Origin: Calothrix sp. NIES-4105
GTDB taxonomy: Bacteria; Cyanobacteriota; Cyanobacteriia; Cyanobacteriales; Nostocaceae
Length of the DNA stretch: 64,000 nt
NCBI RefSeq assembly: GCF_002368415.1
Contig: NZ_AP018290.1
Coordinates: 3,919,614-3,983,613 of the forward strand
Direction: 5' to 3'
Shown piece after piece: positions 1 to 64,000 of the stretch (within the stretch, counting starts at the first letter, position 1; each line of letters opens with the position of its first letter). A program made the translations under genes and the position numbers. The notes below the pieces were generated by a model that saw only the letters and a list, made by a program, of their open reading frames with translations, made no database searches and was not told where the DNA came from.

Positions 1-22
1 TTTAATACGCTAATCTCACTTT

Positions 23-598
23 ATGAATGATTGGAATAACACTGATGACCCACCTGTTACAATTTCCGTATCAAGGCGTGTAAAACCAGGATGCGAGAAA
101 GAGTTTGAAGCAATTATTATAGGGATTACCGCAGACGCAATGTCTTTTAAAGGACACCTCGGCGCCAACATCTTTCGTCCTACAGATACAGAAAATCCTG
201 AATACCGTGTTATCTTCAAGTTTGACCGCATGAGTAACTTACGGCGTTGGGAAGAGTCAGAAGTTCGGCAACAGTGGCTCAAACGTGCAGAACCTTTAAC
301 ACTTGGTCTACCAGATACCCAAACCCTTACTGGTTTAGAGACGTGGTTCGCGCTACCATCTCAAAGGGCAATTGTACCGCCACCCCGTTATAAAATGGCA
401 CTAATTACTTGGCTAGCAATTTACCCACTAATCAGCATTATTAACATTTTATTCGCACCCATCTTAAATCCTTTACCGTTATTACTGCGTACCTTCTTGC
501 TAACGGTAGTACTAGTGTCGCTTATGACTTATGTAGTAATGCCTCAAATGACGAAAGTTTTTACTAAGTGGCTTTATCCGAAACGCAAATCGCGTTGA
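23..598 (+). CDS. Antibiotic biosynthesis monooxygenase (ABM)-domain protein with C-terminal membrane helices
   Basis: 191 residues. Residues about 10-105 look like an ABM ferredoxin-like domain: the stretch VTISVSRRVKPGCEKEFE near the start and the later RVIFKFDRM and LRRWEES segments are typical of this fold. Residues about 122-180 contain two hydrophobic segments (one around ALITWLAIYPLISIINILF, one around FLLTVVLVSLMTYVVM) and the tail is basic, so the protein is probably membrane anchored with the ABM domain in the cytoplasm. ABM proteins oxidise or bind aromatic substrates without a cofactor, but many have no known substrate. It lies 45 bp before an aldo/keto reductase on the same strand and probably opens an operon with it. 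The start has no clear Shine-Dalgarno. Confidence 0.8.
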   Translation: MNDWNNTDDPPVTISVSRRVKPGCEKEFEAIIIGITADAMSFKGHLGANIFRPTDTENPEYRVIFKFDRMSNLRRWEESEVRQQWLKRAEPLTLGLPDTQTLTGLETWFALPSQRAIVPPPRYKMALITWLAIYPLISIINILFAPILNPLPLLLRTFLLTVVLVSLMTYVVMPQMTKVFTKWLYPKRKSR

Positions 599-643
599 TC
601 AAGCTTCTAATTAAATCTTTTAGAACAAATACCAAACACCCTT

Positions 644-1987
644 ATGACTGACAATACAATGCAAACTAACGCTTCAACATTTCCTACTTTCAATATTGGA
701 GGTGACTTAACAGTTAACCGCTTAGGTTATGGTGCAATGCGGTTGACAGGACAACCAGGAAATTTTGGACCTTTTCATGATTGGGAAGGCGGTGAAAAAC
801 TATTGCGCCGTGCAGTCGAGCTAGGTGTAAACTTTATTGACACTGCCGAGGCTTATGGTCCTGGTTTCAACGAAGAACTCATTGCTGGCGCCCTCTACCC
901 TTACAAAGAAGGTGTAGTTATTGCTACAAAAGGCGGCATTATCAAAACAGCACCAGACGATATTCGACCTGATGGCAGACCGGAAAACTTACGTCGTGGT
1001 TGTGAAGCTAGCTTGCAACGGCTGAAAGTTGACTGCATTGATTTATACCAGTTGCATCGCCCAGACCCAAAGGTGCCGCTTGTTGAATCAGTGGGAATGC
1101 TAGCAGATTTGCAAAAAGAAGGTAAGATACGTCACATCGGATTATCCAACGTAACCATCGAGCAAATTGAATCAGCGCGCGGCATCGTTAATATTGCTTC
1201 AGTGCAAAACCGCTTGAATTTAGCAGAACGTAGCGGCGAAGATGTGCTTGATTACTGTACTAAACACGGTATTGCATTTATTCCCTATAGTCCTTTAGGA
1301 GCAAATCCTTTAAAACATGGGGCGCCACTAGCTAATGCAGAAGGAACGCTTTCTGAAATTGCCCATCAACGTGGTGTTAAATCAAGTCAAATAGCATTAG
1401 CGTGGATGTTACACCGTGCTAATAACATTATTGTGATTCCCGGAACCACAACTATTGCCCACCTAGAAGAAAACATTGCTGCTGCTTCGATTGTATTGAC
1501 ACAGCAAGAAATTCAAATGTTAAATCAGATTAAAGTAAAGCTTATGGACGCTCAATATCCTCAAGTTAGCGAGTTAAAGGTGAATACAGACGAAGCGATT
1601 ATTCGTCAGTTAACGCAACAATGGCTAGAGGCTTGGAGTCCCAAAGCGGAACCTTTCGATATTCAAAAACTTCGTCCGCTATTTTCTCAAGGTGAAATTC
1701 TTGTTTTTGACGACATGAGCGAGCAAGTTGCAGTCATGCATAGCTGGGACGAGTATCAAAAACAGTGGGAACCGTTCATGCAGCAGTTCGCTTATTGGGA
1801 AATTCAATTTGAGGATGAACTAAAAGTTACCGTTGAGGGTAATTTTGCTTTCACAACTTTTACTTGGGTTGGGGGTGGAAGGTTTAAAGATGGTCGGGAA
1901 ATTCCAGCCAAACAGCATGGTACTCATGTTTGGAATAAGCAAAACAATCAGTGGGTAATTGTCCACGAACACCTTACAGTTGGCTGA
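644..1987 (+). CDS. Aldo/keto reductase fused to a C-terminal SnoaL/NTF2-like domain
   Basis: 447 residues, longer than the usual 280-330 of the family. Residues about 20-295 are an aldo/keto reductase TIM barrel with the canonical tetrad visible: Asp66 and Tyr71 (in FIDTAEAYGPG), Lys96 (IATKGG) and His138 (YQLHRPDP). It should reduce carbonyls with NADPH in the cytosol. Residues about 312-447 form a separate domain resembling SnoaL/DUF4440 (NTF2 fold), ending in the typical pattern WNKQNNQWVIVHEHLTVG. The reading frame is continuous across the joint. The domain may bind a hydrophobic substrate or dimerise; its function is inferred. It is followed 17 bp later by a frameshifted SDR gene. No strong ribosome-binding site; ATG 644 chosen because the barrel begins soon after. 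Confidence 0.88.
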   Translation: MTDNTMQTNASTFPTFNIGGDLTVNRLGYGAMRLTGQPGNFGPFHDWEGGEKLLRRAVELGVNFIDTAEAYGPGFNEELIAGALYPYKEGVVIATKGGIIKTAPDDIRPDGRPENLRRGCEASLQRLKVDCIDLYQLHRPDPKVPLVESVGMLADLQKEGKIRHIGLSNVTIEQIESARGIVNIASVQNRLNLAERSGEDVLDYCTKHGIAFIPYSPLGANPLKHGAPLANAEGTLSEIAHQRGVKSSQIALAWMLHRANNIIVIPGTTTIAHLEENIAAASIVLTQQEIQMLNQIKVKLMDAQYPQVSELKVNTDEAIIRQLTQQWLEAWSPKAEPFDIQKLRPLFSQGEILVFDDMSEQVAVMHSWDEYQKQWEPFMQQFAYWEIQFEDELKVTVEGNFAFTTFTWVGGGRFKDGREIPAKQHGTHVWNKQNNQWVIVHEHLTVG

Positions 1988-2004
1988 TGATTTTAGGAGA
2001 TAGA

Positions 2005-2773
2005 ATGAATATGCAATCGATGATAGAACAAGTTGCTGTTGTGACAGGTAGTGGTTCAGGAATGGGACGGGCTGCTGCTCTAGCTTTTACGGATGCCGGT
2101 GCGCGCGTGGTCATCGGCAATCGCAATGTCCAACAAGGGGAAGAAACAGTACGTTTAATTGAGGATTTAGGTGGAAAAGCCATATTTGTTCCTACCGATG
2201 TCACTCAAGAAGCGGATGTTAAACGCTTGATCGACAAAGCCGTTTCCACTTACGGACGCTTAGATTTTGCTTTTAACAATGCAGGTGTAGATGGTAACGG
2301 CGTTCGTTTAGTTGATGCTACAGAGGAGCATTACAACAAAATTATGGACACAAACGTTAAAGGCGTTTGGTTATCAATGAAATATGAACTTGCCCAAATG
2401 CTGCAACAAGGAAAAGGGGCAATTGTAAATAATTCATCTGTCCTTGGTACTGTTGCAATGGCTGAAGCTGGAATTTACACTGCAAGCAAACACGCAGTAA
2501 TAGGTTTAACGCGCATCCGCAGCTTTGGAATATGCTCAAGCTGGAATCCGCGTTAATGCTGTAAGTCCTGCAGGAATTCAAACGCCGATGGTAGACCGCT
2601 TTGCTGGAGTTGGAGAAACTGAAGTCAAAAGTAACTTTGCTCAAATGCATCCTATTGGGCGCCTTGGTACACCCGAAGAAGTGGCAAATGCAGTGGTTTG
2701 GTTATGTTCTTCACAATCGTCGTTTGTAACTGGGCAAGCATTAGGTGTTGATGGTGGTTGGACTGCACAGTAA
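2005..2773 (+). pseudogene. Classical SDR oxidoreductase, single frameshift
   Basis: ATG 2005 is preceded by AGGAGA. The first reading frame runs from 2005 to about 2515 and carries the Rossmann motif TGSGSGMG, NNAGVDG, the catalytic serine region (NNSSVLGTVA) and YTASK, then goes out of frame after GLTR. The second frame resumes at the codons for ALEYAQAGIRVNAVSPAG and continues to a normal SDR C terminus (FVTGQALGVDGGWTAQ) at 2773. Between the two frames there are four bases (2516-2519) where three are expected, so a single inserted base restores a full protein of about 256 residues. It is either a recent pseudogene or a sequencing error. It would be co-transcribed with the aldo/keto reductase upstream. 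Confidence 0.85.
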
Positions 2774-2801
2774 TTTTTGGGGAATATTAAAACTCAAATT
2801 T

Positions 2802-2818
2802 GGGGGTTATTTCCCCCC
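2802..2818 (+). terminator. Possible transcription terminator hairpin
   Basis: GGGGG at 2802-2806, a six-base TTATTT loop and a run of C at 2813-2818 form a short GC-rich hairpin just after the SDR stop codon and between convergent genes. It is not followed by a clean T run, and the following bases (AAGGGG...GGGGGG) could pair instead with the same C run, so this is a weak call. Confidence 0.35.
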
Positions 2819-2952
2819 TATTTAAGGGGTCAGGGGGGATCATCAGCTATTCTCAAAACCTACGTAGTGTTGAAATCTGCTTTATATTAATATTCCCTAT
2901 ATTTGATCCCAACAAATTCGCTCATAACGTTTCATTATTCTTATTTGAGCCA

Positions 2953-3948
2953 TTAATCGAGCATTCCACTTGTCACATCGACAAGTGAGCCGTGAAAGGC
3001 AGTCGCATCATCGGAGGCAAGAAACATGACAGCGCGCGCCATTTCTTCAACAGTGTTGGTACGTCCAATAGGAATTGCCTTCGAGCCTTCTTCAAACGAC
3101 ATGCCACGCTGCTCACGCACTCGCCGTAACATCGGAGTATCAACACCTCCAGGTGAAATCGAAACCACACGAATGTTATCTTTGGCGTACTCTAATGCTG
3201 CTATTTTGGTAAGTGCAAGAACGCCGTGCTTGCTGGTGCTGTAAGGACCAATTTCAGTAAATCCTTTATGTCCTGAAATCGAAGCGGTGTTGATAATAAT
3301 ACCTCCCTTCTGCTTGAGTAGGTAGGGAATTTCATATTTCATCGACAGAAAAGTTCCAAGCGTGTTCGTGTTGATGCTATCCATGAAATCCTCGATTGGT
3401 TGCTCGTGTAACCTAGCAATTTTGGGATTAACAATTCCAGCATTGTTGAAGGCGATGTCAATTCGACCATATTTCTGTACACAATTATCTACCAACGCTT
3501 TAACTTCTGAAGAGCGTCTAACATCCGCTTGCATATAGGTTGCGTCACCTCCAAATCGTTTAATATTGGCTTCGACTTGTTTACCTAAGTTCTCGCGTCG
3601 TCCGCAGAAAAATACTTTTGCACCTTCGCGCGCGAATGCATAAGCGGTTCCTTCTCCAATTCCAGAAGTGGCGCCAGTAATGAGAACGACTTTGTTCGCA
3701 AATCTACCTTGTGGGTTGGCTGCCCCTGTTTTGGGAGCGGGTGGTTTTTGAGTATTTGCTTGGGCGCCTCCTGCAATTGTAGCCGCAGCCACTCCGGCAA
3801 CCGAGGCGCCGCCAATAAGTATGCGCCGTCGAGATACCCTTCTTGCTTGCTTTTGATTCTCTGAATTTACAGGTAAGCTACCGTCACTTCTAAAATTTTC
3901 TGACATTCTTTTTGGTTTTCTATAGGATAGTACTTTTAACTTAGGCAA
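2953..3948 (-). CDS. SDR oxidoreductase with twin-arginine (Tat) leader
   Basis: 331 residues, about 80 more than an ordinary SDR because of an N-terminal leader. Residues 37-65 contain RRVSRRRILIGG followed by a hydrophobic alanine/glycine-rich stretch ending in GGAQA, a good Tat signal (SRRxxL pattern). The mature part starts at about residue 83 with the cofactor motif TGATSGIG, then NNAG, the catalytic serine (NTASISG) and YSTSK, and a usual C terminus. It probably reduces a carbonyl or oxidises an alcohol with NAD(P)H, and would be exported folded with its cofactor. A downstream ATG at 3906 (residue 15) is an equally plausible start; neither has a strong Shine-Dalgarno. It is convergent with the SDR pseudogene and shares direction with the AraC gene upstream. 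Confidence 0.85.
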   Translation of the reverse strand: MPKLKVLSYRKPKRMSENFRSDGSLPVNSENQKQARRVSRRRILIGGASVAGVAAATIAGGAQANTQKPPAPKTGAANPQGRFANKVVLITGATSGIGEGTAYAFAREGAKVFFCGRRENLGKQVEANIKRFGGDATYMQADVRRSSEVKALVDNCVQKYGRIDIAFNNAGIVNPKIARLHEQPIEDFMDSINTNTLGTFLSMKYEIPYLLKQKGGIIINTASISGHKGFTEIGPYSTSKHGVLALTKIAALEYAKDNIRVVSISPGGVDTPMLRRVREQRGMSFEEGSKAIPIGRTNTVEEMARAVMFLASDDATAFHGSLVDVTSGMLD

Positions 3949-4019
3949 TTGAGCCGCTGTTTTGAGACTCGATTTCTGCTATGGAGTATCGAAATTCTGC
4001 TCAGTTGCCTACAATATGT

Positions 4020-4862
4020 TTAAAGACTATCTCGGTATGCTTTTGGCGAAACCGCTACAAATTTGTGAAACTGTGCGGCAAAGTGACTTTTGTTTTGAAA
4101 TCCAACTGCAAGCCCAACATCTGTGATTGGTAGTCGTGTCATTGCTAATAACTGTTTAGCTTTCTCAATTCGTTGCTGCATCACATAACGATGCGGCGGT
4201 TGTCCCACAGTTGACTTAAAGGCGCGCGCAAAGTGAGCCGGACTAAAATGGGCGATAGCAGCCATATCTGCAACGGTAAAATTATCACCCAGATGAGCCT
4301 CGATAAAAGCGCGAATGTCATTGAGTTGAGTTTGACTAAGCGGGCAATCCTCAATTTTTATGGTCGATGTACTGCCTCGATAATGACGCAATAAATGTAC
4401 TACTAACGCGGTAGTTAGAGACTCGATATAAATTTGTCCACCAATGCCGCCCGTTTGCAATTCGGTTTTAAACAGCATGGCAAAGTTAAATAGCACCGGA
4501 TCGAGTAACACAAGTCGATGGTCAAGGGCAACCGTACCACTAATGTTGCACTCCCTTGCAATGCGCTCAATCAAACTTGGTTCTAGGGCAAGATGCACAG
4601 TATCTGCAGGCTGCTCCCAGCGCCACCAAATTTGCGGTACTGTGTACAAACAGACACTACCCGTCGGCACTGCTACAATACCGCTCCCTCCGCCGTCGAT
4701 CTGCCAGCACGAGCGCACTTGTGGTGCGAACACTGCCCCAATTACAGGACTATTAAGAATATGATTACTTTCCCCTGGAGGCTCTTGAGCAAACTTAGCG
4801 GTGATGCCATTCCAAGTCGCTTTTAATGGAGGTGCAGGTGAAAAATCAGGAACCAACTGCAT
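4020..4862 (-). CDS. AraC-family transcriptional regulator
   Basis: 280 residues. The C-terminal hundred residues carry two helix-turn-helix motifs: FTVADMAAIAHFSPAHFARAF and the second around ITDVGLAVGFQNKSHFAAQF, followed by the family ending VSPKAYRDSL. The N-terminal 170 residues are an effector or dimerisation domain without a recognisable cupin signature. It lies just upstream of the Tat-leader SDR on the same strand and is a likely regulator of that gene or of the nearby transporter, by proximity only. Its promoter would lie in 4863-5075. Confidence 0.88.
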   Translation of the reverse strand: MQLVPDFSPAPPLKATWNGITAKFAQEPPGESNHILNSPVIGAVFAPQVRSCWQIDGGGSGIVAVPTGSVCLYTVPQIWWRWEQPADTVHLALEPSLIERIARECNISGTVALDHRLVLLDPVLFNFAMLFKTELQTGGIGGQIYIESLTTALVVHLLRHYRGSTSTIKIEDCPLSQTQLNDIRAFIEAHLGDNFTVADMAAIAHFSPAHFARAFKSTVGQPPHRYVMQQRIEKAKQLLAMTRLPITDVGLAVGFQNKSHFAAQFHKFVAVSPKAYRDSL

Positions 4863-5075
4863 TAGAGGTAAAATCGAATCAATGTACCAAATTTATAATA
4901 ATTATGCCCACGATTACCTGACCAAATATTGCAAATTCCGACTATTTTTTGCAATATCGCTCAGAATCTCTCTTTCGACAGAGCTGGGGCAATTCGTGAC
5001 TTTAGCGAGAAATATTTTTAGCCAGTAAGTTCATCTTCCCGCGTATATAATTGTGATAATCAATATCGCAATGTA

Positions 5076-6107
5076 CTAGTTTTTGCTTTTAAGACGCGAC
5101 ATATTAGCTACTGCAATAAGGATAAGGATGGCACCACCCCACTGCGACACTGTTAGTCGTTCACCTAAAAATAGATAAGCTCCACCTACTCCAAAGACGG
5201 GAATGAGTGTCAGGAACAGCGATGCTAAATTCGCTTGCATTCCTCTAAGTGCAATTAGGTATAACCAAAAGGATAGTGCATACTGAACTATGCCAGAAGC
5301 AATTGCTAATCCCCATGTCAATAAAGATACAGACGGTAGCGTTGTTCTACCGTTAATAAGCAGTTCAACGAACCAAAGTCCCAATGCCCAAAGCAAACCA
5401 AGTGAATGTTGGAGTGCTATTAGTACTAATGGAGAAAGGTTGGCAACAAATCGTCGCGTCAACACAACATACAATGCAGCGCAGAAACTGCCAAGAAAAA
5501 TCAACAAGTCACCTGCAAGTGAGCTATAGTCCGTGATAGCGCGCGTACCAAGAACTAACACAACCCCTGTAGTTGCCAAACCCATTAGTACAGTTAATGT
5601 TTGGCTAATTCGCTCACGCAGTAATATCCATGCTCCAATAGTAATTAGAATCGGCTCGATGGCGCCAATAATTAGTGATGCTCTGGTCGCAGTTGTAAAT
5701 TTTAACCCAACCAACGTTAATGTATATGTGAGTCCTGGTTCCAAAAATCCAGTTAAACTAACTCTTAGCGTTTTCCATGTTAATGGAACGCTTAATCGTT
5801 GTATTGCTACGGCGCCCCATAAAACTGTAACACTTGCAGCTAGTTGAACGACTTGGAGCGTAAGCGGAGGTAGAAACTGTATTACTCCCTCGCTCATAAC
5901 CGTGCCAATTCCCCAACTAGCAGACGCTAACACACCTGATACAATAGACACTAAGTGTATTGGATTTTTAGTTTTACTACCTTCACTAATTGGGGAGACA
6001 AGTAATTTGCTCGGTTTTTTACTATTATTTTCAAAATTTTTCGTATCCATATAGGCTAATTCTTCAAAATCAATTAGTTGTAATCGTTCCTTAGTTCGCA
6101 ATGCCAA
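5076..6107 (-). CDS. EamA/DMT-family membrane transporter
   Basis: 343 residues, mostly hydrophobic, with about ten transmembrane segments arranged as two EamA repeats (first around residues 55-185, second around 200-335). Landmarks are GIGTVMSEGVIQFLPPLTLQ in the first half and LIPVFGVGGAYLFLGERLT in the second, the latter typical of the drug/metabolite transporter superfamily. Members export small molecules such as amino acids or drugs across the inner membrane; the substrate here is unknown. An ATG at 6050 (residue 20) could be the real start, since the first twenty residues are polar and poorly conserved-looking; no Shine-Dalgarno decides it. An exporter inside an oxidoreductase cluster is consistent with removal of a toxic or processed compound. 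Confidence 0.87.
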   Translation of the reverse strand: MALRTKERLQLIDFEELAYMDTKNFENNSKKPSKLLVSPISEGSKTKNPIHLVSIVSGVLASASWGIGTVMSEGVIQFLPPLTLQVVQLAASVTVLWGAVAIQRLSVPLTWKTLRVSLTGFLEPGLTYTLTLVGLKFTTATRASLIIGAIEPILITIGAWILLRERISQTLTVLMGLATTGVVLVLGTRAITDYSSLAGDLLIFLGSFCAALYVVLTRRFVANLSPLVLIALQHSLGLLWALGLWFVELLINGRTTLPSVSLLTWGLAIASGIVQYALSFWLYLIALRGMQANLASLFLTLIPVFGVGGAYLFLGERLTVSQWGGAILILIAVANMSRLKSKN

Positions 6108-6196
6108 GGTCTAACGAGTGGGGAGGAGACAAGAAAAAATTGAATTCTTTCTCCTCATCACTTAATAGAACGCGCTCCATCGTTGTTGTAATGTCT

Positions 6197-6586
6197 TTAA
6201 GCAGCTTGCGGCAAATTACCTGATGCCCAATTTACCGAAGCCGAAGCGCGTCGGTTAACTTCATCCGCATCCCAATCAGGTTTTGCGTCTCCCAGTTCAC
6301 CTTTGTAAAATACGTAGAGTTTGTTGTCTGTGACTTTGTAATTGTTGGGGTCAATAGAATAGGTGTACCCTTCTGAAACTGCTGTTGCACAAAATCCACC
6401 ATATTGAGGAAGATATTGCTGTGGTTCAACTTCAAAACGAGCTTTGTTCTCAAAAGAAGCAAAGTAGTAAGTTCCACCTTCGTACATAACGGAAATAAAT
6501 GGATTACCCTTTGTTGGTTCACCTGTAAAATAAGACACTGGGTCGTAGCCTTCTAAAGCAACACCTTGTGCGTTTGTATTCAACAT
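6197..6586 (-). CDS. YHS-domain protein
   Basis: 129 residues from ATG 6586, which is preceded by GAGGA at seven bases and is therefore preferred over the longer frame starting at 6643. The sequence has the YHS pattern: GYDPVSYFTG, then YYFASFENKARFEVEPQQYLPQYGGFCA with its conserved Phe, Pro, Tyr, Gly, Cys residues. YHS domains occur in metal-binding proteins and in small stand-alone proteins of unknown role. There is no signal peptide. It sits between the DMT transporter and an SDR gene, all on the minus strand, but spacing (about 90 bp each side) leaves the operon question open. Confidence 0.85.
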   Translation of the reverse strand: MLNTNAQGVALEGYDPVSYFTGEPTKGNPFISVMYEGGTYYFASFENKARFEVEPQQYLPQYGGFCATAVSEGYTYSIDPNNYKVTDNKLYVFYKGELGDAKPDWDADEVNRRASASVNWASGNLPQAA

Positions 6587-6690
6587 AAAAAATTCCTCGT
6601 GCTTGAAATAAATGAATTGTTTTTGTGTGCTAACCAATGCCAAATATTTTGTATAAAATAAAGTGGAATTAACTGGCTATTTGACTAGAT

Positions 6691-7428
6691 TTACTGAGGC
6701 AGCATTCCAGCAAACTGTTTCTCAACCGCTTTTGAGTCCTGACGAATACCTGCAAATACTTGCTGCGATACTGGGTCTGGATATACATCTTCAATGCCTT
6801 GCTCTAAAGCTTCTAACACAGCAGAGGCTATCTGAATGGGACTAACTTTGTCTAAGGGAACACCTTCTGACATTGCAGTATCTACGGGGCCAGGGAAGAC
6901 ACCTACTACTAATGTTCCTTGTTGTGCTAATTGCGCGCGGACTCCTTGAGTAAGCGAGTAAAGGGCAGCTTTGGAAGCGCTATAGGAAGCAAAGACTGGT
7001 ACATTCACCACAGACGAAACAGAAAGCAGGTTAACAATTGCGCCACCTCCATTACGCTCTAAAATTGGTGCAAAAGCGCGAATCATGTACAGCGTACCGA
7101 AATAGTTGGTTTCCATTTCCCAATGCGCTGTTTCCAAGCTATTGTCCGCAAAAAATCCACCACTTCCCAATACACCAGCATTGTTAATCAGTAAATTAAC
7201 GTCTTGTGCTTGTTGAACAATAGCAGCTATTTGGTCGGGTTTAGTGACATCAAGCGCGATTGGAATAATTCTGTGTGGGTCAATTGCAACTAAATCTGTA
7301 AGAGAATCGATACTGCGCGCGGCTGCATATATACGTTCGGTGCCTGCGCTGTACAATGCTTCGACAAATGCTTTACCGATACCGCGATTGGCGCCAGTTA
7401 CAAGGGCAACAGTTGGGTTAATCTTCAT
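6691..7428 (-). CDS. SDR oxidoreductase
   Basis: 245 residues from ATG 7428, chosen because AAGGAG lies seven bases upstream; a longer frame starts at 7452. Motifs: TGANRGIGKAF for NAD(P), DVTKPDQ, NNAGVLG, catalytic serine in LLSVSSV and YSASK, then VFPGPVDT. It is a short cytosolic carbonyl reductase type, with a C terminus (QDSKAVEKQFAGMLPQ) resembling SDRs of the YdfG/retinol dehydrogenase-like group. Its upstream region (7429-7572) carries a palindromic operator and flanking sequence nearly identical to the LysR/peroxiredoxin intergenic region at 11.7 kb, so both promoters are probably under the same LysR regulator. Confidence 0.88.
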   Translation of the reverse strand: MKINPTVALVTGANRGIGKAFVEALYSAGTERIYAAARSIDSLTDLVAIDPHRIIPIALDVTKPDQIAAIVQQAQDVNLLINNAGVLGSGGFFADNSLETAHWEMETNYFGTLYMIRAFAPILERNGGGAIVNLLSVSSVVNVPVFASYSASKAALYSLTQGVRAQLAQQGTLVVGVFPGPVDTAMSEGVPLDKVSPIQIASAVLEALEQGIEDVYPDPVSQQVFAGIRQDSKAVEKQFAGMLPQ

Positions 7429-7549
7429 ATCAATCTCCTTCATAATCATCAAACTTGTTTTTTTTGTTTTGCGGTGGTTTCCTGTCCGCTTCTATATAAA
7501 CATCATGATTCATTCATTCAAGTTTGAGAAGACGGTAAATTAGAATATG

Positions 7550-7572
7550 ATTTATTCCAATTTAGAATAAAT
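7550..7572. promoter_or_regulatory. Candidate LysR operator, copy 1
   Basis: ATTTATTC, a seven-base spacer and GAATAAAT form a perfect 8-bp inverted repeat. The same box with one mismatch occurs at 11715-11737 beside a LysR gene. The flanking bases also match between the two loci over roughly 7497-7572 and 11657-11737 (shared TCATGATT, GAGAAGAC, TAGAATAT). It is upstream of the SDR gene at 6691-7428. Confidence 0.6.
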
Positions 7573-7634
7573 ATTTGTAGGAAAGCGAGTTTCTGGTTCT
7601 AGTAATGCATAAGTCCTGTAAAGAAATTGCTCCT

Positions 7635-8753
7635 TCATGCTGCTTGATAACTTTGATTTGCCTCTAAGAATGGATAGTCAATATATCCCTTCTCGGTACC
7701 CCCATAAAAAGTAGAGCGGTCGTAAGGGTTAAGTGGGGCATTGAGAGCAAAGCGTTGCGGCAAGTCGGGATTGGCAATGTAGAGCCTGCCATAGGCTATT
7801 AAATCTGCACTGTCATAAAGCAGAGTTTTTTCGCCTGTTTCGCGGTTGTGTCCACCTGCCGAGATAATTGTACCGCTGTAGATTGAACGGAAATATTGAG
7901 TAGAAAGTCCTGTGCCGTCGTCTTCAACATCAGTGTTGCCTTGAACACGGGGTTCAACTATGTGCAGGTATGCAAGATTAAAGCGGTTGAGTTCCTTAAC
8001 AACATAACTATATAGTGCTTTTGGGTCAGAATCGTGCATACTGGCGAATTTGCCACTTGGTGAGAGACGCACACCAACGCGCTTGCTTCCCCATACACTA
8101 ATTGCTGCTTCCACAACTTCCATTAGAAATCGGGCGCGGTTTTCAATCGATCCCCCGTATCTATCCGCGCGCTTGTTGGAACCATCGTGGAGAAATTGGT
8201 CGAGTAAGTAACCGTTGGCACTGTGAATTTCAATACCATCAAATCCTGCTGCCATTGAGTTTTGTGCTGCTATGCGATAATCTTCCACAATCGCTGGAAT
8301 TTCTTGAGTTTCCAAAGCGCGCGGGGTGACGAAGGGTTGCGCTCCACTATAAGTTAAAGCATTTCCTTCAGGTGCAATTGCTGAAGGGGCAACAGGCAAG
8401 GCACCATTTGGTTGTAAAGACGGATGAGAAATCCGCCCTACGTGCCACAGTTGCTGGAAGATGTGCCCATTGTTCTCATGCACCGTGTTTGTAATTAGCT
8501 TCCAACCTTCTATTTGCTCTGGTGAGTGAATGCCTGGAGTGTTAGGATAGCCCAAACCTTGAGCAGAAATTTGTGTGGCTTCGGTGATAATCAATCCAGC
8601 AGATACTCGCTGTTTGTAGTACTCAGCATTCATCGGTTGCGGTACATTGCCTGTTGCTGCTCGGTTGCGGGTAAGCGGCGCCATCACAATTCGGTTTTTG
8701 AGAGTGTAGGCACCTAATTGATAAGGTTGCAACAGTTTCAAATCGTTACTCAT
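7635..8753 (-). CDS. Old Yellow Enzyme family alkene reductase
   Basis: 372 residues, normal for the family. It starts LLQPYQLGAYTLKNRIVMAP, followed by LTRNRA and EYYKQR, typical of FMN-binding N-ethylmaleimide reductase-like enzymes. Active-site pair is seen as IHSANGYLLDQF (His and Asn), then DRYGGSIENRARF. The enzyme binds FMN in a TIM barrel and uses NADPH to reduce activated carbon-carbon double bonds (enones, maleimides) and some nitro compounds. AGGAGAT lies seven bases before ATG 8753. It is downstream of an SDR on the same strand and has a paralogue at 52275-53369. Confidence 0.93.
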   Translation of the reverse strand: MSNDLKLLQPYQLGAYTLKNRIVMAPLTRNRAATGNVPQPMNAEYYKQRVSAGLIITEATQISAQGLGYPNTPGIHSPEQIEGWKLITNTVHENNGHIFQQLWHVGRISHPSLQPNGALPVAPSAIAPEGNALTYSGAQPFVTPRALETQEIPAIVEDYRIAAQNSMAAGFDGIEIHSANGYLLDQFLHDGSNKRADRYGGSIENRARFLMEVVEAAISVWGSKRVGVRLSPSGKFASMHDSDPKALYSYVVKELNRFNLAYLHIVEPRVQGNTDVEDDGTGLSTQYFRSIYSGTIISAGGHNRETGEKTLLYDSADLIAYGRLYIANPDLPQRFALNAPLNPYDRSTFYGGTEKGYIDYPFLEANQSYQAA

Positions 8754-8825
8754 TGTTATCTCCTATACCAAATTTAAATTTCAATACTAAATACTTGACA
8801 ATAATTAATTAACGTGCGTGGTTAT

Positions 8826-9596
8826 CTAAAACCCAAATGCTGTAAATCCACCATCGACAGCAATACATTGACCTGTAATATAAGCAGCCGCAGGCATACA
8901 CAAAAATGCAGCTAATCCAGCAATCTCTTCAGGTTTGCCAACACGACCCATTGGCGTTTGTGCTACAACTTCGTCAAGAAAATCTGAGTTGTTCAACAAA
9001 GATTCTGTAAGTGGAGTATGGATAAACCAAGGAGCAATCGTGTTAACGCGGATGCCATCGCTTGCCCATTCCACGCTCAAAGAGCGCGTTAGTTGTACTA
9101 ATGCCGCTTTCGTCATACCATAAGGGGCGCCAGTACGAATAGCGGTCAAACCTGCAACTGAGCCAATGTTAACAATGCTACTATTGGTACTAGCTTTGAG
9201 TAGTGGATAAGCTAGTTGACACATCTCAAACAGTGAATTGAGATTAGTTTCAAAAATTGATTTGTACTCGTTTGTGGTGTAGTCTAGAGCTTTCTTACGA
9301 ATATTTGTGCCAACATTATTTACGAGAATGTCCAGTCCACCCATCACTTCTTGAACCTGCTTAAAGATAGCTTGTCGTCCTTGTTCTAAAGCAACATCGG
9401 CTGCAATACCGTGAACCAAAAAGCCTTGCTTCTGTTGCCAAGAAACAACCTGATTCATCGTCGTTTCCTGATTACGGGCAACAATCAACACTTCTGCACC
9501 CAGCGACAAAAACTCTTGAGCAATTGCCTTACCAATTCCTTTTGTTGCTCCTGTAATCAGCGCTTTTTTACCAGCTAAATTCCAACGTGTACTCAT
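8826..9596 (-). CDS. SDR oxidoreductase, tropinone reductase-like
   Basis: 256 residues from ATG 9596 (the frame is open to 9614). [16 protein letters not shown] is the usual start of tropinone-reductase-like SDRs; then [17 protein letters not shown], catalytic serine in NIGSVAG, YGMTK, and the C-terminal [17 protein letters not shown]. It should be a cytosolic NADPH-dependent ketone reductase of unknown substrate. It is 72 bp upstream of the ene-reductase gene on the same strand and could be co-transcribed with it. No strong Shine-Dalgarno is seen. Confidence 0.9.
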
Positions 9597-9686
9597 AATA
9601 TATAGATATTTCAAAGAACAACTTTTTTGAATCTAGTTCTCGCTTTTTAAGAGGGGCTTTGAATCCAGTTCCCCCCTTCCACGCGG

Positions 9687-9886
9687 CTACGGTGTACACA
9701 CAAGTTCTTCAAAGTTGCTTAAGTGCGGGATAACTCTTGACTTTTCCCTCTTCCTTTGTGTCCTTTGTGACCTTTGTGGTTCATAAAAGGAACAAACCAC
9801 AAAGACACGTAAACCGGAGGTTTTCCCGAAGGGTAGGACACAAAGATGGGATAAGAGAAAAATAAAAAGATGTGTGTACACGGTAG
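9687..9886. mobile_element. MITE-like 200-bp element with terminal inverted repeats
   Basis: CTACGGTGTACACAC at 9687-9701 is matched, inverted, by GTGTGTACACGGTAG at 9872-9886 (one mismatch). The element is flanked by the 10-bp direct repeat CTTCCACGCG at 9676-9685 and 9887-9896, as expected for a target duplication. Inside is a copy of a dispersed repeat rich in CCTTTGTG units, also seen near 24.5 and 51.7 kb. It has no credible coding capacity and lies between an SDR and a peroxiredoxin gene. Confidence 0.6.
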
Positions 9887-9921
9887 CTTCCACGCGCTCT
9901 GTTAGGGAGGATACTAGGCGG

Positions 9922-10587
9922 TTAATATGCTACTGCATTTGTTTGTAAATTAGATAATGCAGTAATGATTTCTGCTGGGTCGAGGCGCTTGGTAAAATCT
10001 GCATCTATAAACCGGAAAGTAACGGCGCCATCGGTATCAATGACATAGGTAGCGGGGAGTGGCAACTCGAAGGAGTCATCTCCATTTGATGCTGATAAAT
10101 CTGTACCAAAGCTTGCCATCACCGCGCGCATAACTTCCCCAACTGTGTATACCAGTCCAAATTGTTTAGCGACTTTGTTACCAACATCACTTAGGACTTC
10201 AAAAGTGAGGCTATGTTTTTCTGATGTAGAAAGCGAGTTGTCAGGTGTTTGAGGTGAAATAGCAACTAATGATGCTCCCAAAGCTTTAATTTCTGGCGAA
10301 GCGTTTTGTAACGCGCGCAGTTCCAAATTACAGAAAGGACACCACTCTCCGCGATAAAATGCAATGACAACAGGGCCCTTTGCTAAAAGCTGTTGCAGTT
10401 CAACTAATTGACCTGTTGCACCAGGTAGGGAAAAGTTAGAAACACGTTCCCCTACTTTTAGCGCTTTCTGATCAATTTTTAAATCCGCTACTTGCTGTGT
10501 CGATTGTCCGATGGTAGATAGCGTTTCAGCAGGAACTTGAGATGCTACGTGGTTGAGCAGATTTTGCAATTCTTGAGTCAGGTTCAT
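9922..10587 (-). CDS. AhpC/TSA-type peroxiredoxin-like protein
   Basis: 221 residues. After an N-terminal helical extension of about 45 residues, the thioredoxin-like domain shows GERVSNFSLPGATG, then FYRGEWCPFCNLELRAL with Cys83 and Cys86, and later FEVLSDVGNKVAKQFGL and PATYVID. This is the peroxiredoxin-like family with a CxxC at the active site, expected to reduce peroxides or act as a thiol oxidoreductase in the cytosol. AAGGAG precedes ATG 10587. It is the third gene of a minus-strand set (peroxiredoxin, small membrane protein, peroxiredoxin), and its paralogue is at 10948-11625. Confidence 0.9.
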   Translation of the reverse strand: MNLTQELQNLLNHVASQVPAETLSTIGQSTQQVADLKIDQKALKVGERVSNFSLPGATGQLVELQQLLAKGPVVIAFYRGEWCPFCNLELRALQNASPEIKALGASLVAISPQTPDNSLSTSEKHSLTFEVLSDVGNKVAKQFGLVYTVGEVMRAVMASFGTDLSASNGDDSFELPLPATYVIDTDGAVTFRFIDADFTKRLDPAEIITALSNLQTNAVAY

Positions 10588-10661
10588 AATTTGAATCTCC
10601 TTGTAGTAAATTAAGTAAGAGTGTATTTTCGTAGTTGATTGTGTAATTAAATTACATTCGT

Positions 10662-10931
10662 CTATCTTGACAATGAGTGTTTGTGATGTTTTCTAGAGTT
10701 TTTACTCCATTGCAAAAACCCTTTAAAATTGAGGATGAAGAAAACAATATTTCCAATCGAAATAGCGATGCTATGTGCTATAAATCCAACAATTACCCAG
10801 CAAAAATTGGCAACCATAAAGCTGGCAAAACCGTTTTTGTTCTTATTTCCTAGTAGGTAGACTGCAATGAAGGAAAATGTCATTGCTAGCCAATCAAGCG
10901 CATAGTACTTGAATACAGAATTAGTCAACAT
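10662..10931 (-). CDS. Small integral membrane protein, PnuC-like in appearance
   Basis: 89 residues with about three hydrophobic segments (around LAMTFSFIAVYLLG, FMVANFCWVIVGFIAH and GNIVFFILNFKGFLQW) and a basic C terminus. The pattern resembles small cyanobacterial membrane proteins distantly related to PnuC or YgjV; I do not recognise a precise family. It lies 16 bp after one peroxiredoxin gene and 74 bp before the next on the same strand, so it is very likely part of the same operon, which argues that it is real. Confidence 0.65.
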   Translation of the reverse strand: MLTNSVFKYYALDWLAMTFSFIAVYLLGNKNKNGFASFMVANFCWVIVGFIAHSIAISIGNIVFFILNFKGFLQWSKNSRKHHKHSLSR

Positions 10932-10947
10932 TACTTTGATTCCTCAC

Positions 10948-11625
10948 TTAGACTGCGGTCATTTGACGACTAAGGCGTTGTACTTTCGCAATTGCATGGG
11001 CAGGTTCGAGTCGATTACGATAATCAATATCAATATGAGCCAGGGCAATACGTTGATTTTGGTCAATTACAAACGTTGCTGGAATAGGTAATGTCCAATC
11101 ATCAGTACCGTTGATACCAGGCAAAGCATGATTTAGTTCGGTGTATAATGCCTTTAAATCCGAAGGCAATTCAAAGGCAATTCCATAAGCATGAGCAATC
11201 TTTGAACCAACATCGCTAAGGACATCAAAAGCCAAGTTGTTTTTTTCGGCTGTACTAAGTGAGGCATCTGGAGCTTGTGGAGAAACGGCAATTAAAGAGG
11301 CGCCTAATGCTTGAATTTGTGGCAACATTTGTTGATAAGCGCGCAGTTCGAGGTTACAATACGGGCACCATCCACCCCGATAGAACGTTAGAATTACAGG
11401 CCCAGTAGAAAGGTAATCACTCAAACGAACTGTTTTACCAACTGCATTTGGAAGTGTAAAATCAGGAGCAGAATCTCCTAATTGGAGGAATTTTTTGTAT
11501 GCAAACTCTTGTTCTAGAACATCGGTTGCACGTTGCATAATTGCGGCTTTATCAGATGGCAACTTTTCTAAAAATTCGGCGCGGAATGCATCAAGCATTT
11601 CTTTTAAATTCATAGCTAAATTCAT
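10948..11625 (-). CDS. AhpC/TSA-type peroxiredoxin-like protein
   Basis: 225 residues. Same architecture as the gene at 9922: helical N-terminal extension, GDSAPDFTLPNAVG, then FYRGGWCPYCNLELRAY with Cys87 and Cys90, FDVLSDVGSKIAHAYG and PATFVID. Expected to be a cytosolic peroxide- or disulfide-reducing enzyme. ATG 11625 has AAGGAG six bases upstream, so the longer frame is used. It is transcribed divergently from a LysR gene, and the 116-bp intergenic region holds the candidate operator at 11715-11737, so oxidative or electrophile control by that LysR protein is likely. Confidence 0.92.
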   Translation of the reverse strand: MNLAMNLKEMLDAFRAEFLEKLPSDKAAIMQRATDVLEQEFAYKKFLQLGDSAPDFTLPNAVGKTVRLSDYLSTGPVILTFYRGGWCPYCNLELRAYQQMLPQIQALGASLIAVSPQAPDASLSTAEKNNLAFDVLSDVGSKIAHAYGIAFELPSDLKALYTELNHALPGINGTDDWTLPIPATFVIDQNQRIALAHIDIDYRNRLEPAHAIAKVQRLSRQMTAV

Positions 11626-11714
11626 TGCGTTCTCCTTTGAATTGGTATCGCTCGTTTATATTCATCATCATGATTGATGCGAAAGTATTTGAGAAGACAG
11701 CAAAATAGAATATA

Positions 11715-11737
11715 ATTTATTCCAAATTAGAATGAAT
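11715..11737. promoter_or_regulatory. Candidate LysR operator, copy 2
   Basis: ATTTATTC, seven-base spacer, GAATGAAT: seven of eight positions of the inverted repeat found perfectly at 7550-7572. It ends four bases before the ATG of the LysR gene at 11742 and about 90 bp upstream of the divergent peroxiredoxin gene, which suggests autoregulation plus control of the divergent operon. Confidence 0.6.
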
Positions 11738-11741
11738 TCTT

Positions 11742-12653
11742 ATGGATCGCATTGAGTGCATGAAAAGCTTTGCGCGAACGGTAGAGACTGGTAGTTTCTC
11801 CGCTGTCGCGCGCGAGATGGAGACAACGCAACCGACAATCAGCAAGCAAATTGCTGCCTTAGAAGAGTTTTTAGATGTACAGTTGTTGACTCGTTCGACA
11901 CGAAGCTTACGCTTAACCGAAGAGGGTGAGCGTTTTTATGAACATTGCCAACGGGTTCTCGAAGCAATCGCTGAAGCTGAAGCAAGTGTAGGGCTAAGGG
12001 TCAATCCTTCTGGTACTCTGCGGGTAAATTGTCCTGTTTCCTTTGGGCAATTGATGGTAATGCCCCACATTAAGACATTTCTAGAGCTATACCCAGATAT
12101 TAAAGTTGATTTGACAATGACTGACCAGTTTATCGATTTGGTAGAAGATGGTGTAGACGTAGCAATCAGAATTGGTAACGTTGAGGATACCTCGCTTATT
12201 ACCCATCGAATTGGTGTTACGCGACGCATTACTGTTGGCGCCGCTAGCTATTTTGATCGGGCAGGTGAACCGCAAACGCCTAATGACTTAATCAGTCACA
12301 ACTGCATTGTTTACACACGGTTAACAACCGGGAATGAATGGCATTTCCAAGGGAAAGAAGGAACAATAAAAGTAAAAGTCAACGGTAACTTTCGGGTAAA
12401 CAATTCCGCTGGCATACGCGAGGCAGTTTTGTCTGGTTTAGGAATTGCCGTATCACCTGTGTGGCTATTCGGTGATTTGGTTAATACAAATGCATTAAAA
12501 GTTGTTCTTAAGGATTACCAACCAACTACTTTACCGATTTTCGCAGTTTATCGCAGAGGAAGGTTTATACCAGCAAAGGTACGCTGCTTTGTCGATTTTC
12601 TAGCTTCTGAGTTTAAACTTAATCCTTGGGTTTCAGATTATGGTATTTCCTAG
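11742..12653 (+). CDS. LysR-family transcriptional regulator
   Basis: 303 residues. N-terminal winged helix-turn-helix: FARTVETGSFSAVAREMETT, QPTISKQIAALE, then TRSTRSLRLTEEGERFYEHC. The rest (about 90-295) is a periplasmic-binding-protein-like effector domain (LRVNCPVSFGQ, GVDVAIRIG). It resembles the large group of LysR regulators that lie beside NmrA, SDR or quinone reductase genes. It is divergent from the peroxiredoxin operon and very probably controls it through the palindrome between them. Confidence 0.93.
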   Translation: MDRIECMKSFARTVETGSFSAVAREMETTQPTISKQIAALEEFLDVQLLTRSTRSLRLTEEGERFYEHCQRVLEAIAEAEASVGLRVNPSGTLRVNCPVSFGQLMVMPHIKTFLELYPDIKVDLTMTDQFIDLVEDGVDVAIRIGNVEDTSLITHRIGVTRRITVGAASYFDRAGEPQTPNDLISHNCIVYTRLTTGNEWHFQGKEGTIKVKVNGNFRVNNSAGIREAVLSGLGIAVSPVWLFGDLVNTNALKVVLKDYQPTTLPIFAVYRRGRFIPAKVRCFVDFLASEFKLNPWVSDYGIS

Positions 12654-12846
12654 GTAAAATATAAGATGCAGGAGTTTTGCAGTAACTTACAGATCAGCTT
12701 TATGTGGAGTTTGAACGCAAAACTTATCGAGTTATTGCGATGCAAAATATTTGTACTTAATTCGCGTTAACCAAAGTAAAACACCCAAACCCGAAATTGC
12801 CACTTTGGAGATATTCCCGTATTATGTTGTAAACAAAAGTGCTGAA

Positions 12847-13764
12847 ATGGATTTAGCAGGAGTCGATTTAAATTTACTGGTAGTGTTTGATGCATTAATG
12901 GCAGAACGACACGTCACGCGAGCAGGAGAAAGAATAGGTTTATCGCAACCTGCGATGAGTGCAGCTTTAAATAGATTGCGTCGTCTCTTCAAAGATGACT
13001 TATTTGTCCGTCGTGCAGATGGAATGTTTCCCACCCGTAGAGCAGAAGAAATCGCAATTCCTCTGCGGCAAGCACTGTTGCAAATTCAGGAAGCACTGGA
13101 ACCGGAGGTATTTGTTCCTGAAAAAGCCAAACGCACCTTTAGAATAGCGACAAACGATTTTGCTGCATCGGTACTGTTACCTCGTTTAGGAGAATGGCTA
13201 AGTAGGGAAGCACCTCAAATTGATATTCGAGTGATAGCAGCCGACGATCCCCTAGCAATAACTTTATTAGAGCAGGATAAGGTGGAGATAGCCATTGCTC
13301 CTTTTGAAACCGTCGAACCCCAATTTGAGCGCCAAGCATTGATGGAACCGGGTGATTTCTTATGCGTAATGCGAAAAGAACATCCGTTAGCTTCTTCAAA
13401 ACTAACCTTAGAACAGTTTGCTGCTACACCTCAACTGTTAGTATCCCGAACTGGAGACTCAAAAGGCTTTGTCGATGAAATTCTTGCAGCACAAGGTCTA
13501 AAGCGGAGAGTGGCTTTTACAGTACCAAGTTTTTTGCTAGCTCCTCTAATTCTGACTGGTACAGATTTAATTGCTATTCTCCCACGACGTTTGGCTTTGA
13601 TGTTTCAAGATATGGCATCTTTAGTAACAAAAGACCCTCCATTTCCCCAAAGGAAGTTTCCTTTGGCGACGCTTTGGCATCAACGCTTAAACAAAGACGC
13701 AGGGCATATCTGGTTAAGACACACCCTAGTTGAAGTTGCGGCAGAAGTTTTTGAAGTTGTTTGA
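12847..13764 (+). CDS. LysR-family transcriptional regulator, NodD/DntR-like
   Basis: 305 residues from ATG 12847; an in-frame TTG start at 12751 would add 32 residues unlike the family and is not preferred. The N terminus DLNLLVVFDALMAERHVTRA with IGLSQPAMSAALNRLR and FVRRADGMFPT is the signature of the NodD/DntR/PcpR group, which often respond to aromatic or chlorinated compounds. The effector domain follows from residue about 95. It stands alone between a LysR gene and the convergent NAD(P)H quinone oxidoreductase gene at 13812-14654, which is a plausible target. Confidence 0.9.
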   Translation: MDLAGVDLNLLVVFDALMAERHVTRAGERIGLSQPAMSAALNRLRRLFKDDLFVRRADGMFPTRRAEEIAIPLRQALLQIQEALEPEVFVPEKAKRTFRIATNDFAASVLLPRLGEWLSREAPQIDIRVIAADDPLAITLLEQDKVEIAIAPFETVEPQFERQALMEPGDFLCVMRKEHPLASSKLTLEQFAATPQLLVSRTGDSKGFVDEILAAQGLKRRVAFTVPSFLLAPLILTGTDLIAILPRRLALMFQDMASLVTKDPPFPQRKFPLATLWHQRLNKDAGHIWLRHTLVEVAAEVFEVV

Positions 13765-13811
13765 AAATTTTATATTGGATTTACGCAATTTTTTACAGGA
13801 AATAAGCAAGG

Positions 13812-14654
13812 TTAGTTGGTGATTTCCTCTAATTCGTATTCCTTTTGAGCTTGCGGTCGGTTGTCAACAGCTTCGTTTGGTTGCTGCAAATGCAAGCTAA
13901 AGCCACTTTGCCCAACTCCAAACTCCGGTTTGAGTACCTGTTGATCATCGTAATGTCCCCCGTTTTGACTACGGTAGGGAATGGTTGGGTCAGTAAACAA
14001 GTTCTCTAACCGTGTCCTATAATCGTTTGCTACCGTTTCATATTGTTCTTTTGTAAGACGGTCTGCCTGATAAACAATAAAGGGCGCCAACACATCCATA
14101 CCTGGATACCAAAGTATGCCGTGATGAATAGGAAATAGCAAATCGTCTATAGAACCGTTGACACCGCGTTCTGTGTACTGAGGCAAACGTCCACCGACTG
14201 TTACTGAGAGCATGGCACGCCGTCCCATTAGCTTTCCTTCACCATATCTATCACCCCATCGCTCACCTTCATGTTTACCAACTCCATAGGCAAATCCATA
14301 CGCATAAACTCTTTCAAACCAGCCTTTAAGAATTGCTGGCATGGTAAACCACCATAAGGGAAGCTGAAAAATGATAGCATCCGCCCACAGTAATTTGCGT
14401 TGTTCTGCTTCGATGTTTAAAGATTGAGTATGTGTAACAAATGCGTGTTTGGACTCTCGCGCGTATGACAACCGTTCGCCGTTTTGAATGTCTAAGAAAT
14501 CCTCAGCATCAGCGACCGCTTTCCACTTCATCGCATATAAATCCGATACCTGGACGTTGTGACCTTGTTCGGTTAACACGGAAACGGCTAAATCCTTGAG
14601 AGAAGCATTGAAAGATTTGGGTTCAGGATGAGCAAGCACAATCAAGACATTCAT
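13812..14654 (-). CDS. NAD(P)H dehydrogenase (quinone)-like flavoprotein
   Basis: 280 residues from ATG 14654; the frame is open to 14741, but MNVLIVLAHPEPKSFNASL is the normal start of this family. It is a flavodoxin-fold protein of the NQO1/KefF/MdaB group: residues 100-140 contain the typical IFQLPLWWFTMPAILKGWFE with FAYGVG following. It should carry FAD or FMN and reduce quinones by two electrons with NAD(P)H, avoiding semiquinone radicals, in the cytosol. It lies downstream of an MDR quinone reductase on the same strand (88 bp apart), consistent with a common role against quinones. Confidence 0.9.
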   Translation of the reverse strand: MNVLIVLAHPEPKSFNASLKDLAVSVLTEQGHNVQVSDLYAMKWKAVADAEDFLDIQNGERLSYARESKHAFVTHTQSLNIEAEQRKLLWADAIIFQLPLWWFTMPAILKGWFERVYAYGFAYGVGKHEGERWGDRYGEGKLMGRRAMLSVTVGGRLPQYTERGVNGSIDDLLFPIHHGILWYPGMDVLAPFIVYQADRLTKEQYETVANDYRTRLENLFTDPTIPYRSQNGGHYDDQQVLKPEFGVGQSGFSLHLQQPNEAVDNRPQAQKEYELEEITN

Positions 14655-14742
14655 ATATTCTAAAAAAATTTCTCTAAGTATGCTTTGTAGGAAAGTTAGA
14701 GTGACTGAGGTAGGGCTAATTATGATAGCCCTAATCGTCAAA

Positions 14743-15825
14743 TTAAAAAGTGACGACTATTTTTCCCATTTGCTCGTTTGATTCCATATAACCTAAAGCT
14801 GACACGACCTCCTCAAACGTAAATTCTTTGGCAATTACAGGCTTCAATATTCCATTGCGAACGCCGTCGTAAAGATAATTAATGCCCCGCTCAAACCGTT
14901 CGGGATTGCTGAATACTTCGTAATTTGAGTAACCGCGAATATTTAGTTCTTTTGCCATTAAAGTCCATAAGGGAGTTATTGTTGGTTCTTTTGCCAGTGC
15001 CCCATAGATAAAAATTTGAGCGCCTTGAGCAGCAACGTTGGTAATTGCCTCAAGTCCAGAACCAGCCACTGAATCAAACGCAAGGCGAACACCTTTACCA
15101 TTTGTGATTTCTTTTACCCGACTCACTACGTCTTCTTCGCTGGTTACAATCACATAATCTGCACCTGCATCAAGCAAAGCTTGTTTTTTCGCTGAGTTAC
15201 GAGTTGTTGCGATCGCAGTAGCTCCAGTTGCGTGAATAATTTGCAAAGCTGCCACACCAACGCTACTGCTGGCTGCGGTGAGAAGTACATAATCACCCTG
15301 AGACATTTGACCATAATCGATTAGGGCGCCCCAAGAGGTTAGAAATGGTGTCAGCAGGGCAGATGCTTCTGCGGGGGTCAGTTGATTTGGGTAGGGAATA
15401 ACAAATGAGGCGGGCAAAATCGTTGTTTCACCGAGAACTCCGTGCTGACTAAGGTTAAAGCCTGCTAGCGTTAGGACATTATCACCAACTTTTATAGGTT
15501 TTCGATTCGGTCCTTGGTCGCGGTGAAACGCTGGTTGATGACTGACATCTGGTAGCTCTTGTAATTCAAGTCCAACGGCTTCTACAATTGCTGCCGCATC
15601 TACTCCCAATCGAGCCGGAAATTCGGGGCTTTGTAAGTAATTGCCTTCGCGGAAGATAGCATCGCTGCGGTTCAAGGCAACAGCTTGAATCCGCAAGCGG
15701 ACTTCACCAGCACCCGGTTCAGCAATTGCTACTTCTTCAGTTTTAAGGACTTCGATACCACCAGTTTGATAAAAACGAACTACTTTGTTAGTTTTGGCTT
15801 CTCTTGTAATCATAGTTGTTCTCAT
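14743..15825 (-). CDS. Zinc-independent MDR alcohol dehydrogenase/quinone reductase
   Basis: 360 residues, or 356 from the alternative ATG 15813; neither has a clear Shine-Dalgarno. GroES-like N-terminal domain (VVRFYQTGGIEVLKTEEV, RLGVDAAAIVEAVG), then the Rossmann part with TAASSSVGVAALQI, ATTRNSAKKQALLDAGADYVI and EITNGKGVRLAFDSVAG. The zinc-ligand cysteines of classic alcohol dehydrogenases are not apparent. These NADPH-dependent enzymes reduce quinones or activated alkenes. A close paralogue is at 34230-35243. Its upstream region contains a segment homologous to the promoter at 24.8 kb. Confidence 0.9.
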   Translation of the reverse strand: MRTTMITREAKTNKVVRFYQTGGIEVLKTEEVAIAEPGAGEVRLRIQAVALNRSDAIFREGNYLQSPEFPARLGVDAAAIVEAVGLELQELPDVSHQPAFHRDQGPNRKPIKVGDNVLTLAGFNLSQHGVLGETTILPASFVIPYPNQLTPAEASALLTPFLTSWGALIDYGQMSQGDYVLLTAASSSVGVAALQIIHATGATAIATTRNSAKKQALLDAGADYVIVTSEEDVVSRVKEITNGKGVRLAFDSVAGSGLEAITNVAAQGAQIFIYGALAKEPTITPLWTLMAKELNIRGYSNYEVFSNPERFERGINYLYDGVRNGILKPVIAKEFTFEEVVSALGYMESNEQMGKIVVTF

Positions 15826-16202
15826 GCGGGCTTATCTTGATCAGGTTAAAGCGCTTTATCAGTTGCAATTAAATCTAGACAAATCTAAGTAATTCTCACT
15901 AAATAAAATAAATATTAGTTTTTCTATAATGAGCATTAAGTATTATTTTATACTTATTTATTTTAATTATCTATGAAAGTAAAGGTGACTAAAAGGCACG
16001 CTCATTATCTCGTCCCATATGATAGTACGCAACAATTCTACACAAACCAAAGTCAAAAGACAAACCAATTTAATTTAATTAGTATATTTTTATGTATTTT
16101 GAGGAGAAAAGATAAAAATATTATTAAACATCACATAATTGCTACCATTAGTGCTATTATATATTAAAGAATCGAGCGTTCATTACATATTGGGCGATAA
16201 TT
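15826..16202. other. Intergenic region with promoter-like duplicated segment
   Basis: 377 AT-rich bases without a convincing gene. Bases 15849-15923 align with 24814-24890 upstream of another oxidoreductase gene (shared AAGCGCTT-ATCAGTTG, AATTAAAT, then ATTAGTTTTT/ACTAGTTTTT), so they are probably a copied promoter. The rest must contain the promoter of the TnpB-like gene at 16203 and possibly the left end of its element, but no terminal repeat is visible. Confidence 0.5.
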
Positions 16203-17840
16203 ATGAGTAATCCCCAAAAAACAAAAAAGACTAAAAAGACTGCATCACAAATAAAAAAGGCTGCAAACCAAGTTCAAAGGCTCCTGATATTATCAGGGTT
16301 ATATTTAGATGTTTGGTTTGTCATCAAAATAGAAGCAGCTTTAAAGGTTGAGACTACAATCATCAACCCAGTAGTAGAGTGTAGTGATATAGATATAATT
16401 AATGTTCTGATTGATTCACTTTATACAGTTCGTGCTAACACATATAATGTACTTGGTTCTTCATCCTTTTGGAATCATGGATGGATGGGGACACAAAATA
16501 TTGTATCTGCAAAACATGGAAAGCCAGAAACTATACTGGTTAATGGTTTACCAATGCCTGCTAAAATTTTTGAATGGACAGTGCAAGATACAGCCAAGAA
16601 TATATTAATGCAGCAAGAAGCAGCTAAAATAAAGATTATAAGCCGTATTTGTAAACGCATACCCAAACATACAGGCGCTGAATTAACTAAACAGCAGATT
16701 GCAGAAAATTATGTTGCGGATAAACAGCGCAAAAAAGCCTTTGACGCATTAAAGTCATTTGAGACAATCAAGACTATACCTTGGTTACATCGTTACTTCC
16801 GCATGGAATATAAACGTGGTCGATGCAACCAAAATAGACAAATCGTGTATCAACAACAAGCATATACCTGTAAGCGTATCTCACGTTATTTCGTGAAGCT
16901 AGAAGTTCAAGGATTAGAACGTGGTAAGCGAATTACTTTAATAGTTAAATCAAATCGTATTATCAAAGGGCAAATTAGATTAATCCGCTCCGAAAATGGT
17001 AGTTTAGAGATACACCATCTAGAAACTTTATATAATCGTGACTACTGCGAACTAATAAATCGTCAGCCAGAAATAGGTTTAGACCGTGGTTACACAGAGG
17101 TTTTCTACACATCCAATAATCAAGCGTTAGGAACTGACTTCGGCGCCCAATTGAATAAAAAAACTGATAGAATTACAAATATTGGACGCAACAGAAGTAA
17201 ATTATGGTCTTTAGCTTACGTCCGTTATAAAAATAATCCCCAAAAGGCGCAACGCATAATAGAAAATAATCTAGGCAATAAAACAGAATTAAGGCGCCGC
17301 ATCAAGGATGACGCTTACATAAATACTGTCGTTAACACTGCTTGTAAGACCGCTACAAAACAAGCTACAACAGTTCATGTTGAAAGTTTGATTGAACAAA
17401 TTCGTTCTAATCACAAATTATCTAGACGAGCTAAAAATCGTTTGGAGAAGTGGGAGAAAGGTACAGTTAAGGATAGACTTACCCACTGGTCACTACGCAA
17501 CAACACCAATCTTAACTGGGTGAATGGTGCGTACACGTCGCAAATTGACCACCGTAATGGTACGCTGTTGGGTACTAGAAACGGTGACAATTTTACTACG
17601 TATGATCGGGTCGTGTTCCACAGTGACCACAATGCTGCAATGAATGTACTACATCGTGGTTTGGACACGGAAATCACGCGGTTTATGAAGTACACAGAAG
17701 TTCAAGCAGTATTATTGCGTAGAACCGCGCTTTTCTTGAGTGCTATGGGTCTGACATTGCTTGACGCAATTAATCTCGGTTGGTTGGATGTTAAGCATAA
17801 AAAGTGTCAGGCATTTAAGGAAATCCTACACGGGTTGTAG
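16203..17840 (+). CDS. Stand-alone TnpB-like RuvC nuclease with degenerate zinc ribbon
   Basis: 545 residues, longer than typical TnpB (about 400). The C-terminal half carries a split RuvC domain: first motif IGLDRGYTEVFYTS (Asp), second motif ATTVHVESLIEQI (Glu), third motif VVFHSDHNAAMNVLHRG (Asp). The segment between motifs II and III keeps the TnpB landmark NGAYTSQ, but the positions where TnpB has CxxC pairs hold no cysteines (QIDHRNGTLLGTRNGD). A lysine-rich N terminus precedes about 250 residues of unrecognised sequence. No tnpA-like gene is nearby. By family it is expected to be an RNA-guided DNA nuclease of a transposon; whether this clade is still a transposon protein or has been repurposed cannot be told. 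It contains two GGCGCC sites, suggesting long residence. Confidence 0.75.
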   Translation: MSNPQKTKKTKKTASQIKKAANQVQRLLILSGLYLDVWFVIKIEAALKVETTIINPVVECSDIDIINVLIDSLYTVRANTYNVLGSSSFWNHGWMGTQNIVSAKHGKPETILVNGLPMPAKIFEWTVQDTAKNILMQQEAAKIKIISRICKRIPKHTGAELTKQQIAENYVADKQRKKAFDALKSFETIKTIPWLHRYFRMEYKRGRCNQNRQIVYQQQAYTCKRISRYFVKLEVQGLERGKRITLIVKSNRIIKGQIRLIRSENGSLEIHHLETLYNRDYCELINRQPEIGLDRGYTEVFYTSNNQALGTDFGAQLNKKTDRITNIGRNRSKLWSLAYVRYKNNPQKAQRIIENNLGNKTELRRRIKDDAYINTVVNTACKTATKQATTVHVESLIEQIRSNHKLSRRAKNRLEKWEKGTVKDRLTHWSLRNNTNLNWVNGAYTSQIDHRNGTLLGTRNGDNFTTYDRVVFHSDHNAAMNVLHRGLDTEITRFMKYTEVQAVLLRRTALFLSAMGLTLLDAINLGWLDVKHKKCQAFKEILHGL

Positions 17841-18070
17841 GAACGTCTAGTAACGGACCGAAGGGAGGATTAACCCATCCACAATTGTAATGTTCCAACA
17901 TATGACATTACGCGATACCTTGCCGACACAGACAGCAATTTAAGGGTGAGTAAGGTTGCTCGTCCTGACACAAATCTTACATCTAGCTGGCTTGTCCAGA
18001 TTTAAGTAGATTTAGTGAACCCGGTGTTGAATGCAACCCTATAATCTGAGAGTAAGCCGTGCCAACTATT
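17824..18070 (+). ncRNA. Candidate guide (omega) RNA region downstream of the TnpB-like gene
   Basis: TnpB-type nucleases use an RNA made from the 3' end of their gene and the adjacent element end. Here a perfect 7-bp stem (TCCTACA/TGTAGGA, 17824-17842) spans the stop codon, followed by GGAT-TAACCC-ATCC, TGTT-CC-AACA near 17892, and GTTG-AATG-CAAC near 18026. No gene is present. The RNA itself, its 3' end and the guide position are inferred, not visible. Confidence 0.35.
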
Positions 18071-18184
18071 TACACAATCGATTATTTATATATCTATTAT
18101 CCACGGTATAGATGTTACTGCTGTGATTATGCCAATAAACGCAAATTAATTGCCTTTTATATACATGGTTAGTAAATCAAGATT

Positions 18185-18778
18185 TTATGAGCTTATAGCT
18201 ACCATCACGAGGTCAACTAACTTGTTGACAAAATCTACATCAAGCGAAGCATGACCTACTAGCAAACGGTAGTAAAGTGGCCCATACAAAGCGTCTAAGA
18301 CAACATCAAGGTCGATATCGGGCTGGAGTTCCCCGCACGCAATACCTCGCTTTAAAATTTGCTTGGCTTCAGTACGACGTGCAGCTAAATAGCGCTCCCG
18401 GAAGGCAACAGCAAGTTCTTCGTCAACTTGTCCTTGTGCAATTAAAGCTGCGATAGTGCGTCCGGTTTGGCTAGTAAACAAATTAAGCACCGTATGCATC
18501 TGAGTGCGAAAGTCTTCCTTGACAGAACCCGTATCTGGAAACGGAATATTAGGCGCCGTAGCAGCAAGAAAGCCATCCATAACAACAGCAGATTTTGAAG
18601 ACCACCAACGATAGATAGTAGCTTTGCTAACTCCTGCTTTGGCAGCAATCGCTTCTACAGTTAAAGCTGCAAAGCCATCTTCTCTTAGTAAATCATTCGC
18701 CGCTTGCAAAATTGCATGGTGAGCGGCTTCGCTACGAGGGCGCCCTGAAGAACGAGGGGTATCATTAGATTTAAACAT
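18185..18778 (-). CDS. TetR-family transcriptional repressor
   Basis: 197 residues from ATG 18778, which has AGGAGG five bases upstream; the frame is open to 18829. N-terminal DNA-binding domain: AAHHAILQAANDLLREDGFA, LTVEAIAAKAGVSKATIYRW. The C-terminal ligand domain ends about residue 195. TetR proteins repress their own and adjacent genes until a small ligand binds. It is divergent from an NmrA-like gene; the intervening 150 bp hold the operator-like sequence at 18851-18871, other copies of which occur at 24776, 27463 and 36831. It is therefore the likely regulator of several units in this island. Confidence 0.92.
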   Translation of the reverse strand: MFKSNDTPRSSGRPRSEAAHHAILQAANDLLREDGFAALTVEAIAAKAGVSKATIYRWWSSKSAVVMDGFLAATAPNIPFPDTGSVKEDFRTQMHTVLNLFTSQTGRTIAALIAQGQVDEELAVAFRERYLAARRTEAKQILKRGIACGELQPDIDLDVVLDALYGPLYYRLLVGHASLDVDFVNKLVDLVMVAISS

Positions 18779-18850
18779 TTTTCCTCCTTTTGAAGTATAT
18801 AGGTTATTCATTTTGGAAGATACAATCATCCACTTGGCTTATGTTTAATA

Positions 18851-18871
18851 TACTAAACGTTCATTTTCGTA
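18851..18871 (+). promoter_or_regulatory. Candidate TetR operator, copy A
   Basis: TACTAAACGTTCATTTTCGT followed by A; the outer parts are inverted (TACnAAA...TTTnGTA). It lies between the divergent TetR and NmrA-like genes. The identical 21 bp occurs at 24776-24796, and near copies at 27463-27483 and 36831-36851. The last has the cleanest symmetry, TACGAAA...TTTCGTA. Confidence 0.65.
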
Positions 18872-18931
18872 ATTATTAAATACAGTCTAGATAATAAGTT
18901 TAAAGTTTACACACTTTCCAAGGTATTGTTT

Positions 18932-19948
18932 ATGACTGAAAAAACTGGACGCACAATACTTGTTATTGGAGCAACAGGAGCAATGGGGCGCCCGATTATC
19001 AGCCGCCTCTTAGCCGATAAAGACAACAATTGGCGTATTCGTGCTTTCACCCGTAATCCGGAAAGTTCCCACGCACAGCAGCTTTTGGGAATGGGTATGT
19101 CCGGCAACCATGTTGAACTTTTCAAAGGAGACATTCACGACACAGACAGTATTAAAGCAGCAATGTCAGATTGCTACGGAGTATTCTGCAACACTAATTT
19201 CTGGGATAAGTGTACCGTAACTGCTGAACGCGAAAATGGGTTAAGCGTACTTGAAGCAGCCCATCAGGCAGGGATACAACACTTTGTTTATTCATCACTT
19301 GATTCCTGTGTCACCCTTTCACATGGTCGCATCCCTGTTCCGCATTTTGACTCAAAAGCATCGGTTGAACATGAAATCAACTGGCGCCGTTCTGAAGAAT
19401 TTATGCGTCAGGAAACTGATGGCTGGTATTCTCGACATGTTACTGTTCTTGTAACATTGCCTTATATTGAAAACGTCAAGCAATTTGCTGTACCCGAACG
19501 TGGAACACTTAGTGATGGGCGTGAAGGAGTAATTTTCAGATTACCAATGGAATCGGCGCCCTGGCCAATGATAGCGCTGGATGATATCGCGTTCTTCACC
19601 GCACATATTTTTGCACACCCAGAAAAATGGGGTGGTCAAACATTGCCTATCGAAAGCGAGAGTCTGACGTTTGAGGAAATCGCAGCGACATTAGAGCGTG
19701 TAACAGGAGTGCCTGCAGAGTATCGCCCGATGACTTTGGAAGAATATGCTGGTTTAGAAATAGCTAATGCTCACGACGTTATCAACTTACTTCGATTTTT
19801 GACTGAGTACCGTTTAACACGCAATCGCACAGCATTACTCTCAATTCATCCTGATTTAATGACATTTGAACAATGGTTGAAAAAAACAGGTTGGCGAGGT
19901 GAACCGGGTGAAGTGCAAAAAGATTCAATAACTGGCGCCTCAAAGTAA
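18932..19948 (+). CDS. NmrA-like atypical SDR
   Basis: 338 residues from ATG 18932 (AAGG upstream); an in-frame TTG lies two codons earlier. The N terminus TILVIGATGAMGRPIISRLL is the NmrA-type NAD(P)-binding motif, followed by RAFTRNPES and FVYSSLDS. Later segments (ENVKQFAVPERGTL, ALDDIAFFTAHIF) match the NmrA/HSCARG group, whose members are NADP(H) sensors or reductases without the YxxxK-dependent catalysis always being retained. It is controlled most likely by the divergent TetR gene. No partner protein can be named. Confidence 0.9.
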   Translation: MTEKTGRTILVIGATGAMGRPIISRLLADKDNNWRIRAFTRNPESSHAQQLLGMGMSGNHVELFKGDIHDTDSIKAAMSDCYGVFCNTNFWDKCTVTAERENGLSVLEAAHQAGIQHFVYSSLDSCVTLSHGRIPVPHFDSKASVEHEINWRRSEEFMRQETDGWYSRHVTVLVTLPYIENVKQFAVPERGTLSDGREGVIFRLPMESAPWPMIALDDIAFFTAHIFAHPEKWGGQTLPIESESLTFEEIAATLERVTGVPAEYRPMTLEEYAGLEIANAHDVINLLRFLTEYRLTRNRTALLSIHPDLMTFEQWLKKTGWRGEPGEVQKDSITGASK

Positions 19949-20007
19949 TAAGCAACGCGCGCTCAAGTTTTAACCTCTTGTGGGTCAGGCATCCGAAGCT
20001 GACTGCA

Positions 20008-20180
20008 CTAGTAGTCCATATCATTAATTTTGGGTGGTAGGAATATTAGCAACGGATGAAGAGCGGATGTAACGCATAAGTAATTTTAGATAACAAAATC
20101 TATATTTGTGACGAATAACTGATCCGTTAAATCCGTTGTATCCGTTGCTAGCCAACCCATCATATTTAATGACATAAAGC
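20008..20180. repeat. Dispersed repeat with inverted ends (MITE-like)
   Basis: The left end CTAGTAGTCCATATCATTAA matches the end of the tandem repeats at 56.9-57.1 kb. The right end near 20152-20175 reads CCAACCCATCATATTTAATG, a rough inverse of the left TCATTAATTTTGGGTGG. Inside, TAGCAACGGAT (20047-20057) is inverted as ATCCGTTGCTA (20140-20150). The unit could fold into a long hairpin. It occupies most of the gap 19949-20237; no gene is present. Confidence 0.5.
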
Positions 20181-20237
20181 ACCAGAAAATTAATTAAGCA
20201 TTAACAGCATAAAAACTCAATTGATTGCAAGTAAAAC

Positions 20238-21128
20238 ATGGAAAACACAATACTAGTATTCGGCGCCACTGGTACACAAGGTGGTGCGGTTGCACGTCAA
20301 CTATTAACAAATGGATACAAGGTTAGAGCATTAGTGCGAAATCCTGATAGTGAGAAAGCACAGAGTTTAGCGCGACTTGGAGCAGAACTTGTTCAAGGAA
20401 ACTTTGATGCTCCTGATTCGATTAAAAGTGCAATTATAGGTGTGTGGGGTGTTTTTGCTGTCCAGAACTCTCATGAAGCTGGTGTGGAAAAAGAAGAGGA
20501 ACAAGGCAAAACAATTGCTCACTTAGCTTACTCAGAAGATGTGAAGCACTTTGTTTACACTTCTGTTGCTGGCGCCGATGGTAAAACTGGACTGGCTCAC
20601 TTTGATAATAAATGGCGTATCGAAGAAACTGTGCGTGCGCTTGGATTTCCGAGCTACACAATCTTGAAACCAGTCACATTTATGGATAATTTTATATCCG
20701 AGCAGTTCATCAAAATGCAATTTCCAGAACTTCCCCAAGGTCGGTTAGCTACATCGATGACTCCACAAACAAAGCTTCAATTAATTGCCGCAGATGATAT
20801 TGGTAAATTTGGGTTACTAGCTTTCGAGCAAGCCGAAAAATTGAATGGGTTGACGCTTGATATTGCTTCTGATGAACGCACTATGCCCGAAATTGCTCGT
20901 ATCCTCAGCCAGTCTACGGGTATGCAAATTGATTATGTACAAGTACCAAATGAATATGTAGCAGATGTAGCAAGTGCAATCTGGGCTGAGTTTGAGAATT
21001 GGAACAACAGAGTTGGCTACCCTGCAAACATTGATGCGCTTAGTAAAGATTACAACATGCAATTAACTACTCTTTCAGAGTGGCTAAGTCAGCATGAAAT
21101 CCCCTGGCTACAAAAACAGGCAGCATAA
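20238..21128 (+). CDS. NmrA/HSCARG-like NAD(P)-binding protein
   Basis: 296 residues. Starts TILVFGATGTQGGAVARQLL, the NmrA-type GxxGxxG motif, then VRALVRNPDSEKAQSLARLG and HFVYTSVAGADGKTG; ILKPVTFMDNF is also typical. The full length matches the family. These proteins bind NADP(H) and act as redox sensors or as reductases of small molecules. It begins a tight plus-strand set with the PRISE-like SDR (44 bp later) and the molybdenum hydroxylase subunit. No Shine-Dalgarno is evident before ATG 20238. Confidence 0.9.
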   Translation: MENTILVFGATGTQGGAVARQLLTNGYKVRALVRNPDSEKAQSLARLGAELVQGNFDAPDSIKSAIIGVWGVFAVQNSHEAGVEKEEEQGKTIAHLAYSEDVKHFVYTSVAGADGKTGLAHFDNKWRIEETVRALGFPSYTILKPVTFMDNFISEQFIKMQFPELPQGRLATSMTPQTKLQLIAADDIGKFGLLAFEQAEKLNGLTLDIASDERTMPEIARILSQSTGMQIDYVQVPNEYVADVASAIWAEFENWNNRVGYPANIDALSKDYNMQLTTLSEWLSQHEIPWLQKQAA

Positions 21129-21171
21129 TTAGTGACTTCACGTGATTGATAAGCATAGGAGATACATAAAA

Positions 21172-22224
21172 ATGGAGCGTAAAAATGCACTTATTCCTGG
21201 TGCATCGGGTATTATCGGACGTACATTGATTGAGTACCTTTCTAGTTTGGATGACTGGAATATTATTGGACTGTCGCGGCGCCAACCAGAGTATGACAGT
21301 CGAGCAAAATTTATTGAAGTTGATCTTCTTGACCGCACGAACTGCGAGCAGAAGCTAAGTAGTTTAAATGACATTACCCACATTTTTTACGCAGCTTATC
21401 AACCTCGTCAAACAATAGCAGAAGAAGTGGCGCCAAACAAGACAATGTTAGTAAATGTAGTTGAAGTAGTAGAAACTGCTTCTCACGATTTACAGCACGT
21501 TAACTTGATAACTGGTGGTAAATATTACGGCGCCCATCTTGGAGCATTTAAAACTCCAGCAAAGGAATCAGATTCGCGTCATATGCCACCTAACTTTTAC
21601 TACGGGCAGTTAGATTTTTTACAAGAACAGCAGCAGGGTAAGGATTGGGCTTGGTCAAATTTGCGGCCGTCACACCTATGTGGTTTTACTGTTGGTAATC
21701 CCATGAATTTAATTAGTGTTATTGCTGTGTATGCCGTAATTTCCAAAGAATTAGGGCTACCACTGCGCTTTCCTGGATTACCTGCCGCTTATAGCGCATT
21801 GACTCAGATGGCAGATGCTACTTTACTTGCGAAAGCATCTATATGGGCTGCGACTGAATCCAAGTGTCGTAATGAGAGTTTCAACGTTGCCAACGGTGAT
21901 TATATTCGCTGGCGCCACCTTTGGTCTAAGTTTGCTGAATTCTTTAATATGGATTATGCAGAACCGCAAACCATTTCGCTGACTGAGTTTATGGCTGACA
22001 AAGGAACAGTTTGGGAAGCAATGGTTAAAAAATATGATTTACAGCCATATCCTTATGAAAAACTAGTAGCTTGGCAGTTTGGTGATGCAGTATTTCGTAT
22101 GGACTATGACGTGATTCTCGATACAAACAAAGTTCGACGCTTTGGCTTCCACGAGTATGTAGATAGTGAGGAAATGTTTTTGAATTACTTTAGCCAATTG
22201 CAACGCAACAGAATTATTCCCTAG
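21172..22224 (+). CDS. PRISE-type SDR (progesterone 5-beta-reductase/iridoid synthase-like)
   Basis: 350 residues from ATG 21172, preceded by AGGAGAT at eight bases; the frame is open to 21142. The cofactor motif is IPGASGIIGRTLIEYL, followed by GLSRRQP, THIFYAAYQPR, LITGGKYYGAHLGAF, and PPNFYYGQLDFL, the pattern of PRISE enzymes, whose catalytic Tyr and Lys lie in the YY and GGK contexts. Plant members reduce enone and enal double bonds with NADPH; bacterial members are poorly known. It is directly upstream of a molybdenum hydroxylase large subunit (18 bp), so the two are likely co-translated and may act in one pathway. Confidence 0.87.
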   Translation: MERKNALIPGASGIIGRTLIEYLSSLDDWNIIGLSRRQPEYDSRAKFIEVDLLDRTNCEQKLSSLNDITHIFYAAYQPRQTIAEEVAPNKTMLVNVVEVVETASHDLQHVNLITGGKYYGAHLGAFKTPAKESDSRHMPPNFYYGQLDFLQEQQQGKDWAWSNLRPSHLCGFTVGNPMNLISVIAVYAVISKELGLPLRFPGLPAAYSALTQMADATLLAKASIWAATESKCRNESFNVANGDYIRWRHLWSKFAEFFNMDYAEPQTISLTEFMADKGTVWEAMVKKYDLQPYPYEKLVAWQFGDAVFRMDYDVILDTNKVRRFGFHEYVDSEEMFLNYFSQLQRNRIIP

Positions 22225-22242
22225 TATAGGAGCGGTAATTTC

Positions 22243-24456
22243 ATGAGTACAAGTGTTGGTAAACCGATTAATCGTGTTGATGGATACCTTAAAGTGACTG
22301 GAGGTGCCAAGTATTCTGCTGATTTTAATCTACCCCAACTGGCTCACGCCGTTATTATTCAAAGCAGTATTGCGTCGGGTCGCATTCACACAATTGATAC
22401 GCAAGCTGCTTTACTGGCGCCTGGTGTCCTCGCTATTATTACGCACCTCAATGCACCAAAACTAAACTCTGTTCCGGATGACCTCAAACCTGTGCAGGGC
22501 AAAATCGGTCAACAACTCCTGCCGCTACAAGATGAGATTATTTATTACAACGGTCAGCATATTGGAGTTGTGATTGCGACTACACTCGGACAAGCAACTT
22601 ACGCAGCTTCTTTAGTAAGGGTTGAATACGAGCTAGACAACCCGATAATTGATATGATGTCACTTTTGTCAAAAGCTTACCCACCAAAAGACCCTTTGGG
22701 TTTAGGAAAGGATGCTGTTCGCGGTGATATAATATCTGGGCTAGCAGATGCTGATGTTTGTATTGAATGCTGCTACACTACACCTATCGAACACCATAAC
22801 CCAATGGAACTTTCTGCAACCGTTGCAAATTGGAATGGTGATAAGGTGACACTTTACGATGCAACGCAAGGAATTAATAGTACATCAACTATTGTTTCAT
22901 TAGTTCTTGGCATTCCAAAGCAAAACGTGCGCGTTCTCTCTTATTTTGTCGGTGGTGGGTTCGGGTGCAAAGGTTTTACTTGGTCGCATACGATTCTAGC
23001 TGCAATTGCATCTAGATTTGTAAATCGCCCTGTTAAATTGGTAGTTACACGCCAACAAATGTTTACTTCTGTTGGCTACCGTCCAAAAACTTTGCAGAAC
23101 GTTACATTAGGTGCCATTCAAGAGGGAATCTTGACAGTTATTCGACATCACACTATTAATTCAACACCACTTTATGAAGATTTTGCCGAGCCTTGTGGTT
23201 CAATAACAAAAATGCTTTATGAGTGTCCAAATGTTGAGGTTACGCATCGAGTTGTGCAGGTTAACTTAGGTACTCCAACGATTATGCGGGCGCCTGGGGA
23301 GGCATCAGGAACATTCGCGCTTGAATCAGCAATTGATGAACTTGCGTATGCACTGAATTTAGACCCACTCGAATTACGTTTACGTAATTATGCTGAGAAA
23401 GACCCGCAAAAAAATCTACCTTGGTCGAGTAAGTCCTTATATAAATGCTATCAGGAGGGCGCCGAACGGTTTGGCTGGTCGCAGCGTAACCCCGAAGTAG
23501 GGTCAATGCGAAATTTCGATTTACTAGTTGGATGGGGAATGGCAACCGCAGCTTACCCAGTTTATAATCGCCCTACTGCTGCTACTGTCCAAATTTTAGC
23601 TTCGGGGCAAGCTCGCGCCATAAGTGGAACTCAGGACATCGGCACGGGTACTTATACTGTAATGACACAAATAGCAGCCGATGCTCTCGGTATATCTGTT
23701 GAACAAGTGCATTTTGAATTAGGCGACACACAACTGCCAAGAGCATCCAGTTCCGGTGGTTCTTCCACTGCTGCCAGCGTCGGTTCTGCCGTATATTTAG
23801 CTGCACAGCAAGCGCGCGATAAACTTATTGCAATGGCAATCACAGATACTGCTTCACCTTTACACGGTTTGGATAAAACACAAGTTCAGGTCAAAGATGG
23901 GTATTGCTATGCAGAAGCTCAACCTCAAATAGGGGAAACTTACGCCGACATTCTCAAACGGCATCACATGGATTTTGTTGAAGTTACAAGCGAGTTAGAA
24001 GCAAATACGCAAAAACAATACTCAATGTACGCCTTTGGTGCCCACTTTGCTGAAGTGCAAGTCAACCCTCGTACTCGTACAATAAGGGTGACACGTTTTA
24101 CCAGTGGTTTTGGTGCAGGTCGCATCCTTAATCCGAAGACAGCACGAAGCCAAGTCATCGGAGGAATTACCTTTGGCATTAGTATGGCACTACAAGAAAA
24201 CAGTGTTCTCGATGAACATAGCGGACGTTTTATTACCGCTAGCTTGGCTGATTATCATGTACCTGTTCATGCAGATACTCCAGCAATTGAAACGTTCTTT
24301 GTTGAAGAACAGGACACTCATATCAATCCAATTGGTGTAAAAGGAGTTGGTGAAATTGGCATTGTCGGTTCAGCAGCAGCAGTTGCTAATGCTATATATC
24401 ATGCCACAGGTAAACGCATTCGCGATTTGCCGATTACAGGAGATAAACTGATGTAG
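22243..24456 (+). CDS. Molybdopterin-binding subunit of a xanthine dehydrogenase-family hydroxylase (orphan)
   Basis: 737 residues, the usual size of CoxL/XdhB-type large subunits. Molybdenum cofactor motifs are visible: GGGFGCKGFTW near residue 240, IMRAPGEASGTFALESAIDE, GTQDIGTGTYTVMTQIAADA, and near the C terminus GVKGVGEIGIVGSAAAVANA with the catalytic Glu of GVGE. Such enzymes hydroxylate heterocycles or oxidise aldehydes, passing electrons to a [2Fe-2S] subunit and an FAD subunit. Neither partner gene occurs in this window, which is unusual. AGGAG precedes ATG 22243. It closes the NmrA-PRISE-hydroxylase gene set. Confidence 0.92.
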   Translation: MSTSVGKPINRVDGYLKVTGGAKYSADFNLPQLAHAVIIQSSIASGRIHTIDTQAALLAPGVLAIITHLNAPKLNSVPDDLKPVQGKIGQQLLPLQDEIIYYNGQHIGVVIATTLGQATYAASLVRVEYELDNPIIDMMSLLSKAYPPKDPLGLGKDAVRGDIISGLADADVCIECCYTTPIEHHNPMELSATVANWNGDKVTLYDATQGINSTSTIVSLVLGIPKQNVRVLSYFVGGGFGCKGFTWSHTILAAIASRFVNRPVKLVVTRQQMFTSVGYRPKTLQNVTLGAIQEGILTVIRHHTINSTPLYEDFAEPCGSITKMLYECPNVEVTHRVVQVNLGTPTIMRAPGEASGTFALESAIDELAYALNLDPLELRLRNYAEKDPQKNLPWSSKSLYKCYQEGAERFGWSQRNPEVGSMRNFDLLVGWGMATAAYPVYNRPTAATVQILASGQARAISGTQDIGTGTYTVMTQIAADALGISVEQVHFELGDTQLPRASSSGGSSTAASVGSAVYLAAQQARDKLIAMAITDTASPLHGLDKTQVQVKDGYCYAEAQPQIGETYADILKRHHMDFVEVTSELEANTQKQYSMYAFGAHFAEVQVNPRTRTIRVTRFTSGFGAGRILNPKTARSQVIGGITFGISMALQENSVLDEHSGRFITASLADYHVPVHADTPAIETFFVEEQDTHINPIGVKGVGEIGIVGSAAAVANAIYHATGKRIRDLPITGDKLM

Positions 24457-24526
24457 CTATAATAACTACCCATTTGACAGCAGCGCTTCATATCATTAAA
24501 TTTAGGGGGCTTATCTTTTAATAATT

Positions 24527-24661
24527 CTTTCTTTGTGTTCTTTGTGCCTTTGTGGTTCATCCCTCCTCTCTCTGTGTTCTCTGCGCCTCTGTGGTAAAAA
24601 TAATAGTAAGGTCGCCATTGACAACTATACAAATGCACTGCACAGGCGAGATGCCTATGCT
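24527..24661 (+). repeat. Dispersed repeat, copy 1 (CTTTGTG-rich)
   Basis: Contains CTTTGTGTTCTTTGTGCC..., then CTCTGTGGTAAAAATAATAG, and ends GCCTATGCTAC. The whole order of blocks recurs inverted at about 51700-51815 (GTAGCATAGGC, GCCTGTGCAGTG, ACCACAGAG, ACAAAGGACACAAAG). A partial copy is inside the 9.7-kb element. It follows the molybdenum hydroxylase gene. Confidence 0.65.
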
Positions 24662-24691
24662 ACGAACCATCAAAATTAATCACATGACCAG

Positions 24692-24800
24692 CAGTTTTCT
24701 ATATATTTCCTACTTTGGAAGTATATTAGGCTATTTATTTTGGCAGATACAATCATCACCTGCCTTGTTTGAAAATACTAAACGTTCATTTTCGTAATTC
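24692..24800 (+). promoter_or_regulatory. Duplicated TetR promoter module, copy B
   Basis: This segment is nearly identical to 27378-27487 and homologous to 18783-18875: TATATTTCCTACTTTGGAAG, then TTATTTTGGCAGATACAATC, then the operator TACTAAACGTTCATTTTCGT at 24776-24795. At 18.8 kb the first part is the 5' end of the tetR gene read backwards, so copies B and C carry a tetR stub plus the operator. Copy B lies 125 bp upstream of the Rossmann protein gene at 24921 and probably puts it under the TetR protein's control. Confidence 0.7.
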
Positions 24801-24920
24801 TGAAAATGAATATAAGCGCTTAATCAGTTGAAATTAAATTTAGCTAAATTTCAACAATTCCGAGCAAAGAATGCTAAATACTAGTTTTTATTCCATTGTC
24901 ATAAATATCTAGAGGTAAGT

Positions 24921-25550
24921 ATGAAAATTGGCATTATCGGATCGGGAAACATTGGTGGCACATTAGGGCGCCACTGGGCAAAAGCTGGACACGAAGTAAT
25001 GTTTAGTTCCCGCAATCCTGAACAACTTCAATTAATGGCAGCAGAAGCTGGTGCAAAGACGGGAACCGTTGAAGAGACGGCTGCATTTGCAGATGTAATT
25101 TTGCTGGCAATTCCATTTGGCAAAGTTCCTGACGTGGCGAAGCAAATGGGACGACTTGAGCGCAAAATTATCATTGATGCCACCAATCCCTACCCGCAGC
25201 GAGATGGCGATGTGGCACAGCAGGTAATCGATGATGAGTCGCAAACGGCAACGGGTTTCGTTGCCAGTCAATTTCCGGGTACTCAAACCGTCAAAGCGTT
25301 CAATTCCATTTACTTCAAAGTGCTGGCAGAACAGGCATTCCTAGAAGGCGCCGATCGTATTGCCGTTCAGATTTGTGGGGACGATACGCAGGCTAAACAA
25401 ACCGTGAAACACCTGATTGAAGAGATTGGATTCGCTACCCAAGACCTCGGTAATCTTAGTAGCGGTAGGCTGTTTGAACCTGACGCGCCTCTTTACAACA
25501 AAAATCTCAAAATTAGTGAAGCAGAAACCTTGTTAAAACAACTAGTCTAA
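24921..25550 (+). CDS. F420-oxidoreductase-like NAD(P)-binding protein
   Basis: 209 residues, one Rossmann domain: MKIGIIGSGNIGGTLGRHWA, FSSRNPEQL, then AFADVILLAIPFG, KIIIDATNPYP, and TVKAFNSIYF. This matches the F420_oxidored family, which in organisms without F420 contains NADPH-dependent reductases of unknown substrate. Cytosolic. AGAGGTAAGT lies just before ATG. A paralogue is at 32487-33146. Upstream are the TetR module and a segment shared with 15.85 kb, so TetR control is likely. An atypical SDR gene follows 81 bp later on the same strand. Confidence 0.88.
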   Translation: MKIGIIGSGNIGGTLGRHWAKAGHEVMFSSRNPEQLQLMAAEAGAKTGTVEETAAFADVILLAIPFGKVPDVAKQMGRLERKIIIDATNPYPQRDGDVAQQVIDDESQTATGFVASQFPGTQTVKAFNSIYFKVLAEQAFLEGADRIAVQICGDDTQAKQTVKHLIEEIGFATQDLGNLSSGRLFEPDAPLYNKNLKISEAETLLKQLV

Positions 25551-25631
25551 ATCTCAATCTCAATTATAGAAGGAAGCGTCTTGAAGCGTATCATTCAAAT
25601 AGTACAAATAGGTAAGAGGTAAAACGACAAG

Positions 25632-26507
25632 ATGGCTATTCAACCTACTATTCTAGTTCTCGGTGCAACTGGTAAAGTTGGCGCCCAGATAGTTCAGATT
25701 TTGGCGGAATCAAAAGATGTCAAAGTTATTGCAGGAGTACGTTCTCCCGAAAAAGCTCAATTATTACGAGAACAAGGAATAGAAATTCGCCCTCTAGATT
25801 TAGACAAACAAGATACCCTCAAACCTGCTTTAGAAGGAATTGATCGCGCTTTACTTTTAACTGGTTCCACAGTCGATATGCTCAAACAAAGTAAAGCTTT
25901 TCTCGATACTGCCAAACAAACGGGAGTACAACATATCGTTCACATTGGCGCATCTTCAGCACCCACTAATGAAGTCGCGCATTGGACTTGGCATCAGTAT
26001 ATTGAAAAATATATTGAATCCCTTGGTTTTAGCTACACTCATTTACGTCCCGAAGCCTTCATGAAAAACATCACTGATTTCGGTTGGTTGAATCAAGGTG
26101 TTGTAACTAATTATATTAGTGATACTCGTTGGAGTTGGGTAGATAGCGATGACTTGGCTTTAGTCGCCGCAGAAACTTTACGAAGGTCGGAAGTACATGC
26201 AGGTAAAATTTATCCCCTTGGTTATGACACTGCAACTATGCCAGAAGTTGCAGAAATTTTAACAGAAGTAATTGGTAAACCCTATCAGGTAGAAAATTAC
26301 TCGCCTGAAGAGTTTCTAGAAAAGATGCTGAAATTAGGGGCAGAACCAGCCTATATTCACTGTGTTTATACTCAATTAAAACTCAATATTGCTAACCAAA
26401 TTCCGAATGCTGATACGACGTTTGATAATTTTGAAGCGATTACAGGGCGCCAACCTACAAAGTGGCGCGAATTTGTAGCCAAAAATCGTGGAGAATTAAG
26501 TTATTGA
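25632..26507 (+). CDS. NmrA-like atypical SDR
   Basis: 291 residues. The motif TILVLGATGKVGAQIVQIL opens the protein; GVRSPEKAQLLREQGIEI, HIVHIGASSAP, and YTHLRPEAFMKNI follow, as in quinone reductase QOR2-like and NmrA-type proteins. It should bind NADP(H); some members reduce quinones, others are regulators. It lies between the F420-oxidoreductase-like gene and a classical SDR gene, all plus strand with gaps of 81 and 65 bp, a probable operon starting at the TetR-box promoter at 24.8 kb. Confidence 0.9.
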   Translation: MAIQPTILVLGATGKVGAQIVQILAESKDVKVIAGVRSPEKAQLLREQGIEIRPLDLDKQDTLKPALEGIDRALLLTGSTVDMLKQSKAFLDTAKQTGVQHIVHIGASSAPTNEVAHWTWHQYIEKYIESLGFSYTHLRPEAFMKNITDFGWLNQGVVTNYISDTRWSWVDSDDLALVAAETLRRSEVHAGKIYPLGYDTATMPEVAEILTEVIGKPYQVENYSPEEFLEKMLKLGAEPAYIHCVYTQLKLNIANQIPNADTTFDNFEAITGRQPTKWREFVAKNRGELSY

Positions 26508-26572
26508 TGGAGTTAAGTTTTCAGAGGTTTTATCAAAGATAAAATGAAAATACACTTATATCAGTAAAAACA

Positions 26573-27274
26573 ATGGAAATTCAACAAAGTAAAACCGCAT
26601 TAGTTACAGGTGGTAATCGTGGTATTGGATATGCTACTGCCCAAGGATTACTAGCCAAAGGATATCAAGTAATTATTACCGCACGTTCATTAGACAAAGC
26701 CGAACAAGCTGCTCAGAAACTGCAAGGAAATGTAATTCCAGTCGAATTAGATGTAAGTAGTGACAGTTCAATTGAGCAAGCATTCGCAGCTACTAAACAA
26801 CATATTGATAGTTTGGATGTGTTAATTAACAATGCCGGAATTTACCCAGACAATAGCGTAAATGTTCTTACCATCTCTCGTGAATTGTTGGATTCGGCAA
26901 TAAATACTAATACCTTTGGTGTGATTCGGATGATTCAAGTGTTTTTACCACTGCTGGAAAAATCCCAGGATGCCAGAGTTATTAATGTGTCGAGCGGAAT
27001 GGGTGCTTTGGATGGCTTGACAACTACTGCGCCGAGTTATTGTCTCTCGAAACTGGCATTGAATGGTGCAACGATAATGTTGGCACAATCCTTAAGCTCT
27101 AAAGGGATTGTCGTCAATTCGATGTGCCCAGGTTGGGTAAAAACTGAAATGGGAGGAGCATCTGCACCTAGAACACCTGAACAGGGTGCAGATACAGCTA
27201 TTTGGTTAGCAACCGAGGCGCCACGTAGTCAGACAGGAAAATTTTGGCGTGACCGTAAGCAAATTTCTTATTGA
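26573..27274 (+). CDS. SDR oxidoreductase, carbonyl reductase-like
   Basis: 233 residues. KTALVTGGNRGIGYATAQGL, ELDVSSDSS, NNAGIYPDN, catalytic serine in NVSSGMGAL and YCLSK, then VNSMCPGWVKTEMGG. The length and the ending match short carbonyl-reductase-like SDRs that reduce small ketones or quinones with NADPH. It is the last gene of the probable operon beginning at 24921. The region after its stop holds a stub copy of the TetR promoter module. Confidence 0.9.
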   Translation: MEIQQSKTALVTGGNRGIGYATAQGLLAKGYQVIITARSLDKAEQAAQKLQGNVIPVELDVSSDSSIEQAFAATKQHIDSLDVLINNAGIYPDNSVNVLTISRELLDSAINTNTFGVIRMIQVFLPLLEKSQDARVINVSSGMGALDGLTTTAPSYCLSKLALNGATIMLAQSLSSKGIVVNSMCPGWVKTEMGGASAPRTPEQGADTAIWLATEAPRSQTGKFWRDRKQISY

Positions 27275-27377
27275 TTCAAAGTAGAGGCAAAGAGATTATT
27301 TGCTTAATTCTGTTGCAGAAACTGCCAATATATTAGAGCAGTTTTTAGCACAATCTATAGTTACGATAGTATAACTA

Positions 27378-27487
27378 GTAGTTTTGTATATATTTCCTAC
27401 TTTGGAAGTATATTAGGCTATTTATTGTGGCAGATACAGTCATGACGTGTCTTATTTTAATATACTAGACGTTCATTTTCGTAATTA
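27378..27487 (+). promoter_or_regulatory. Duplicated TetR promoter module, copy C (orphan)
   Basis: Almost identical to 24692-24800, including the tetR stub (TATATTTCCTACTTTGGAAG) and the operator TACTAGACGTTCATTTTCGT at 27463-27482. No plus-strand gene follows: the next 60 bp lead into a decayed tnpB in the opposite direction. The gene this promoter once served seems to have been lost or displaced. Confidence 0.65.
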
Positions 27488-27548
27488 TCGAAAGAATATA
27501 AAAATAAGAGCAAAATAGCTTCACAAGTGCAAGTATTAGCAAAATTGG

Positions 27549-28280
27549 TTAATCGCGTTTACTGAAATGATTCAACTTAACCCAAGTGCTTTTTAAGTCT
27601 ATATCTACCGCGCAAATGCGTTTGGATTTCTGGGCTTTAACGCCTCCTGTTGCTAGATGATATCTTTGAAGTGTCCAGTTTATCCAACAATTTCCATTCG
27701 CTTTTACAACAATTGTGGGACATGCTTTTTACCAATCATCTGAATAATTGTATGCTGAATATGAAAACTTGACCCAACACCAATTATTGTTTTTACGAAT
27801 TTTAAGTATAACGGTTGAACCGTCATCATCTTTAAACATACTATATTTATAGTACGTTGGAGAATCTTTTACCTCTGTTGGTAATACTGGTGGCTTATAT
27901 GGTTTATGAGGTACACCTTTTTTGAAAGCTGCGTCTACACGCTTCTCCTCTTTTTTCAACCAATTGTAGTAATTTTTACGCCATGATTTGTAATGACCAC
28001 AAGCTGTAGTGATTACATCCCATCGCAAATCTCTCGGCATATCCGAATAAATAAAAGGATATTTATTATTTACACCTAATGTCAATTCTTCATAATACGA
28101 CCTCATTTTATCTACAGCGAAATCGACCGCTGTTGAATCAGTATTAATTACCTGAATATAGAAAGCAATGCTTTCTCTGTAAACAGATAATGTCTCTGAT
28201 AAGTCTATATTGTCTCGATGAAGTTTTGCTTTCAGTGTTTTTGTTTCAATTCGATATCCTTTCTTTTTCGCGAGTGTCAT
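27549..28280 (-). pseudogene. tnpB: Decayed TnpB-like transposase, N-terminal half
   Basis: The first frame (28280 to 27729, 183 residues) looks like the N-terminal and beta-barrel part of an OrfB/TnpB protein: a long helical start, a DLRWDVITTACGHYKSW helix and VILKIRKNNNWCWVKFSYS. After its stop, a second frame continues downstream (about 27719 to 27549) with PTIVVKANGNCWINWTLQ and the first RuvC motif ICAVDIDLKSTWVKL, then stops. The remaining RuvC motifs are missing. So this is a frameshifted and truncated tnpB. It lies next to the orphan TetR module and may have removed the gene served by it. No GGCGCC site occurs inside. Confidence 0.75.
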
Positions 28281-28412
28281 AACCTGAGAGATAACTTTCA
28301 GTTGTAATGCATGAACACGCTAACTATATCTTTTTTGCAAAGAAATTTCAATTGTTTTTACTGTAAATTTAATTAAGAAATATTAAAAAATTGCTCCGGG
28401 TCGATATGAGTT

Positions 28413-28514
28413 GGGAGCATCCAATGAATGGCAGATAGACTTTTTTAGATCAACCATATAGTAGGGTATAAGAGCGCCAGGTAATTATGTTTCTTCCATT
28501 CATTGGATGCTCCC
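28413..28514. mobile_element. 102-bp MITE with 19-bp terminal inverted repeats and 9-bp target duplication
   Basis: GGGAGCATCCAATGAATGG at 28413-28431 is perfectly inverted as CCATTCATTGGATGCTCCC at 28496-28514. ATATGAGTT flanks it on both sides (28404-28412 and 28515-28523). No coding capacity. It is inserted immediately upstream of a truncated SnoaL-like gene. Confidence 0.85.
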
Positions 28515-28544
28515 ATATGAGTTCAGATGTAGGGTGTTGACTTT

Positions 28545-28853
28545 ATGGGAAACGGACGCCCAAAAGTTCATACAGTTTTTGTGTCTAAAATAAAAGCTCT
28601 AGAATCCTTATTTTATAAGCTTTTCACTAAAGGATACAAACAGCCTACGAGTTTTCCGATTACAGCGTCTTATCCCTTAGAAGGCGGTAATGGTGTAATT
28701 CTTGAATTTTACGGTCATCTAAAAAATACTCAGACGGGTGAACAATATACCAATAGTTATATTGTGGTATTTAAATTCCGCGAGGGAAAATTGATATTGT
28801 TCCGTGAGTTTTTTGATTCATTAAAACGGCAAAAATACGAATCACATAATTAA
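28545..28853 (+). CDS. SnoaL/NTF2-like protein, N-terminally truncated
   Basis: 102 residues; members of this fold are usually 130-150. The C-terminal part is clear: VILEFYGHLKNTQTGEQYTN, IVVFKFREGKLILFREFFDS. The N-terminal helices expected before the sequence GNGRPKVHT are missing, and upstream frames contain stops, with a MITE inserted 31 bp before the ATG. It is probably a remnant, although the short form could be translated. Members are cone-shaped proteins that bind small hydrophobic molecules, sometimes as isomerases. The LysR gene at 28916 is convergent to it. Confidence 0.6.
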   Translation: MGNGRPKVHTVFVSKIKALESLFYKLFTKGYKQPTSFPITASYPLEGGNGVILEFYGHLKNTQTGEQYTNSYIVVFKFREGKLILFREFFDSLKRQKYESHN

Positions 28854-28915
28854 AACTATTAGAAAGGATGTAACACAACATGAAAATTTATAATTTATGT
28901 CTAAAAATAAGAGTA

Positions 28916-29836
28916 TTAATTTTTACATTGTTTAACAATTAAATTGCGTAGCCACATATGTCCTGGTTCGCGATCATTTTTGCTATGCCATAGCAGGTCT
29001 ATAGAAAAACCAGCCATCTGGAACGGAAGTGGAGAAGCATATAATTGCCAAACTTCTACAAACGTTTTGACTAAGTGTGCAGGTAAGGTGGCGATAAAAT
29101 TTGTGTTGGCTAAAATAAACGGCACAATCAAAAAATTAGGCACAGACATTACAACATTTCGGCTCAAGTTTTGTTGTGCCAAAGCTTCATCTACCAACCC
29201 TACCATATCCTCTTTTGGAGATACGAGTAGGTGAGCAGCTGCAATATACTCTTCTAAAGTAATTGCTTTTCTATTTTTAAATCTCTCTGAGCTAGCTACA
29301 CAAACAAAGTGTTCTTCATATAGTAATTGCCTTTGATGCCACGGTTGAAATTGGGGACAATGCCCGATGGCTAAGTCGATATCGTCTGCGTCTAGCAGTT
29401 TGGGTGAGCGTATCCAATTGGTCGAGCGCACCTGAATTTTTACGTTTTTGGCAAGGATTTCTATTTCTGCCAGTAACTTGGGTAAAAATACCAGTTCTGA
29501 GTAATCATCCATACCTATTCTAAATACGCGGTCACTAGTTTGAGGGATAAATTCTGGCTCGCTATAAATTGCCGTTTGAACTTGTAACAACGATTGGTGA
29601 ATAGATTCGGCTAATTCAATCGCCCTTGGTGTTGGCGCCATCCCTTTAGAAGTCTTGATAAATAAATCGTCGTTAAATAACTTTCGCAGTCGAGACAACG
29701 CATTGCTAGTAGCTGGTTGCGACAGTCCTATTTTTTCAGCCGCGCGGGTAAGGTGCTGTTCGGTCATTAACGCATCGAATACGACCAAGAGGTTGAGGTC
29801 TACGCCTGCAAGATTGAAATGATGAATGACGCTCAT
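28916..29836 (-). CDS. LysR-family transcriptional regulator, NodD/DntR-like
   Basis: 306 residues. N terminus VDLNLLVVFDALMTEQHLTR, IGLSQPATSNALSRLRKLF, FIKTSKGMAPTPRA, the NodD/DntR-type winged helix. Effector domain from about residue 95, with SDRVFRIGMDDYSE. It resembles the regulator at 12847-13764. It is divergent from a decayed MDR gene (29942-30195), probably its former target. No operator could be picked out confidently in the 105 bp between them. Confidence 0.92.
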   Translation of the reverse strand: MSVIHHFNLAGVDLNLLVVFDALMTEQHLTRAAEKIGLSQPATSNALSRLRKLFNDDLFIKTSKGMAPTPRAIELAESIHQSLLQVQTAIYSEPEFIPQTSDRVFRIGMDDYSELVFLPKLLAEIEILAKNVKIQVRSTNWIRSPKLLDADDIDLAIGHCPQFQPWHQRQLLYEEHFVCVASSERFKNRKAITLEEYIAAAHLLVSPKEDMVGLVDEALAQQNLSRNVVMSVPNFLIVPFILANTNFIATLPAHLVKTFVEVWQLYASPLPFQMAGFSIDLLWHSKNDREPGHMWLRNLIVKQCKN

Positions 29837-29941
29837 ATTTTTAATCTATTGGACAAATTATTATATCTTAGCCAGGATAGGTATAGAACATATGCAAGGC
29901 AACACAGACTTGCGGTAAACAAATATATAAGAGAACTCAAC

Positions 29942-30195
29942 ATGAAAGCAATTTATGTAACTCGGTATGGTGATCCAGAAGTTCTTGAAGTTGTAGACGT
30001 TCCCGAACCAGTGTTAGGAAAACGTCAAATTAAAATCAACATGAAAGTCACAGGTTATAACTTCCATGACGCAGCAACTCATGGCTAAAACCAAACATTG
30101 CTCATGTTTTACCACTCCAAGAAGCTCAAAAAGCACATTATTTAATGCAGGACAGAAATCTTATTGGTAAAATTCTGCTAACTCATGACAATTAG
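29942..30195 (+). pseudogene. MDR quinone reductase remnant, middle deleted
   Basis: The N-terminal 48 residues are intact (MKAIYVTRYGDPEVLEVVDV ... GYNFHDAATHG) and then meet a stop. Directly after, in another frame, comes the family's C terminus: NIAHVLPLQEAQKAHYLMQ and LIGKILLTHDN, ending at 30195. About 240 residues, the whole NAD(P)-binding part, are gone. It is a simple internal deletion of an MDR gene like those at 30941 and 34230. Confidence 0.85.
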
Positions 30196-30245
30196 CTTTT
30201 CTTAAGATAGATTCTCTAATTTTAAGTTTGTTTTAGTCAATAAAT

Positions 30246-30854
30246 ATGGATATTTCGATACAGAATAGTCTTCCGAGAGCCTTACAGTTGGCAGCCACTG
30301 AACAAATTTTAGTCACAGGGCAAGCGCTTTTCCACCGTCGAGATGAAGCACAATCCATCTTTGTTGTACAAACTGGTCGGCTCAAACTTGTGCGCTATAC
30401 CAGTGAGGGGAAACTAGTTATTCTCCAGGTAGTGCGCGCGGGTGAAAGTTTTGCCGAATCTGCTTTGTTTTCTGAGATGTATGGCTGCGATGCCGTAGCT
30501 GAAATGCCATCAAGGGTGATTGTTTATCCTAAGCAAGTTTTACTTACAGTCCTACGTGAACAACCGGACTTGGCTGCAAGTTTTATCAATAGGCTGGCTC
30601 TTAAAAATCAATCCCTCAAAGACCGCTTGGAATTACAAAATATTCGCTCTGCCCGCGAGCGTGTGCTGCAATACTTGCTTCATTTGATACAGACTGGCGA
30701 GACAACTGTTAACTTTGACCGACCGATTAAGGACATTGCTGTCGAACTAGGGCTGACCCCAGAAGCATTGTATCGAACCTTAGCGCAGATGGAAAGGGAA
30801 GGGATTATTACCCGTACTCAACGGCAGATTACACTTCGCACGCCGGCAGCATAA
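30246..30854 (+). CDS. Crp/Fnr-family transcriptional regulator
   Basis: 202 residues. Cyclic-nucleotide-binding-like domain in the first 110 residues (FVVQTGRLKLVRYTSEGK, GESFAESALFSE), a long dimer helix, and a C-terminal helix-turn-helix (RPIKDIAVELGLTPEALYRT followed by LAQMEREGIITR). It lacks a cysteine cluster for an iron-sulfur centre. The signal is unknown. The gene ends one base into the next long frame; the true start of the following MDR gene is 86 bp downstream, on the same strand, so this regulator may control or be co-transcribed with it. Confidence 0.92.
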   Translation: MDISIQNSLPRALQLAATEQILVTGQALFHRRDEAQSIFVVQTGRLKLVRYTSEGKLVILQVVRAGESFAESALFSEMYGCDAVAEMPSRVIVYPKQVLLTVLREQPDLAASFINRLALKNQSLKDRLELQNIRSARERVLQYLLHLIQTGETTVNFDRPIKDIAVELGLTPEALYRTLAQMEREGIITRTQRQITLRTPAA

Positions 30855-30940
30855 TGTATCCGCCGTATGATTTCAATCATATTAATTCATGTGGTAATCA
30901 GTTTATATCTAAAATATTCGCACGCAAGGAAAAATTAAAG

Positions 30941-31939
30941 ATGAACACAACTATGCAGGCTATACATGTTACTCAAATTGGCAGACCAGAAGTGCTGACT
31001 CCTGTTACCATCTTGCGTCCAACGCCAAAAGCAAGGGAAGCTTTAATTAAGCTGACCTACTCAAGCGTTAACTTCAACGATTTTATGGAACGTACAGATT
31101 ATTTCCGTCATGAGGGCGATCAATTGCGAGAAGTACCTTTTATTCTTGGAAACGAGGGGGTAGGAGTCGTTGAGGAATTGGGAGCTGATGTATATCAAGT
31201 TAAAGTGGGAGATCGCGTTGGTTTTGTCATGCATGGCGCCCAATCCTATGCTGAGTACGCGACACTTCCCGCAGAACGACTTATTCCTATTCCTCAAGAT
31301 GTACCAGATGATGTTGCCGCATCAATGCTTGTGACTGGGATGACTACCCAGATTCTTCTACATGAATATCGTCCTGTTGAGTCTGGAACCACAGTTCTTA
31401 TAACAGCAGGAACAAGCGGAATTGGGACGCTCTTGATTAAATGGGCAAGCAAGCTTGGTGCAACTACAATCGCAACAGTCTCCTCAGCAACAAAAATTCC
31501 CGTTGTCCGTGATTACGGAGCAGCACATATCATTGATGTATCAACGCAAAATCTCACCGAAGAAGTGAAATTGATTACAAATGGAAAGGGAGTAGAACTT
31601 GCTCTAGATGCGGTTGGTGGTGAAGGCTTTGAGAAAGTTTTTAATTCGCTTGGTGTCCGTGGCGTTGCTGTGCCTTACGGTATAGTTGGTGGTAAATATT
31701 CACCCTTCGATTTACTTTCGCTTGTAGATCGGTCGCGCATTGTTGCAGGACTATTGTTCTTTGACTTTGTTCGCACGCGCGAAGAATTACTGAGGCGTGC
31801 AGAAGCTGTCTTTGATGCCTATCGAAAAGGTTGGATCGAACCTCAAATTGCCAATATACTACCACTTTCACAAGCAGCAGAAGCTCACCGACTACTAGAG
31901 GCAAAATCACGCATTGGAAAACTGCTCTTGAAGCCATAG
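30941..31939 (+). CDS. Zinc-independent MDR quinone/enoyl reductase
   Basis: 332 residues from ATG 30941, preceded by AAGGA; the frame is open to 30854 but the earlier part is unlike the family. AIHVTQIGRPEVLTPVTI, FILGNEGVGVVEELG, VMHGAQSYAEYATLPAERLI, then TAGTSGIGTLLIKWASKLGA and ITNGKGVELALDAVGG. The C terminus is LLEAKSRIGKLLLKP. The family reduces quinones and enones with NADPH. A truncated SDR gene starts 32 bp after its stop codon. Confidence 0.9.
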   Translation: MNTTMQAIHVTQIGRPEVLTPVTILRPTPKAREALIKLTYSSVNFNDFMERTDYFRHEGDQLREVPFILGNEGVGVVEELGADVYQVKVGDRVGFVMHGAQSYAEYATLPAERLIPIPQDVPDDVAASMLVTGMTTQILLHEYRPVESGTTVLITAGTSGIGTLLIKWASKLGATTIATVSSATKIPVVRDYGAAHIIDVSTQNLTEEVKLITNGKGVELALDAVGGEGFEKVFNSLGVRGVAVPYGIVGGKYSPFDLLSLVDRSRIVAGLLFFDFVRTREELLRRAEAVFDAYRKGWIEPQIANILPLSQAAEAHRLLEAKSRIGKLLLKP

Positions 31940-31971
31940 CAAATTATCAACTGGGAAACAAAAAAGTAATT

Positions 31972-32487
31972 ATGGATTTACAACTAGCAGGTAAACGGGC
32001 ATTAATCACTGGCAGCAACAGTGGCATCGGTGCAGAAATTGCTAAAACACTTGCCAAAGAAGGTGTCAAAATTATTATTACTGGACGTAATCAGGAACGA
32101 GCATTTCAGGTAGCTGAAGCGATCATGCAGGAGGGTGGTGAGGCAATTGCTGTTTCTGGCGATCTCTCTACTGTTGAAGGAGTGCGCCAAATTGCTGAAG
32201 GTGCGGACGTAGCCTTTCAAGGAATAGATATTTTAATTAACAACGCTGGTGGCACCGAAGACCTCAAAGCATGGATGGATACATCGCCACAGGAATGGGA
32301 AAAGACCTACCAGGCAAACGTGATTGCTCCAGTAAGGTTAATTCAATTGCTGGTTCCTCAAATGAAAAAGCAGGGTTGGGGACGCATTATCCAGATTGCC
32401 AGTGTTGCTGCTACACGTCCCCTAGCTGTAGGAGCAGATTACGCAGCAGCTAAGGCAGCTCTGGTTAACCTAAAGGAGAAAAATTAA
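31972..32487 (+). pseudogene. SDR oxidoreductase truncated at its C terminus
   Basis: 171 residues from ATG 31972. MDLQLAGKRALITGSNSGIG, GRNQERAFQVAE, NNAGGTEDL, catalytic serine region IQIASVAATR and YAAAKAALVNL are all present, but the sequence then ends KEKN-stop, where the close paralogue at 33226 continues for about another 100 residues. The lost part includes the C-terminal substrate loop. The stop overlaps the next ATG (TAATG), and the last codons are in fact the next gene's ribosome-binding site (AAGGAG), so a deletion has joined this gene's middle to the leader of its neighbour. Confidence 0.82.
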
Positions 32488-33146
32488 TGAAAATTGGTGT
32501 GATCAATGCGGGTAATATTGGGAGTCGTTTAGCCAAAGCCTGGGTGCTAGCTGGACATGAAGTAATGGTAAGTAAAGATGGTGAGCGCGCTAAACTGCAA
32601 CCCCTACTAGCACAATTAGGTGACAAAGCACTCGTGGGTGAATTAGAAGAAGCGGCTCAATTTTCTGACGTACTTTTGTTCTCGGTCTACTGGCTCAGGT
32701 TTGAGCAAGTTATAGATCGTCTCGGTTCCCTGGAAGGGAAGATTATCATTGATACCATGAATCCTTTAAAGGTCAACGAGGCATTTGAGCATTACCACGA
32801 TTTAGATTTTATGCAGTCGAGTTCAACATCCGAAGAACTTCAGCAACGACTACCGAGTGCCAAAGTAGTGAAAGCATTTAGTACTATTCCCTTTCATCTA
32901 CTCGATAAAGATGTTTGGCAAGGTAGTCAAATGCTTCCTTCAGTTTTTTTTGCAGGTGATGACACAGAGGCTAAAAAAGTGGTAGCGCAATTGATTCAAG
33001 ATGCTGGCTTCCCAAGCATTGACGCAGGTTCGCTCAAGAAGGCTCGTTTACTTGAATCAATGGGGGTTTTATTGCATAACATCGCAGAAGCTAGGAATGA
33101 TTCTGCTTTGAATTTGGCGCCCACGTTTGTGTCTCCAGCTAACTGA
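32487..33146 (+). CDS. F420-oxidoreductase-like NAD(P)-binding protein
   Basis: 219 residues. MKIGVINAGNIGSRLAKAWV, MVSKDGERAKL, FSDVLLFSVYWLRF, KIIIDTMNPLKV, VVKAFSTIPFHLL. Same family as 24921-25550, with a single Rossmann domain binding NADP(H). AAGGAG lies eight bases upstream, inside the end of the truncated SDR. The product is probably active because the frame and motifs are complete, with the reservation that the glycine-rich loop reads NAGNIG rather than GxGNIG. It is followed 79 bp later by the intact SDR paralogue. Confidence 0.87.
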   Translation: MKIGVINAGNIGSRLAKAWVLAGHEVMVSKDGERAKLQPLLAQLGDKALVGELEEAAQFSDVLLFSVYWLRFEQVIDRLGSLEGKIIIDTMNPLKVNEAFEHYHDLDFMQSSSTSEELQQRLPSAKVVKAFSTIPFHLLDKDVWQGSQMLPSVFFAGDDTEAKKVVAQLIQDAGFPSIDAGSLKKARLLESMGVLLHNIAEARNDSALNLAPTFVSPAN

Positions 33147-33225
33147 ATGCTCTACGCTCAAAATTTGTTTGGAATAGTAATCGTTACAAAACTTACCCTT
33201 TTCATCCTGACAAAGAGGAACAAAA

Positions 33226-34035
33226 ATGGATTTACAACTTAACGGAAAACGAGCTTTAGTTACTGGTAGCAGTAGCGGTATTGGTGAAGGAATTGCTAAA
33301 ACTTTAGCCAAAGAGGGCGCCATCGTGATTATACATGGACGCAATCAAGAAAGAGCAAGCCGGGTTGCCGAAGAAATTAAGCAAAACGGAGGGCAAGCTT
33401 TTGTGGCTGTGGGTGATTTATCAAACGATGAAGAAGCAAAACTTGTAGCTGAGTCCACAATGTCGGCAATCGAAGGCGTAGACATCTTGATTAATAATGC
33501 AGGTGGTGCTGATGAATCAAATGGAGGATGGCTCGATACACCAATCGAGCGCTGGGCAGCAACGTACAGTCAGAACACATTGGCAGCAGTGCGATTAATC
33601 AAGCTATTTGTGCCGCAAATGAAAGAAAGCGGTTGGGGACGTGTTATTCAAATTTCAAGTGGGGTGGCAACCCAGCCTATTCCTGTTACTCCTGAATACG
33701 CCGCAGCCAAAGCAGCAATTGTCAACTTAACTGTGAGCCTTGCTAAGGAATTAGCTGAAACTGGAATCACAGTTAATACAATCTCACCAGGTACTATTCT
33801 TACTGGTGGATTGGAGCGTGTAGTGCGAGGAGTTGCAAATGAGCAAGGCTGGGGCACAGATTGGGCGGAACTGGAGAAACGCGCGGTACGTGAATTATGG
33901 CCTAATCCGACTGGTCGAGTTGGTCGAGTTGAAGATATTGCCACACTTGTCGCCTTCGTCGCTAGTCCGCTTGCAGGATTTATCAACGGCGCCAACCTCC
34001 GCGTAGATGGTGGAAATATCGCATCCATTAATTGA
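33226..34035 (+). CDS. SDR oxidoreductase
   Basis: 269 residues. MDLQLNGKRALVTGSSSGIG, GRNQERASRVAEE, NNAGGADESN, catalytic serine in IQISSGVATQ and YAAAK, then TVNTISPGTILTGGLE and the ending FINGANLRVDGGN. It is a complete member of the same subfamily as the truncated gene at 31972 and the remnant at 41271. Substrate unknown; NADPH-dependent carbonyl reduction is likely from family. GAGGAACAAAA precedes ATG 33226. Confidence 0.92.
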   Translation: MDLQLNGKRALVTGSSSGIGEGIAKTLAKEGAIVIIHGRNQERASRVAEEIKQNGGQAFVAVGDLSNDEEAKLVAESTMSAIEGVDILINNAGGADESNGGWLDTPIERWAATYSQNTLAAVRLIKLFVPQMKESGWGRVIQISSGVATQPIPVTPEYAAAKAAIVNLTVSLAKELAETGITVNTISPGTILTGGLERVVRGVANEQGWGTDWAELEKRAVRELWPNPTGRVGRVEDIATLVAFVASPLAGFINGANLRVDGGNIASIN

Positions 34036-34229
34036 TTTAGTGAATGAGTTTTATACTCATAATCAATTAGAAAAATAGCTTGACTTTGGTAATTATAGAA
34101 ATTAGGACAAGTTCGCTTTTCTTGCATTGCATCAGGTAATAAAAACGAACCTGATTGAGATAATCTTCCAAATTTGATTGCTGAGATTGCAACTTTTTAA
34201 AACTTTTTAGCAAAAGGAGAGGTATTACT

Positions 34230-35243
34230 ATGGCTAAAACTGTTCGCTTTCATCAACTTGGCGATGCAGATGTCCTCAAGCTGGAAGATGTACCTGTGCG
34301 CGAACCAAGCAAGGGTGAAATACGGCTCAAGGTTGAGGCAATTGGGCTAAACCGTGCAGAAGTTTATTTCCGTGAAGGGAATTATGTGGAACAACCAGAG
34401 TTTCCGTCTGGTATAGGTTATGAAGCATCTGGTGTGGTCGAGGCTGTGGGCGAAGACGTGACAGATTTGAAGGTGGGAGATCGTGTCACTACTGGGCCTT
34501 TTTTCTCCATGCGGGAGTACGGAGTTTACAGCGAAAGCGCTATTGTTCCAGCCAATGCTGCCTTCCAGTATCCCGATAATATCACACCTGTTGAAGCAGC
34601 AAGTGCGATGATCCAATATCTCACTGGCTACTTTGCCTTTGTTGAGATTGGTAAGTTACAACCAGGACAATTCGTTCTAATTACAGCAGCATCGAGCAGT
34701 ACAGGATACGCAGCAATTCAACTGGCAAAGATGGTAGGTGCAACCGCCATTGCTACCACGCGCACTCAAGCCAAACATCAGAACTTAATTGATGCAGGAG
34801 CTGATCACGTCATCATCACCAACGATGAAGACCTTGTAACGCGCGTGAATAAAATCACCAACGGACGGGGTGTCGATTTGGTTTATGACCCAGTTGCTGG
34901 ATCAATGCTGGCAAAACTAATCGAAGTTACTGCGCCCAAGGGAACCATCATCATTTACGGACCATTGGCTCCAGAGCCGACCGTTTTACCAATCTTGCCT
35001 GCCATTACTAAATCTCTAAGATTCGTGGTCTACAACAACTTTGAGTTTACAGGCAATGAGGCATTAGGGTTTCAACGGGATGATGAAGCAGTCCAACGAG
35101 GCATCCAATTTGTTTTTAATGGGTTGGCATCAGGCCAATTAAAACCTGTTATTGATCGTATCTTCAAACTTGATGACATTGTAGAAGCCCATCGCCACAT
35201 GGAATCCGGTCAACAAAACGGAAAAATTGTGGTTACGGTTTAA
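34230..35243 (+). CDS. Zinc-independent MDR quinone reductase
   Basis: 337 residues. TVRFHQLGDADVLKLEDV, SGIGYEASGVVEAVGEDV, TAASSSTGYAAIQLAKMVGA, ATTRTQAKHQNLIDAGADHV, ITNGRGVDLVYDPVAGS. It is closely similar to the gene at 14743-15825, including the TAASSS cofactor loop. AAGGAGAGG lies about nine bases before ATG 34230, a good site. Predicted NADPH-dependent reductase of quinones or conjugated carbonyls in the cytosol. The epoxide hydrolase gene follows 115 bp later. Confidence 0.92.
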   Translation: MAKTVRFHQLGDADVLKLEDVPVREPSKGEIRLKVEAIGLNRAEVYFREGNYVEQPEFPSGIGYEASGVVEAVGEDVTDLKVGDRVTTGPFFSMREYGVYSESAIVPANAAFQYPDNITPVEAASAMIQYLTGYFAFVEIGKLQPGQFVLITAASSSTGYAAIQLAKMVGATAIATTRTQAKHQNLIDAGADHVIITNDEDLVTRVNKITNGRGVDLVYDPVAGSMLAKLIEVTAPKGTIIIYGPLAPEPTVLPILPAITKSLRFVVYNNFEFTGNEALGFQRDDEAVQRGIQFVFNGLASGQLKPVIDRIFKLDDIVEAHRHMESGQQNGKIVVTV

Positions 35244-35282
35244 TTACTAAACCAGCGCTGATCTAAGTCATCAAAATAATGT

Positions 35283-35310
35283 GTAGGGACGATACAAGTG
35301 TCGTCTCTGC
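35283..35310. repeat. Dispersed GAGACG-type palindrome, degenerate copy
   Basis: GTAGGGACGATACAAGTGTC followed by GTCTCTGC: a degenerate member of the palindrome family found at 50141-50166, 55461-55482 and 60328-60357. It could fold into a hairpin after the MDR gene. Confidence 0.5.
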
Positions 35311-35358
35311 TTCAAGCAAAAGCATTTAAACGTTTCAAACAATAATAAGGAAACTATT

Positions 35359-36675
35359 GTGAAGACTTTTTCTTGGCAAGGTATTTTTGCTAGTGCCATC
35401 TTAGCTGGAATGCTCGCTACAACTGTACCAGCAATACCAACAATGATGAGCGCAACTGAGCAATCTTTTGCAACAAACAACGTTATCAAAGCTACGCCGT
35501 TTCAAGTAAAAATTCCCCAAGAAAAACTTGATTATATTTCGCGTCGCGTTAGGGAATATTGTTGGTATGAACCAGCAAAAGGCAGTGATGGTAAATCTCT
35601 GGGCTGGCGCTATGGTACTGATATTACTTTTATGCAAGAGCTTGCCAATTATTGGGTTAAAAAATACAATTGGCGCCTTTCTACCGAGGCAAGTATCAAC
35701 CGCTTCAAAAACTATCGGGCTAATATTGATCGGCTAAATTTACACTTTATTATTGAGAAAGGCTCTGGTTCTAATCCTCAACCCTTACTAATTATTCATG
35801 GATGGCCTTACTCTTTTCTGAGCTACCTAGATGTAATAGAGCGCCTTGCCCACCCAGAACGTTTTGGTGGCAATGCCTCCGATGGCTTTGATGTAATTGT
35901 TGTGTCTGTGCCAGGTTATGGTTTTTCGGATGCGCCAAAGCAGCCAATGGGACTAGGCGAATTTGGGCGCCTGTATCACAAATTAATGACAGAGGTACTG
36001 GGTTACAACCAATATATTGTGCATGGTGGCGACCAGGGAGCAATCTCTGCAACCTTTATGGCGCTTGAGTTTACACAGGCTGTAAAAGGACTACATACAA
36101 GTATGCTATTTCCACGCCATCCCGAAGCTCCTTTTGGCAGCGGTCAGGTTGGCCCTGCACCTGTCACCGAAGCAGAGCGGCAGTTCGCCCAAGCGGAAGC
36201 CGAGATGTTCAATCGAGAAATGGCATACATCCAAACTCATATTACCAGACCTGAAACGCTCTCGGTTGCCATGATGGATAGTCCGGTCGGCGCCGCCTCT
36301 TGGATTACCGAAAAATACTACTCGTGGGCAGATAAGCGAAAGCGTCGTTTTGAGGACATTTTCACCCGTGATCAACTTCTCAATGAGGTGATGCTTTATT
36401 TGGTAACAGATACTTTCCGGACTTCACTTTGGACATACGCCGCCTTCCAACATGAGCCACCCGTACTACCCAAAGGTCAGAAAATCACAGTACCAACAGC
36501 AGTTACTCAATGGCAAGATGCAATTCATCCAATCCGACCGCGTAAATTTGTAAATCGCTCAATGGCAAACATTACTCAATGGACTGTAATGCCGCAGGGT
36601 GGGCACTTCCCCTTCTACGAAGAACGCGACCGCTACGTTGCTGACCTGATTGAGTTCGGTCGTAAGTTTCGTTAG
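35359..36675 (+). CDS. Exported epoxide hydrolase-family alpha/beta hydrolase
   Basis: 438 residues from GTG 35359, with AAGGAAA upstream. The first 30-38 residues form a signal peptide (hydrophobic SAILAGMLATTVPAIPTMMS). Residues about 45-155 are the epoxide hydrolase N-terminal domain (EYCWYEPAKGSDGKSLGWRY, WRLSTEASINRFKNYRA). The hydrolase core has LLIIHGWPYSFLSYLDVIER (HGWP oxyanion motif) and the nucleophile elbow GGDQGA with Asp; the C terminus has MPQGGHFPFYE with the His. It should open epoxides to diols, outside the cytoplasm. Exported epoxide hydrolases are consistent with defence against or processing of a reactive compound. Confidence 0.9.
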   Translation: MKTFSWQGIFASAILAGMLATTVPAIPTMMSATEQSFATNNVIKATPFQVKIPQEKLDYISRRVREYCWYEPAKGSDGKSLGWRYGTDITFMQELANYWVKKYNWRLSTEASINRFKNYRANIDRLNLHFIIEKGSGSNPQPLLIIHGWPYSFLSYLDVIERLAHPERFGGNASDGFDVIVVSVPGYGFSDAPKQPMGLGEFGRLYHKLMTEVLGYNQYIVHGGDQGAISATFMALEFTQAVKGLHTSMLFPRHPEAPFGSGQVGPAPVTEAERQFAQAEAEMFNREMAYIQTHITRPETLSVAMMDSPVGAASWITEKYYSWADKRKRRFEDIFTRDQLLNEVMLYLVTDTFRTSLWTYAAFQHEPPVLPKGQKITVPTAVTQWQDAIHPIRPRKFVNRSMANITQWTVMPQGGHFPFYEERDRYVADLIEFGRKFR

Positions 36676-37251
36676 TTACAACGCCGCCGCCTTAACTATT
36701 TGCAATTCCATTGTTGGATAATACTTTTGTGTGGTGGCAAGTGGGAAGAAGCAACTTATTTAATATAAAAATACTTCCTAGTATCCACAACATGAATTTT
36801 ATTGCTACCTTAGTTGTTAATGTTTTAATATACGAAACGTCATTTTTCGTAATAAAAGAAAAATTTGTGAAATTGACGCTATGCGTGTAGGCGCCACTGA
36901 TGTACGCGGTAGTATTATTGAAAACTGCGGGCAATGGCGCCATAAACCAGTTTTATTACTCGCGATAGTAGCAGATAACATTACAACTATGCTCTCTATA
37001 ATAGAAATATTATCTTAAAGTTAGGCATGGTAGGAGAGCAAACCTCATTAATAGTTAATGAAGCTAAGAGGAAAAGCCATTCCTCACAAATCAAACCTTA
37101 CTTAAAAACACTGTCCAGTAGTAAGGAAGCATGAAATGGAATTGTTGTAGAACACGTTTTAAATAAAAGATACTGCTATGATAATTTGATAAATTTACAT
37201 ATTTAAATTATCCTAAGTAATACGAGGTAATGATGAATAACCATCGAAATC
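36676..37251. other. Intergenic region with a fourth TetR box and possible gene remnant
   Basis: 576 bp. It contains the TetR operator copy D (36831-36851) and, 30 bp later, a short frame (36881-37018, starting MRVGATDVRGSII) that may be a decayed NmrA-type start placed after the box as in the module at 18.9 kb. The rest shows no gene. The promoter of the AraC gene must be near its right end. Confidence 0.4.
36831..36851 (+). promoter_or_regulatory. Candidate TetR operator, copy D
   Basis: TACGAAACGTCATTTTTCGT followed by A, with a perfect 7-bp inverted repeat TACGAAA/TTTCGTA. It matches the operators at 18851, 24776 and 27463. The flanks are only weakly similar to the other modules. Confidence 0.55.
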
Positions 37252-38163
37252 ATGCTTGAGAACCCTACTGCCTCTATTTCCGAACATTTGGTGCCCAAAG
37301 GACTAGCAACAGTCCTGCCGAACACTCCCGTACTTTCGAGTGAATCTACATCGTGGAGCAATATTCTGGTCGAACAATATCAGCATCCCATTGGCGCCAG
37401 ATCGAACGAATTGCCGCCCTTATCGAATCATTGGCTGACTTTTTTTCTTGGTCAACCGCGACGTTTAATGCAAAAGCGCTCTGGACAAACGCATGAGGCT
37501 GTGATGCAGGCTGGGGAACATACATTAATTCCTGCAGGAGAATCAAGTTACTGGCGTTGTAATGGTGGTATTGATATTTTACATATTCATTTGGAGCCAG
37601 CTTTCATTACGATGCTCGCCGAAACGTCCTCTATTAATTCTAAAAAAGTTGAACTTGTAAACTGCTTCAGTGGGTGTGATCCCCACATCCAGCACATCGC
37701 CCAATCATTATTTGTAGAACTGAAATCGCCTGGGTTAATGGGTCGGATGTATGTTGAGAACCTGACTCATTTATTAGCAATTCATCTAATTCGGCATTAT
37801 TGCGCGTTTAATGTCAAACCACAACTCGCGACCACTGGACTGCCGCCAAAAAAACTGCGACAGGTGTTGGAATACATTCATACCTATTTAGATCATGAAT
37901 TAACGCTAACTCAGCTTGCAAGTGTTGTGCAGATGAGTCCTGCCTACTTTTCTACCCGGTTTAAAGCCTCAACTGGACTGGCGCCGCATCAATATGTTAT
38001 TGAAAAACGCATTGAGCGGGCGAAGCAACTTCTAATTAAGGGAGACTGCTCAATTGGAGACGTTGCCCTTCAAGTTGGTTTTTGTGACCAAAGCCACTTG
38101 ACACGCCACATGCGTCGATTAATGGGTGTGACACCAAAAGCGTTGTTCAAAATTCATAATTAA
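37252..38163 (+). CDS. AraC-family transcriptional regulator
   Basis: 303 residues. Two C-terminal helix-turn-helix motifs (LTLTQLASVVQMSPAYFSTR and CSIGDVALQVGFCDQSHLTR) and the ending VTPKALFKIHN. The N-terminal 190 residues are a ligand domain with a cupin-like run (HTLIPAGESSYWRC). Similar in layout to the regulator at 4020-4862. It is 145 bp upstream of an NmrA-like gene on the same strand, its most likely target. Confidence 0.92.
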   Translation: MLENPTASISEHLVPKGLATVLPNTPVLSSESTSWSNILVEQYQHPIGARSNELPPLSNHWLTFFLGQPRRLMQKRSGQTHEAVMQAGEHTLIPAGESSYWRCNGGIDILHIHLEPAFITMLAETSSINSKKVELVNCFSGCDPHIQHIAQSLFVELKSPGLMGRMYVENLTHLLAIHLIRHYCAFNVKPQLATTGLPPKKLRQVLEYIHTYLDHELTLTQLASVVQMSPAYFSTRFKASTGLAPHQYVIEKRIERAKQLLIKGDCSIGDVALQVGFCDQSHLTRHMRRLMGVTPKALFKIHN

Positions 38164-38308
38164 AATCGAAAGATCGTTATAAAAAACAAAAGAATCTCCA
38201 AGATTTAAACCGTTAAGTGCGCCATCATTGGTTTCATTATCACGTGCGCGGCTTTAGAGTGCTTGAAGTCGCTACTTAAACACTCACACACCGTCAGAGG
38301 TAAAAATT

Positions 38309-39262
38309 ATGGCACAAACGGTTCTTCTAGTTGGAGGTACTGGCAATCTAGGTAGTAAAATTGCAACTGAGCTTGCACGTAAAGATGACATTACCCTACG
38401 CACGCTTGTAAGAAGTCGCACAGCAAGTGATTCCAAAAAACAATCACAAATCGATCACTTAGCCAAATTAGGGGCAGAACTCGTCGAAGCTGACCTAAAC
38501 GAAAAGGTAAGTTTAGAGCGCGCTTGCACAGGTGTTGATACAGTTATGTCTACGCTTGCAGGTTGGGACGATGTAGTTGTTACAGGACAGCTTAATCTAC
38601 TTGAGGCAGCATCGAATGCAGGCGTTGACCGCTTTATCCCGTCGGACTACTCATATGATTATACCGGGCTAAAGCTTGGCGACAATTATTTGAGTGATCA
38701 ACGTATCAAAGTTGCCGAAGCTGTCAAAAAGAGTGGCTTAAATTACACCTTTATCGCAAATGGAGTTTTCATGGAGGTGTTCTTTGCTCCCTTTTCGCAA
38801 GTCTTTGACTTCAAAGCCGGAACTGTCGAGTATTGGGGCGACGCAGATACTAAGTTTGATTTAACGACTGTTGCTGATGTGGCAAAGTATGCTGCCGAAG
38901 CGGTAGTTTCACCAGGCGCCATTAATACCATGTTTCAATTTGCCGGAGATGTGATGTCGATAAACGATGTAATCGCCGCTTACGAAGCTGTAACAGGTCA
39001 GAAACTCTCCGTCCGCCGTAGAGGCAGTGTTGATGAATTGAAGCAATGGATCGAAAACACTAAAGCTAGTAACCCAGACCCGTGGGCAGTAATTCCAATG
39101 CAGTATCACTATGGCATGATGTCGGGCAAAGCTAAACTCCAGCATCTGGTCAACGAGCGCTATCCTTACATTCAGCTAATGAAAGTCTCTACATTCATCG
39201 CTCAATTAGACACAAACTCCATTAGCGGAACAGGAACCGACCAAGGGTTTCGTCCTCAATAG
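38309..39262 (+). CDS. NmrA/isoflavone reductase-like protein
   Basis: 317 residues. TVLLVGGTGNLGSKIATELA, TLRTLVRSRTASDS, RFIPSDYSYDYTG, IANGVFMEVFFAPF: this is the PCBER/isoflavone-reductase branch of atypical SDRs, NADPH-dependent. GAGG precedes ATG 38309. The gene ends three bases before the convergent AraC gene at 39266. Substrate not deducible; plant relatives reduce phenylpropanoid-type compounds. Confidence 0.9.
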   Translation: MAQTVLLVGGTGNLGSKIATELARKDDITLRTLVRSRTASDSKKQSQIDHLAKLGAELVEADLNEKVSLERACTGVDTVMSTLAGWDDVVVTGQLNLLEAASNAGVDRFIPSDYSYDYTGLKLGDNYLSDQRIKVAEAVKKSGLNYTFIANGVFMEVFFAPFSQVFDFKAGTVEYWGDADTKFDLTTVADVAKYAAEAVVSPGAINTMFQFAGDVMSINDVIAAYEAVTGQKLSVRRRGSVDELKQWIENTKASNPDPWAVIPMQYHYGMMSGKAKLQHLVNERYPYIQLMKVSTFIAQLDTNSISGTGTDQGFRPQ

Positions 39263-39265
39263 TAG

Positions 39266-40045
39266 TTAGGTCGAGGGGGAGATTAGAAGCGATGAATTGG
39301 TTTGCCGATAAGCTCCAGGCGATTGCCCCATCCACTGCTTAAATGCCTTACCAAAAGCAACTTCTGATTCATATCCAACCAAGCTAGCGACTTCGCTCAA
39401 AGTCATACGCTTTGAACGCAATATTTGGCTGGCTCTGTGCATTCGCCAACGAGTAAGATATTTGTTTGGAGATTCTCCTACTAATTCGCGAAACTTGACA
39501 AAGAAGGTTGTTCGTGATAGCGAAACCTGTTCAGCGAGTTCTTCAACAGTCCATGCCCGATCTGGATGGCGATGAATGAGATTTAGCGCTGCCCCGATGT
39601 GAGAATCTGTCAAGGCGCCGAGCCAGCAGCGATTACTACTACAATCTGTACTCGCAATATAGGCACGCACCGCCTGAACAAACAAAATACCTGCCAAATG
39701 GTTAATTACGGTTTGGGCGCCTGGACGAGTAGTTGCCATTTCCGATGCCATAAATTGCAAGGTTGTATCCAACCACTCTACAGTGCGTCCTTCTTCTCCT
39801 TTGACGATAAGCAGAGGAGGCAAAGCTAAAAGCAACGGGTTTTCTCGCAGAGTTTCAAACTTAAATCGACCATATATAACAGTTGTGGGTAGACCTTCTC
39901 CACCAGAGAGCAAAACTTCTGGTCGCTCATCTATGGAAGCAACCAGGCTATCAAAATCAGTCAATTGACTTTCAGGATTATCTCGCAACACATGACGTAA
40001 AGATGATGGTAAAACGACTAAATCTCCACCCATTAATACAAGCAA
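39266..40045 (-). CDS. AraC-family regulator of the cupin_6 type, N-terminally short
   Basis: 259 residues from a TTG (40045) or 255 from ATG 40033. The family normally has about 50 more residues at the N terminus; here the protein begins at MGGDLVVLPSSLRHVL, in the middle of the cupin. Upstream in frame is a stop codon, so the 5' end has been lost or frameshifted. The C-terminal helix-turn-helix pair is complete: WTVEELAEQVSLSRTTFFVK and MTLSEVASLVGYESEVAFGK. It may bind DNA but lack normal ligand sensing. It is convergent with the NmrA-like gene. Confidence 0.8.
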   Translation of the reverse strand: MLVLMGGDLVVLPSSLRHVLRDNPESQLTDFDSLVASIDERPEVLLSGGEGLPTTVIYGRFKFETLRENPLLLALPPLLIVKGEEGRTVEWLDTTLQFMASEMATTRPGAQTVINHLAGILFVQAVRAYIASTDCSSNRCWLGALTDSHIGAALNLIHRHPDRAWTVEELAEQVSLSRTTFFVKFRELVGESPNKYLTRWRMHRASQILRSKRMTLSEVASLVGYESEVAFGKAFKQWMGQSPGAYRQTNSSLLISPST

Positions 40046-40194
40046 ACATTACTAACTCAAAGAAAATTATCGATTGCTGACATTCCCAACAAGTAGAATT
40101 TCAACGTAATTCCATCAATGCAGTTCTTTAGTTGGGTATCAAACATATTATAAAATTCTCAATGTTTGGTTCCGAAGGGCGCGTAATGAATAAA

Positions 40195-40446
40195 TTATCT
40201 GTCTACCCGACTATTTTCGAGGCATTCTCGGTATGCTCCTATAGCTTTCTTATACGCATTTGTGGCATTGAGACGTGCTTGCAAAGCTTCTTCAAACAGT
40301 CTTGTTAAGCTGTTAGTTTCTATATATTCTTTTGCCAGTACTACGGTTTCATAATAATGGTTGTAGTTTTTAAGAAAATCTTGGTAAGTATTGAGGAAAT
40401 TTGTGTATTCCTGCGAAATTTCTTCAAATTCAGGAGTTTTAGTCAT
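40195..40446 (-). CDS. Hypothetical small helical protein
   Basis: 83 residues, strongly charged and probably all helical (EEISQEYTNFLNTYQDFLKN, then LFEEALQARLNATNAYKKAI). No domain recognised, no signal peptide and no membrane segment. AGG lies before ATG 40446. It is downstream of a response regulator gene on the same strand (150 bp apart). Coding is likely from composition and codon pattern, but function is unknown. Confidence 0.55.
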   Translation of the reverse strand: MTKTPEFEEISQEYTNFLNTYQDFLKNYNHYYETVVLAKEYIETNSLTRLFEEALQARLNATNAYKKAIGAYRECLENSRVDR

Positions 40447-40596
40447 ATTTTACCTATATATTTGGTAGCATTATTTGTTTTGTCGTGAAAATAAAATTGA
40501 AAAAAATGAGCAGAGATAATTTCTATAAAACTATTATAAACATTTATTAATATAACTTTTATAGCGTTAATTTGAACATGACGAATGGTTTGTTTA

Positions 40597-41031
40597 TCAA
40601 TTAATCAATAAACTATCTGTGTCTTTGATTAATAAATCTAACTGCGATAATAATTCGTTACCATCAAATGGTTTTGATAGTATTTTATTAACGAGCTTAT
40701 GATTCTCATTGCTAATATTGACCATGCAACCTGTCACTAGCACAATCGGCATATTTTGTGTATATGGATTTTGCCGGATGTGTTCTGCTACTTCAATTCC
40801 ATTCATATCCGGCATCATTAAATCAAGAATAATTAAGTTCGGTGGATGAGCTTCTACCATTGCCAATGCTATCTTTCCACAATTGGCAGTGTAAGTTATG
40901 TATCCAGAGTCTTCAAGGATGTATTGAAGCAAGATGAGATTATCTGGGTTATCATCAACTATCAAAACCTGATGATTTGAAGCTTTTGATGAACCACATA
41001 AATTCATGTAGCTCTTATTTTTTGTGACCAT
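40597..41031 (-). CDS. Single-domain response regulator
   Basis: 144 residues. HQVLIVDDNPDNLILLQYIL gives the acidic pocket (Asp-Asp), LIILDLMMPDMNGIEVAEHI gives the phosphorylated Asp, VLVTGCM the switch threonine and SKPFDGNELLSQL the conserved Lys. There is no output domain, as in CheY-like proteins of cyanobacterial phosphorelays. The first 20 residues are extra; ATG 41007 (residue 9) is an alternative start. No cognate kinase lies beside it. Confidence 0.9.
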   Translation of the reverse strand: MVTKNKSYMNLCGSSKASNHQVLIVDDNPDNLILLQYILEDSGYITYTANCGKIALAMVEAHPPNLIILDLMMPDMNGIEVAEHIRQNPYTQNMPIVLVTGCMVNISNENHKLVNKILSKPFDGNELLSQLDLLIKDTDSLLIN

Positions 41032-41270
41032 ATATTTATGTCAAAAAACAAACTTCCAAACAATTCAGCAGTTAAAGGAATTTTTCCTGAATATTAACCC
41101 CTAAATCGCTATGGTAGTGAATGATAATCATTTATATTCTAGTTTATGTATTAGATGGTTCTTTCTTTAGATAGATATTGTTTAATTTTAGTACTATTTC
41201 TATACTGATTAGTTAAAAGCTGTTTCCATAATGTATCTATCTAAGGATAGATATATTATGGAATTTTGAA

Positions 41271-41510
41271 TTAAAAATTCCCGAAAGCGATAATAATTAA
41301 AATCTTCATTAAATTACTGGTTACAAGTAACCAAATCATTGGTACTATTGAAAATACGTTGGTGTCATAATTTTGTATCCATTCTTCTGGTGGTGCTTCC
41401 ATCCAACCGCGCAACGGGTAAGCACCAGCGTTGTTGACAAGAATAATCGATTCCCTTTGATATAACGATGGAGGGTAAGAGTATCCGCATAGCCTTGAGC
41501 AGAATTTCAT
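41271..41510 (-). pseudogene. SDR oxidoreductase remnant
   Basis: The central part reads IILVNNAGAYPLRGWMEAPP followed by EEWIQNYDTNVFSIVPMIWL, matching the NNAG region of the SDRs at 31972 and 33226. Both the cofactor motif before it and the YxxxK region after it are missing, and the flanking translation is unlike SDR sequence. It is a fragment of about 60 codons, not a functional gene. Confidence 0.75.
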
Positions 41511-41541
41511 AGTTAAGCTGTGCTACCTATGTTATGTTATT

Positions 41542-42114
41542 TTATCGCATTGATGCAGGAACCCACTTTCCAAAACTTTCTAGATGACTCCAGTAAGCCA
41601 TATAACCAGTAAGCGCCCAAATTAGAGCCGCTGCTACTAATACACCCGCTCCAAATAGGCGCCAAGCTCGATTCGTTCTAAGATAAAGAGTTGGCGCCGC
41701 ACAAATACCAGCTAAACCTGTGAGAATAAATCCAACACCTGATAGAAACGGTTGTTTTGTTAGCCCCAAATTCATTATACGTATGCCAATGACAACAGCT
41801 GCTACACCAGCAAAAAAAGCATAAATTGCTAATGTCAACAATTCCCAACCCTGAGCAAGCGCAATTGAGGCGCCGATAAATAATACTCCAAATAAAACAG
41901 AAGATTCACCAAAAGCAATATTAAAGCTACCATTAACAGGCCAAGTAAAAATCATATGCAAACCAGTTGTTAATGCGATTGCACCAACGACCCCAAAACC
42001 AGGAATCCACTGCTTTTGCTCAGGACTATCTATTCCTTTATACACATAGAAAGCCAGAAGAAATAGCCCAGCTACCATGTTAATTAACATTAGCGTAATG
42101 TAATCGATAAACAT
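41542..42114 (-). CDS. DUF981-family membrane protein
   Basis: 190 residues with six or so hydrophobic segments, starting MFIDYITLMLINMVAGLFLL and including FGVVGAIALTTGLHMIFTWP and NIAFGESSVLFGVLFIGASI. The combination of the WP-containing second segment and the GE-SVLFG motif is that of DUF981 proteins, whose function is unknown. It follows the 3' half of an ltrA-like gene by 15 bp on the same strand, so it was probably co-transcribed with ltrA before the IS insertion. Confidence 0.82.
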   Translation of the reverse strand: MFIDYITLMLINMVAGLFLLAFYVYKGIDSPEQKQWIPGFGVVGAIALTTGLHMIFTWPVNGSFNIAFGESSVLFGVLFIGASIALAQGWELLTLAIYAFFAGVAAVVIGIRIMNLGLTKQPFLSGVGFILTGLAGICAAPTLYLRTNRAWRLFGAGVLVAAALIWALTGYMAYWSHLESFGKWVPASMR

Positions 42115-42129
42115 AATTCACCTTTATAA

Positions 42130-42463
42130 TTAAGAATTATTAATATCTATTCCAGTATTCATAATTGGCGTTACTTTTCGATGTAAGATATCCCACACAA
42201 TCTTGAGAACAAGTACTAGTACCAGCAATCCTAGTAATCCCAGTGGCGGAAGTACCCCACCGAAAATTGCTAAACCGAAGGCAGTTGCAATAGAAGTAAC
42301 CAACAACCAAGTTAGACGACGGCGACATCCAAGTACTAAAATAATACCAATTGAGAGCATGTAAAGTCCTACACCACCGCATAATGCCCAACGGGCGCCA
42401 GTCGAGAGAAATGCATGATTAGCTTCATGAATTGTATGCTCAGTTCCAACAGCTACCAATGAA
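42130..42463 (-). pseudogene. ltrA: LtrA-like membrane protein, 3' fragment cut off by an IS element
   Basis: The fragment codes GISLVAVGTEHTIHEANHAF, RWALCGGVGLYMLSIGIILV and two further hydrophobic segments, the usual end of low-temperature-requirement A (LtrA) proteins. The 5' part of the gene is at 44663-45565 on the same strand, separated by the IS605-type element. The open frame itself extends to 42504 because the first dozen codons come from the IS end. The gene is inactivated unless the element excises. Confidence 0.85.
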
Positions 42464-42503
42464 ATGCCCTTGACTCTCCCCTGGCTAAAGCCGAGGGGAT
42501 TCA

Positions 42504-44060
42504 CTAAGAAGTTCTGCCGTATTTCTTAGTTATCCGATTGTCGGGCGAGTGATACACAGTTGTGTCAAAAAGACTCAACTGCTCACCACTCGTCCCAAAG
42601 GCATGGTTGCTGGACACAACTCCATCGGTTGTTCTCTTCACAGCCGTAACTTTCGCGCAGTCCGCACGTAGGGTTTTTTCATTTTTTGGGAAAACCAATC
42701 CCGCTTTTTTGGCAATTGTTCTGCTGGCTTTCGTGTCGGCGTGGTCGGTATGACCGCAATTTGTACACAAAAACTTTTCACCTTCACGGTTTGCTTTATC
42801 AATGTGTCCGCACGTTGGACATTCCTGGCTGGTGTGTTTGGGATTAACAGCAATTACATGTTTCCCTGCCTTCAAAGCAAGCCAAGCAATTTTATTGTAA
42901 ATATCTCCCCAACCACAATCTAAGATTACTTTATTTAATCCTGATTTTGCGGAAGCCCCATTATGAGTGTATCCGCCTTTTCCGTCATGTTTTGGTTTAG
43001 CGCGTTTGACCATGTTCTTAATTTTGAGGTCTTCGCGTACCACAACATCGGCAGTTTTTACTATATCATTAGCTACTTTCCAATTGCGACCATTTCTTGA
43101 TGCTGCAATTTTATGCTTGGTTCTAGCTAATTTTATTACAGCTTTTTTTCTATTCTTTGAACCTTTAACCTTACGAGCAATACTGCGCTGACGCATTGCC
43201 AAACGGCGTGCTGTTTTCTTGTTTGTCGCTGGTTTTGTATTGAGAGCAAAGCTACCATCTGAGAATGCTATTAGCTTATTAACTCCTACATCAATCCCTA
43301 CCACCGACTTAACTTTTTCAAACGGGAGAAGCTCTTGAATTAAATCAGGTATTTCTACAATGATGGAAATAAACCAGTAGGAAGATTCCTTCGATACTGT
43401 GACGCTTCTAATATCTGCAACTGAGCCAAATTCTTTTTGACGGCTATTATGAAACTTTACGTTACCAATCCCAGGAAGATAGGCTGTAGCGTAATTTTTA
43501 TTAGTTAGTTCAATCTTGGCTTGACCTGGTTTATATTCAAACGAATCAAGTCGAGCCACATAGCTTGGATAACCACGTCCGTGCTTAAAGAAGTTGGTGT
43601 AAGCGTCGTCAAGTCTTTCTAGATTACCTTGCAATACAGCAGAATATATTTCTCCAAAATATGGCGACTTACCGCGTAATTCCGTAGTTACTTTTTTCTG
43701 TATACCGCTTGCGTCATCCCATTTAACGACGCTTGGTTTTAACAGCTTACCCGTTTTAATATCAAATTTTTCCTTTGTCTTTTTAAACGCAATAGACAGC
43801 TTTTCTGGAACTACACCATGTTTAAGAACTGGACAAGTTAAAGGACAACATGCACCATATTCTATCCGTGATTCCAAGTCACAATAACTCCCAAATGCGT
43901 AGACTATTTCCTCTACTACATCTTGATTATTTGTACTATATCCTATCTCTCTTTCACGTAGTGCATAGTTACGATGTTTTCTAAGCGTAACTAACCAACG
44001 CTCCATTGTTTCAACGTGCCCAATATTAGGTTTTAACTTAAAGTTCCATCTCACCTGCAC
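42504..44060 (-). CDS. tnpB: TnpB, RNA-guided nuclease of the IS605 element
   Basis: 518 residues from GTG 44060, which has AAGGAGGTGAT just upstream. RuvC motifs: [18 protein letters not shown] (Asp), [12 protein letters not shown] (Glu), and [15 protein letters not shown] (Asp). The zinc ribbon is intact: [20 protein letters not shown] then NCGHTD. The N-terminal half has the usual OrfB helical and beta-barrel parts. TnpB uses an RNA from the element's right end to cut the donor or target site and helps keep the element. All catalytic residues are present, so it is probably active. Confidence 0.93.
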
Positions 44061-44169
44061 TACTTATCACCTCCTTAATCTTTAATTAATTTATTGACTT
44101 GATTGTTGACTAGTATACAATAGCTGTAAACAATTAATCAATATCTTTTTGTAAAAAATATGGCAAAAT

Positions 44170-44565
44170 TTGACAAGTAATGAATACCGTCATGAAGGTA
44201 ACGCAGTGTGCTTGCTCAACTACCACTTTGTTTGGATACCGAAGCGTAGAAAGAAAGTATTGGTAGGGGACATAGCTCACAGGCTGCAAAAAATTATTGC
44301 TGCTGTATGTACCGAAAACAGGTGGAAGATTATAGCAATGGAAATCATGCCCGACCACGTACACCTGTTTTTAAACGTTCGAGTTATAGATGCTCCAGCA
44401 GATATTATGAGAAAGATTAAGGGACGTGCATCGCATCATCTAAGACAAGAATTTCCAGAGTTGCTTAAAATTCCAACTTTATGGACACCTAGCTACTTTG
44501 TTTCTACTGCTGGTAACGTTGCTACAGAAACTGTAAAGAATTACATAGCCAATCAGAGAAGTTAA
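44170..44565 (+). CDS. tnpA: TnpA, Y1 HUH transposase of the IS605 element
   Basis: 131 residues from TTG 44170. The HUH motif is PDHVHLFLNV; the catalytic tyrosine is in TVKNYIANQ near the C terminus; NYHFVWIPKRRKKVL and WTPSYFVSTAGNV are typical of the IS200/IS605 TnpA. It cuts and rejoins single-stranded element ends at hairpins during replication. Full length for the family. It is divergent from tnpB with 109 bp between the starts. Confidence 0.93.
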   Translation: MTSNEYRHEGNAVCLLNYHFVWIPKRRKKVLVGDIAHRLQKIIAAVCTENRWKIIAMEIMPDHVHLFLNVRVIDAPADIMRKIKGRASHHLRQEFPELLKIPTLWTPSYFVSTAGNVATETVKNYIANQRS

Positions 44566-44626
44566 ATACATTGTGTCAGAAATGGCGCGCATCCATTGAT
44601 TAGCCTTCATCTCTTGGCTAAAGCAC

Positions 44627-44672
44627 GAAGATGTAAAAAATGATAAGCTCCGCAACCATTTTTTACATCTTC
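44627..44672. repeat. Terminal inverted repeat/hairpin of the IS605-type element
   Basis: GAAGATGTAAAAAATG (44627-44642) and CATTTTTTACATCTTC (44657-44672) pair perfectly over 16 bp with a 14-base loop. It lies at the tnpA end of the element, where TnpA recognises a folded single strand. Confidence 0.75.
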
Positions 44673-45565
44673 TCAAGAGTTTTCGGCATATTTCTTATAA
44701 TTATAGGCAGGTGTCCGTAATTATAAATATGAACTGAACGAATACCACGAATTATAACTGCCGTTTCCAAGAAGTTAAAATACAACCACCACAAACAAGC
44801 AGCAAGTGCAAACCCGCCAACTGCTGCTAAAGTCGGAATTAATTCCCAATTTGTAGTAGTAGTACCAGTGGCAACAGATACAATCGCTTCACCCAAAACA
44901 ATTAACGTTAATAAACCAAACCTTTCAGGCAAATGTGACGGATGCACGGGTGTATTAGCAAACAGCCTTGACCCAACAATTGGTGTACTTAACTCGATTA
45001 TTATTGCCACAGCCCAACAAAGGTAACGAATTGGAGTAGGCGCCGCAATTGAGATTAACCAGAGAATAGTACTGGGAATGTACGAAGCTAGATATAATTT
45101 TAGGGTAGCTTGGGCAACAGAAACATGACGAACTGCCCGCGCATATAGTGCTAGAACAATTGTGCGAACTGCTATATATGATAAAGCAAATCCAACGGCG
45201 CCATTGTCAAAAGCATTATGGATATTTGCTGCAAGAAAGATAACAGCCAACATTCCACTTAAAATTAGCAAACGATGGATAACATCATCGGTATCGTAAC
45301 GGTCTGCATAAAAAGTAAAAAGTACCCATGCCCACCAGCATGGTACAAATAATGCAGCAAATTTAATAAAGGTAACAAAATCTAAATTTTTTTCTAGGGT
45401 ACTGCTAAGTTCAGCAATAACGACGACAAACACTAAATCAAAAAATAATTCAATCCAACTAGCATGACCTACATTTTCAGCATTACTTGTTACACGTAAG
45501 CTTGGTCGTCTCCAACGATTGAGGAGTACAGCGGTTTCTTCTTTTTGTTCTTCATTAATAGTCAT
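44663..45565 (-). pseudogene. ltrA: LtrA-like membrane protein, 5' part interrupted by IS605-type element
   Basis: 300 codons from ATG 45565: HASWIELFFDLVFVVVIAEL is the LtrA signature, followed by WWAWVLFTFYADRYDTDDVI, RTIVLALYARAVRHV and HPSHLPERFGLLTLIVLGEA. Eight or so membrane segments. After IYNYGHLPIII the frame enters the IS end and stops; the remaining membrane segments are encoded at 42130-42463. Function of LtrA proteins is unclear (first linked to low-temperature growth in Listeria). A truncated product might still be made. Confidence 0.87.
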
Positions 45566-45616
45566 TCTTTATTGGTAATGTAGTTAATTCATAAATTCAC
45601 GCTTGGATACGTAACA

Positions 45617-45799
45617 TTATGATATGAATGACTTTAATTGCATTAAGTTTTCCACAGAATCCCGCTTAAGAGATATATAAAGTTTTGTGCGGAGCGAGGT
45701 GTGAACAATCTTCTGATCATCAATAAAAAAATTACATCTACCAAATGAGCTAACAATGCCTATATCTAATGGCATATTATCTGTTACAACCACTTCCAT
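45617..45799 (-). CDS. Possible small hypothetical protein
   Basis: 60 codons from ATG 45799, with no recognised domain, no membrane segment and no clear ribosome-binding site. It lies 51 bp upstream of the ltrA 5' part on the same strand. It might be chance. The rest of the gap 45566-46046 is AT-rich and must contain the promoter of the neutral invertase gene. Confidence 0.25.
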   Translation of the reverse strand: MEVVVTDNMPLDIGIVSSFGRCNFFIDDQKIVHTSLRTKLYISLKRDSVENLMQLKSFIS

Positions 45800-46046
45800 G
45801 AAGTTTATTTAAAGCCGTATTTAGCAGATTAATGTAATAATAAATTGAAAAAATGATTATAAATATCTTGAGTACGGTATGTGATTTGACAAATACATAA
45901 AAATAAAACATCATGGAAATTAATCTTAGTGTGTCAATACCATAAATGAGATTAGGTGTACAAGCGTTTTGTAAGTGTTTTGTAAAAAATAAACACTTGC
46001 TAATTGATTAAAAACAAAACAATCTACAAATTATATTGCTCTAATT

Positions 46047-47456
46047 ATGACTTTCTTTACTGCTTCTCAAGATTGGACAGATGAATGTTGGGACATTTTA
46101 GAAAAATCTATAATTTATTATCAAGGGGAAGCTATCGGAAGTGTAGCTGCTCAAGACCCAAAATTAAATGCACTCAACTATGACCAGTGCTTTATTCGCG
46201 ATTTTGTCTCATCAGCATTGTTGTTTTTAATGCATGGTAAAACGGTGATTGTGCGTAATTTCTTAGATACCACGTTGAAATTACAAAGCAATCATAAAGA
46301 GATGGACTTTTTTCAACCTGGTCCCGGTTTAATGCCTGCCAGTTTTAAAGTAATATCTAACGGTAATCAAGAATTTTTAGATGCGGATTTTGGAGAACAT
46401 GCTATAGCTCGTGTTCCACCTGTTGATTCTTGTTTATGGTGGGTTTTGCTACTAAGAGCGTATTGTAAAGTGACGCACGATTTTTCTTTTGCCCATCAGC
46501 AACATTACCAAGATGGAATAAAACGAATTCTTGATTTATGTTTAGCGCACCGCTTTGATATGTTTCCAACACTGCTAGTTCCTGATGGTGCTTTTATGAT
46601 TGACCGTCGTATGGGAGTATCTGGACATCCTTTGGAAATTCAAGTATTATTTTATGCTGCTTTACGCGCGGCAAACGAATTACTTCTACCATCTAATGAA
46701 GATAGTGAGCCTTATCTCTTGCGTATCAAACAAAGGCTAAGTGCTTTAAGTTACCATGTACGACAGTATTATTGGATAGACCTGCAAAGAATTAACGAGA
46801 TTTACCGTTATCAAAGCAATGAGTTTGGTAAAGAAGTTGCTAACAAGTTTAATATTTTTGCGGAATCAATACCAAATTGGTTGACTGAGTGGTTGCCAGA
46901 GTCTGGAGGATATTTGGCTGGAAATTTGGGACCAGGGATGATGGATTTTCGGTTCTTTGCGTTGGGAAACCTCATGTCAATTTTAGTTTCTTTAGCCAGC
47001 AAAAAAGAATCGCATCGAATTATGGATTTATTTGAGCAGCGCTGGTATGATTTAATTGGTTATATGCCTGTAAAAATTTGCTTCCCTGCTTTGTCTGGTT
47101 CAGAATGGCGCCTGATAACAGGGTGTGACCCGAAAAATTCTCCTTGGTCTTACCATAATGGAGGTAACTGGCCTGTTTTACTGTGGATATTTACTGCTGC
47201 TGCACAAAAAACAGGTAGACCAGAAATAGCACAAAAGGCAATAGATATTGCAGAGAAGCGCTTAATGAATGACAAGTTTCCTGAGTACTACGATGGTAAA
47301 AATGGTCGTTTGATAGGTAAAGAAGCGAGAAGTCATCAAACTTGGACAATAGCAGGTTTGTTGGCAGCAAAAGAGCTACTCGCAAATCCTGAATATATAA
47401 ACCTAATTGGTTTTGACGAAGGAATTGCAAACCCCATTCATCTTTCTAATTCCTAA
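46047..47456 (+). CDS. Alkaline/neutral invertase (GH100)
   Basis: 469 residues, the size of cyanobacterial neutral invertases. Landmarks: [20 protein letters not shown] near the start, [57 protein letters not shown], and near the end [20 protein letters not shown]. The enzyme splits sucrose to glucose and fructose in the cytosol; in filamentous cyanobacteria it feeds sucrose use, including in heterocysts. It stands alone, followed by a terminator-like hairpin. Confidence 0.93.
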
Positions 47457-47468
47457 TAAATGTAAGGT

Positions 47469-47520
47469 GTGACAGCTATATTAATGTATTAAATTAACTC
47501 CTTTAATAAATTGCTGTCAC
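47469..47520 (+). terminator. Hairpin after the invertase gene
   Basis: GTGACAGC at 47469-47476 and GCTGTCAC at 47513-47520 are perfect inverses 12 bp after the invertase stop codon, with an AT-rich loop of 36 bases that contains further partly complementary blocks. No U run follows, so it may act as an mRNA-end stabiliser rather than a classical terminator. Confidence 0.45.
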
Positions 47521-47556
47521 GCAGTGTACTTAAAGTTAGTATAAGCAAGTAAAATA

Positions 47557-47691
47557 CTAACTGGGGGTAGGTGTAGCTGTTGAAGTTGTTCCTGCTGGTG
47601 GAGTTGTTCCTGGGTCGCTTGCAGGTTGACAGGCGCCCATCAATAGATTGATTGCAAAGACTGAAACTAGTAATATTAGTTTTTTGCTCAT
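47557..47691 (-). CDS. Very small lipoprotein
   Basis: 44 residues: a basic start (MSKKL), hydrophobic stretch ILLVSVFAINL and lipobox LMGAC, so Cys21 should be lipidated and the protein anchored in a membrane. The mature part is only about 24 residues, rich in Thr, Pro and Ala (TPPAGTTSTATPTPS). It is too short for most gene finders. Function unknown. It is convergent with the invertase gene and downstream of the STAND gene on the same strand (120 bp). Confidence 0.6.
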   Translation of the reverse strand: MSKKLILLVSVFAINLLMGACQPASDPGTTPPAGTTSTATPTPS

Positions 47692-47811
47692 AACAATGGT
47701 GTAAAATTAAAAAACGTTTGTAATTATACTAAGAAAGCTCATCCAAATTTTACATCTAACCTACGGAATATATAACGTAACGACGAAGCACGTCTCTAAA
47801 TTGCAAAATTG

Positions 47812-50800
47812 TTATGAGTTTTCAACTGCTCCCAAGGCTTTTAATGTAGCGATAGTTGCCTCAGTTAAACCTGTGACACCAGTAATATCCATGCCCTCAT
47901 AAGGTCTAAAGGTTCTTAATGTCTTTATACACTCACCCGTGGTAATGTTCCAAAGCTTGATTGTTTCATCTTCACTGCCACTAGCTAGAATATTACCTGC
48001 AACCTGGTCATGTATAAAAGTAACTGACAATATAGGTTTAGTATGCCCGTGCAGCGTGTTAATACATTTACCTGTGCTAACATCCCAAATTTGCACTGTT
48101 TGGTCTTCACTGCAACTAGCTAAAGTTTTACTGTCTGGACTGAAGGCAACAGACCGCACTCCTCGCGCGTGTCCTTCTAAGGTTTTAATGCACTCACCCG
48201 TACTATAATCCCATACTTTTACAGTTTTATCCTCACTGCCAGTAGCAAGCAATCGCGCGTCTTTACTTAGCACAACCGAGTATACCCAATCAGTGTGTTC
48301 CTTCAAAATGTTAAGACATTTGCCAAGCGAAACAGTGCTAACATCCCACAACCTAACTGTACCATCGGCGCCGCTACTAATAAGAGTACGACCATCTGAA
48401 CTGAAAATAAGGCAAGTTACCCAACCCGTATGTCCCTGCAGTGTTTGATAACATTGTCCTGTGTTTGCATCCCATAACTTAATCGTCTGGTCTTGACTAC
48501 CACTAGCCACTGTTTTACCATCAGGACTTGTTGCAACACACCATACTCCACTAGTGTGCCCATATAATGTTTGGCGGCATTTCCTATCTTGAATATCCCA
48601 TAATTTTAAGGTGTTATCGGCACTAGCTGTAATTATTAGGCGCCCATCCCAAGTAAAGGCAACTGAAAGTATCCAACTTGTATGTCCATGCAATACTTTA
48701 CGGCACTTACCTTCTAAGATATCCCACAGTTTTAACGTACCATCTTGGCTACCACTAGCAAGAATTTTAGCTTCTGAACTAAAAGCAACAGTCCAAACTC
48801 CACTAAAGTGTCCCTGTAAAGTTTTTAGGCATTTACCTTCTGATATATCCCAAAACTTAACTGCACCATCTTGACTACCACTAACTAAAGTCATATTTGG
48901 GGTTATTATAACTGACCAAACATCATCTGTATGACCTTGTAATGTTTTAGTTAGGGCGCCTGTGTTAATATCCCACAATCTCACAGTTTGATCTGCACTG
49001 CCAGTAGCAAGTAGCACAGATATCTTGCCTGTGTCCGTGTTATAAAAGCTAACTGAATGCACCGAGTTAGTATGCCCCTGTAAAATTTGATAACACTTAC
49101 CTGTATTCACATCCCAACACCGTACCGAGCAATCTGAGCTACCACTAACAAGGGTGTCACCGTCAGGACTAAAACTAACTGAATGCACTGTCTTAGTATG
49201 TCCCACAAAAACTTGCACACATTTACCTGCATTTATATCCCAACAGCGTACCGTTTGATCTGCACCACCACTAGCGAGGATGTCACCTTGTGGACAAAAG
49301 GCAACTGAATGTACACCGCTTGTATGTCCCTGTAAAGTTCCCGTGTATTGTCCCGTAGTGGCATCCCATAACTTAATTGTCCCATCTTCGCTAGCACTCG
49401 CGATTGTAGTACCTTGAGGATTGAAAGCTACAGACCATATACCGCTGTTATGTCCTTGTAAAGTTTTGAGACACCTTAAAGTTCTAACGTCCCATAACTT
49501 TACTGTTTGGTCTGCACCACCACTAACCAAAATATTACCTTGAGGACTGAAGGCAACAGACCATACCCAGGCACTATGTGCTTTGATAGCTGCTAGTTGT
49601 TGTCCATCCGTTGCTTGCCATAAACGAATTTCACCATCTGCATGACCCGTTGCTAAAAATTGCCCACAAGGAGATATTGCAACTGCGGCAGCACTACCTA
49701 AAGTCTCGTTAAAAACAGAGCGCGCGAGATTAGAGTGAGCAAAATTAGTCCCATGCAGCTCAATATCCCGTAGGTCAGCTTGCCAAATTGTCAGATTGGA
49801 AAAATCGTAACCGCGAAAATCTGTTTTGATGTAGCGCAGCAGATTAAATATGTTACCCGCAGTGTATCCAGGTTGTAAAGGTAATGTTTCTCTTAGTGTT
49901 GTTAAGATGCGAACTAACTGAGCTTCAATGTTTTTATTAGTTCCATATATTGTTAGCAGGTTATCTATTATTGGTTTAAGGATAAGCCGAATTTGAGTTT
50001 CTCTAATATACTCTTTTCCTTGGGCTTTAATTAGAGCGTAACGTTTGAGATGTTCAATTTTTTGGACTTTAATATCTTCACAAACTTGCTCGATAAATTG
50101 GTCTGTTGTATACTCCATAACCACGGGTTGCAGCGCATACGTAGAGACGCGATTAATCGCGTCTCCAGATATTTCAATCAACGACCGCCTGAAAAGAGAT
50201 TGCAGTCCCTCCAGTAGTTGAAGTTGTATGTTTGGCAAGCAAATATCTTCTTGTAATTGCGAGAGGGTTTGGGCTTCCTGATTAATTGCTAGCCAATTTA
50301 TAATTTGTTTTTCTAAATCTGATAAACGGCTAAACTGCCTTGCCAAAAGATTACGAATTCCACTAAAAACAGTTTTACCTTGTGATAAAAATTCAGCAAT
50401 ATTACTATTTAATAGCTCTTGAATAGACGTAGCAACGATTTTCAAAGCTAAGGGATTACCTTTATAACTATCAATTAGTTTGAGTTTTTCCTCTTCTGTT
50501 CCATAAAGACCTCTTGCTTCAAGGATTAAAAGCGCTTCTACTTCTTTTAACCCAGTCATTTGTAATGAGCGTGATGATATTTCTCCTCCAAATAAAGCAA
50601 ATTCTTCGGGTTTTTCCCTACTGGTAATGATTAAGCAACTTTGATGTGAAGCTTCACCTACCTGACGAAAAACTTCACCATACCCTTCATATCCAGAGCG
50701 ATAAAATCCAGCACAATAATTGTTCATTGCTGAGAACGTATCGCCACTTTGCAAAATTGCCTCTACATTATCAAGTATTATTAAGCAGCGCGAGTTACGT

Positions 50801-51417
50801 AAATAATCAATTAATCGCGTAATACGTTCTACATCTGATAAATCTCTTTCAATTTCCTGTTCGTTGGAAAGAAATTGAATCAAATTGGACAAAATTTCTG
50901 TTACAGGTGGAGCGTTACGTAGCGACTGCCAAATTACGTACTCAAATTTATCCTTAATTTGTTCCGCTAGCTTTGCTGCTAAAGAGGTTTTACCTATTCC
51001 ACCAATTCCAAACAAACCTACCATACGGCAGCCATCTGTTACAACCCATTGCTCCAACTGGCTTAATTCTTGCGCGCGTCCGTAGAATATCGATAACGAA
51101 GGCGCCTGTCGTAAATCTTCACGAGTAACGCTAATTGCTTGCTCGAACTCATCAACGTTGGACTCTGGCTGAAAATAGTCGCTTGGGTTTAGCTCTAAGC
51201 TAAAAGCTCTGAAGAAGGACTCAAGTGTTTGTTTATCGACAAGGTGGGAGCGCTCTAACACTTTTGCGACTGTGCGAGTACTTAGGGCTGTAAGTTCGCT
51301 TAATGCTTCGATAGTATTTGGTTGGACTACTAGCTCTCCTCTGGCTTTGAGAATCTTCTCAAATCCTTGAGGCGTGAGGATAACGCCCCGTTTACGTCTT
51401 GGTTTCTGTAAATCCAT
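47812..51417 (-). CDS. STAND ATPase: N-terminal helical domain, NB-ARC, 14 WD40 repeats
   Basis: 1201 residues. Residues 10-85 are a helical, HTH-like adaptor ([33 protein letters not shown]). The NB-ARC nucleotide-binding part has Walker [10 protein letters not shown] (137-145), Walker [10 protein letters not shown] and the GNPLALKI motif. From about residue 580 there are 14 WD40 repeats, enough for two seven-bladed propellers, with repeated cores like [12 protein letters not shown]. The end is [20 protein letters not shown]. Such proteins are signal-transducing switches that oligomerise when the propeller senses a ligand. There is no fused effector enzyme. A palindromic repeat is inserted in the coding sequence at 50141-50166. 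Confidence 0.93.
50141..50166. repeat. Dispersed palindrome inserted in a coding region
   Basis: GAGACGCGATTAATCGCGTC then TC is a perfect 22-bp palindrome at 50144-50165. It lies in frame inside the STAND gene and codes for residues reading approximately DAINRVST between LIEIS and LQPVVMEY. Related palindromes are intergenic at 35283, 55461 and 60328. Confidence 0.7.
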
Positions 51418-51876
51418 GCCGTTTACGTGAGGTGTACGAAGGAAAGCTAGTATTTTAGGTTGTTACATTATTTAATAATATTTCGTTAACTTAAGCAAGT
51501 AAACCCGGAGCGCGCGGCTAGAACTGTGGAGGATAGAAAGCACTCATAGCCTAGACTTGAGGAGATTTTTGCAATGATTCCGCTTAAGTTTCCTGCTAAA
51601 ATTCCTTAACTTACCTATCTTGACTGGAAGAAATATTTTGGAAAGAGACAATTGTAAGTATCTATAAGCGTGACTTAGACATATTAATCAAACGTGTCTT
51701 GTAGCATAGGCGTCCCGCCTGTGCAGTGTGTATTATTTTACCACAGAGACTATTAGGGCACAGAGGGAAGAGGTATAAACCACAAAGGACACAAAGGACA
51801 CAAAGAAAGGATTGCCAAGATATAACCTTTGAGAATTAATGATATAGACGAGCAGCAGATTATTTACAAACCCAAA
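51418..51876. other. Intergenic region containing an inverted copy of a dispersed repeat
   Basis: 459 bp between the divergent STAND and SnoaL-like genes. The left part (51418-51690) shows no gene. The right part holds the repeat at 51700-51815. The promoters of both neighbouring genes should be here, but no box stands out. Confidence 0.5.
51700..51815 (-). repeat. Dispersed repeat, copy 2 (CTTTGTG-rich)
   Basis: Blocks GTAGCATAGGC, GCCTGTGCAGTG, TTACCACAGAG, CACAGAGGGAAGAGG, and ACCACAAAGGACACAAAGG follow in the order seen, inverted, at 24527-24661. Identity is clear in each block with small differences between them. Confidence 0.65.
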
Positions 51877-52257
51877 ATGAACACAATTAATATAGAGGCA
51901 TTGAAGCGCGAGTTACTAGAGCTAGATGCAGCGTTCCTTAATGCTGTTTTAAAAAACGATGTCACAGTCATTGAGCGCAACCTACCAGATGATTTTCTGT
52001 CTGTATTTCCTAATGGTCGCGTTGCAAACAAGGCTGCGGAAATTGAGAACGTTAGAACTGTAGAGCTTGAATCTTATTCTACCGACGAGGTGCAGGTGCA
52101 TTGGTACGGTGACAACGTAGCAATAATTAACTTTCGTCTCTCATTAAAGATGAAAGATCAGGATATAAAGCAGGTTCGTGATTCGCACGTATATATGAAG
52201 CGTTCAGGTCGCTGGCAAATGATTATGGGACAAACGACTCCCATCTTACACCAGTAG
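51877..52257 (+). CDS. SnoaL/DUF4440-like NTF2-fold protein
   Basis: 126 residues from ATG 51877 (frame open from TTG 51829). ALKRELLELDAAFLNAVLKN, NLPDDFLSVFPNGRVANKAA and SHVYMKRSGRWQMIMGQTTP match the DUF4440 group. These small proteins bind or isomerise hydrophobic molecules, and many have no known activity. It is 17 bp upstream of the ene-reductase gene and the first gene of a plus-strand set (SnoaL-like, OYE, alpha/beta hydrolase). Confidence 0.85.
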   Translation: MNTINIEALKRELLELDAAFLNAVLKNDVTVIERNLPDDFLSVFPNGRVANKAAEIENVRTVELESYSTDEVQVHWYGDNVAIINFRLSLKMKDQDIKQVRDSHVYMKRSGRWQMIMGQTTPILHQ

Positions 52258-52274
52258 CAATTTAAGGAAACTCC

Positions 52275-53369
52275 ATGAATTCAAATATCAATCTCTTCTC
52301 GCCTTTCAAACTTGGACAATTAGAACTACCGCATAGGATGGTAATGGCGCCACTTACCCGGATGCGGGCTTCTGATGGAAATGTTCCAACGCTCATGAAC
52401 GTGGAGTATTATAAACAGCGTGCATCAGCAGCATTAATTATCACAGAATGTACCCAAGTCTCACCTCAAGCCCGTGGTTATGCTCGTAGTCCCGGTATAA
52501 ATTCACCTGAGCAAATTGCAGGATGGAGGGAAGTTACTGACGCAGTACATGCAGTCGGTGGACGAATTTTTATGCAACTTTGGCACGCTGGACGTACTTC
52601 TCACCCAGAACTACAGCTCGGAGGGGCGCTACCAGTTGCACCGAGTGCTATCGCAGCCGAAGGAAATGCATATTTGCCGTTTGGTCGTCGTGCCCCAATG
52701 GTAACACCACGGGCTTTGGAAACTGAAGAAATTACGGGTGTGGTTGAACAGTTCCGCCAAGGCGCACAAAATGCTTTAAATGCAGGATTTGACGGGGTTG
52801 AGATTCACGGCGCCAACGGTTATTTAATCGATGAATTTCTCCAAGACGGTTCAAATCAACGCACTGACCGCTACGGTGGCTCGATTGAAAACCGCGCTCG
52901 TTTTCTGTTGGAGATAGTCGAAGCGGTGGTTAGTGTATGGGGTTCTGGTAGGGTTGGTGTTCGCCTTTCTCCTAGCGGCACTAATTACAGCATGGGTGAT
53001 TCAAATCGTGTGGCAACCTTTAGTTATGTAGTTTCTGCCCTTAACGCCTTTGACTTGGCTTACTTTCACCTCATGGAACCAAACGATTGGGGAACTGACA
53101 CAGGATTAGATGCTGCCCACTTTCGTCAAATTTTTAAAGGCATCTTAATGGTGAATGGAGGTTATGACCGTCAAAGAGGAGATGCAATTATTAATAGTGG
53201 GCTAGCAGATCTCGTCTCGTTTGGCAGATTATTCTTGGCGAATCCTGATCTACCAGCGCGCTTCAGACTCAACGCGACCTTGAACGAACCAGATAGTTCA
53301 ACTTTTTACGAAGGAGATGAAAAAGGTTACACCGATTATCCAACACTCAAACTTGAACCAATATCTTAA
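52275..53369 (+). CDS. Old Yellow Enzyme family alkene reductase
   Basis: 364 residues. FSPFKLGQLELPHRMVMAPL, LTRMRA, NVEYYKQRASAALIITEC, IHGANGYLIDEFLQDGSNQR and DRYGGSIENRARF: an FMN-dependent ene-reductase closely related to the one at 7635-8753. His and Asn of the IHGAN motif should bind the carbonyl of the substrate. TAAGGA precedes ATG 52275. The alpha/beta hydrolase gene starts immediately after its stop codon, so the two are co-translated. Confidence 0.93.
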   Translation: MNSNINLFSPFKLGQLELPHRMVMAPLTRMRASDGNVPTLMNVEYYKQRASAALIITECTQVSPQARGYARSPGINSPEQIAGWREVTDAVHAVGGRIFMQLWHAGRTSHPELQLGGALPVAPSAIAAEGNAYLPFGRRAPMVTPRALETEEITGVVEQFRQGAQNALNAGFDGVEIHGANGYLIDEFLQDGSNQRTDRYGGSIENRARFLLEIVEAVVSVWGSGRVGVRLSPSGTNYSMGDSNRVATFSYVVSALNAFDLAYFHLMEPNDWGTDTGLDAAHFRQIFKGILMVNGGYDRQRGDAIINSGLADLVSFGRLFLANPDLPARFRLNATLNEPDSSTFYEGDEKGYTDYPTLKLEPIS

Positions 53370-54242
53370 ATGATGGAATTTAACCCTGAAGAATTTGCTA
53401 ACACTTTTAAGCACTATACCGCTTCTGTAAATGGTGTGCAATTGCATTACGTTATGGGTGGCAAAGGCGCCCCAGTAGTATTGCTGCATGGTTGGCCGCA
53501 AACGTGGTACGAGTGGCGGAAAATTATGCCTGCTCTTGCTAAAAATTACACCGTAATTGCTCCAGATATGCGGGGACTAGGCGATTCGTCTAAGCCTGAT
53601 GGTGGGTATGATAAACGCACTGTGGCCGAAGATATTTATCAATTAATTAAATCTTTGGGTTTCAAACAGATAAATCTTGTCGGTCACGACCTTGGTGGTA
53701 TGGTCGCTTATGCATACGCTACGGCATATCCGGAAAGTGTAAGGCGATTAGTGCTGGCAGAGTTTTGGCTTCCTGGCTTTGGGCTGGAAGAAGGAATGGA
53801 TGTTGCCAAGAGAGGTTTGTGGCATTTTGGATTCCACATGACACCCAAGATACCAGAGATGTTGACTCAAGGAAGAGAACGAGAATATCTCTCAACTATT
53901 GCCTATAAGTCAGGATACAACCCAACAGCAATTACCGAAGCTGATATAGATGAGTATGTACGGCACTATGCTTCACCCGGTGGAATGCGCGCGGGTTTTG
54001 AGTATTACCGAACTTTACTTAAAGACGGGCAGCAAAATCGAGAAAGTGCCAACACTAAACTGGCTGTTCCTGTCCTTGTATTAACAGGAAGCGACAGCGG
54101 TATTGGTGATCGTTTGCTTAAAGGTGTGCAAGCTGTAGCAGACAATGTGCAAAGTAGCGTAATTGAAAAGTCTGGGCATTGGCTTGCTGAAGAACAACCT
54201 GCTGCTTTATCAGAGCGACTGCTTACTTTCTTTAGCCAATAG
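53370..54242 (+). CDS. Alpha/beta hydrolase (epoxide hydrolase/haloalkane dehalogenase-like)
   Basis: 290 residues, cytosolic (no signal peptide). VVLLHGWPQTWYEWRKIMPA (oxyanion HGWP), VIAPDMRGLGDSSKP, and the nucleophile elbow VGHDLGGMVAYAYA with Asp, as in epoxide hydrolases and fluoroacetate dehalogenases; the catalytic His is in IEKSGHWLAEEQP. Start ATG 53370 or the next codon, directly after the ene-reductase stop. A secreted paralogue sits at 57161-58105. Substrate unknown; a role on epoxides made from the same compound as its neighbours is a guess. Confidence 0.9.
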   Translation: MMEFNPEEFANTFKHYTASVNGVQLHYVMGGKGAPVVLLHGWPQTWYEWRKIMPALAKNYTVIAPDMRGLGDSSKPDGGYDKRTVAEDIYQLIKSLGFKQINLVGHDLGGMVAYAYATAYPESVRRLVLAEFWLPGFGLEEGMDVAKRGLWHFGFHMTPKIPEMLTQGREREYLSTIAYKSGYNPTAITEADIDEYVRHYASPGGMRAGFEYYRTLLKDGQQNRESANTKLAVPVLVLTGSDSGIGDRLLKGVQAVADNVQSSVIEKSGHWLAEEQPAALSERLLTFFSQ

Positions 54243-54276
54243 CTTAAAGGACGTGAAAAACAATTAAATAAATTAG

Positions 54277-54405
54277 ATGAAAAGAATATTTTGGCGCTTA
54301 GTTTTGCTTGCTTTACTAGTGGTAAATTTAACAGCCCTACTACATTTTACTTCCCACAAAATGAATGCAGTTTTTCCACCCAATATGCAAATTGCATCAA
54401 ACTGA
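54277..54405 (+). pseudogene. N-terminal membrane-anchor fragment of an unidentified protein
   Basis: 42 codons: MKRIFWRLVLLALLVVNLTA then LLHFTSHKMNAVFPPNMQIA, a signal-anchor-like start followed by a stop. The second half of this frame overlaps the beginning of an SDR remnant in another frame, so it is the 5' piece of a lost gene joined to SDR debris. Not likely to be functional. Confidence 0.5.
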
Positions 54406-54550
54406 TGTTAGTGACAAGCGGGATATTACGACGCTGTTCAATAAAATCATCGAGAAATACGGTCGTGCTGTACTGTTCTTATGTTCAGATGAAGCATCTT
54501 TCATTACTGGTCATCCCTTAAGTGTGGATGGTGGCTATGTAGCGCAATAA
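54398..54550 (+). pseudogene. SDR remnant with internal deletion
   Basis: TDVSDKRDITTLFNKIIEKY then GR matches the second part of an SDR Rossmann fold, and without interruption the frame jumps to the C terminus AVLFLCSDEASFITGHPLSV then DGGYVAQ. The whole catalytic centre (NNAG, Ser, YxxxK) is deleted between them, in frame, and the cofactor motif before it is also missing. The final residues equal those of intact SDRs in this window. Confidence 0.8.
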
Positions 54551-54579
54551 ATTATCGCAATTAAGAAGGAGAAAATATC

Positions 54580-55452
54580 ATGACTAATATAGAATCGCGT
54601 CCCAAAGTCGGTGAAATTCCTACACAATCAATGTCCTATCCTGGGAAGCAAGCCGACATGATACCGCAACCCGACAGCGACTTGTCAAACTACAAACCTG
54701 CAGGCAAGCTGAAGGATAAAGTTGCAATTATTACAGGTGGAGATTCAGGAATTGGGCGAGCAGTAGCAATTGCTTTCGCGATGGAAGGGGCTGATGTGGC
54801 AATTATGTATAACCAAAGTGACGACGATGCTTATACTACTCGTCAAATGGTAGAAACACATCAGAGGCAATGTCTTGTTATTAAAGGTGATGTACGCTCA
54901 AAGCAGCAATGCCAAGAAGCTATATCGCAAATAATAGAGCAATTTGGCAAGTTAAATATCTTAGTAAATAATGCTGCCTTCCAACAATCGCATCAAAAAT
55001 TTGAAGAAGTGTCCGAAGAAGAAATTCGCCGCACATTCGAGACAAACATCTTCGGTTATATGTTTATGGCACAAGCAGCGCTGCCTCACTTAACAGAAGG
55101 CGATGTGATTATTAATACTGGTAGCACTACAGCCGTACTTGGTCATCCAACACTAATTCCTTATAGTGCAACCAAAGGCGCCATTCACGTCTTTACCAAG
55201 TCATTAGCAGTTAATCTTGCTGAACGTAAAATTCGGGTTAACGCAGTTGTACCAGGGCCAGTGTGGACACCTGCAATTCCTGCTAGCTCACCTCCAGAAG
55301 CACTTAAATCTTGGGGTAATATTGCTGCTCTTGGTCGTAGTGGTCAACCTGAAGAACTGGCGCCAGCTTACGTATTTTTAGCATCAAATGATGGCAGCTT
55401 TGTCACTGGTAGCCTACTTGAAGTCAGTGGTGGACTGATATCTGTTGAATAA
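54580..55452 (+). CDS. SDR oxidoreductase, general stress/glucose dehydrogenase-like
   Basis: 290 residues. It has the 40-50-residue N-terminal extension seen in YhdF/YhxC-type SDRs (QSMSYPGKQADMIPQPDSDL), then VAIITGGDSGIGRAVAIAFA, DDAYTTRQMVETHQRQCLVI, NNAAFQQ, serine in INTGSTTAV, and YSATK. These are stress-related SDRs using NAD(P). AAGGAG lies upstream of ATG 54580. A palindromic hairpin follows the stop. Its substrate is unknown. Confidence 0.92.
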   Translation: MTNIESRPKVGEIPTQSMSYPGKQADMIPQPDSDLSNYKPAGKLKDKVAIITGGDSGIGRAVAIAFAMEGADVAIMYNQSDDDAYTTRQMVETHQRQCLVIKGDVRSKQQCQEAISQIIEQFGKLNILVNNAAFQQSHQKFEEVSEEEIRRTFETNIFGYMFMAQAALPHLTEGDVIINTGSTTAVLGHPTLIPYSATKGAIHVFTKSLAVNLAERKIRVNAVVPGPVWTPAIPASSPPEALKSWGNIAALGRSGQPEELAPAYVFLASNDGSFVTGSLLEVSGGLISVE

Positions 55453-55460
55453 ATTATGTA

Positions 55461-55482
55461 GAGACGTGATATATCACGTCTC
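55461..55482 (+). terminator. Palindromic terminator-like hairpin of the GAGACG repeat family
   Basis: GAGACGTGATATATCACGTC then TC is a perfect 22-bp palindrome nine bases after the SDR stop codon and is followed by TTTT. It is one of the dispersed palindromes and could serve as terminator for the SDR gene. Confidence 0.6.
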
Positions 55483-55527
55483 TTTTCGCGTTTCTACAAA
55501 TCAAACACAATTACAGAGATAAACATT

Positions 55528-56448
55528 ATGAAAGTATTAGTAACAGGTGCAACCGGATACGCTGGATTTCATGCTGCTATAGCTCTGCGACGAGCTGGAT
55601 ATCAAGTCTATGGGCTGGTGCGTGATGAAACTAAAAGCCGCGCGCAAGAACTGCAACGTCATGAAGTGAATTTGGTAGTAGGGGATATTACTGAGCCTGA
55701 TACATACAGGAAATACATCGAAAACAGCGATGTAATAGTTCATGCAATGATGGACTTCAAAGACCCCCAAGGCGCCGATTTAAAACTATTCGATTCCTTA
55801 AGGGACATAGCCGAAACTTCTCCCAAAAAGCGCGTATTTATCTATACAACTGGTTGTTCAATTTATGGCAAGCGTCCAGAACGAGTAATGGACGAAACCA
55901 CACCCGCTAACTCAACTCACGCCTTAGCTTTTCGGATGGACATGGAGCAGAAACTATTTACCATGCCTATCCCTAACTGTCGTAGAGTAGTACTGCGTCC
56001 TGGTTTTATGTATGGACTCGATGGTACTTCGAGCGTGAGTGCAACATGGTTTCAGATGGGAGAAGAAGGTAAAGCAATATACCGTGGAAATGCAGAAAAA
56101 GGTTGGTCTTGGGTTCATATCAGCGATTTAGCAGAAGCTTATGTGCAGGTAGTCGAAAGTTCAACTGCTATTGATGGCGAGGTATTTTGTATAGCTGACG
56201 AACAGCGTCCCAAATGTATAGAAGTAATGAAAGCTTGCTTGCGCGCGACTGGTTATGAAGGCGAAATTGAACTGGCGCCATCCCAAGAAGATGATGTTAC
56301 CAGTACTTGGTTTGACCAAAATGAGTTTATTACTTCACGCAAGGCACATCGTTTACTCGGTTGGGTTCCGCGTCACACCGGAATTATAGATGAAATTGAA
56401 ACCTACTATGCATCTTGGAAAGCGACTCAAACAAATCGGCATGAATGA
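55528..56448 (+). CDS. NAD-dependent epimerase/dehydratase-family protein
   Basis: 306 residues. MKVLVTGATGYAGFHAAIAL, VYGLVRDETKSRAQELQRHE, FIYTTGCSIYGKRPERVMDE with the Ser/Tyr pair, RRVVLRPGFMYG, and GWSWVHISDLAEAYVQVVES: an extended-type SDR. The sugar or other substrate is not evident; such proteins often act on small carbonyls in islands like this. It overlaps the following SnoaL-like gene by eight bases, so the two are translationally coupled. Confidence 0.9.
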   Translation: MKVLVTGATGYAGFHAAIALRRAGYQVYGLVRDETKSRAQELQRHEVNLVVGDITEPDTYRKYIENSDVIVHAMMDFKDPQGADLKLFDSLRDIAETSPKKRVFIYTTGCSIYGKRPERVMDETTPANSTHALAFRMDMEQKLFTMPIPNCRRVVLRPGFMYGLDGTSSVSATWFQMGEEGKAIYRGNAEKGWSWVHISDLAEAYVQVVESSTAIDGEVFCIADEQRPKCIEVMKACLRATGYEGEIELAPSQEDDVTSTWFDQNEFITSRKAHRLLGWVPRHTGIIDEIETYYASWKATQTNRHE

Positions 56449-56926
56449 TAAACTACTAACAACACTAAACGACCGCGCGGCAATTATTCAACTAATCGAT
56501 GCCTTTGGGATGGCAATTGATTTGCGTACTTGGGAGAAGTTTGAAAGCTTATTTCACAATCCTACCGAGTTTGACTACTCATCGATTGGTGTAATAGCAG
56601 GTAACTTACAACCTTACGAGATTGTGAATACTGCTCGTCATGACCTTTCAGGGTTTCAAGCAACTCAACATCAAATTACAAATCATCAAGTTGAAATTAT
56701 CGGTGACACTGCAACTTGTACTGCTCATGTGAGAGCGATGCACTATTTGCCAAATACTCAAGGCAATTCAACATTTGAAATGGGGGGTTATTATACTGTC
56801 GGGTTGATTCGTACTCCTTCAAATTGGAAAATTCAACGTTGGAAATTTTCCATGCTTTGGTCACACGGGAATCAAAATCTCTTTGAGCTTGCTGCTTCTG
56901 AAAACCTAAAAAGAGAACAAACCTAG
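56441..56926 (+). CDS. SnoaL-like (bile acid 7-alpha-dehydratase-type) NTF2-fold protein
   Basis: 161 residues from ATG 56441, which overlaps the stop of the epimerase gene. LNDRAAIIQLIDAFGMAIDL then RTWEKFESLF matches SnoaL_4 proteins; FQATQHQITNHQVEIIGDTA and GGYYTVGLIRTPSNWKIQRW complete the fold. Members include dehydratases and isomerases and many orphans. Coupling with the epimerase-like gene suggests that both act on the same molecule. Confidence 0.87.
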   Translation: MNDKLLTTLNDRAAIIQLIDAFGMAIDLRTWEKFESLFHNPTEFDYSSIGVIAGNLQPYEIVNTARHDLSGFQATQHQITNHQVEIIGDTATCTAHVRAMHYLPNTQGNSTFEMGGYYTVGLIRTPSNWKIQRWKFSMLWSHGNQNLFELAASENLKREQT

Positions 56927-56931
56927 TGTTC

Positions 56932-57116
56932 CATGTCATAAGTTTTCGACGGTTGTAAGGTGGGCAGTGCCCACCATACCAAAGGTACCAACCAGCCAAA
57001 TTTAATGACATGGACTACTAGTAGTCTATGTCATAAGTTTTCGACGGTTGTAAGGTGGGCAGTGCCCACCATACCAAAGGTACCAACCAGCCAAATTTAA
57101 TGACATGGACTACTAG
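56932..57116. repeat. Two tandem copies of a palindromic 95-bp dispersed repeat
   Basis: The sequence from ATGTCATAAGTTTTCGACGG to CATGGACTACTAG occurs twice with a period of 95 bp (e.g. 56938 and 57033), with almost no differences. Each unit begins CATGTCAT and ends ATGACATG, so its ends are inverted, and it contains the inner hairpin GGTGGGCAGTGCCCACC. The CTAGTAGTCCATGTCATTAA end matches the repeat at 20008. It fills the gap before the exported hydrolase gene. Confidence 0.8.
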
Positions 57117-57160
57117 AAATAATTTGAAGCAAAATAGGTGGGAGAGAATAATTAATTACT

Positions 57161-58105
57161 ATGAGACGACGTTTTCTGTACTTCATTTCATTATTTGTTT
57201 TGGCTTTATTCGTCCTGCTACCAACTAGCATAAATGCTCAACAATCATCTGGCAATCAAGCCTTTACTCATCATACAGCTGATGTAAATGGAGTACGTTT
57301 GCATTATGTGATTGCAGGTAAGGGCGCCCCTGTTGTGTTGCTACATGGCTTTCCTCAAACATGGTACGAATGGCGTAAAGTCATGCCTGCACTGGCACAA
57401 CGGTATACTGTTATTGCACCAGATTTGCGCGGTCTAGGCAAATCATCTAAGCCAGAAAACGGTTATGATGCTACAACAGTTGCAGAAGATATTTTTCAAT
57501 TAGTAAATCGCTTAGGATTTCAAAGCATTTATCTCGTTGGGCATGATATAGCAGGCGCCGTTGCTTATGCGTATGCCGCAAAACATCCAAATGCAGTGCA
57601 ACGATTAGTCATTCTGGAAAGTACCATTCCTGGGTTTGAAGCACAAGACACAACCGGCAGATTAAGTAAAGTTTGGCATCCTGCTTTCCATCAAGAACCC
57701 GATCTTCCCGAAGCGCTGGTAACAGGTCGAGAGCGGACATATCTAAAGTATTTCTTTACCAAGTACGCCTACTATAAAAACGCTGTTGGTTCAGATGATT
57801 TGTCGGAGTACGTTCGTTATTACTCGGCGCCAGGAGCATTGCGAGCAGCGTTTGCATATTATCGCGCTTTTCCACAAGCAATAGAACAAAACAAAGAGTA
57901 TGCCAAAACAAAACTTCAAATGCCTGTTCTTGCTCTTGGTGGTGAAAGCGTATTAGGCGATTTAGTAGTTAAGTCGCTGCAACAGGTCGCCGTCAATGTA
58001 AGGGGTGGTGCGATACCGCGCTGCGGGCATTGGATAGCTTCAGAGCGTCCCGACTATCTGTCCTTGCAGCTTACAAAGTTCTTTGGCGAAGATCGAATTA
58101 ATTGA
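57161..58105 (+). CDS. Exported alpha/beta hydrolase (epoxide hydrolase-like)
   Basis: 314 residues. Signal peptide in the first 26 residues (MRRRFLYFISLFVLALFVLL, cleavage probably after NAQ). Core motifs as in its cytosolic paralogue at 53370: VVLLHGFPQTWYEWRKVMPA, VIAPDLRGLGKSSKP, nucleophile elbow VGHDIAGAVAYAYA with Asp, and the His in IPRCGHWIASERP. Together with the exported epoxide hydrolase and the Tat-leader SDR it suggests that part of the chemistry happens outside the cytoplasm. It is followed by debris of an AraC gene. Confidence 0.9.
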   Translation: MRRRFLYFISLFVLALFVLLPTSINAQQSSGNQAFTHHTADVNGVRLHYVIAGKGAPVVLLHGFPQTWYEWRKVMPALAQRYTVIAPDLRGLGKSSKPENGYDATTVAEDIFQLVNRLGFQSIYLVGHDIAGAVAYAYAAKHPNAVQRLVILESTIPGFEAQDTTGRLSKVWHPAFHQEPDLPEALVTGRERTYLKYFFTKYAYYKNAVGSDDLSEYVRYYSAPGALRAAFAYYRAFPQAIEQNKEYAKTKLQMPVLALGGESVLGDLVVKSLQQVAVNVRGGAIPRCGHWIASERPDYLSLQLTKFFGEDRIN

Positions 58106-58108
58106 CAT

Positions 58109-58168
58109 TTGAGCAAACAGTTTCGCAAGTTTACAACCATAACACCAAAAGCCTATAGAGTTAATTAA
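58109..58168 (+). pseudogene. C-terminal remnant of an AraC regulator
   Basis: Twenty codons reading LSKQFRKFTTITPKAYRVN before a stop, the typical last turn of the AraC DNA-binding domain (compare ending VSPKAYRDSL at 4020). Nothing of the rest of the gene remains; the exported hydrolase gene ends three bases earlier. Confidence 0.65.
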
Positions 58169-58169
58169 A

Positions 58170-58398
58170 TTACTGATTACTCACTGTTGGTGACTCAGAG
58201 TTTTGCTGCTTTTTCCAATCATCGGTCAATAGACCGCAGAACCCCCAGTCTTCTTCTGCAATTTCTTGAATAACGATATGCGTATGCTCTGGTTTCTTAC
58301 CCAATATACGCATAAGTGAATTGGTTACTTCTTTGACAAGTTGAGCTTTTTGCTCTCTCGTTGCACATGCACGTGATTTGGATATTAATATACGGCAT
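58170..58398 (-). pseudogene. 4-oxalocrotonate tautomerase-like protein, frameshifted
   Basis: The start MPYINIQIT (catalytic Pro after Met) is in one frame; ten bases later the other frame continues RACATREQKAQLVKEVTNSL, then ILGKKPEHTHIVIQEIAEED and WGFCGLLTDDWKKQQ, to a stop at 58170. One extra or two missing bases near 58374 explain it. Intact members of this length (about 75 residues) are tautomerases or dehalogenases. It lies just downstream of the MDR gene at 58437 on the same strand, which is frameshifted too. Confidence 0.75.
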
Positions 58399-58436
58399 AA
58401 TGTTTACTTACATTTACGTGGGACAGCATGTTCTAC

Positions 58437-59451
58437 TTACGAATGACTAATGACGATTTTGCCAAAGTGCTTTCTTTGTTCAAGCAATTCGTAAGCTCGC
58501 TTGACCTCTGCAAAAGGAATAGTTTGATCAATTACGGGCTTTAAACGATGTAATGCAATTGCTTTTATCATAGCTTCAAACATTTCTCGGCTACCGACGT
58601 AAATACCTTGGAATCGCAGATGATTGAAAAATACAGATGCTGGAGTCAAGCCACCGGAACCAAAACCTGTGAGAACCCCAATAGTTCCAATGTAACCACC
58701 AATGCGCGCAGAAGAAAGCGAGCGTGAGAGCGTACCTTCACCACCAACTTCAACCACTTGATCTACACCTAATCCATTTGTCAAGAAACGTACTTTCTGT
58801 TGCCATTCAGAATTTGTGTGATAGTTAATAGTTTCGTCAGCACCAAGCGCGCGGGCACGTTCAAGTTTTTCGTCACTACTTGAGGTAATAATTACTCTGG
58901 CGCCAAATAGCTTGGCAAATTGGAGTGCAAAAATAGAAACACCCCCAGTGCCAAGAGTCAAAATCGTTTGTCCAGCTATCAAACCACCAGTGACGAGTGA
59001 ATTCCATGCCGTCACAGCAGCACAGGGGAGTGTTGCTGCTTCTTCATAAGTAAGATGTTCAGGTATTTTGACCCATGCATGTTCTCTTCGTGCAACATAA
59101 TTCGCTAACATACCGTCAATTCCTCCCCCTAGAGCGGTGTCCATCATCTTTTCGGTTGGTATTCCAGTTACCCAATCTCGAAAAAACGTTCCAGCAACTC
59201 TATCACCGATTTTAAAAGCAGTTACATTTTCACCAACACTTACAACTTCACCAGCACCATCAGAAACAGGAATAACCGGGATTGTTTGATTACGAATATA
59301 TCCTCCACGAAGAATCACCAGCTCCCGGTAATTCATAGAGTTCGCGTGGATTCTTACAAGCACGTCATTTGAACCAACAGTAGGGTCTGGTAGGTCAATT
59401 AGTTTGAGTGCCTATGCGAGAATTATGTCCAATAAGTTGGTATGCTTTCAT
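58437..59451 (-). pseudogene. MDR zinc-binding-type dehydrogenase with 5' frameshift
   Basis: From ATG 59451 the frame codes MKAYQLIGHNSRIG, then about 59409 shifts: the following residues LKLIDLPDPTVGSNDVLVRI continue in another frame with HANSMNYRELVILRGGYIRN and all the rest of an MDR (PVSDGAGEVVSVGENV, LGTGGVSIFALQFAKLFGAR, KHFGKIVISHS). One extra base, or two missing, is enough. A product starting within the second frame (near residue MNYREL) would lack the first strand. It is divergent from an HxlR regulator gene, a common pairing for MDR and SDR genes. Confidence 0.82.
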
Positions 59452-59511
59452 TTCTTCTACCTCAATTTGTAAGCCTATTTTTTGATTGGTGCGCTATTCC
59501 TAATCTTTAAA

Positions 59512-59557
59512 TAGCACTTTCTTTATCCGTAACGAAAGTATTTACTTAAAAGTGCTA
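59512..59557. promoter_or_regulatory. Candidate HxlR operator in the MDR/HxlR intergenic region
   Basis: TAGCACTTT (59512-59520) and AAAGTGCTA (59549-59557) are perfect inverses separated by 28 bp; a further CAAAAAGTG follows at about 59565-59573. HxlR-type regulators commonly bind paired ACTTT/AAAGT elements between divergent genes. Confidence 0.5.
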
Positions 59558-59598
59558 TACTTACCAAAAAGTGAAAAATGATATTAACGAAGGTTTCA

Positions 59599-60015
59599 AT
59601 GAGCCAGTCCAATATCAATAGTGATTTTTCAACACCTAATTACCATGCTCAACCAGTGTTAGAGCGGATTGCTAAGATTGAAATTTTTGATGAAACCTGT
59701 GAGGGACATCAAGCCCTTGAACAAATTGCCAACAAATGGACAGTATTGATTATTTACGCTTTAACACAAGGTACAAAGCGATACAGCGATCTAAAACGGC
59801 AAATTCAAGGCGTATCTCCCAAAATGTTGATTCAGAATCTTCGCCGTTTAGAAAAGTGTGGCTTGGTTAGTCGCAAGGTTTACCCAGTTGTTCCACCTCA
59901 AGTTGAGTACTCACTAACTCCTCTAGGTGAGACATTGGTTGAACCACTGGCGATTTTGTGTGATTGGGCTTGCAAGCACATCCAAGAGGTTAAAGCAGCT
60001 TATAAAAGTAACTGA
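59599..60015 (+). CDS. HxlR-family transcriptional regulator
   Basis: 138 residues from ATG 59599, which has GAAGG just upstream; the frame is open to 59578. Winged helix: GHQALEQIANKWTVLIIYAL, RYSDLKRQIQGVSPKMLIQN, LRRLEKCGLVSRKVYPVVPP, and VEYSLTPLGETLVEPLAIL. HxlR proteins sense aldehydes, quinones or redox state, some through a conserved Cys; here Cys lies in FDETCEGHQAL before the first helix, the position used for sensing in QorR/YodB-type regulators. It probably controls the divergent MDR gene. Confidence 0.92.
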   Translation: MSQSNINSDFSTPNYHAQPVLERIAKIEIFDETCEGHQALEQIANKWTVLIIYALTQGTKRYSDLKRQIQGVSPKMLIQNLRRLEKCGLVSRKVYPVVPPQVEYSLTPLGETLVEPLAILCDWACKHIQEVKAAYKSN

Positions 60016-60377
60016 TAAATGCATTGTGCAATTCTAAGAGGATGTTTAAAAATTAAACTAAGGTATAAAAGATAATCAACCTATATAAGACTAAAGCCTA
60101 AGAAGAGGTAAGCAACAAGCAAATAATCTAACTTATGGCAGATGTTAAGTCTTAGCTTTTAATCAATGAAAGAGCAGATGATTATCTGACTTAAGTCTCA
60201 AGTTAGAAGACGATCAATCCTTAGACTTATATTGTTGTGTTAATCGTCATTACAACACAGATTACAAATGCACGCCGAAGAAACAAATTTTTCGACGCTG
60301 CTAAATTTGGGTATAAATCAAAATTTTGTAGAGACAAGGGTTCAATCGCGTCTCTACGGATACAATACAGGTGTATT
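60016..60377. other. Intergenic region with a palindromic repeat
   Basis: 362 bp without a gene. It carries loosely repeated AAGTCT/CTTAAG motifs (60080-60230) and one GAGAC-type palindrome (60328-60357) twenty bases before the start of the glucosidase gene. The in-frame extension to 60237 of that gene is not considered coding. Confidence 0.45.
60328..60357. repeat. Dispersed GAGAC-type palindrome
   Basis: GTAGAGAC at 60328-60335 and GTCTCTAC at 60350-60357 are perfect inverses around a 14-base centre. Same family as 35283, 50141 and 55461. It sits 20 bp before ATG 60378 and could affect translation of the glucosidase mRNA. Confidence 0.65.
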
Positions 60378-63065
60378 ATGAACCACGATGACAAACTTGA
60401 TGCTGAGTCACTACGTTTAGCTGAAGAGGTGCGACGAGAGAAAAACTGGAAGCGCTGGGGACCATATTTAGCAGAACGACAGTGGGGAACGGTGCGCGAG
60501 GACTATTCACCAGATGGTTCATCCTGGGATTATTTTCCTCATGACCACGCGCGTAGTCGTGCTTACCGTTGGGGTGAGGATGGAATTTTGGGAATTTGCG
60601 ACCGCGAAGGTCGTTTATGTTTTGCCCTTGCAATGTGGAACGGAGTTGATGCCATTCTCAAGGAGCGAATTTTCGGTTTAACGGGGAGTGAAGCAAACCA
60701 CGGAGAGGATGTAAAAGAATATTACTTTTACACTGAATCAACTCCCACTCATTCCTACATGAAGGCTTTGTATAAGTATCCTCAAACTGAGTTTCCATAT
60801 ACACAGTTGCTTGAGGAAAACCGCAATCGTAGTAAGGAAGAATCAGAGTTTGAATTGATAGATACTGGTATATTTGATGACAATCGATACTTTGACATTT
60901 TTGCAGAGTATGCAAAAGCATCCCCTAACGATATCTTAATTAAAATTACTATTGCAAATCGCAGTTCAGAAGCTGCTACACTTCATATTTTACCCACCAT
61001 CTGGTTTCAAAATACTTGGTCTTGGGGTCGCGCGGGTGAGAGTTATTGGGCAAAACCACAGATTAAATACGAGAAAGATGGAGAGTTACATCTGTGGCAT
61101 GAAAGTTTAGGTGATTTCCGGTTTATAGTCGAACCACTAGCAAATGGTGATACACCAAAGTTTTTATTTACCGACAACGAAACGAACTTAGCCAAACTAT
61201 ATGGCGCCGAAAATGCAAACCCCTATGTCAAAGATGCTTTTCATGAGTATGTAATTAACGGTGTCGAAGAAGCTGTTAATCCTGAAATGGTCGGTACTAA
61301 AGCTGCTGCTTATTATTGTATAGAGGCGCCAGCGGGAGAAGAGGTAACGATACGACTGCGATTATTTTCTGACGAAGAGGCGCCAACAAATCCATTTGAC
61401 CAAGACTTTGATAAAATATTTCAACAGCGTCAAAACGAAAACGAGGAATATTACGCTCAAATTGTTCCTTCATACCTTTCTCCTGATGAAGAGCTAGTAG
61501 TAAGGCAAGCTTATGCAGGTTTGTTATGGAACAAACAGTTTTATCATTACGGTGTCAAAGAATGGTTAGATGGCGACCCAAATCAACCACCAGCACCAAG
61601 CCAAGATAACCGTCGCAATACTGAGTGGAAGCATCTTTACAACCGCGACGTAATTTCTATGCCAGATAAATGGGAGTATCCTTGGTATGCTACTTGGGAT
61701 TTAGGTTTCCATCTTGTTGCTTTTGCTAATCTTGACGCTGACTTTGCCAAGCAACAGTGCATTTTATTCCTGCGTGAATGGTACATGCATCCAAACGGTG
61801 CCTTACCTGCTTACGAATTTGACTTCTCTGATACAAATCCACCAGTTTTACCTTGGGCATGTTGGCGTATCTATAAAATTACAGGCAAAAAAGGAGCGCG
61901 CGATAAAGTCTTTCTTGCTCGTGTGTTTCAAAAACTTTTGCTGCATTTTACTTGGTGGGTAAACCGTAAAGACATCGAAGGAAAAAATATTTTCTCTGGT
62001 GGCTTTTTGGGAATGGATAATATTGGAGTGTTTGACCGTTCCAAACCTCTGCCCACAGGTGGACATCTCCACCAAGCTGACGGCACTGCTTGGATGGGAT
62101 TTTTCTGCGTCACAATGTTAGCGATGGCTTTGGAACTAGCTTCAGATGACCCTGCTTACGAAGACGTTGCTTCAAAGTTTTTCGAGCATTTTATGTCAAT
62201 TGCCGATGCAATGAACAAAGTTGGAGAAACAGGACTTTGGGATGAGTCAGATGGCTTTTATTATGATTGGCTTGAAGTTGATGGCAAGTCAATTCCTTTA
62301 AAAGTGCGCTCGCTCGTTGGACTTGTGCTATTAATTGCTGTAGAAGTTTTAGATTTTCAGGTAATCGAGCGTTTACCAGGATTCAAGAAACGAATGCAAT
62401 GGTTCTTGGACAATCGCCAAGATATAGCGCAGTACATTTCTTGTATGAAAAAAGCGCAAGAAACAAATCATTTATTACTAGCAATTCCTACACAAGAGCG
62501 TTTGCAACGGGTACTGCAAAGTCTACTTGATGAGACAGAATTCCTCTCAGACTTTGGTATCCGCTCACTTTCGCGCTGCCATTTAAAAAATCCTTATGTG
62601 TTCCGGGTTGGTAACGAGGAGTATAAAGTTGAGTATCTTCCTGGGGAGTCTAATAGTAGTTTGTTTGGTGGAAATTCTAACTGGCGAGGACCAATTTGGT
62701 TTCCATTAAACTATTTACTTGTAGAAGCTTTGGAACGTTACCACTACTTCTATGGCGATAATTTACAAGTTGAGTGTCCCACAGGTTCGGGGCAAAAAAT
62801 GAATTTAGGACAAGTCGCTCTAGAACTTAAAAAACGCCTAGCACGTATTTTTCTAGCAGATGAAAAAGGATACTGTCCTTGGCAAGGTAAGAATCCATAC
62901 TTCTGCTCTGACCCCCATTGGCGCCATTTAGTGATGTTCCATGAGTACTTTTGCGGAGATACGGGTCATGGCTTGGGCGCCTGTCACCAAACCGGATGGA
63001 CAGCGCTTATTGCAAGATTGTTGGAAGATATTGGTAAGCTTATATCAACCGAGGCTTCTGGTTAA
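60378..63065 (+). CDS. GH63-like glucosidase
   Basis: 895 residues from ATG 60378. The start NWKRWGPYLAERQWGTVRED, PHDHARSRAYRWGEDGILGI and later WEYPWYATWDLGFHLVAFAN, NIGVFDRSKPLPTGGHLHQA, SDGFYYDWLEVDGK and NSNWRGPIWFPLNYLLVEAL are the pattern of bacterial GH63/MGH1-type glycosidases with an (alpha/alpha)6 barrel. The acidic residues in WATWD-like and WDESDGFYYD contexts are the expected catalytic region. There is no signal peptide. Substrates of bacterial members include glucosylglycerate, mannosylglycerate and unknown glucosides. It stands alone, with no sugar transporter nearby. Confidence 0.9.
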   Translation: MNHDDKLDAESLRLAEEVRREKNWKRWGPYLAERQWGTVREDYSPDGSSWDYFPHDHARSRAYRWGEDGILGICDREGRLCFALAMWNGVDAILKERIFGLTGSEANHGEDVKEYYFYTESTPTHSYMKALYKYPQTEFPYTQLLEENRNRSKEESEFELIDTGIFDDNRYFDIFAEYAKASPNDILIKITIANRSSEAATLHILPTIWFQNTWSWGRAGESYWAKPQIKYEKDGELHLWHESLGDFRFIVEPLANGDTPKFLFTDNETNLAKLYGAENANPYVKDAFHEYVINGVEEAVNPEMVGTKAAAYYCIEAPAGEEVTIRLRLFSDEEAPTNPFDQDFDKIFQQRQNENEEYYAQIVPSYLSPDEELVVRQAYAGLLWNKQFYHYGVKEWLDGDPNQPPAPSQDNRRNTEWKHLYNRDVISMPDKWEYPWYATWDLGFHLVAFANLDADFAKQQCILFLREWYMHPNGALPAYEFDFSDTNPPVLPWACWRIYKITGKKGARDKVFLARVFQKLLLHFTWWVNRKDIEGKNIFSGGFLGMDNIGVFDRSKPLPTGGHLHQADGTAWMGFFCVTMLAMALELASDDPAYEDVASKFFEHFMSIADAMNKVGETGLWDESDGFYYDWLEVDGKSIPLKVRSLVGLVLLIAVEVLDFQVIERLPGFKKRMQWFLDNRQDIAQYISCMKKAQETNHLLLAIPTQERLQRVLQSLLDETEFLSDFGIRSLSRCHLKNPYVFRVGNEEYKVEYLPGESNSSLFGGNSNWRGPIWFPLNYLLVEALERYHYFYGDNLQVECPTGSGQKMNLGQVALELKKRLARIFLADEKGYCPWQGKNPYFCSDPHWRHLVMFHEYFCGDTGHGLGACHQTGWTALIARLLEDIGKLISTEASG

Positions 63066-63436
63066 AAATTAAAATTGACACCCCTTCCACGCAGTGGTTG
63101 GGGGCCAGGAATTACTAACGTGCAATAATTGATGTATTAAAAATATTAATAATATATTAAAAAATTGTTAATAATTTATTATATCTTTGCATCATAACTG
63201 TAAAAATACTGAGGTTTCTAGCGTTTTGCAAAGTTACTATTACTAATGTCGTAAGTGGAGACATGATTCGACGGCGCTTCAAGTCAGGCTAAATGTTTAT
63301 AAATAATTAAGCTTCAGTCATAACAAGTTACTGCTATTGGGTAATTATAAAGTAAATCTAAAGATAAATCCTAAGTAAAATATTTGTATATTATTATACA
63401 TGTAGTTCTTCTAATGGCTATAAAAATGGACTGATC
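63066..63436. other. AT-rich intergenic region
   Basis: 371 bp, strongly AT-rich between 63120 and 63190 (repeated TTAATAAT and TATTAAAA). It holds the promoter of the sensor gene at 63437; no gene or clear repeat was seen. The start (CCCTTCCACGCAGTGG) resembles the flank of the element at 9.68 kb. Confidence 0.4.
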
Positions 63437-64000
63437 ATGGCAGAATTTATTTTAAGAAAGATTACTAATGTCAAAAAAGCCAAAAAAATCGCTTCCAACC
63501 CAAAATCAGTTGTCAAAGTCTCGTATACCGTTATGATTTCGGTTTTTATTGCACTTGCGGGTTGGGGCATTACGCAATTATATCAACAAGAATTAGAAGA
63601 ACAGCAACAAGAAATAAATGTGAAAGCGCTCTTGTTTGATGCATCGCTGAAAACGACGTTAGATAATGTTAATCTGCTGCGTTCTCAAGCTGAATATTTG
63701 GTAAATCAATCTCAAACAGAAACTAATGTAGTTGATACTAAACGTTTAAATCAATGGATTAACACTAATAAATATTACGGTTCTTACAGCTTTCATAATG
63801 CTTCATCAGAACTAGTTGTTGATGGTAAAAACTTTAACTTATTTGCGTTACAAGATAAAGAAGTAGGCGCCCTCTTCCCATTTCTGCGTCGGGATAAAGG
63901 TGTAATGCAACATGAAATTAAGATGAGTTTGTCACTTGCACCGCTTTTACGTTCAATTTATAAGCAGTTGCCTACAGAGGGAAGAATTCATTACAACTCT
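63437..64000 (+). CDS. Membrane-anchored sensor protein, N-terminal part (runs off the window)
   Basis: 188 codons are visible and the frame is still open at the last base. Residues about 33-53 form one membrane helix (YTVMISVFIALAGWGITQLY), followed by a Gln/Glu-rich coiled stretch (QQELEEQQQEINVKALLF) and then an extracytoplasmic domain (LDNVNLLRSQAEYLVNQSQT, LFPFLRRDKGVMQHEIKMSL). This layout is that of cyanobacterial histidine kinases, diguanylate cyclases or chemoreceptors; the part that would decide lies beyond the window. ATG 63437 has no strong ribosome-binding site. Confidence 0.75.
   Translation, partial: MAEFILRKITNVKKAKKIASNPKSVVKVSYTVMISVFIALAGWGITQLYQQELEEQQQEINVKALLFDASLKTTLDNVNLLRSQAEYLVNQSQTETNVVDTKRLNQWINTNKYYGSYSFHNASSELVVDGKNFNLFALQDKEVGALFPFLRRDKGVMQHEIKMSLSLAPLLRSIYKQLPTEGRIHYNS

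What the first reader, a model, noticed from the sequence alone, without database searches (positions are those of the whole stretch)
16203..18070. Stand-alone TnpB-like nuclease with lost zinc ribbon and structured downstream region
The 545-residue protein keeps the three RuvC acidic motifs (LDRG, HVES, HSDHNAA) and the TnpB landmark before the third motif, but has no cysteines where TnpB carries its CxxC pairs, and has about 250 unrecognised N-terminal residues. No tnpA is nearby. Several short stem-loops lie from the stop codon to about 18070, where TnpB guide RNAs arise. It could be a transposon-free RNA-guided nuclease clade, possibly captured by the host. The RuvC motifs and missing cysteines are seen; the RNA and role are inferred.
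Basis: partly seen in the sequence, partly recalled or inferred. Interest (0 to 1): 0.75.

Follow-up and report, generated by a model that had tools for sequence, protein, structure and literature searches.

The report
Zinc-less TnpB in tnpA-less IS607-type element
A cyanobacterial jumping gene that has lost its own transposase still carries an RNA-guided DNA-cutting protein and its guide RNA, and the protein belongs to a branch of this enzyme family that has dropped the zinc-binding knob the family normally has.

Summary
The protein observation holds: a 545-aa TnpB relative with all three RuvC acidic residues and no zinc-ribbon cysteines. The reading "transposon-free, captured by the host" does not. 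The gene sits inside a mobile element bordered by CG at 15852-15853 and 18022-18023. Six other copies or fragments share its left and/or right end with different immediate flanks. A 250-bp tnpB-less derivative in a sister species has empty sites in two others, showing a 2-bp CG crossover. Both ends carry phased AAATCTA repeats, inverted, as in IS607 elements; related elements carry the IS607 serine transposase. The downstream RNA is supported: 13 of 54 pairs change on both sides (shuffled mean 5.6), and its covariance model finds the same RNA at the tnpB 3' end in 25 of 53 other loci searched, 0 of 27 controls. So this is a tnpA-less IS607-type element coding a guide RNA and a probably active TnpB. 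The unusual part is family-wide: 33 of 35 relatives with that stretch lack the four cysteines, while D-E-D is invariant in 30 of 30 aligned. RNA production, cleavage and TAM are inferred; no partner transposase was found in this genome; structure prediction could not be run.

The parts
15852..18023 (+). whole tnpA-less mobile element, CG to CG (2170 bp counting one CG)
   Evidence: left and right ends shared with copies in G003 and G005, and by eye G024 on the left (right end also G002, G018), with different immediate flanks; 2-bp CG border read from the empty sites of the G003:C6 derivative
15850..15853 (+). AGCG at the left border: CG is the crossover dinucleotide; the preceding AG is host sequence and, with CG, the predicted target motif / TAM (inferred)
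   Evidence: AG precedes CG in 5 of 5 copies that have a left end, G024's read by eye; AG already present in the empty sites of G004 and G006 and in the related site in G003:C8
15871..15887 (+). left-end phased repeat AAATCTANNNAAATCTA (putative transposase-binding motif)
   Evidence: 0 mismatches; with the right-end copy the only two matches in 64 kb at one mismatch, expected 0.07
16203..17840 (+). tnpB: RuvC nuclease with D294/E394/D475, zinc ribbon replaced by TSQIDHRNGTLLGTRNGDNF
17819..18023 (+). predicted guide RNA scaffold (reRNA), overlapping the end of tnpB
   Evidence: RNAalifold and pair counts, 13 of 54 pairs changed on both sides; covariance model R1 finds it beside distant relatives
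17824..17842 (+). hairpin TCCTACA-CGGGT-TGTAGGA across the tnpB stop codon
   Evidence: alignment columns 6-24, all 7 pairs formed in 5 of 5 sequences
17943..17966 (+). strongest covarying stem of the RNA (8 pairs, 5 with changes on both sides)
   Evidence: helix 7
17997..18013 (-). right-end phased repeat, inverted relative to the left end
   Evidence: 1 mismatch
18024..18043 (+). predicted guide sequence (host DNA next to the right border); its first base may belong to the scaffold
   Evidence: position inferred from the border; two other places in the genome match, each with 3 mismatches

Best explanation
This is a non-autonomous, tnpB-only element derived from the IS607 (serine-recombinase) group. 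Shown: it has defined ends with inverted phased repeats, a 2-bp CG crossover (read from a derivative of the same clade), copies with other immediate flanks, and relatives with an IS607 serine TnpA and similar ends. Shown: it codes a TnpB of a family that largely lost the zinc ribbon but keeps the RuvC D-E-D, and a covarying RNA region that ends at the right border. Inferred: TnpB binds that RNA, whose 3' extension into flanking host DNA (from 18024) is the guide; the complex cuts the empty donor or allelic site that carries host AGCG (TAM) plus the guide match, so that repair from the occupied copy restores the element. Inferred: movement is by a TnpA acting in trans, now absent or unrecognised in this genome.
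For: Borders: in G003:C6 a 250-bp derivative joins window 15850-15892 to 17817-18024 (95% and 91% identity); its site is empty in G004 (ATCAGCAG-CG-GAACTC) and G006 (ATCAGTAG-CG-GAACTC), and only CG is shared by both junctions. Ends: AAATCTANNNAAATCTA occurs exactly twice in 64 kb at one mismatch, one per end, inverted (expected 0.07); the tnpA-bearing relatives L126 (right end) and L127 (left end) carry it in the same orientation as here, L125 at the right end in the other orientation. Family: serine TnpA directly upstream in 15 of 59 scorable tree rows, labels interleaved (12 changes; shuffled mean 13.5, 87 of 500 shuffles as low) as expected if tnpA is lost repeatedly; no Y1 TnpA beside any of the family loci (loci up to L150). 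RNA: 13 of 54 pairs changed on both sides, 0 of 500 shuffles reach it, slid structures give 1-3; model R1 matches 27 of 54 sources at E up to 1, of which 25 are neither the training window nor the tnpB-less L081, all on the tnpB strand at its 3' end; 0 of 27 controls. Protein: D-E-D invariant in 30 of 30; family profile hits Cas12f/TnpB structures, best E 1.4e-9; dN/dS about 0.14 against the G005 copy.
Against: None of the 13 IS607 transposase loci over the cut-off in the own genome shows the AAATCTA repeat within 1.5 kb, so no current partner was found. The core is CG, not the GG reported for IS607 (PMC4058570, PMC6188088, passages). A neighbouring tnpB-only group (L075, L076, L077, L012, L064, L025) has left ends GCGGTT and right ends ACCCC for which I could not read a common dinucleotide. 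At one mismatch the repeat is missing from the close copies L058-L061 and from tnpA-bearing L124, L128, L129, L011 and L141. No remnant of tnpA was found in the 350 bp before tnpB. No site spanning both flanks of the window copy was found in 6 sister species. The G005 and G003:C55 insertions lie in contigs that share other stretches, so these two are not from wholly unrelated neighbourhoods, though the insertion points differ. 27 of 54 sources, family loci all but few, gave no R1 match. No expression or cleavage data; the fold was not modelled.
Confidence: 0.82

Rival explanations
1. Host-captured, transposon-free RNA-guided nuclease.
For: No tnpA nearby; coding sequence under purifying selection (dN/dS about 0.14); only two copies of this close clade seen intact (window and G005).
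Against: Defined ends, other copies with different immediate flanks, a tnpB-less derivative with empty sites; the clade groups with tnpA-bearing relatives; several copies are broken or fragments (G024 with one TGA, G003:C55 deleted, G002 and G006 fragments), which looks like turnover of a selfish element.
Confidence: 0.05
2. Decaying relic: the zinc ribbon was lost because the protein no longer works.
For: This copy has no identifiable transposase; several related copies are fragments.
Against: The ribbon is replaced by a conserved motif (TSQxDS..GTLLGxRxGDxF) across most of the family; D-E-D invariant in 30 of 30; dN/dS about 0.14; RNA pairs kept by compensatory change.
Confidence: 0.1
3. The element persists chiefly by TnpB-guided break repair (homing) and no longer needs a TnpA at all.
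For: No tnpA was detected in 44 of 59 scorable rows, and no partner TnpA was found in the own genome.
Against: Precise CG-to-CG insertion at a new site is what a serine transposase does, not what homing does; a partner may sit elsewhere or have been lost.
Confidence: 0.15
4. A nuclease-dead, repressor-type TnpB derivative (TldR-like, recalled).
For: Stand-alone tnpB with a guide-like RNA.
Against: All three catalytic acidic residues are present here and invariant in 30 of 30 aligned relatives.
Confidence: 0.03

Closest known systems
IS607-family insertion sequences (serine TnpA + TnpB)
   Same: inverted, about 10-bp-phased subterminal repeats, a 2-bp crossover shared by ends and target, TnpB with guide-RNA region at the right end; relatives in this family carry a serine TnpA
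   Different: this copy has no tnpA; the crossover is CG rather than GG (PMC4058570 and PMC6188088, passages read)
tnpB-only elements (IS1341, IS809, IS1136 as named in PMC3627910, passages read)
   Same: TnpB is the only protein of the element
   Different: here the parent type is identifiable as IS607-like from ends and relatives
ISDra2 TnpB and Cas12f (structures)
   Same: RuvC D-E-D and a TNB-like segment between RuvC motifs II and III
   Different: the TNB CCCC zinc finger described for ISDra2 TnpB (PMC10097598, passages read) is absent
RAGATH-18-guided IS607 TnpBs (PMC11061315) and ISXfa1 / cyanobacterial pro-Fanzor TnpBs (PMC10711439), passages read
   Same: IS607 association and guide RNA at the right end; ISXfa1 reRNA extends beyond the border
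   Different: no Rfam match to this RNA; RuvC-I is DRG/DKG rather than the DPG of pro-Fanzors, and the second acidic residue aligns with the E-D-L of the window's canonical TnpB

Membership tests
TnpB | RuvC D-E-D triad in three motifs | tested here: met
   D294, E394, D475, invariant in 30 of 30; profile matches Cas12f/TnpB structures
TnpB | C4 zinc ribbon before RuvC-III, called strictly conserved in PMC3627910 | tested here: not met
   no cysteine in residues 444-480; absent in 33 of 35 relatives with that stretch
TnpB | TNB domain homology | tested here: inconclusive
   window protein 19.3 bits, below the Pfam cut-off 26.3; 30 of 30 family members match at E up to 0.01, best 1.9e-15
TnpB | guide RNA from the tnpB 3' end to the element's right end | tested here: met
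   covariation and model search for a conserved RNA region; transcription itself not tested
TnpB | RNA-guided DNA cleavage next to a TAM | not testable with these tools
   needs a bench assay
IS607-family element | serine TnpA in the element | tested here: not met
   none in this copy; present directly upstream in 15 of 59 scorable relatives
IS607-family element | inverted, helically phased subterminal repeats | tested here: met
   compared with the description in PMC6188088
IS607-family element | 2-bp crossover dinucleotide shared by ends and target, no longer duplication | tested here: met
   CG, from the G003:C6 derivative and its empty sites; not shown at the window's own site
IS607-family element | GG as that dinucleotide | tested here: not met
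   CG
IS200/IS605 | Y1 TnpA in the element | tested here: not met
   no Y1 TnpA beside any family locus searched with the window's own Y1 TnpA
TldR-type repressor | inactivated RuvC | tested here: not met
   D-E-D intact; the definition is recalled

The most novel reading that the evidence does not exclude
A lineage of active IS607-type TnpB nucleases works without the TNB zinc ribbon, using a new family of guide RNA, and spawns guide-only mobile derivatives (left end plus complete guide RNA, as in G003:C6) that bring new guides to a TnpB acting in trans. Against the last step: no intact close-clade tnpB was found in G003 itself.
Probability: 0.3. Interest if true: 0.65.

Novelty: new variant of a known kind. 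Interest (0 to 1): 0.45.

Why it matters
The zinc ribbon of TnpB has been described as a strictly conserved landmark. A family that keeps the catalytic centre and a covarying guide-RNA region but mostly not the ribbon would be a natural test of what that knob does in TnpB and Cas12 enzymes. The mapped borders, an empty site and a predicted TAM and guide make the system directly testable.

Tried and rejected
Single-sequence folding of the downstream region is not significant by itself. Rfam gave nothing up to E 5 in 15700-18200. PHROGs and PADLOC gave nothing at E up to 0.01. A PDB search with the single protein gave only weak hits (E 0.35 and 1.4); the family profile was needed. BLASTP against the window's canonical TnpB gave nothing; profile comparison gave 92.8% probability. 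GG (15844-15845 and 18023-18024) as the crossover was considered and rejected by the empty sites. I tried to read the dinucleotide of the L070, L064/L025 and L075 groups from copies and empty-site homologues and could not settle it; further partial matches to the flanks listed were not examined. I looked for tnpA remnants before tnpB: nothing below E 0.35. I looked for the window's own empty site in 6 sister species: no place spans both flanks. Whether the zinc ribbon was lost once or several times is left open: L028, L034 and by eye L162 hold four cysteines inside the tree, but the root is drawn at the midpoint and long branches meet.

Full report
The observation. The 545-residue ORF at 16203-17840 is real. 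Sequence libraries barely see it: Pfam's TNB model scores 19.3 bits against a cut-off of 26.3, and NCBIfam gives nothing over a cut-off. A profile of 30 family members matches Cas12f, TnpB and other Cas12 structures (17 distinct sequences at E up to 0.1, best 1.4e-9), and 30 of 30 match the TNB model at E up to 0.01.

It is inside a mobile element. The own genome holds 12 matches to the protein at 11 loci, itself included. Among 100 relatives 16 genomes have a match at 1e-10, and among 388 genomes of the order 16 have one at 1e-60. Six other close copies or fragments align with the window at the right end, the left end or both, and then stop: G005 (L058), G024 (L059, one TGA; its left end read by eye), G003:C55 (L060, internally deleted), G002 (L061, 3' fragment), the tnpB-less 250-bp copy at G003:C6 (L052) and a right end in G018 (L081). 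A further internal fragment lies in G006. Immediate flanks differ. One qualification: the contigs of the G005 and G003:C55 copies share other stretches, so these two sit in partly related neighbourhoods at different insertion points.

Exact borders. The G003:C6 derivative joins window 15850-15892 directly to 17817-18024. Its unoccupied site is present in G004 and G006. Aligned to both junctions, the only bases shared by left and right junction are CG: host ...CAG-CG-GAACTC... became ...CAG-CG-CTTT......AACC-CG-GAACTC. By the same reading the window element runs from CG 15852-15853 to CG 18022-18023; its own empty site was not found. In the five copies with a left end the host bases before CG are AG in 5 of 5, and AG is there before insertion in both empty sites. 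A third site, the G003:C8 homologue of the G005 insertion site, also reads AGCG, though it has 39 extra bases nearby. I therefore predict AGCG as target motif and TAM; that is inference.

Type of element. The phased repeat AAATCTANNNAAATCTA (one mismatch allowed) occurs twice in the 64-kb window, once at each end and inverted; 100 shuffles average 0.07. Literature passages describe inverted, about 10-bp phased 9-bp motifs near IS607-family ends and a crossover dinucleotide (PMC6188088, PMC4058570, passages read). Serine TnpA ORFs lie directly upstream of tnpB in 15 tree rows; 44 rows with at least 900 bases upstream have none detected; 6 rows had too little upstream sequence and one is the outgroup. 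Rows under 400 codons and near-duplicates were dropped; the tnpA-bearing copies L005 and L017 are represented there by truncated duplicates (L095, L107) and so are not counted. Presence and absence of tnpA interleave: 12 changes, shuffled mean 13.5, 87 of 500 shuffles as low, so tnpA has been lost often. The window clade groups with a set holding L011, L024, L124 and L141, which have TnpA (support 97/85). In the tnpA-bearing L126 and L127 the same repeat is found at one end in the orientation seen here; in L125 it is at the right end in the other orientation. Right ends read TAGGTTTAGTGTACCCC (L125, L126) and AGGTTTAGTTCACCCC (L127) against TAGATTTAGTGAACCCG here. No Y1 transposase accompanies the family loci. 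Against this: the own genome's 13 IS607 transposase loci over the cut-off show no such repeat, so no partner was found in this genome; the close copies L058-L061 show it only in altered form; and CG is not the reported GG.

The RNA. The right-end region 17819-18023 was aligned for five copies (window, G003:C6, G005, G002, G024). RNAalifold gives 54 pairs. Of these 13 have a change on both sides, shuffles average 5.6 (sd 1.7) and none of 500 reaches 13; sliding the partner by 1-3 columns gives 1-3; the count of further pair types is less clear (22 against 19.1, 49 of 500). The shuffle ignores relatedness and the structure was derived from the same rows, so these are supports, not probabilities. 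Independent support: a covariance model of these five rows (R1) was run over 54 sources. 27 matched at E up to 1: the window (a training row), L081 (right end without tnpB) and 25 family loci, E from 1e-12 to 0.034. In all 25 the match is on the tnpB strand with its start between 150 nt inside and 4 nt after the ORF's end (for L063, relative to the terminal one of its two tnpB pieces). The other 27 sources did not match, among them the L065/L066/L070 groups, L075, L077, L125 and L128. 27 control loci (18 recombinase loci of the own genome without this family, and 9 loci brought in as empty-site or flank homologues) gave 0. In 60 whole genomes it gave 9 matches in 6 genomes, 5 of them the training rows: 6 at tnpB copies or fragments of this family, 3 without family tnpB (G003:C6, G018:C38, G024:C1:4607075). 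Rfam has no match. The RNA's last stem overlaps the right-end repeat, so that DNA probably serves both transposase and guide RNA (inference).

The zinc ribbon. In most aligned relatives the ribbon is replaced by TSQxDS..GTLLGxRxGDxF of similar length. Of 38 relatives kept, one is the window again and two lack the stretch; of the other 35, two (L028, L034) keep CxxC...CxxC and 33 do not, a few with single cysteines left. A viral-contig relative, L162, also shows four cysteines by eye but lacks the third-motif aspartate. So the ribbon was probably lost within this family, once or more. D-E-D is invariant in the 30 of A1. Between the window and G005 copies dS is 1.19 and dN 0.17, i.e. selection keeps the protein. 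Published descriptions treat the C4 finger as strictly conserved (PMC3627910, passages) and show it in ISDra2 TnpB and SpuFz1 (PMC10097598, PMC10432273, passages). I found no paper describing a zinc-less TnpB clade in the listings; the library lacks many papers, and a 2023 classification of TnpB and Cas12 that I recall was not seen, so novelty of the loss is not established.

How it most likely works. Shown: mobile element, ends, crossover in a derivative, RNA conservation, catalytic residues, relatives with TnpA. Inferred: the tnpB 3' end is processed to a guide RNA whose guide starts at about 18024; the complex cuts AGCG-flanked matching DNA, i.e. the site left empty by excision, and repair restores the element; transposition needs a TnpA in trans. 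In the own genome the 20-base guide matches two other places, each with 3 mismatches, and none closer, as expected if self-cutting is avoided.

Verdict. A tnpA-less, IS607-derived TnpB element: a known kind of thing, with a variant nuclease. The captured-by-host reading is not supported. Structure prediction was asked for seven times and the machine was busy each time, so the fold claim rests on profile matches only.

Noticed in passing
window 24814-24889: A 76-bp stretch 76% identical to the element's left end (15849-15923): a probable relic left end of the same family.
   Followed up: partly
window 18777-18880, 24703-24805, 27379-27488, short copy 36824-36853: Intergenic repeats of about 105 bp, 83-85% alike, one beside a TetR-family-like gene; possibly a shared regulatory site (the gene name is recalled).
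   Followed up: no
window 42504-44565: A canonical IS200/IS605-type pair: TnpB with intact zinc ribbon (NCBIfam guided_TnpB 4.4e-64) and a TnpA taken as Y1-type from its sequence (recalled) on the other strand.
   Followed up: partly
window 27729-28280 (-): A 183-aa ORF with no Pfam or NCBIfam match up to E 1.
   Followed up: no
L150 (G024:C1:4607075-4607228) and L081/L147 (G018:C38): Copies of the guide-RNA region in loci without family tnpB.
   Followed up: partly
L059 around 5016-7744: The G024 copy lies between a truncated acetyltransferase-like ORF and a small ORF that look like a toxin-antitoxin pair (names recalled).
   Followed up: no
L028, L034, L162: Relatives that keep four cysteines in the zinc-ribbon place, inside an otherwise zinc-less family.
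   Followed up: partly
L086 6207-6827: In a Vibrio breoganii plasmid the IS607 TnpA and zinc-less TnpB genes are followed by a third, hypothetical gene.
   Followed up: no
G005:C33 and G003:C55 (L058, L060): Two copies of the element sit a few kb apart, at different points, in contigs that share other stretches; insertion hot spot or a rearranged shared region.
   Followed up: no
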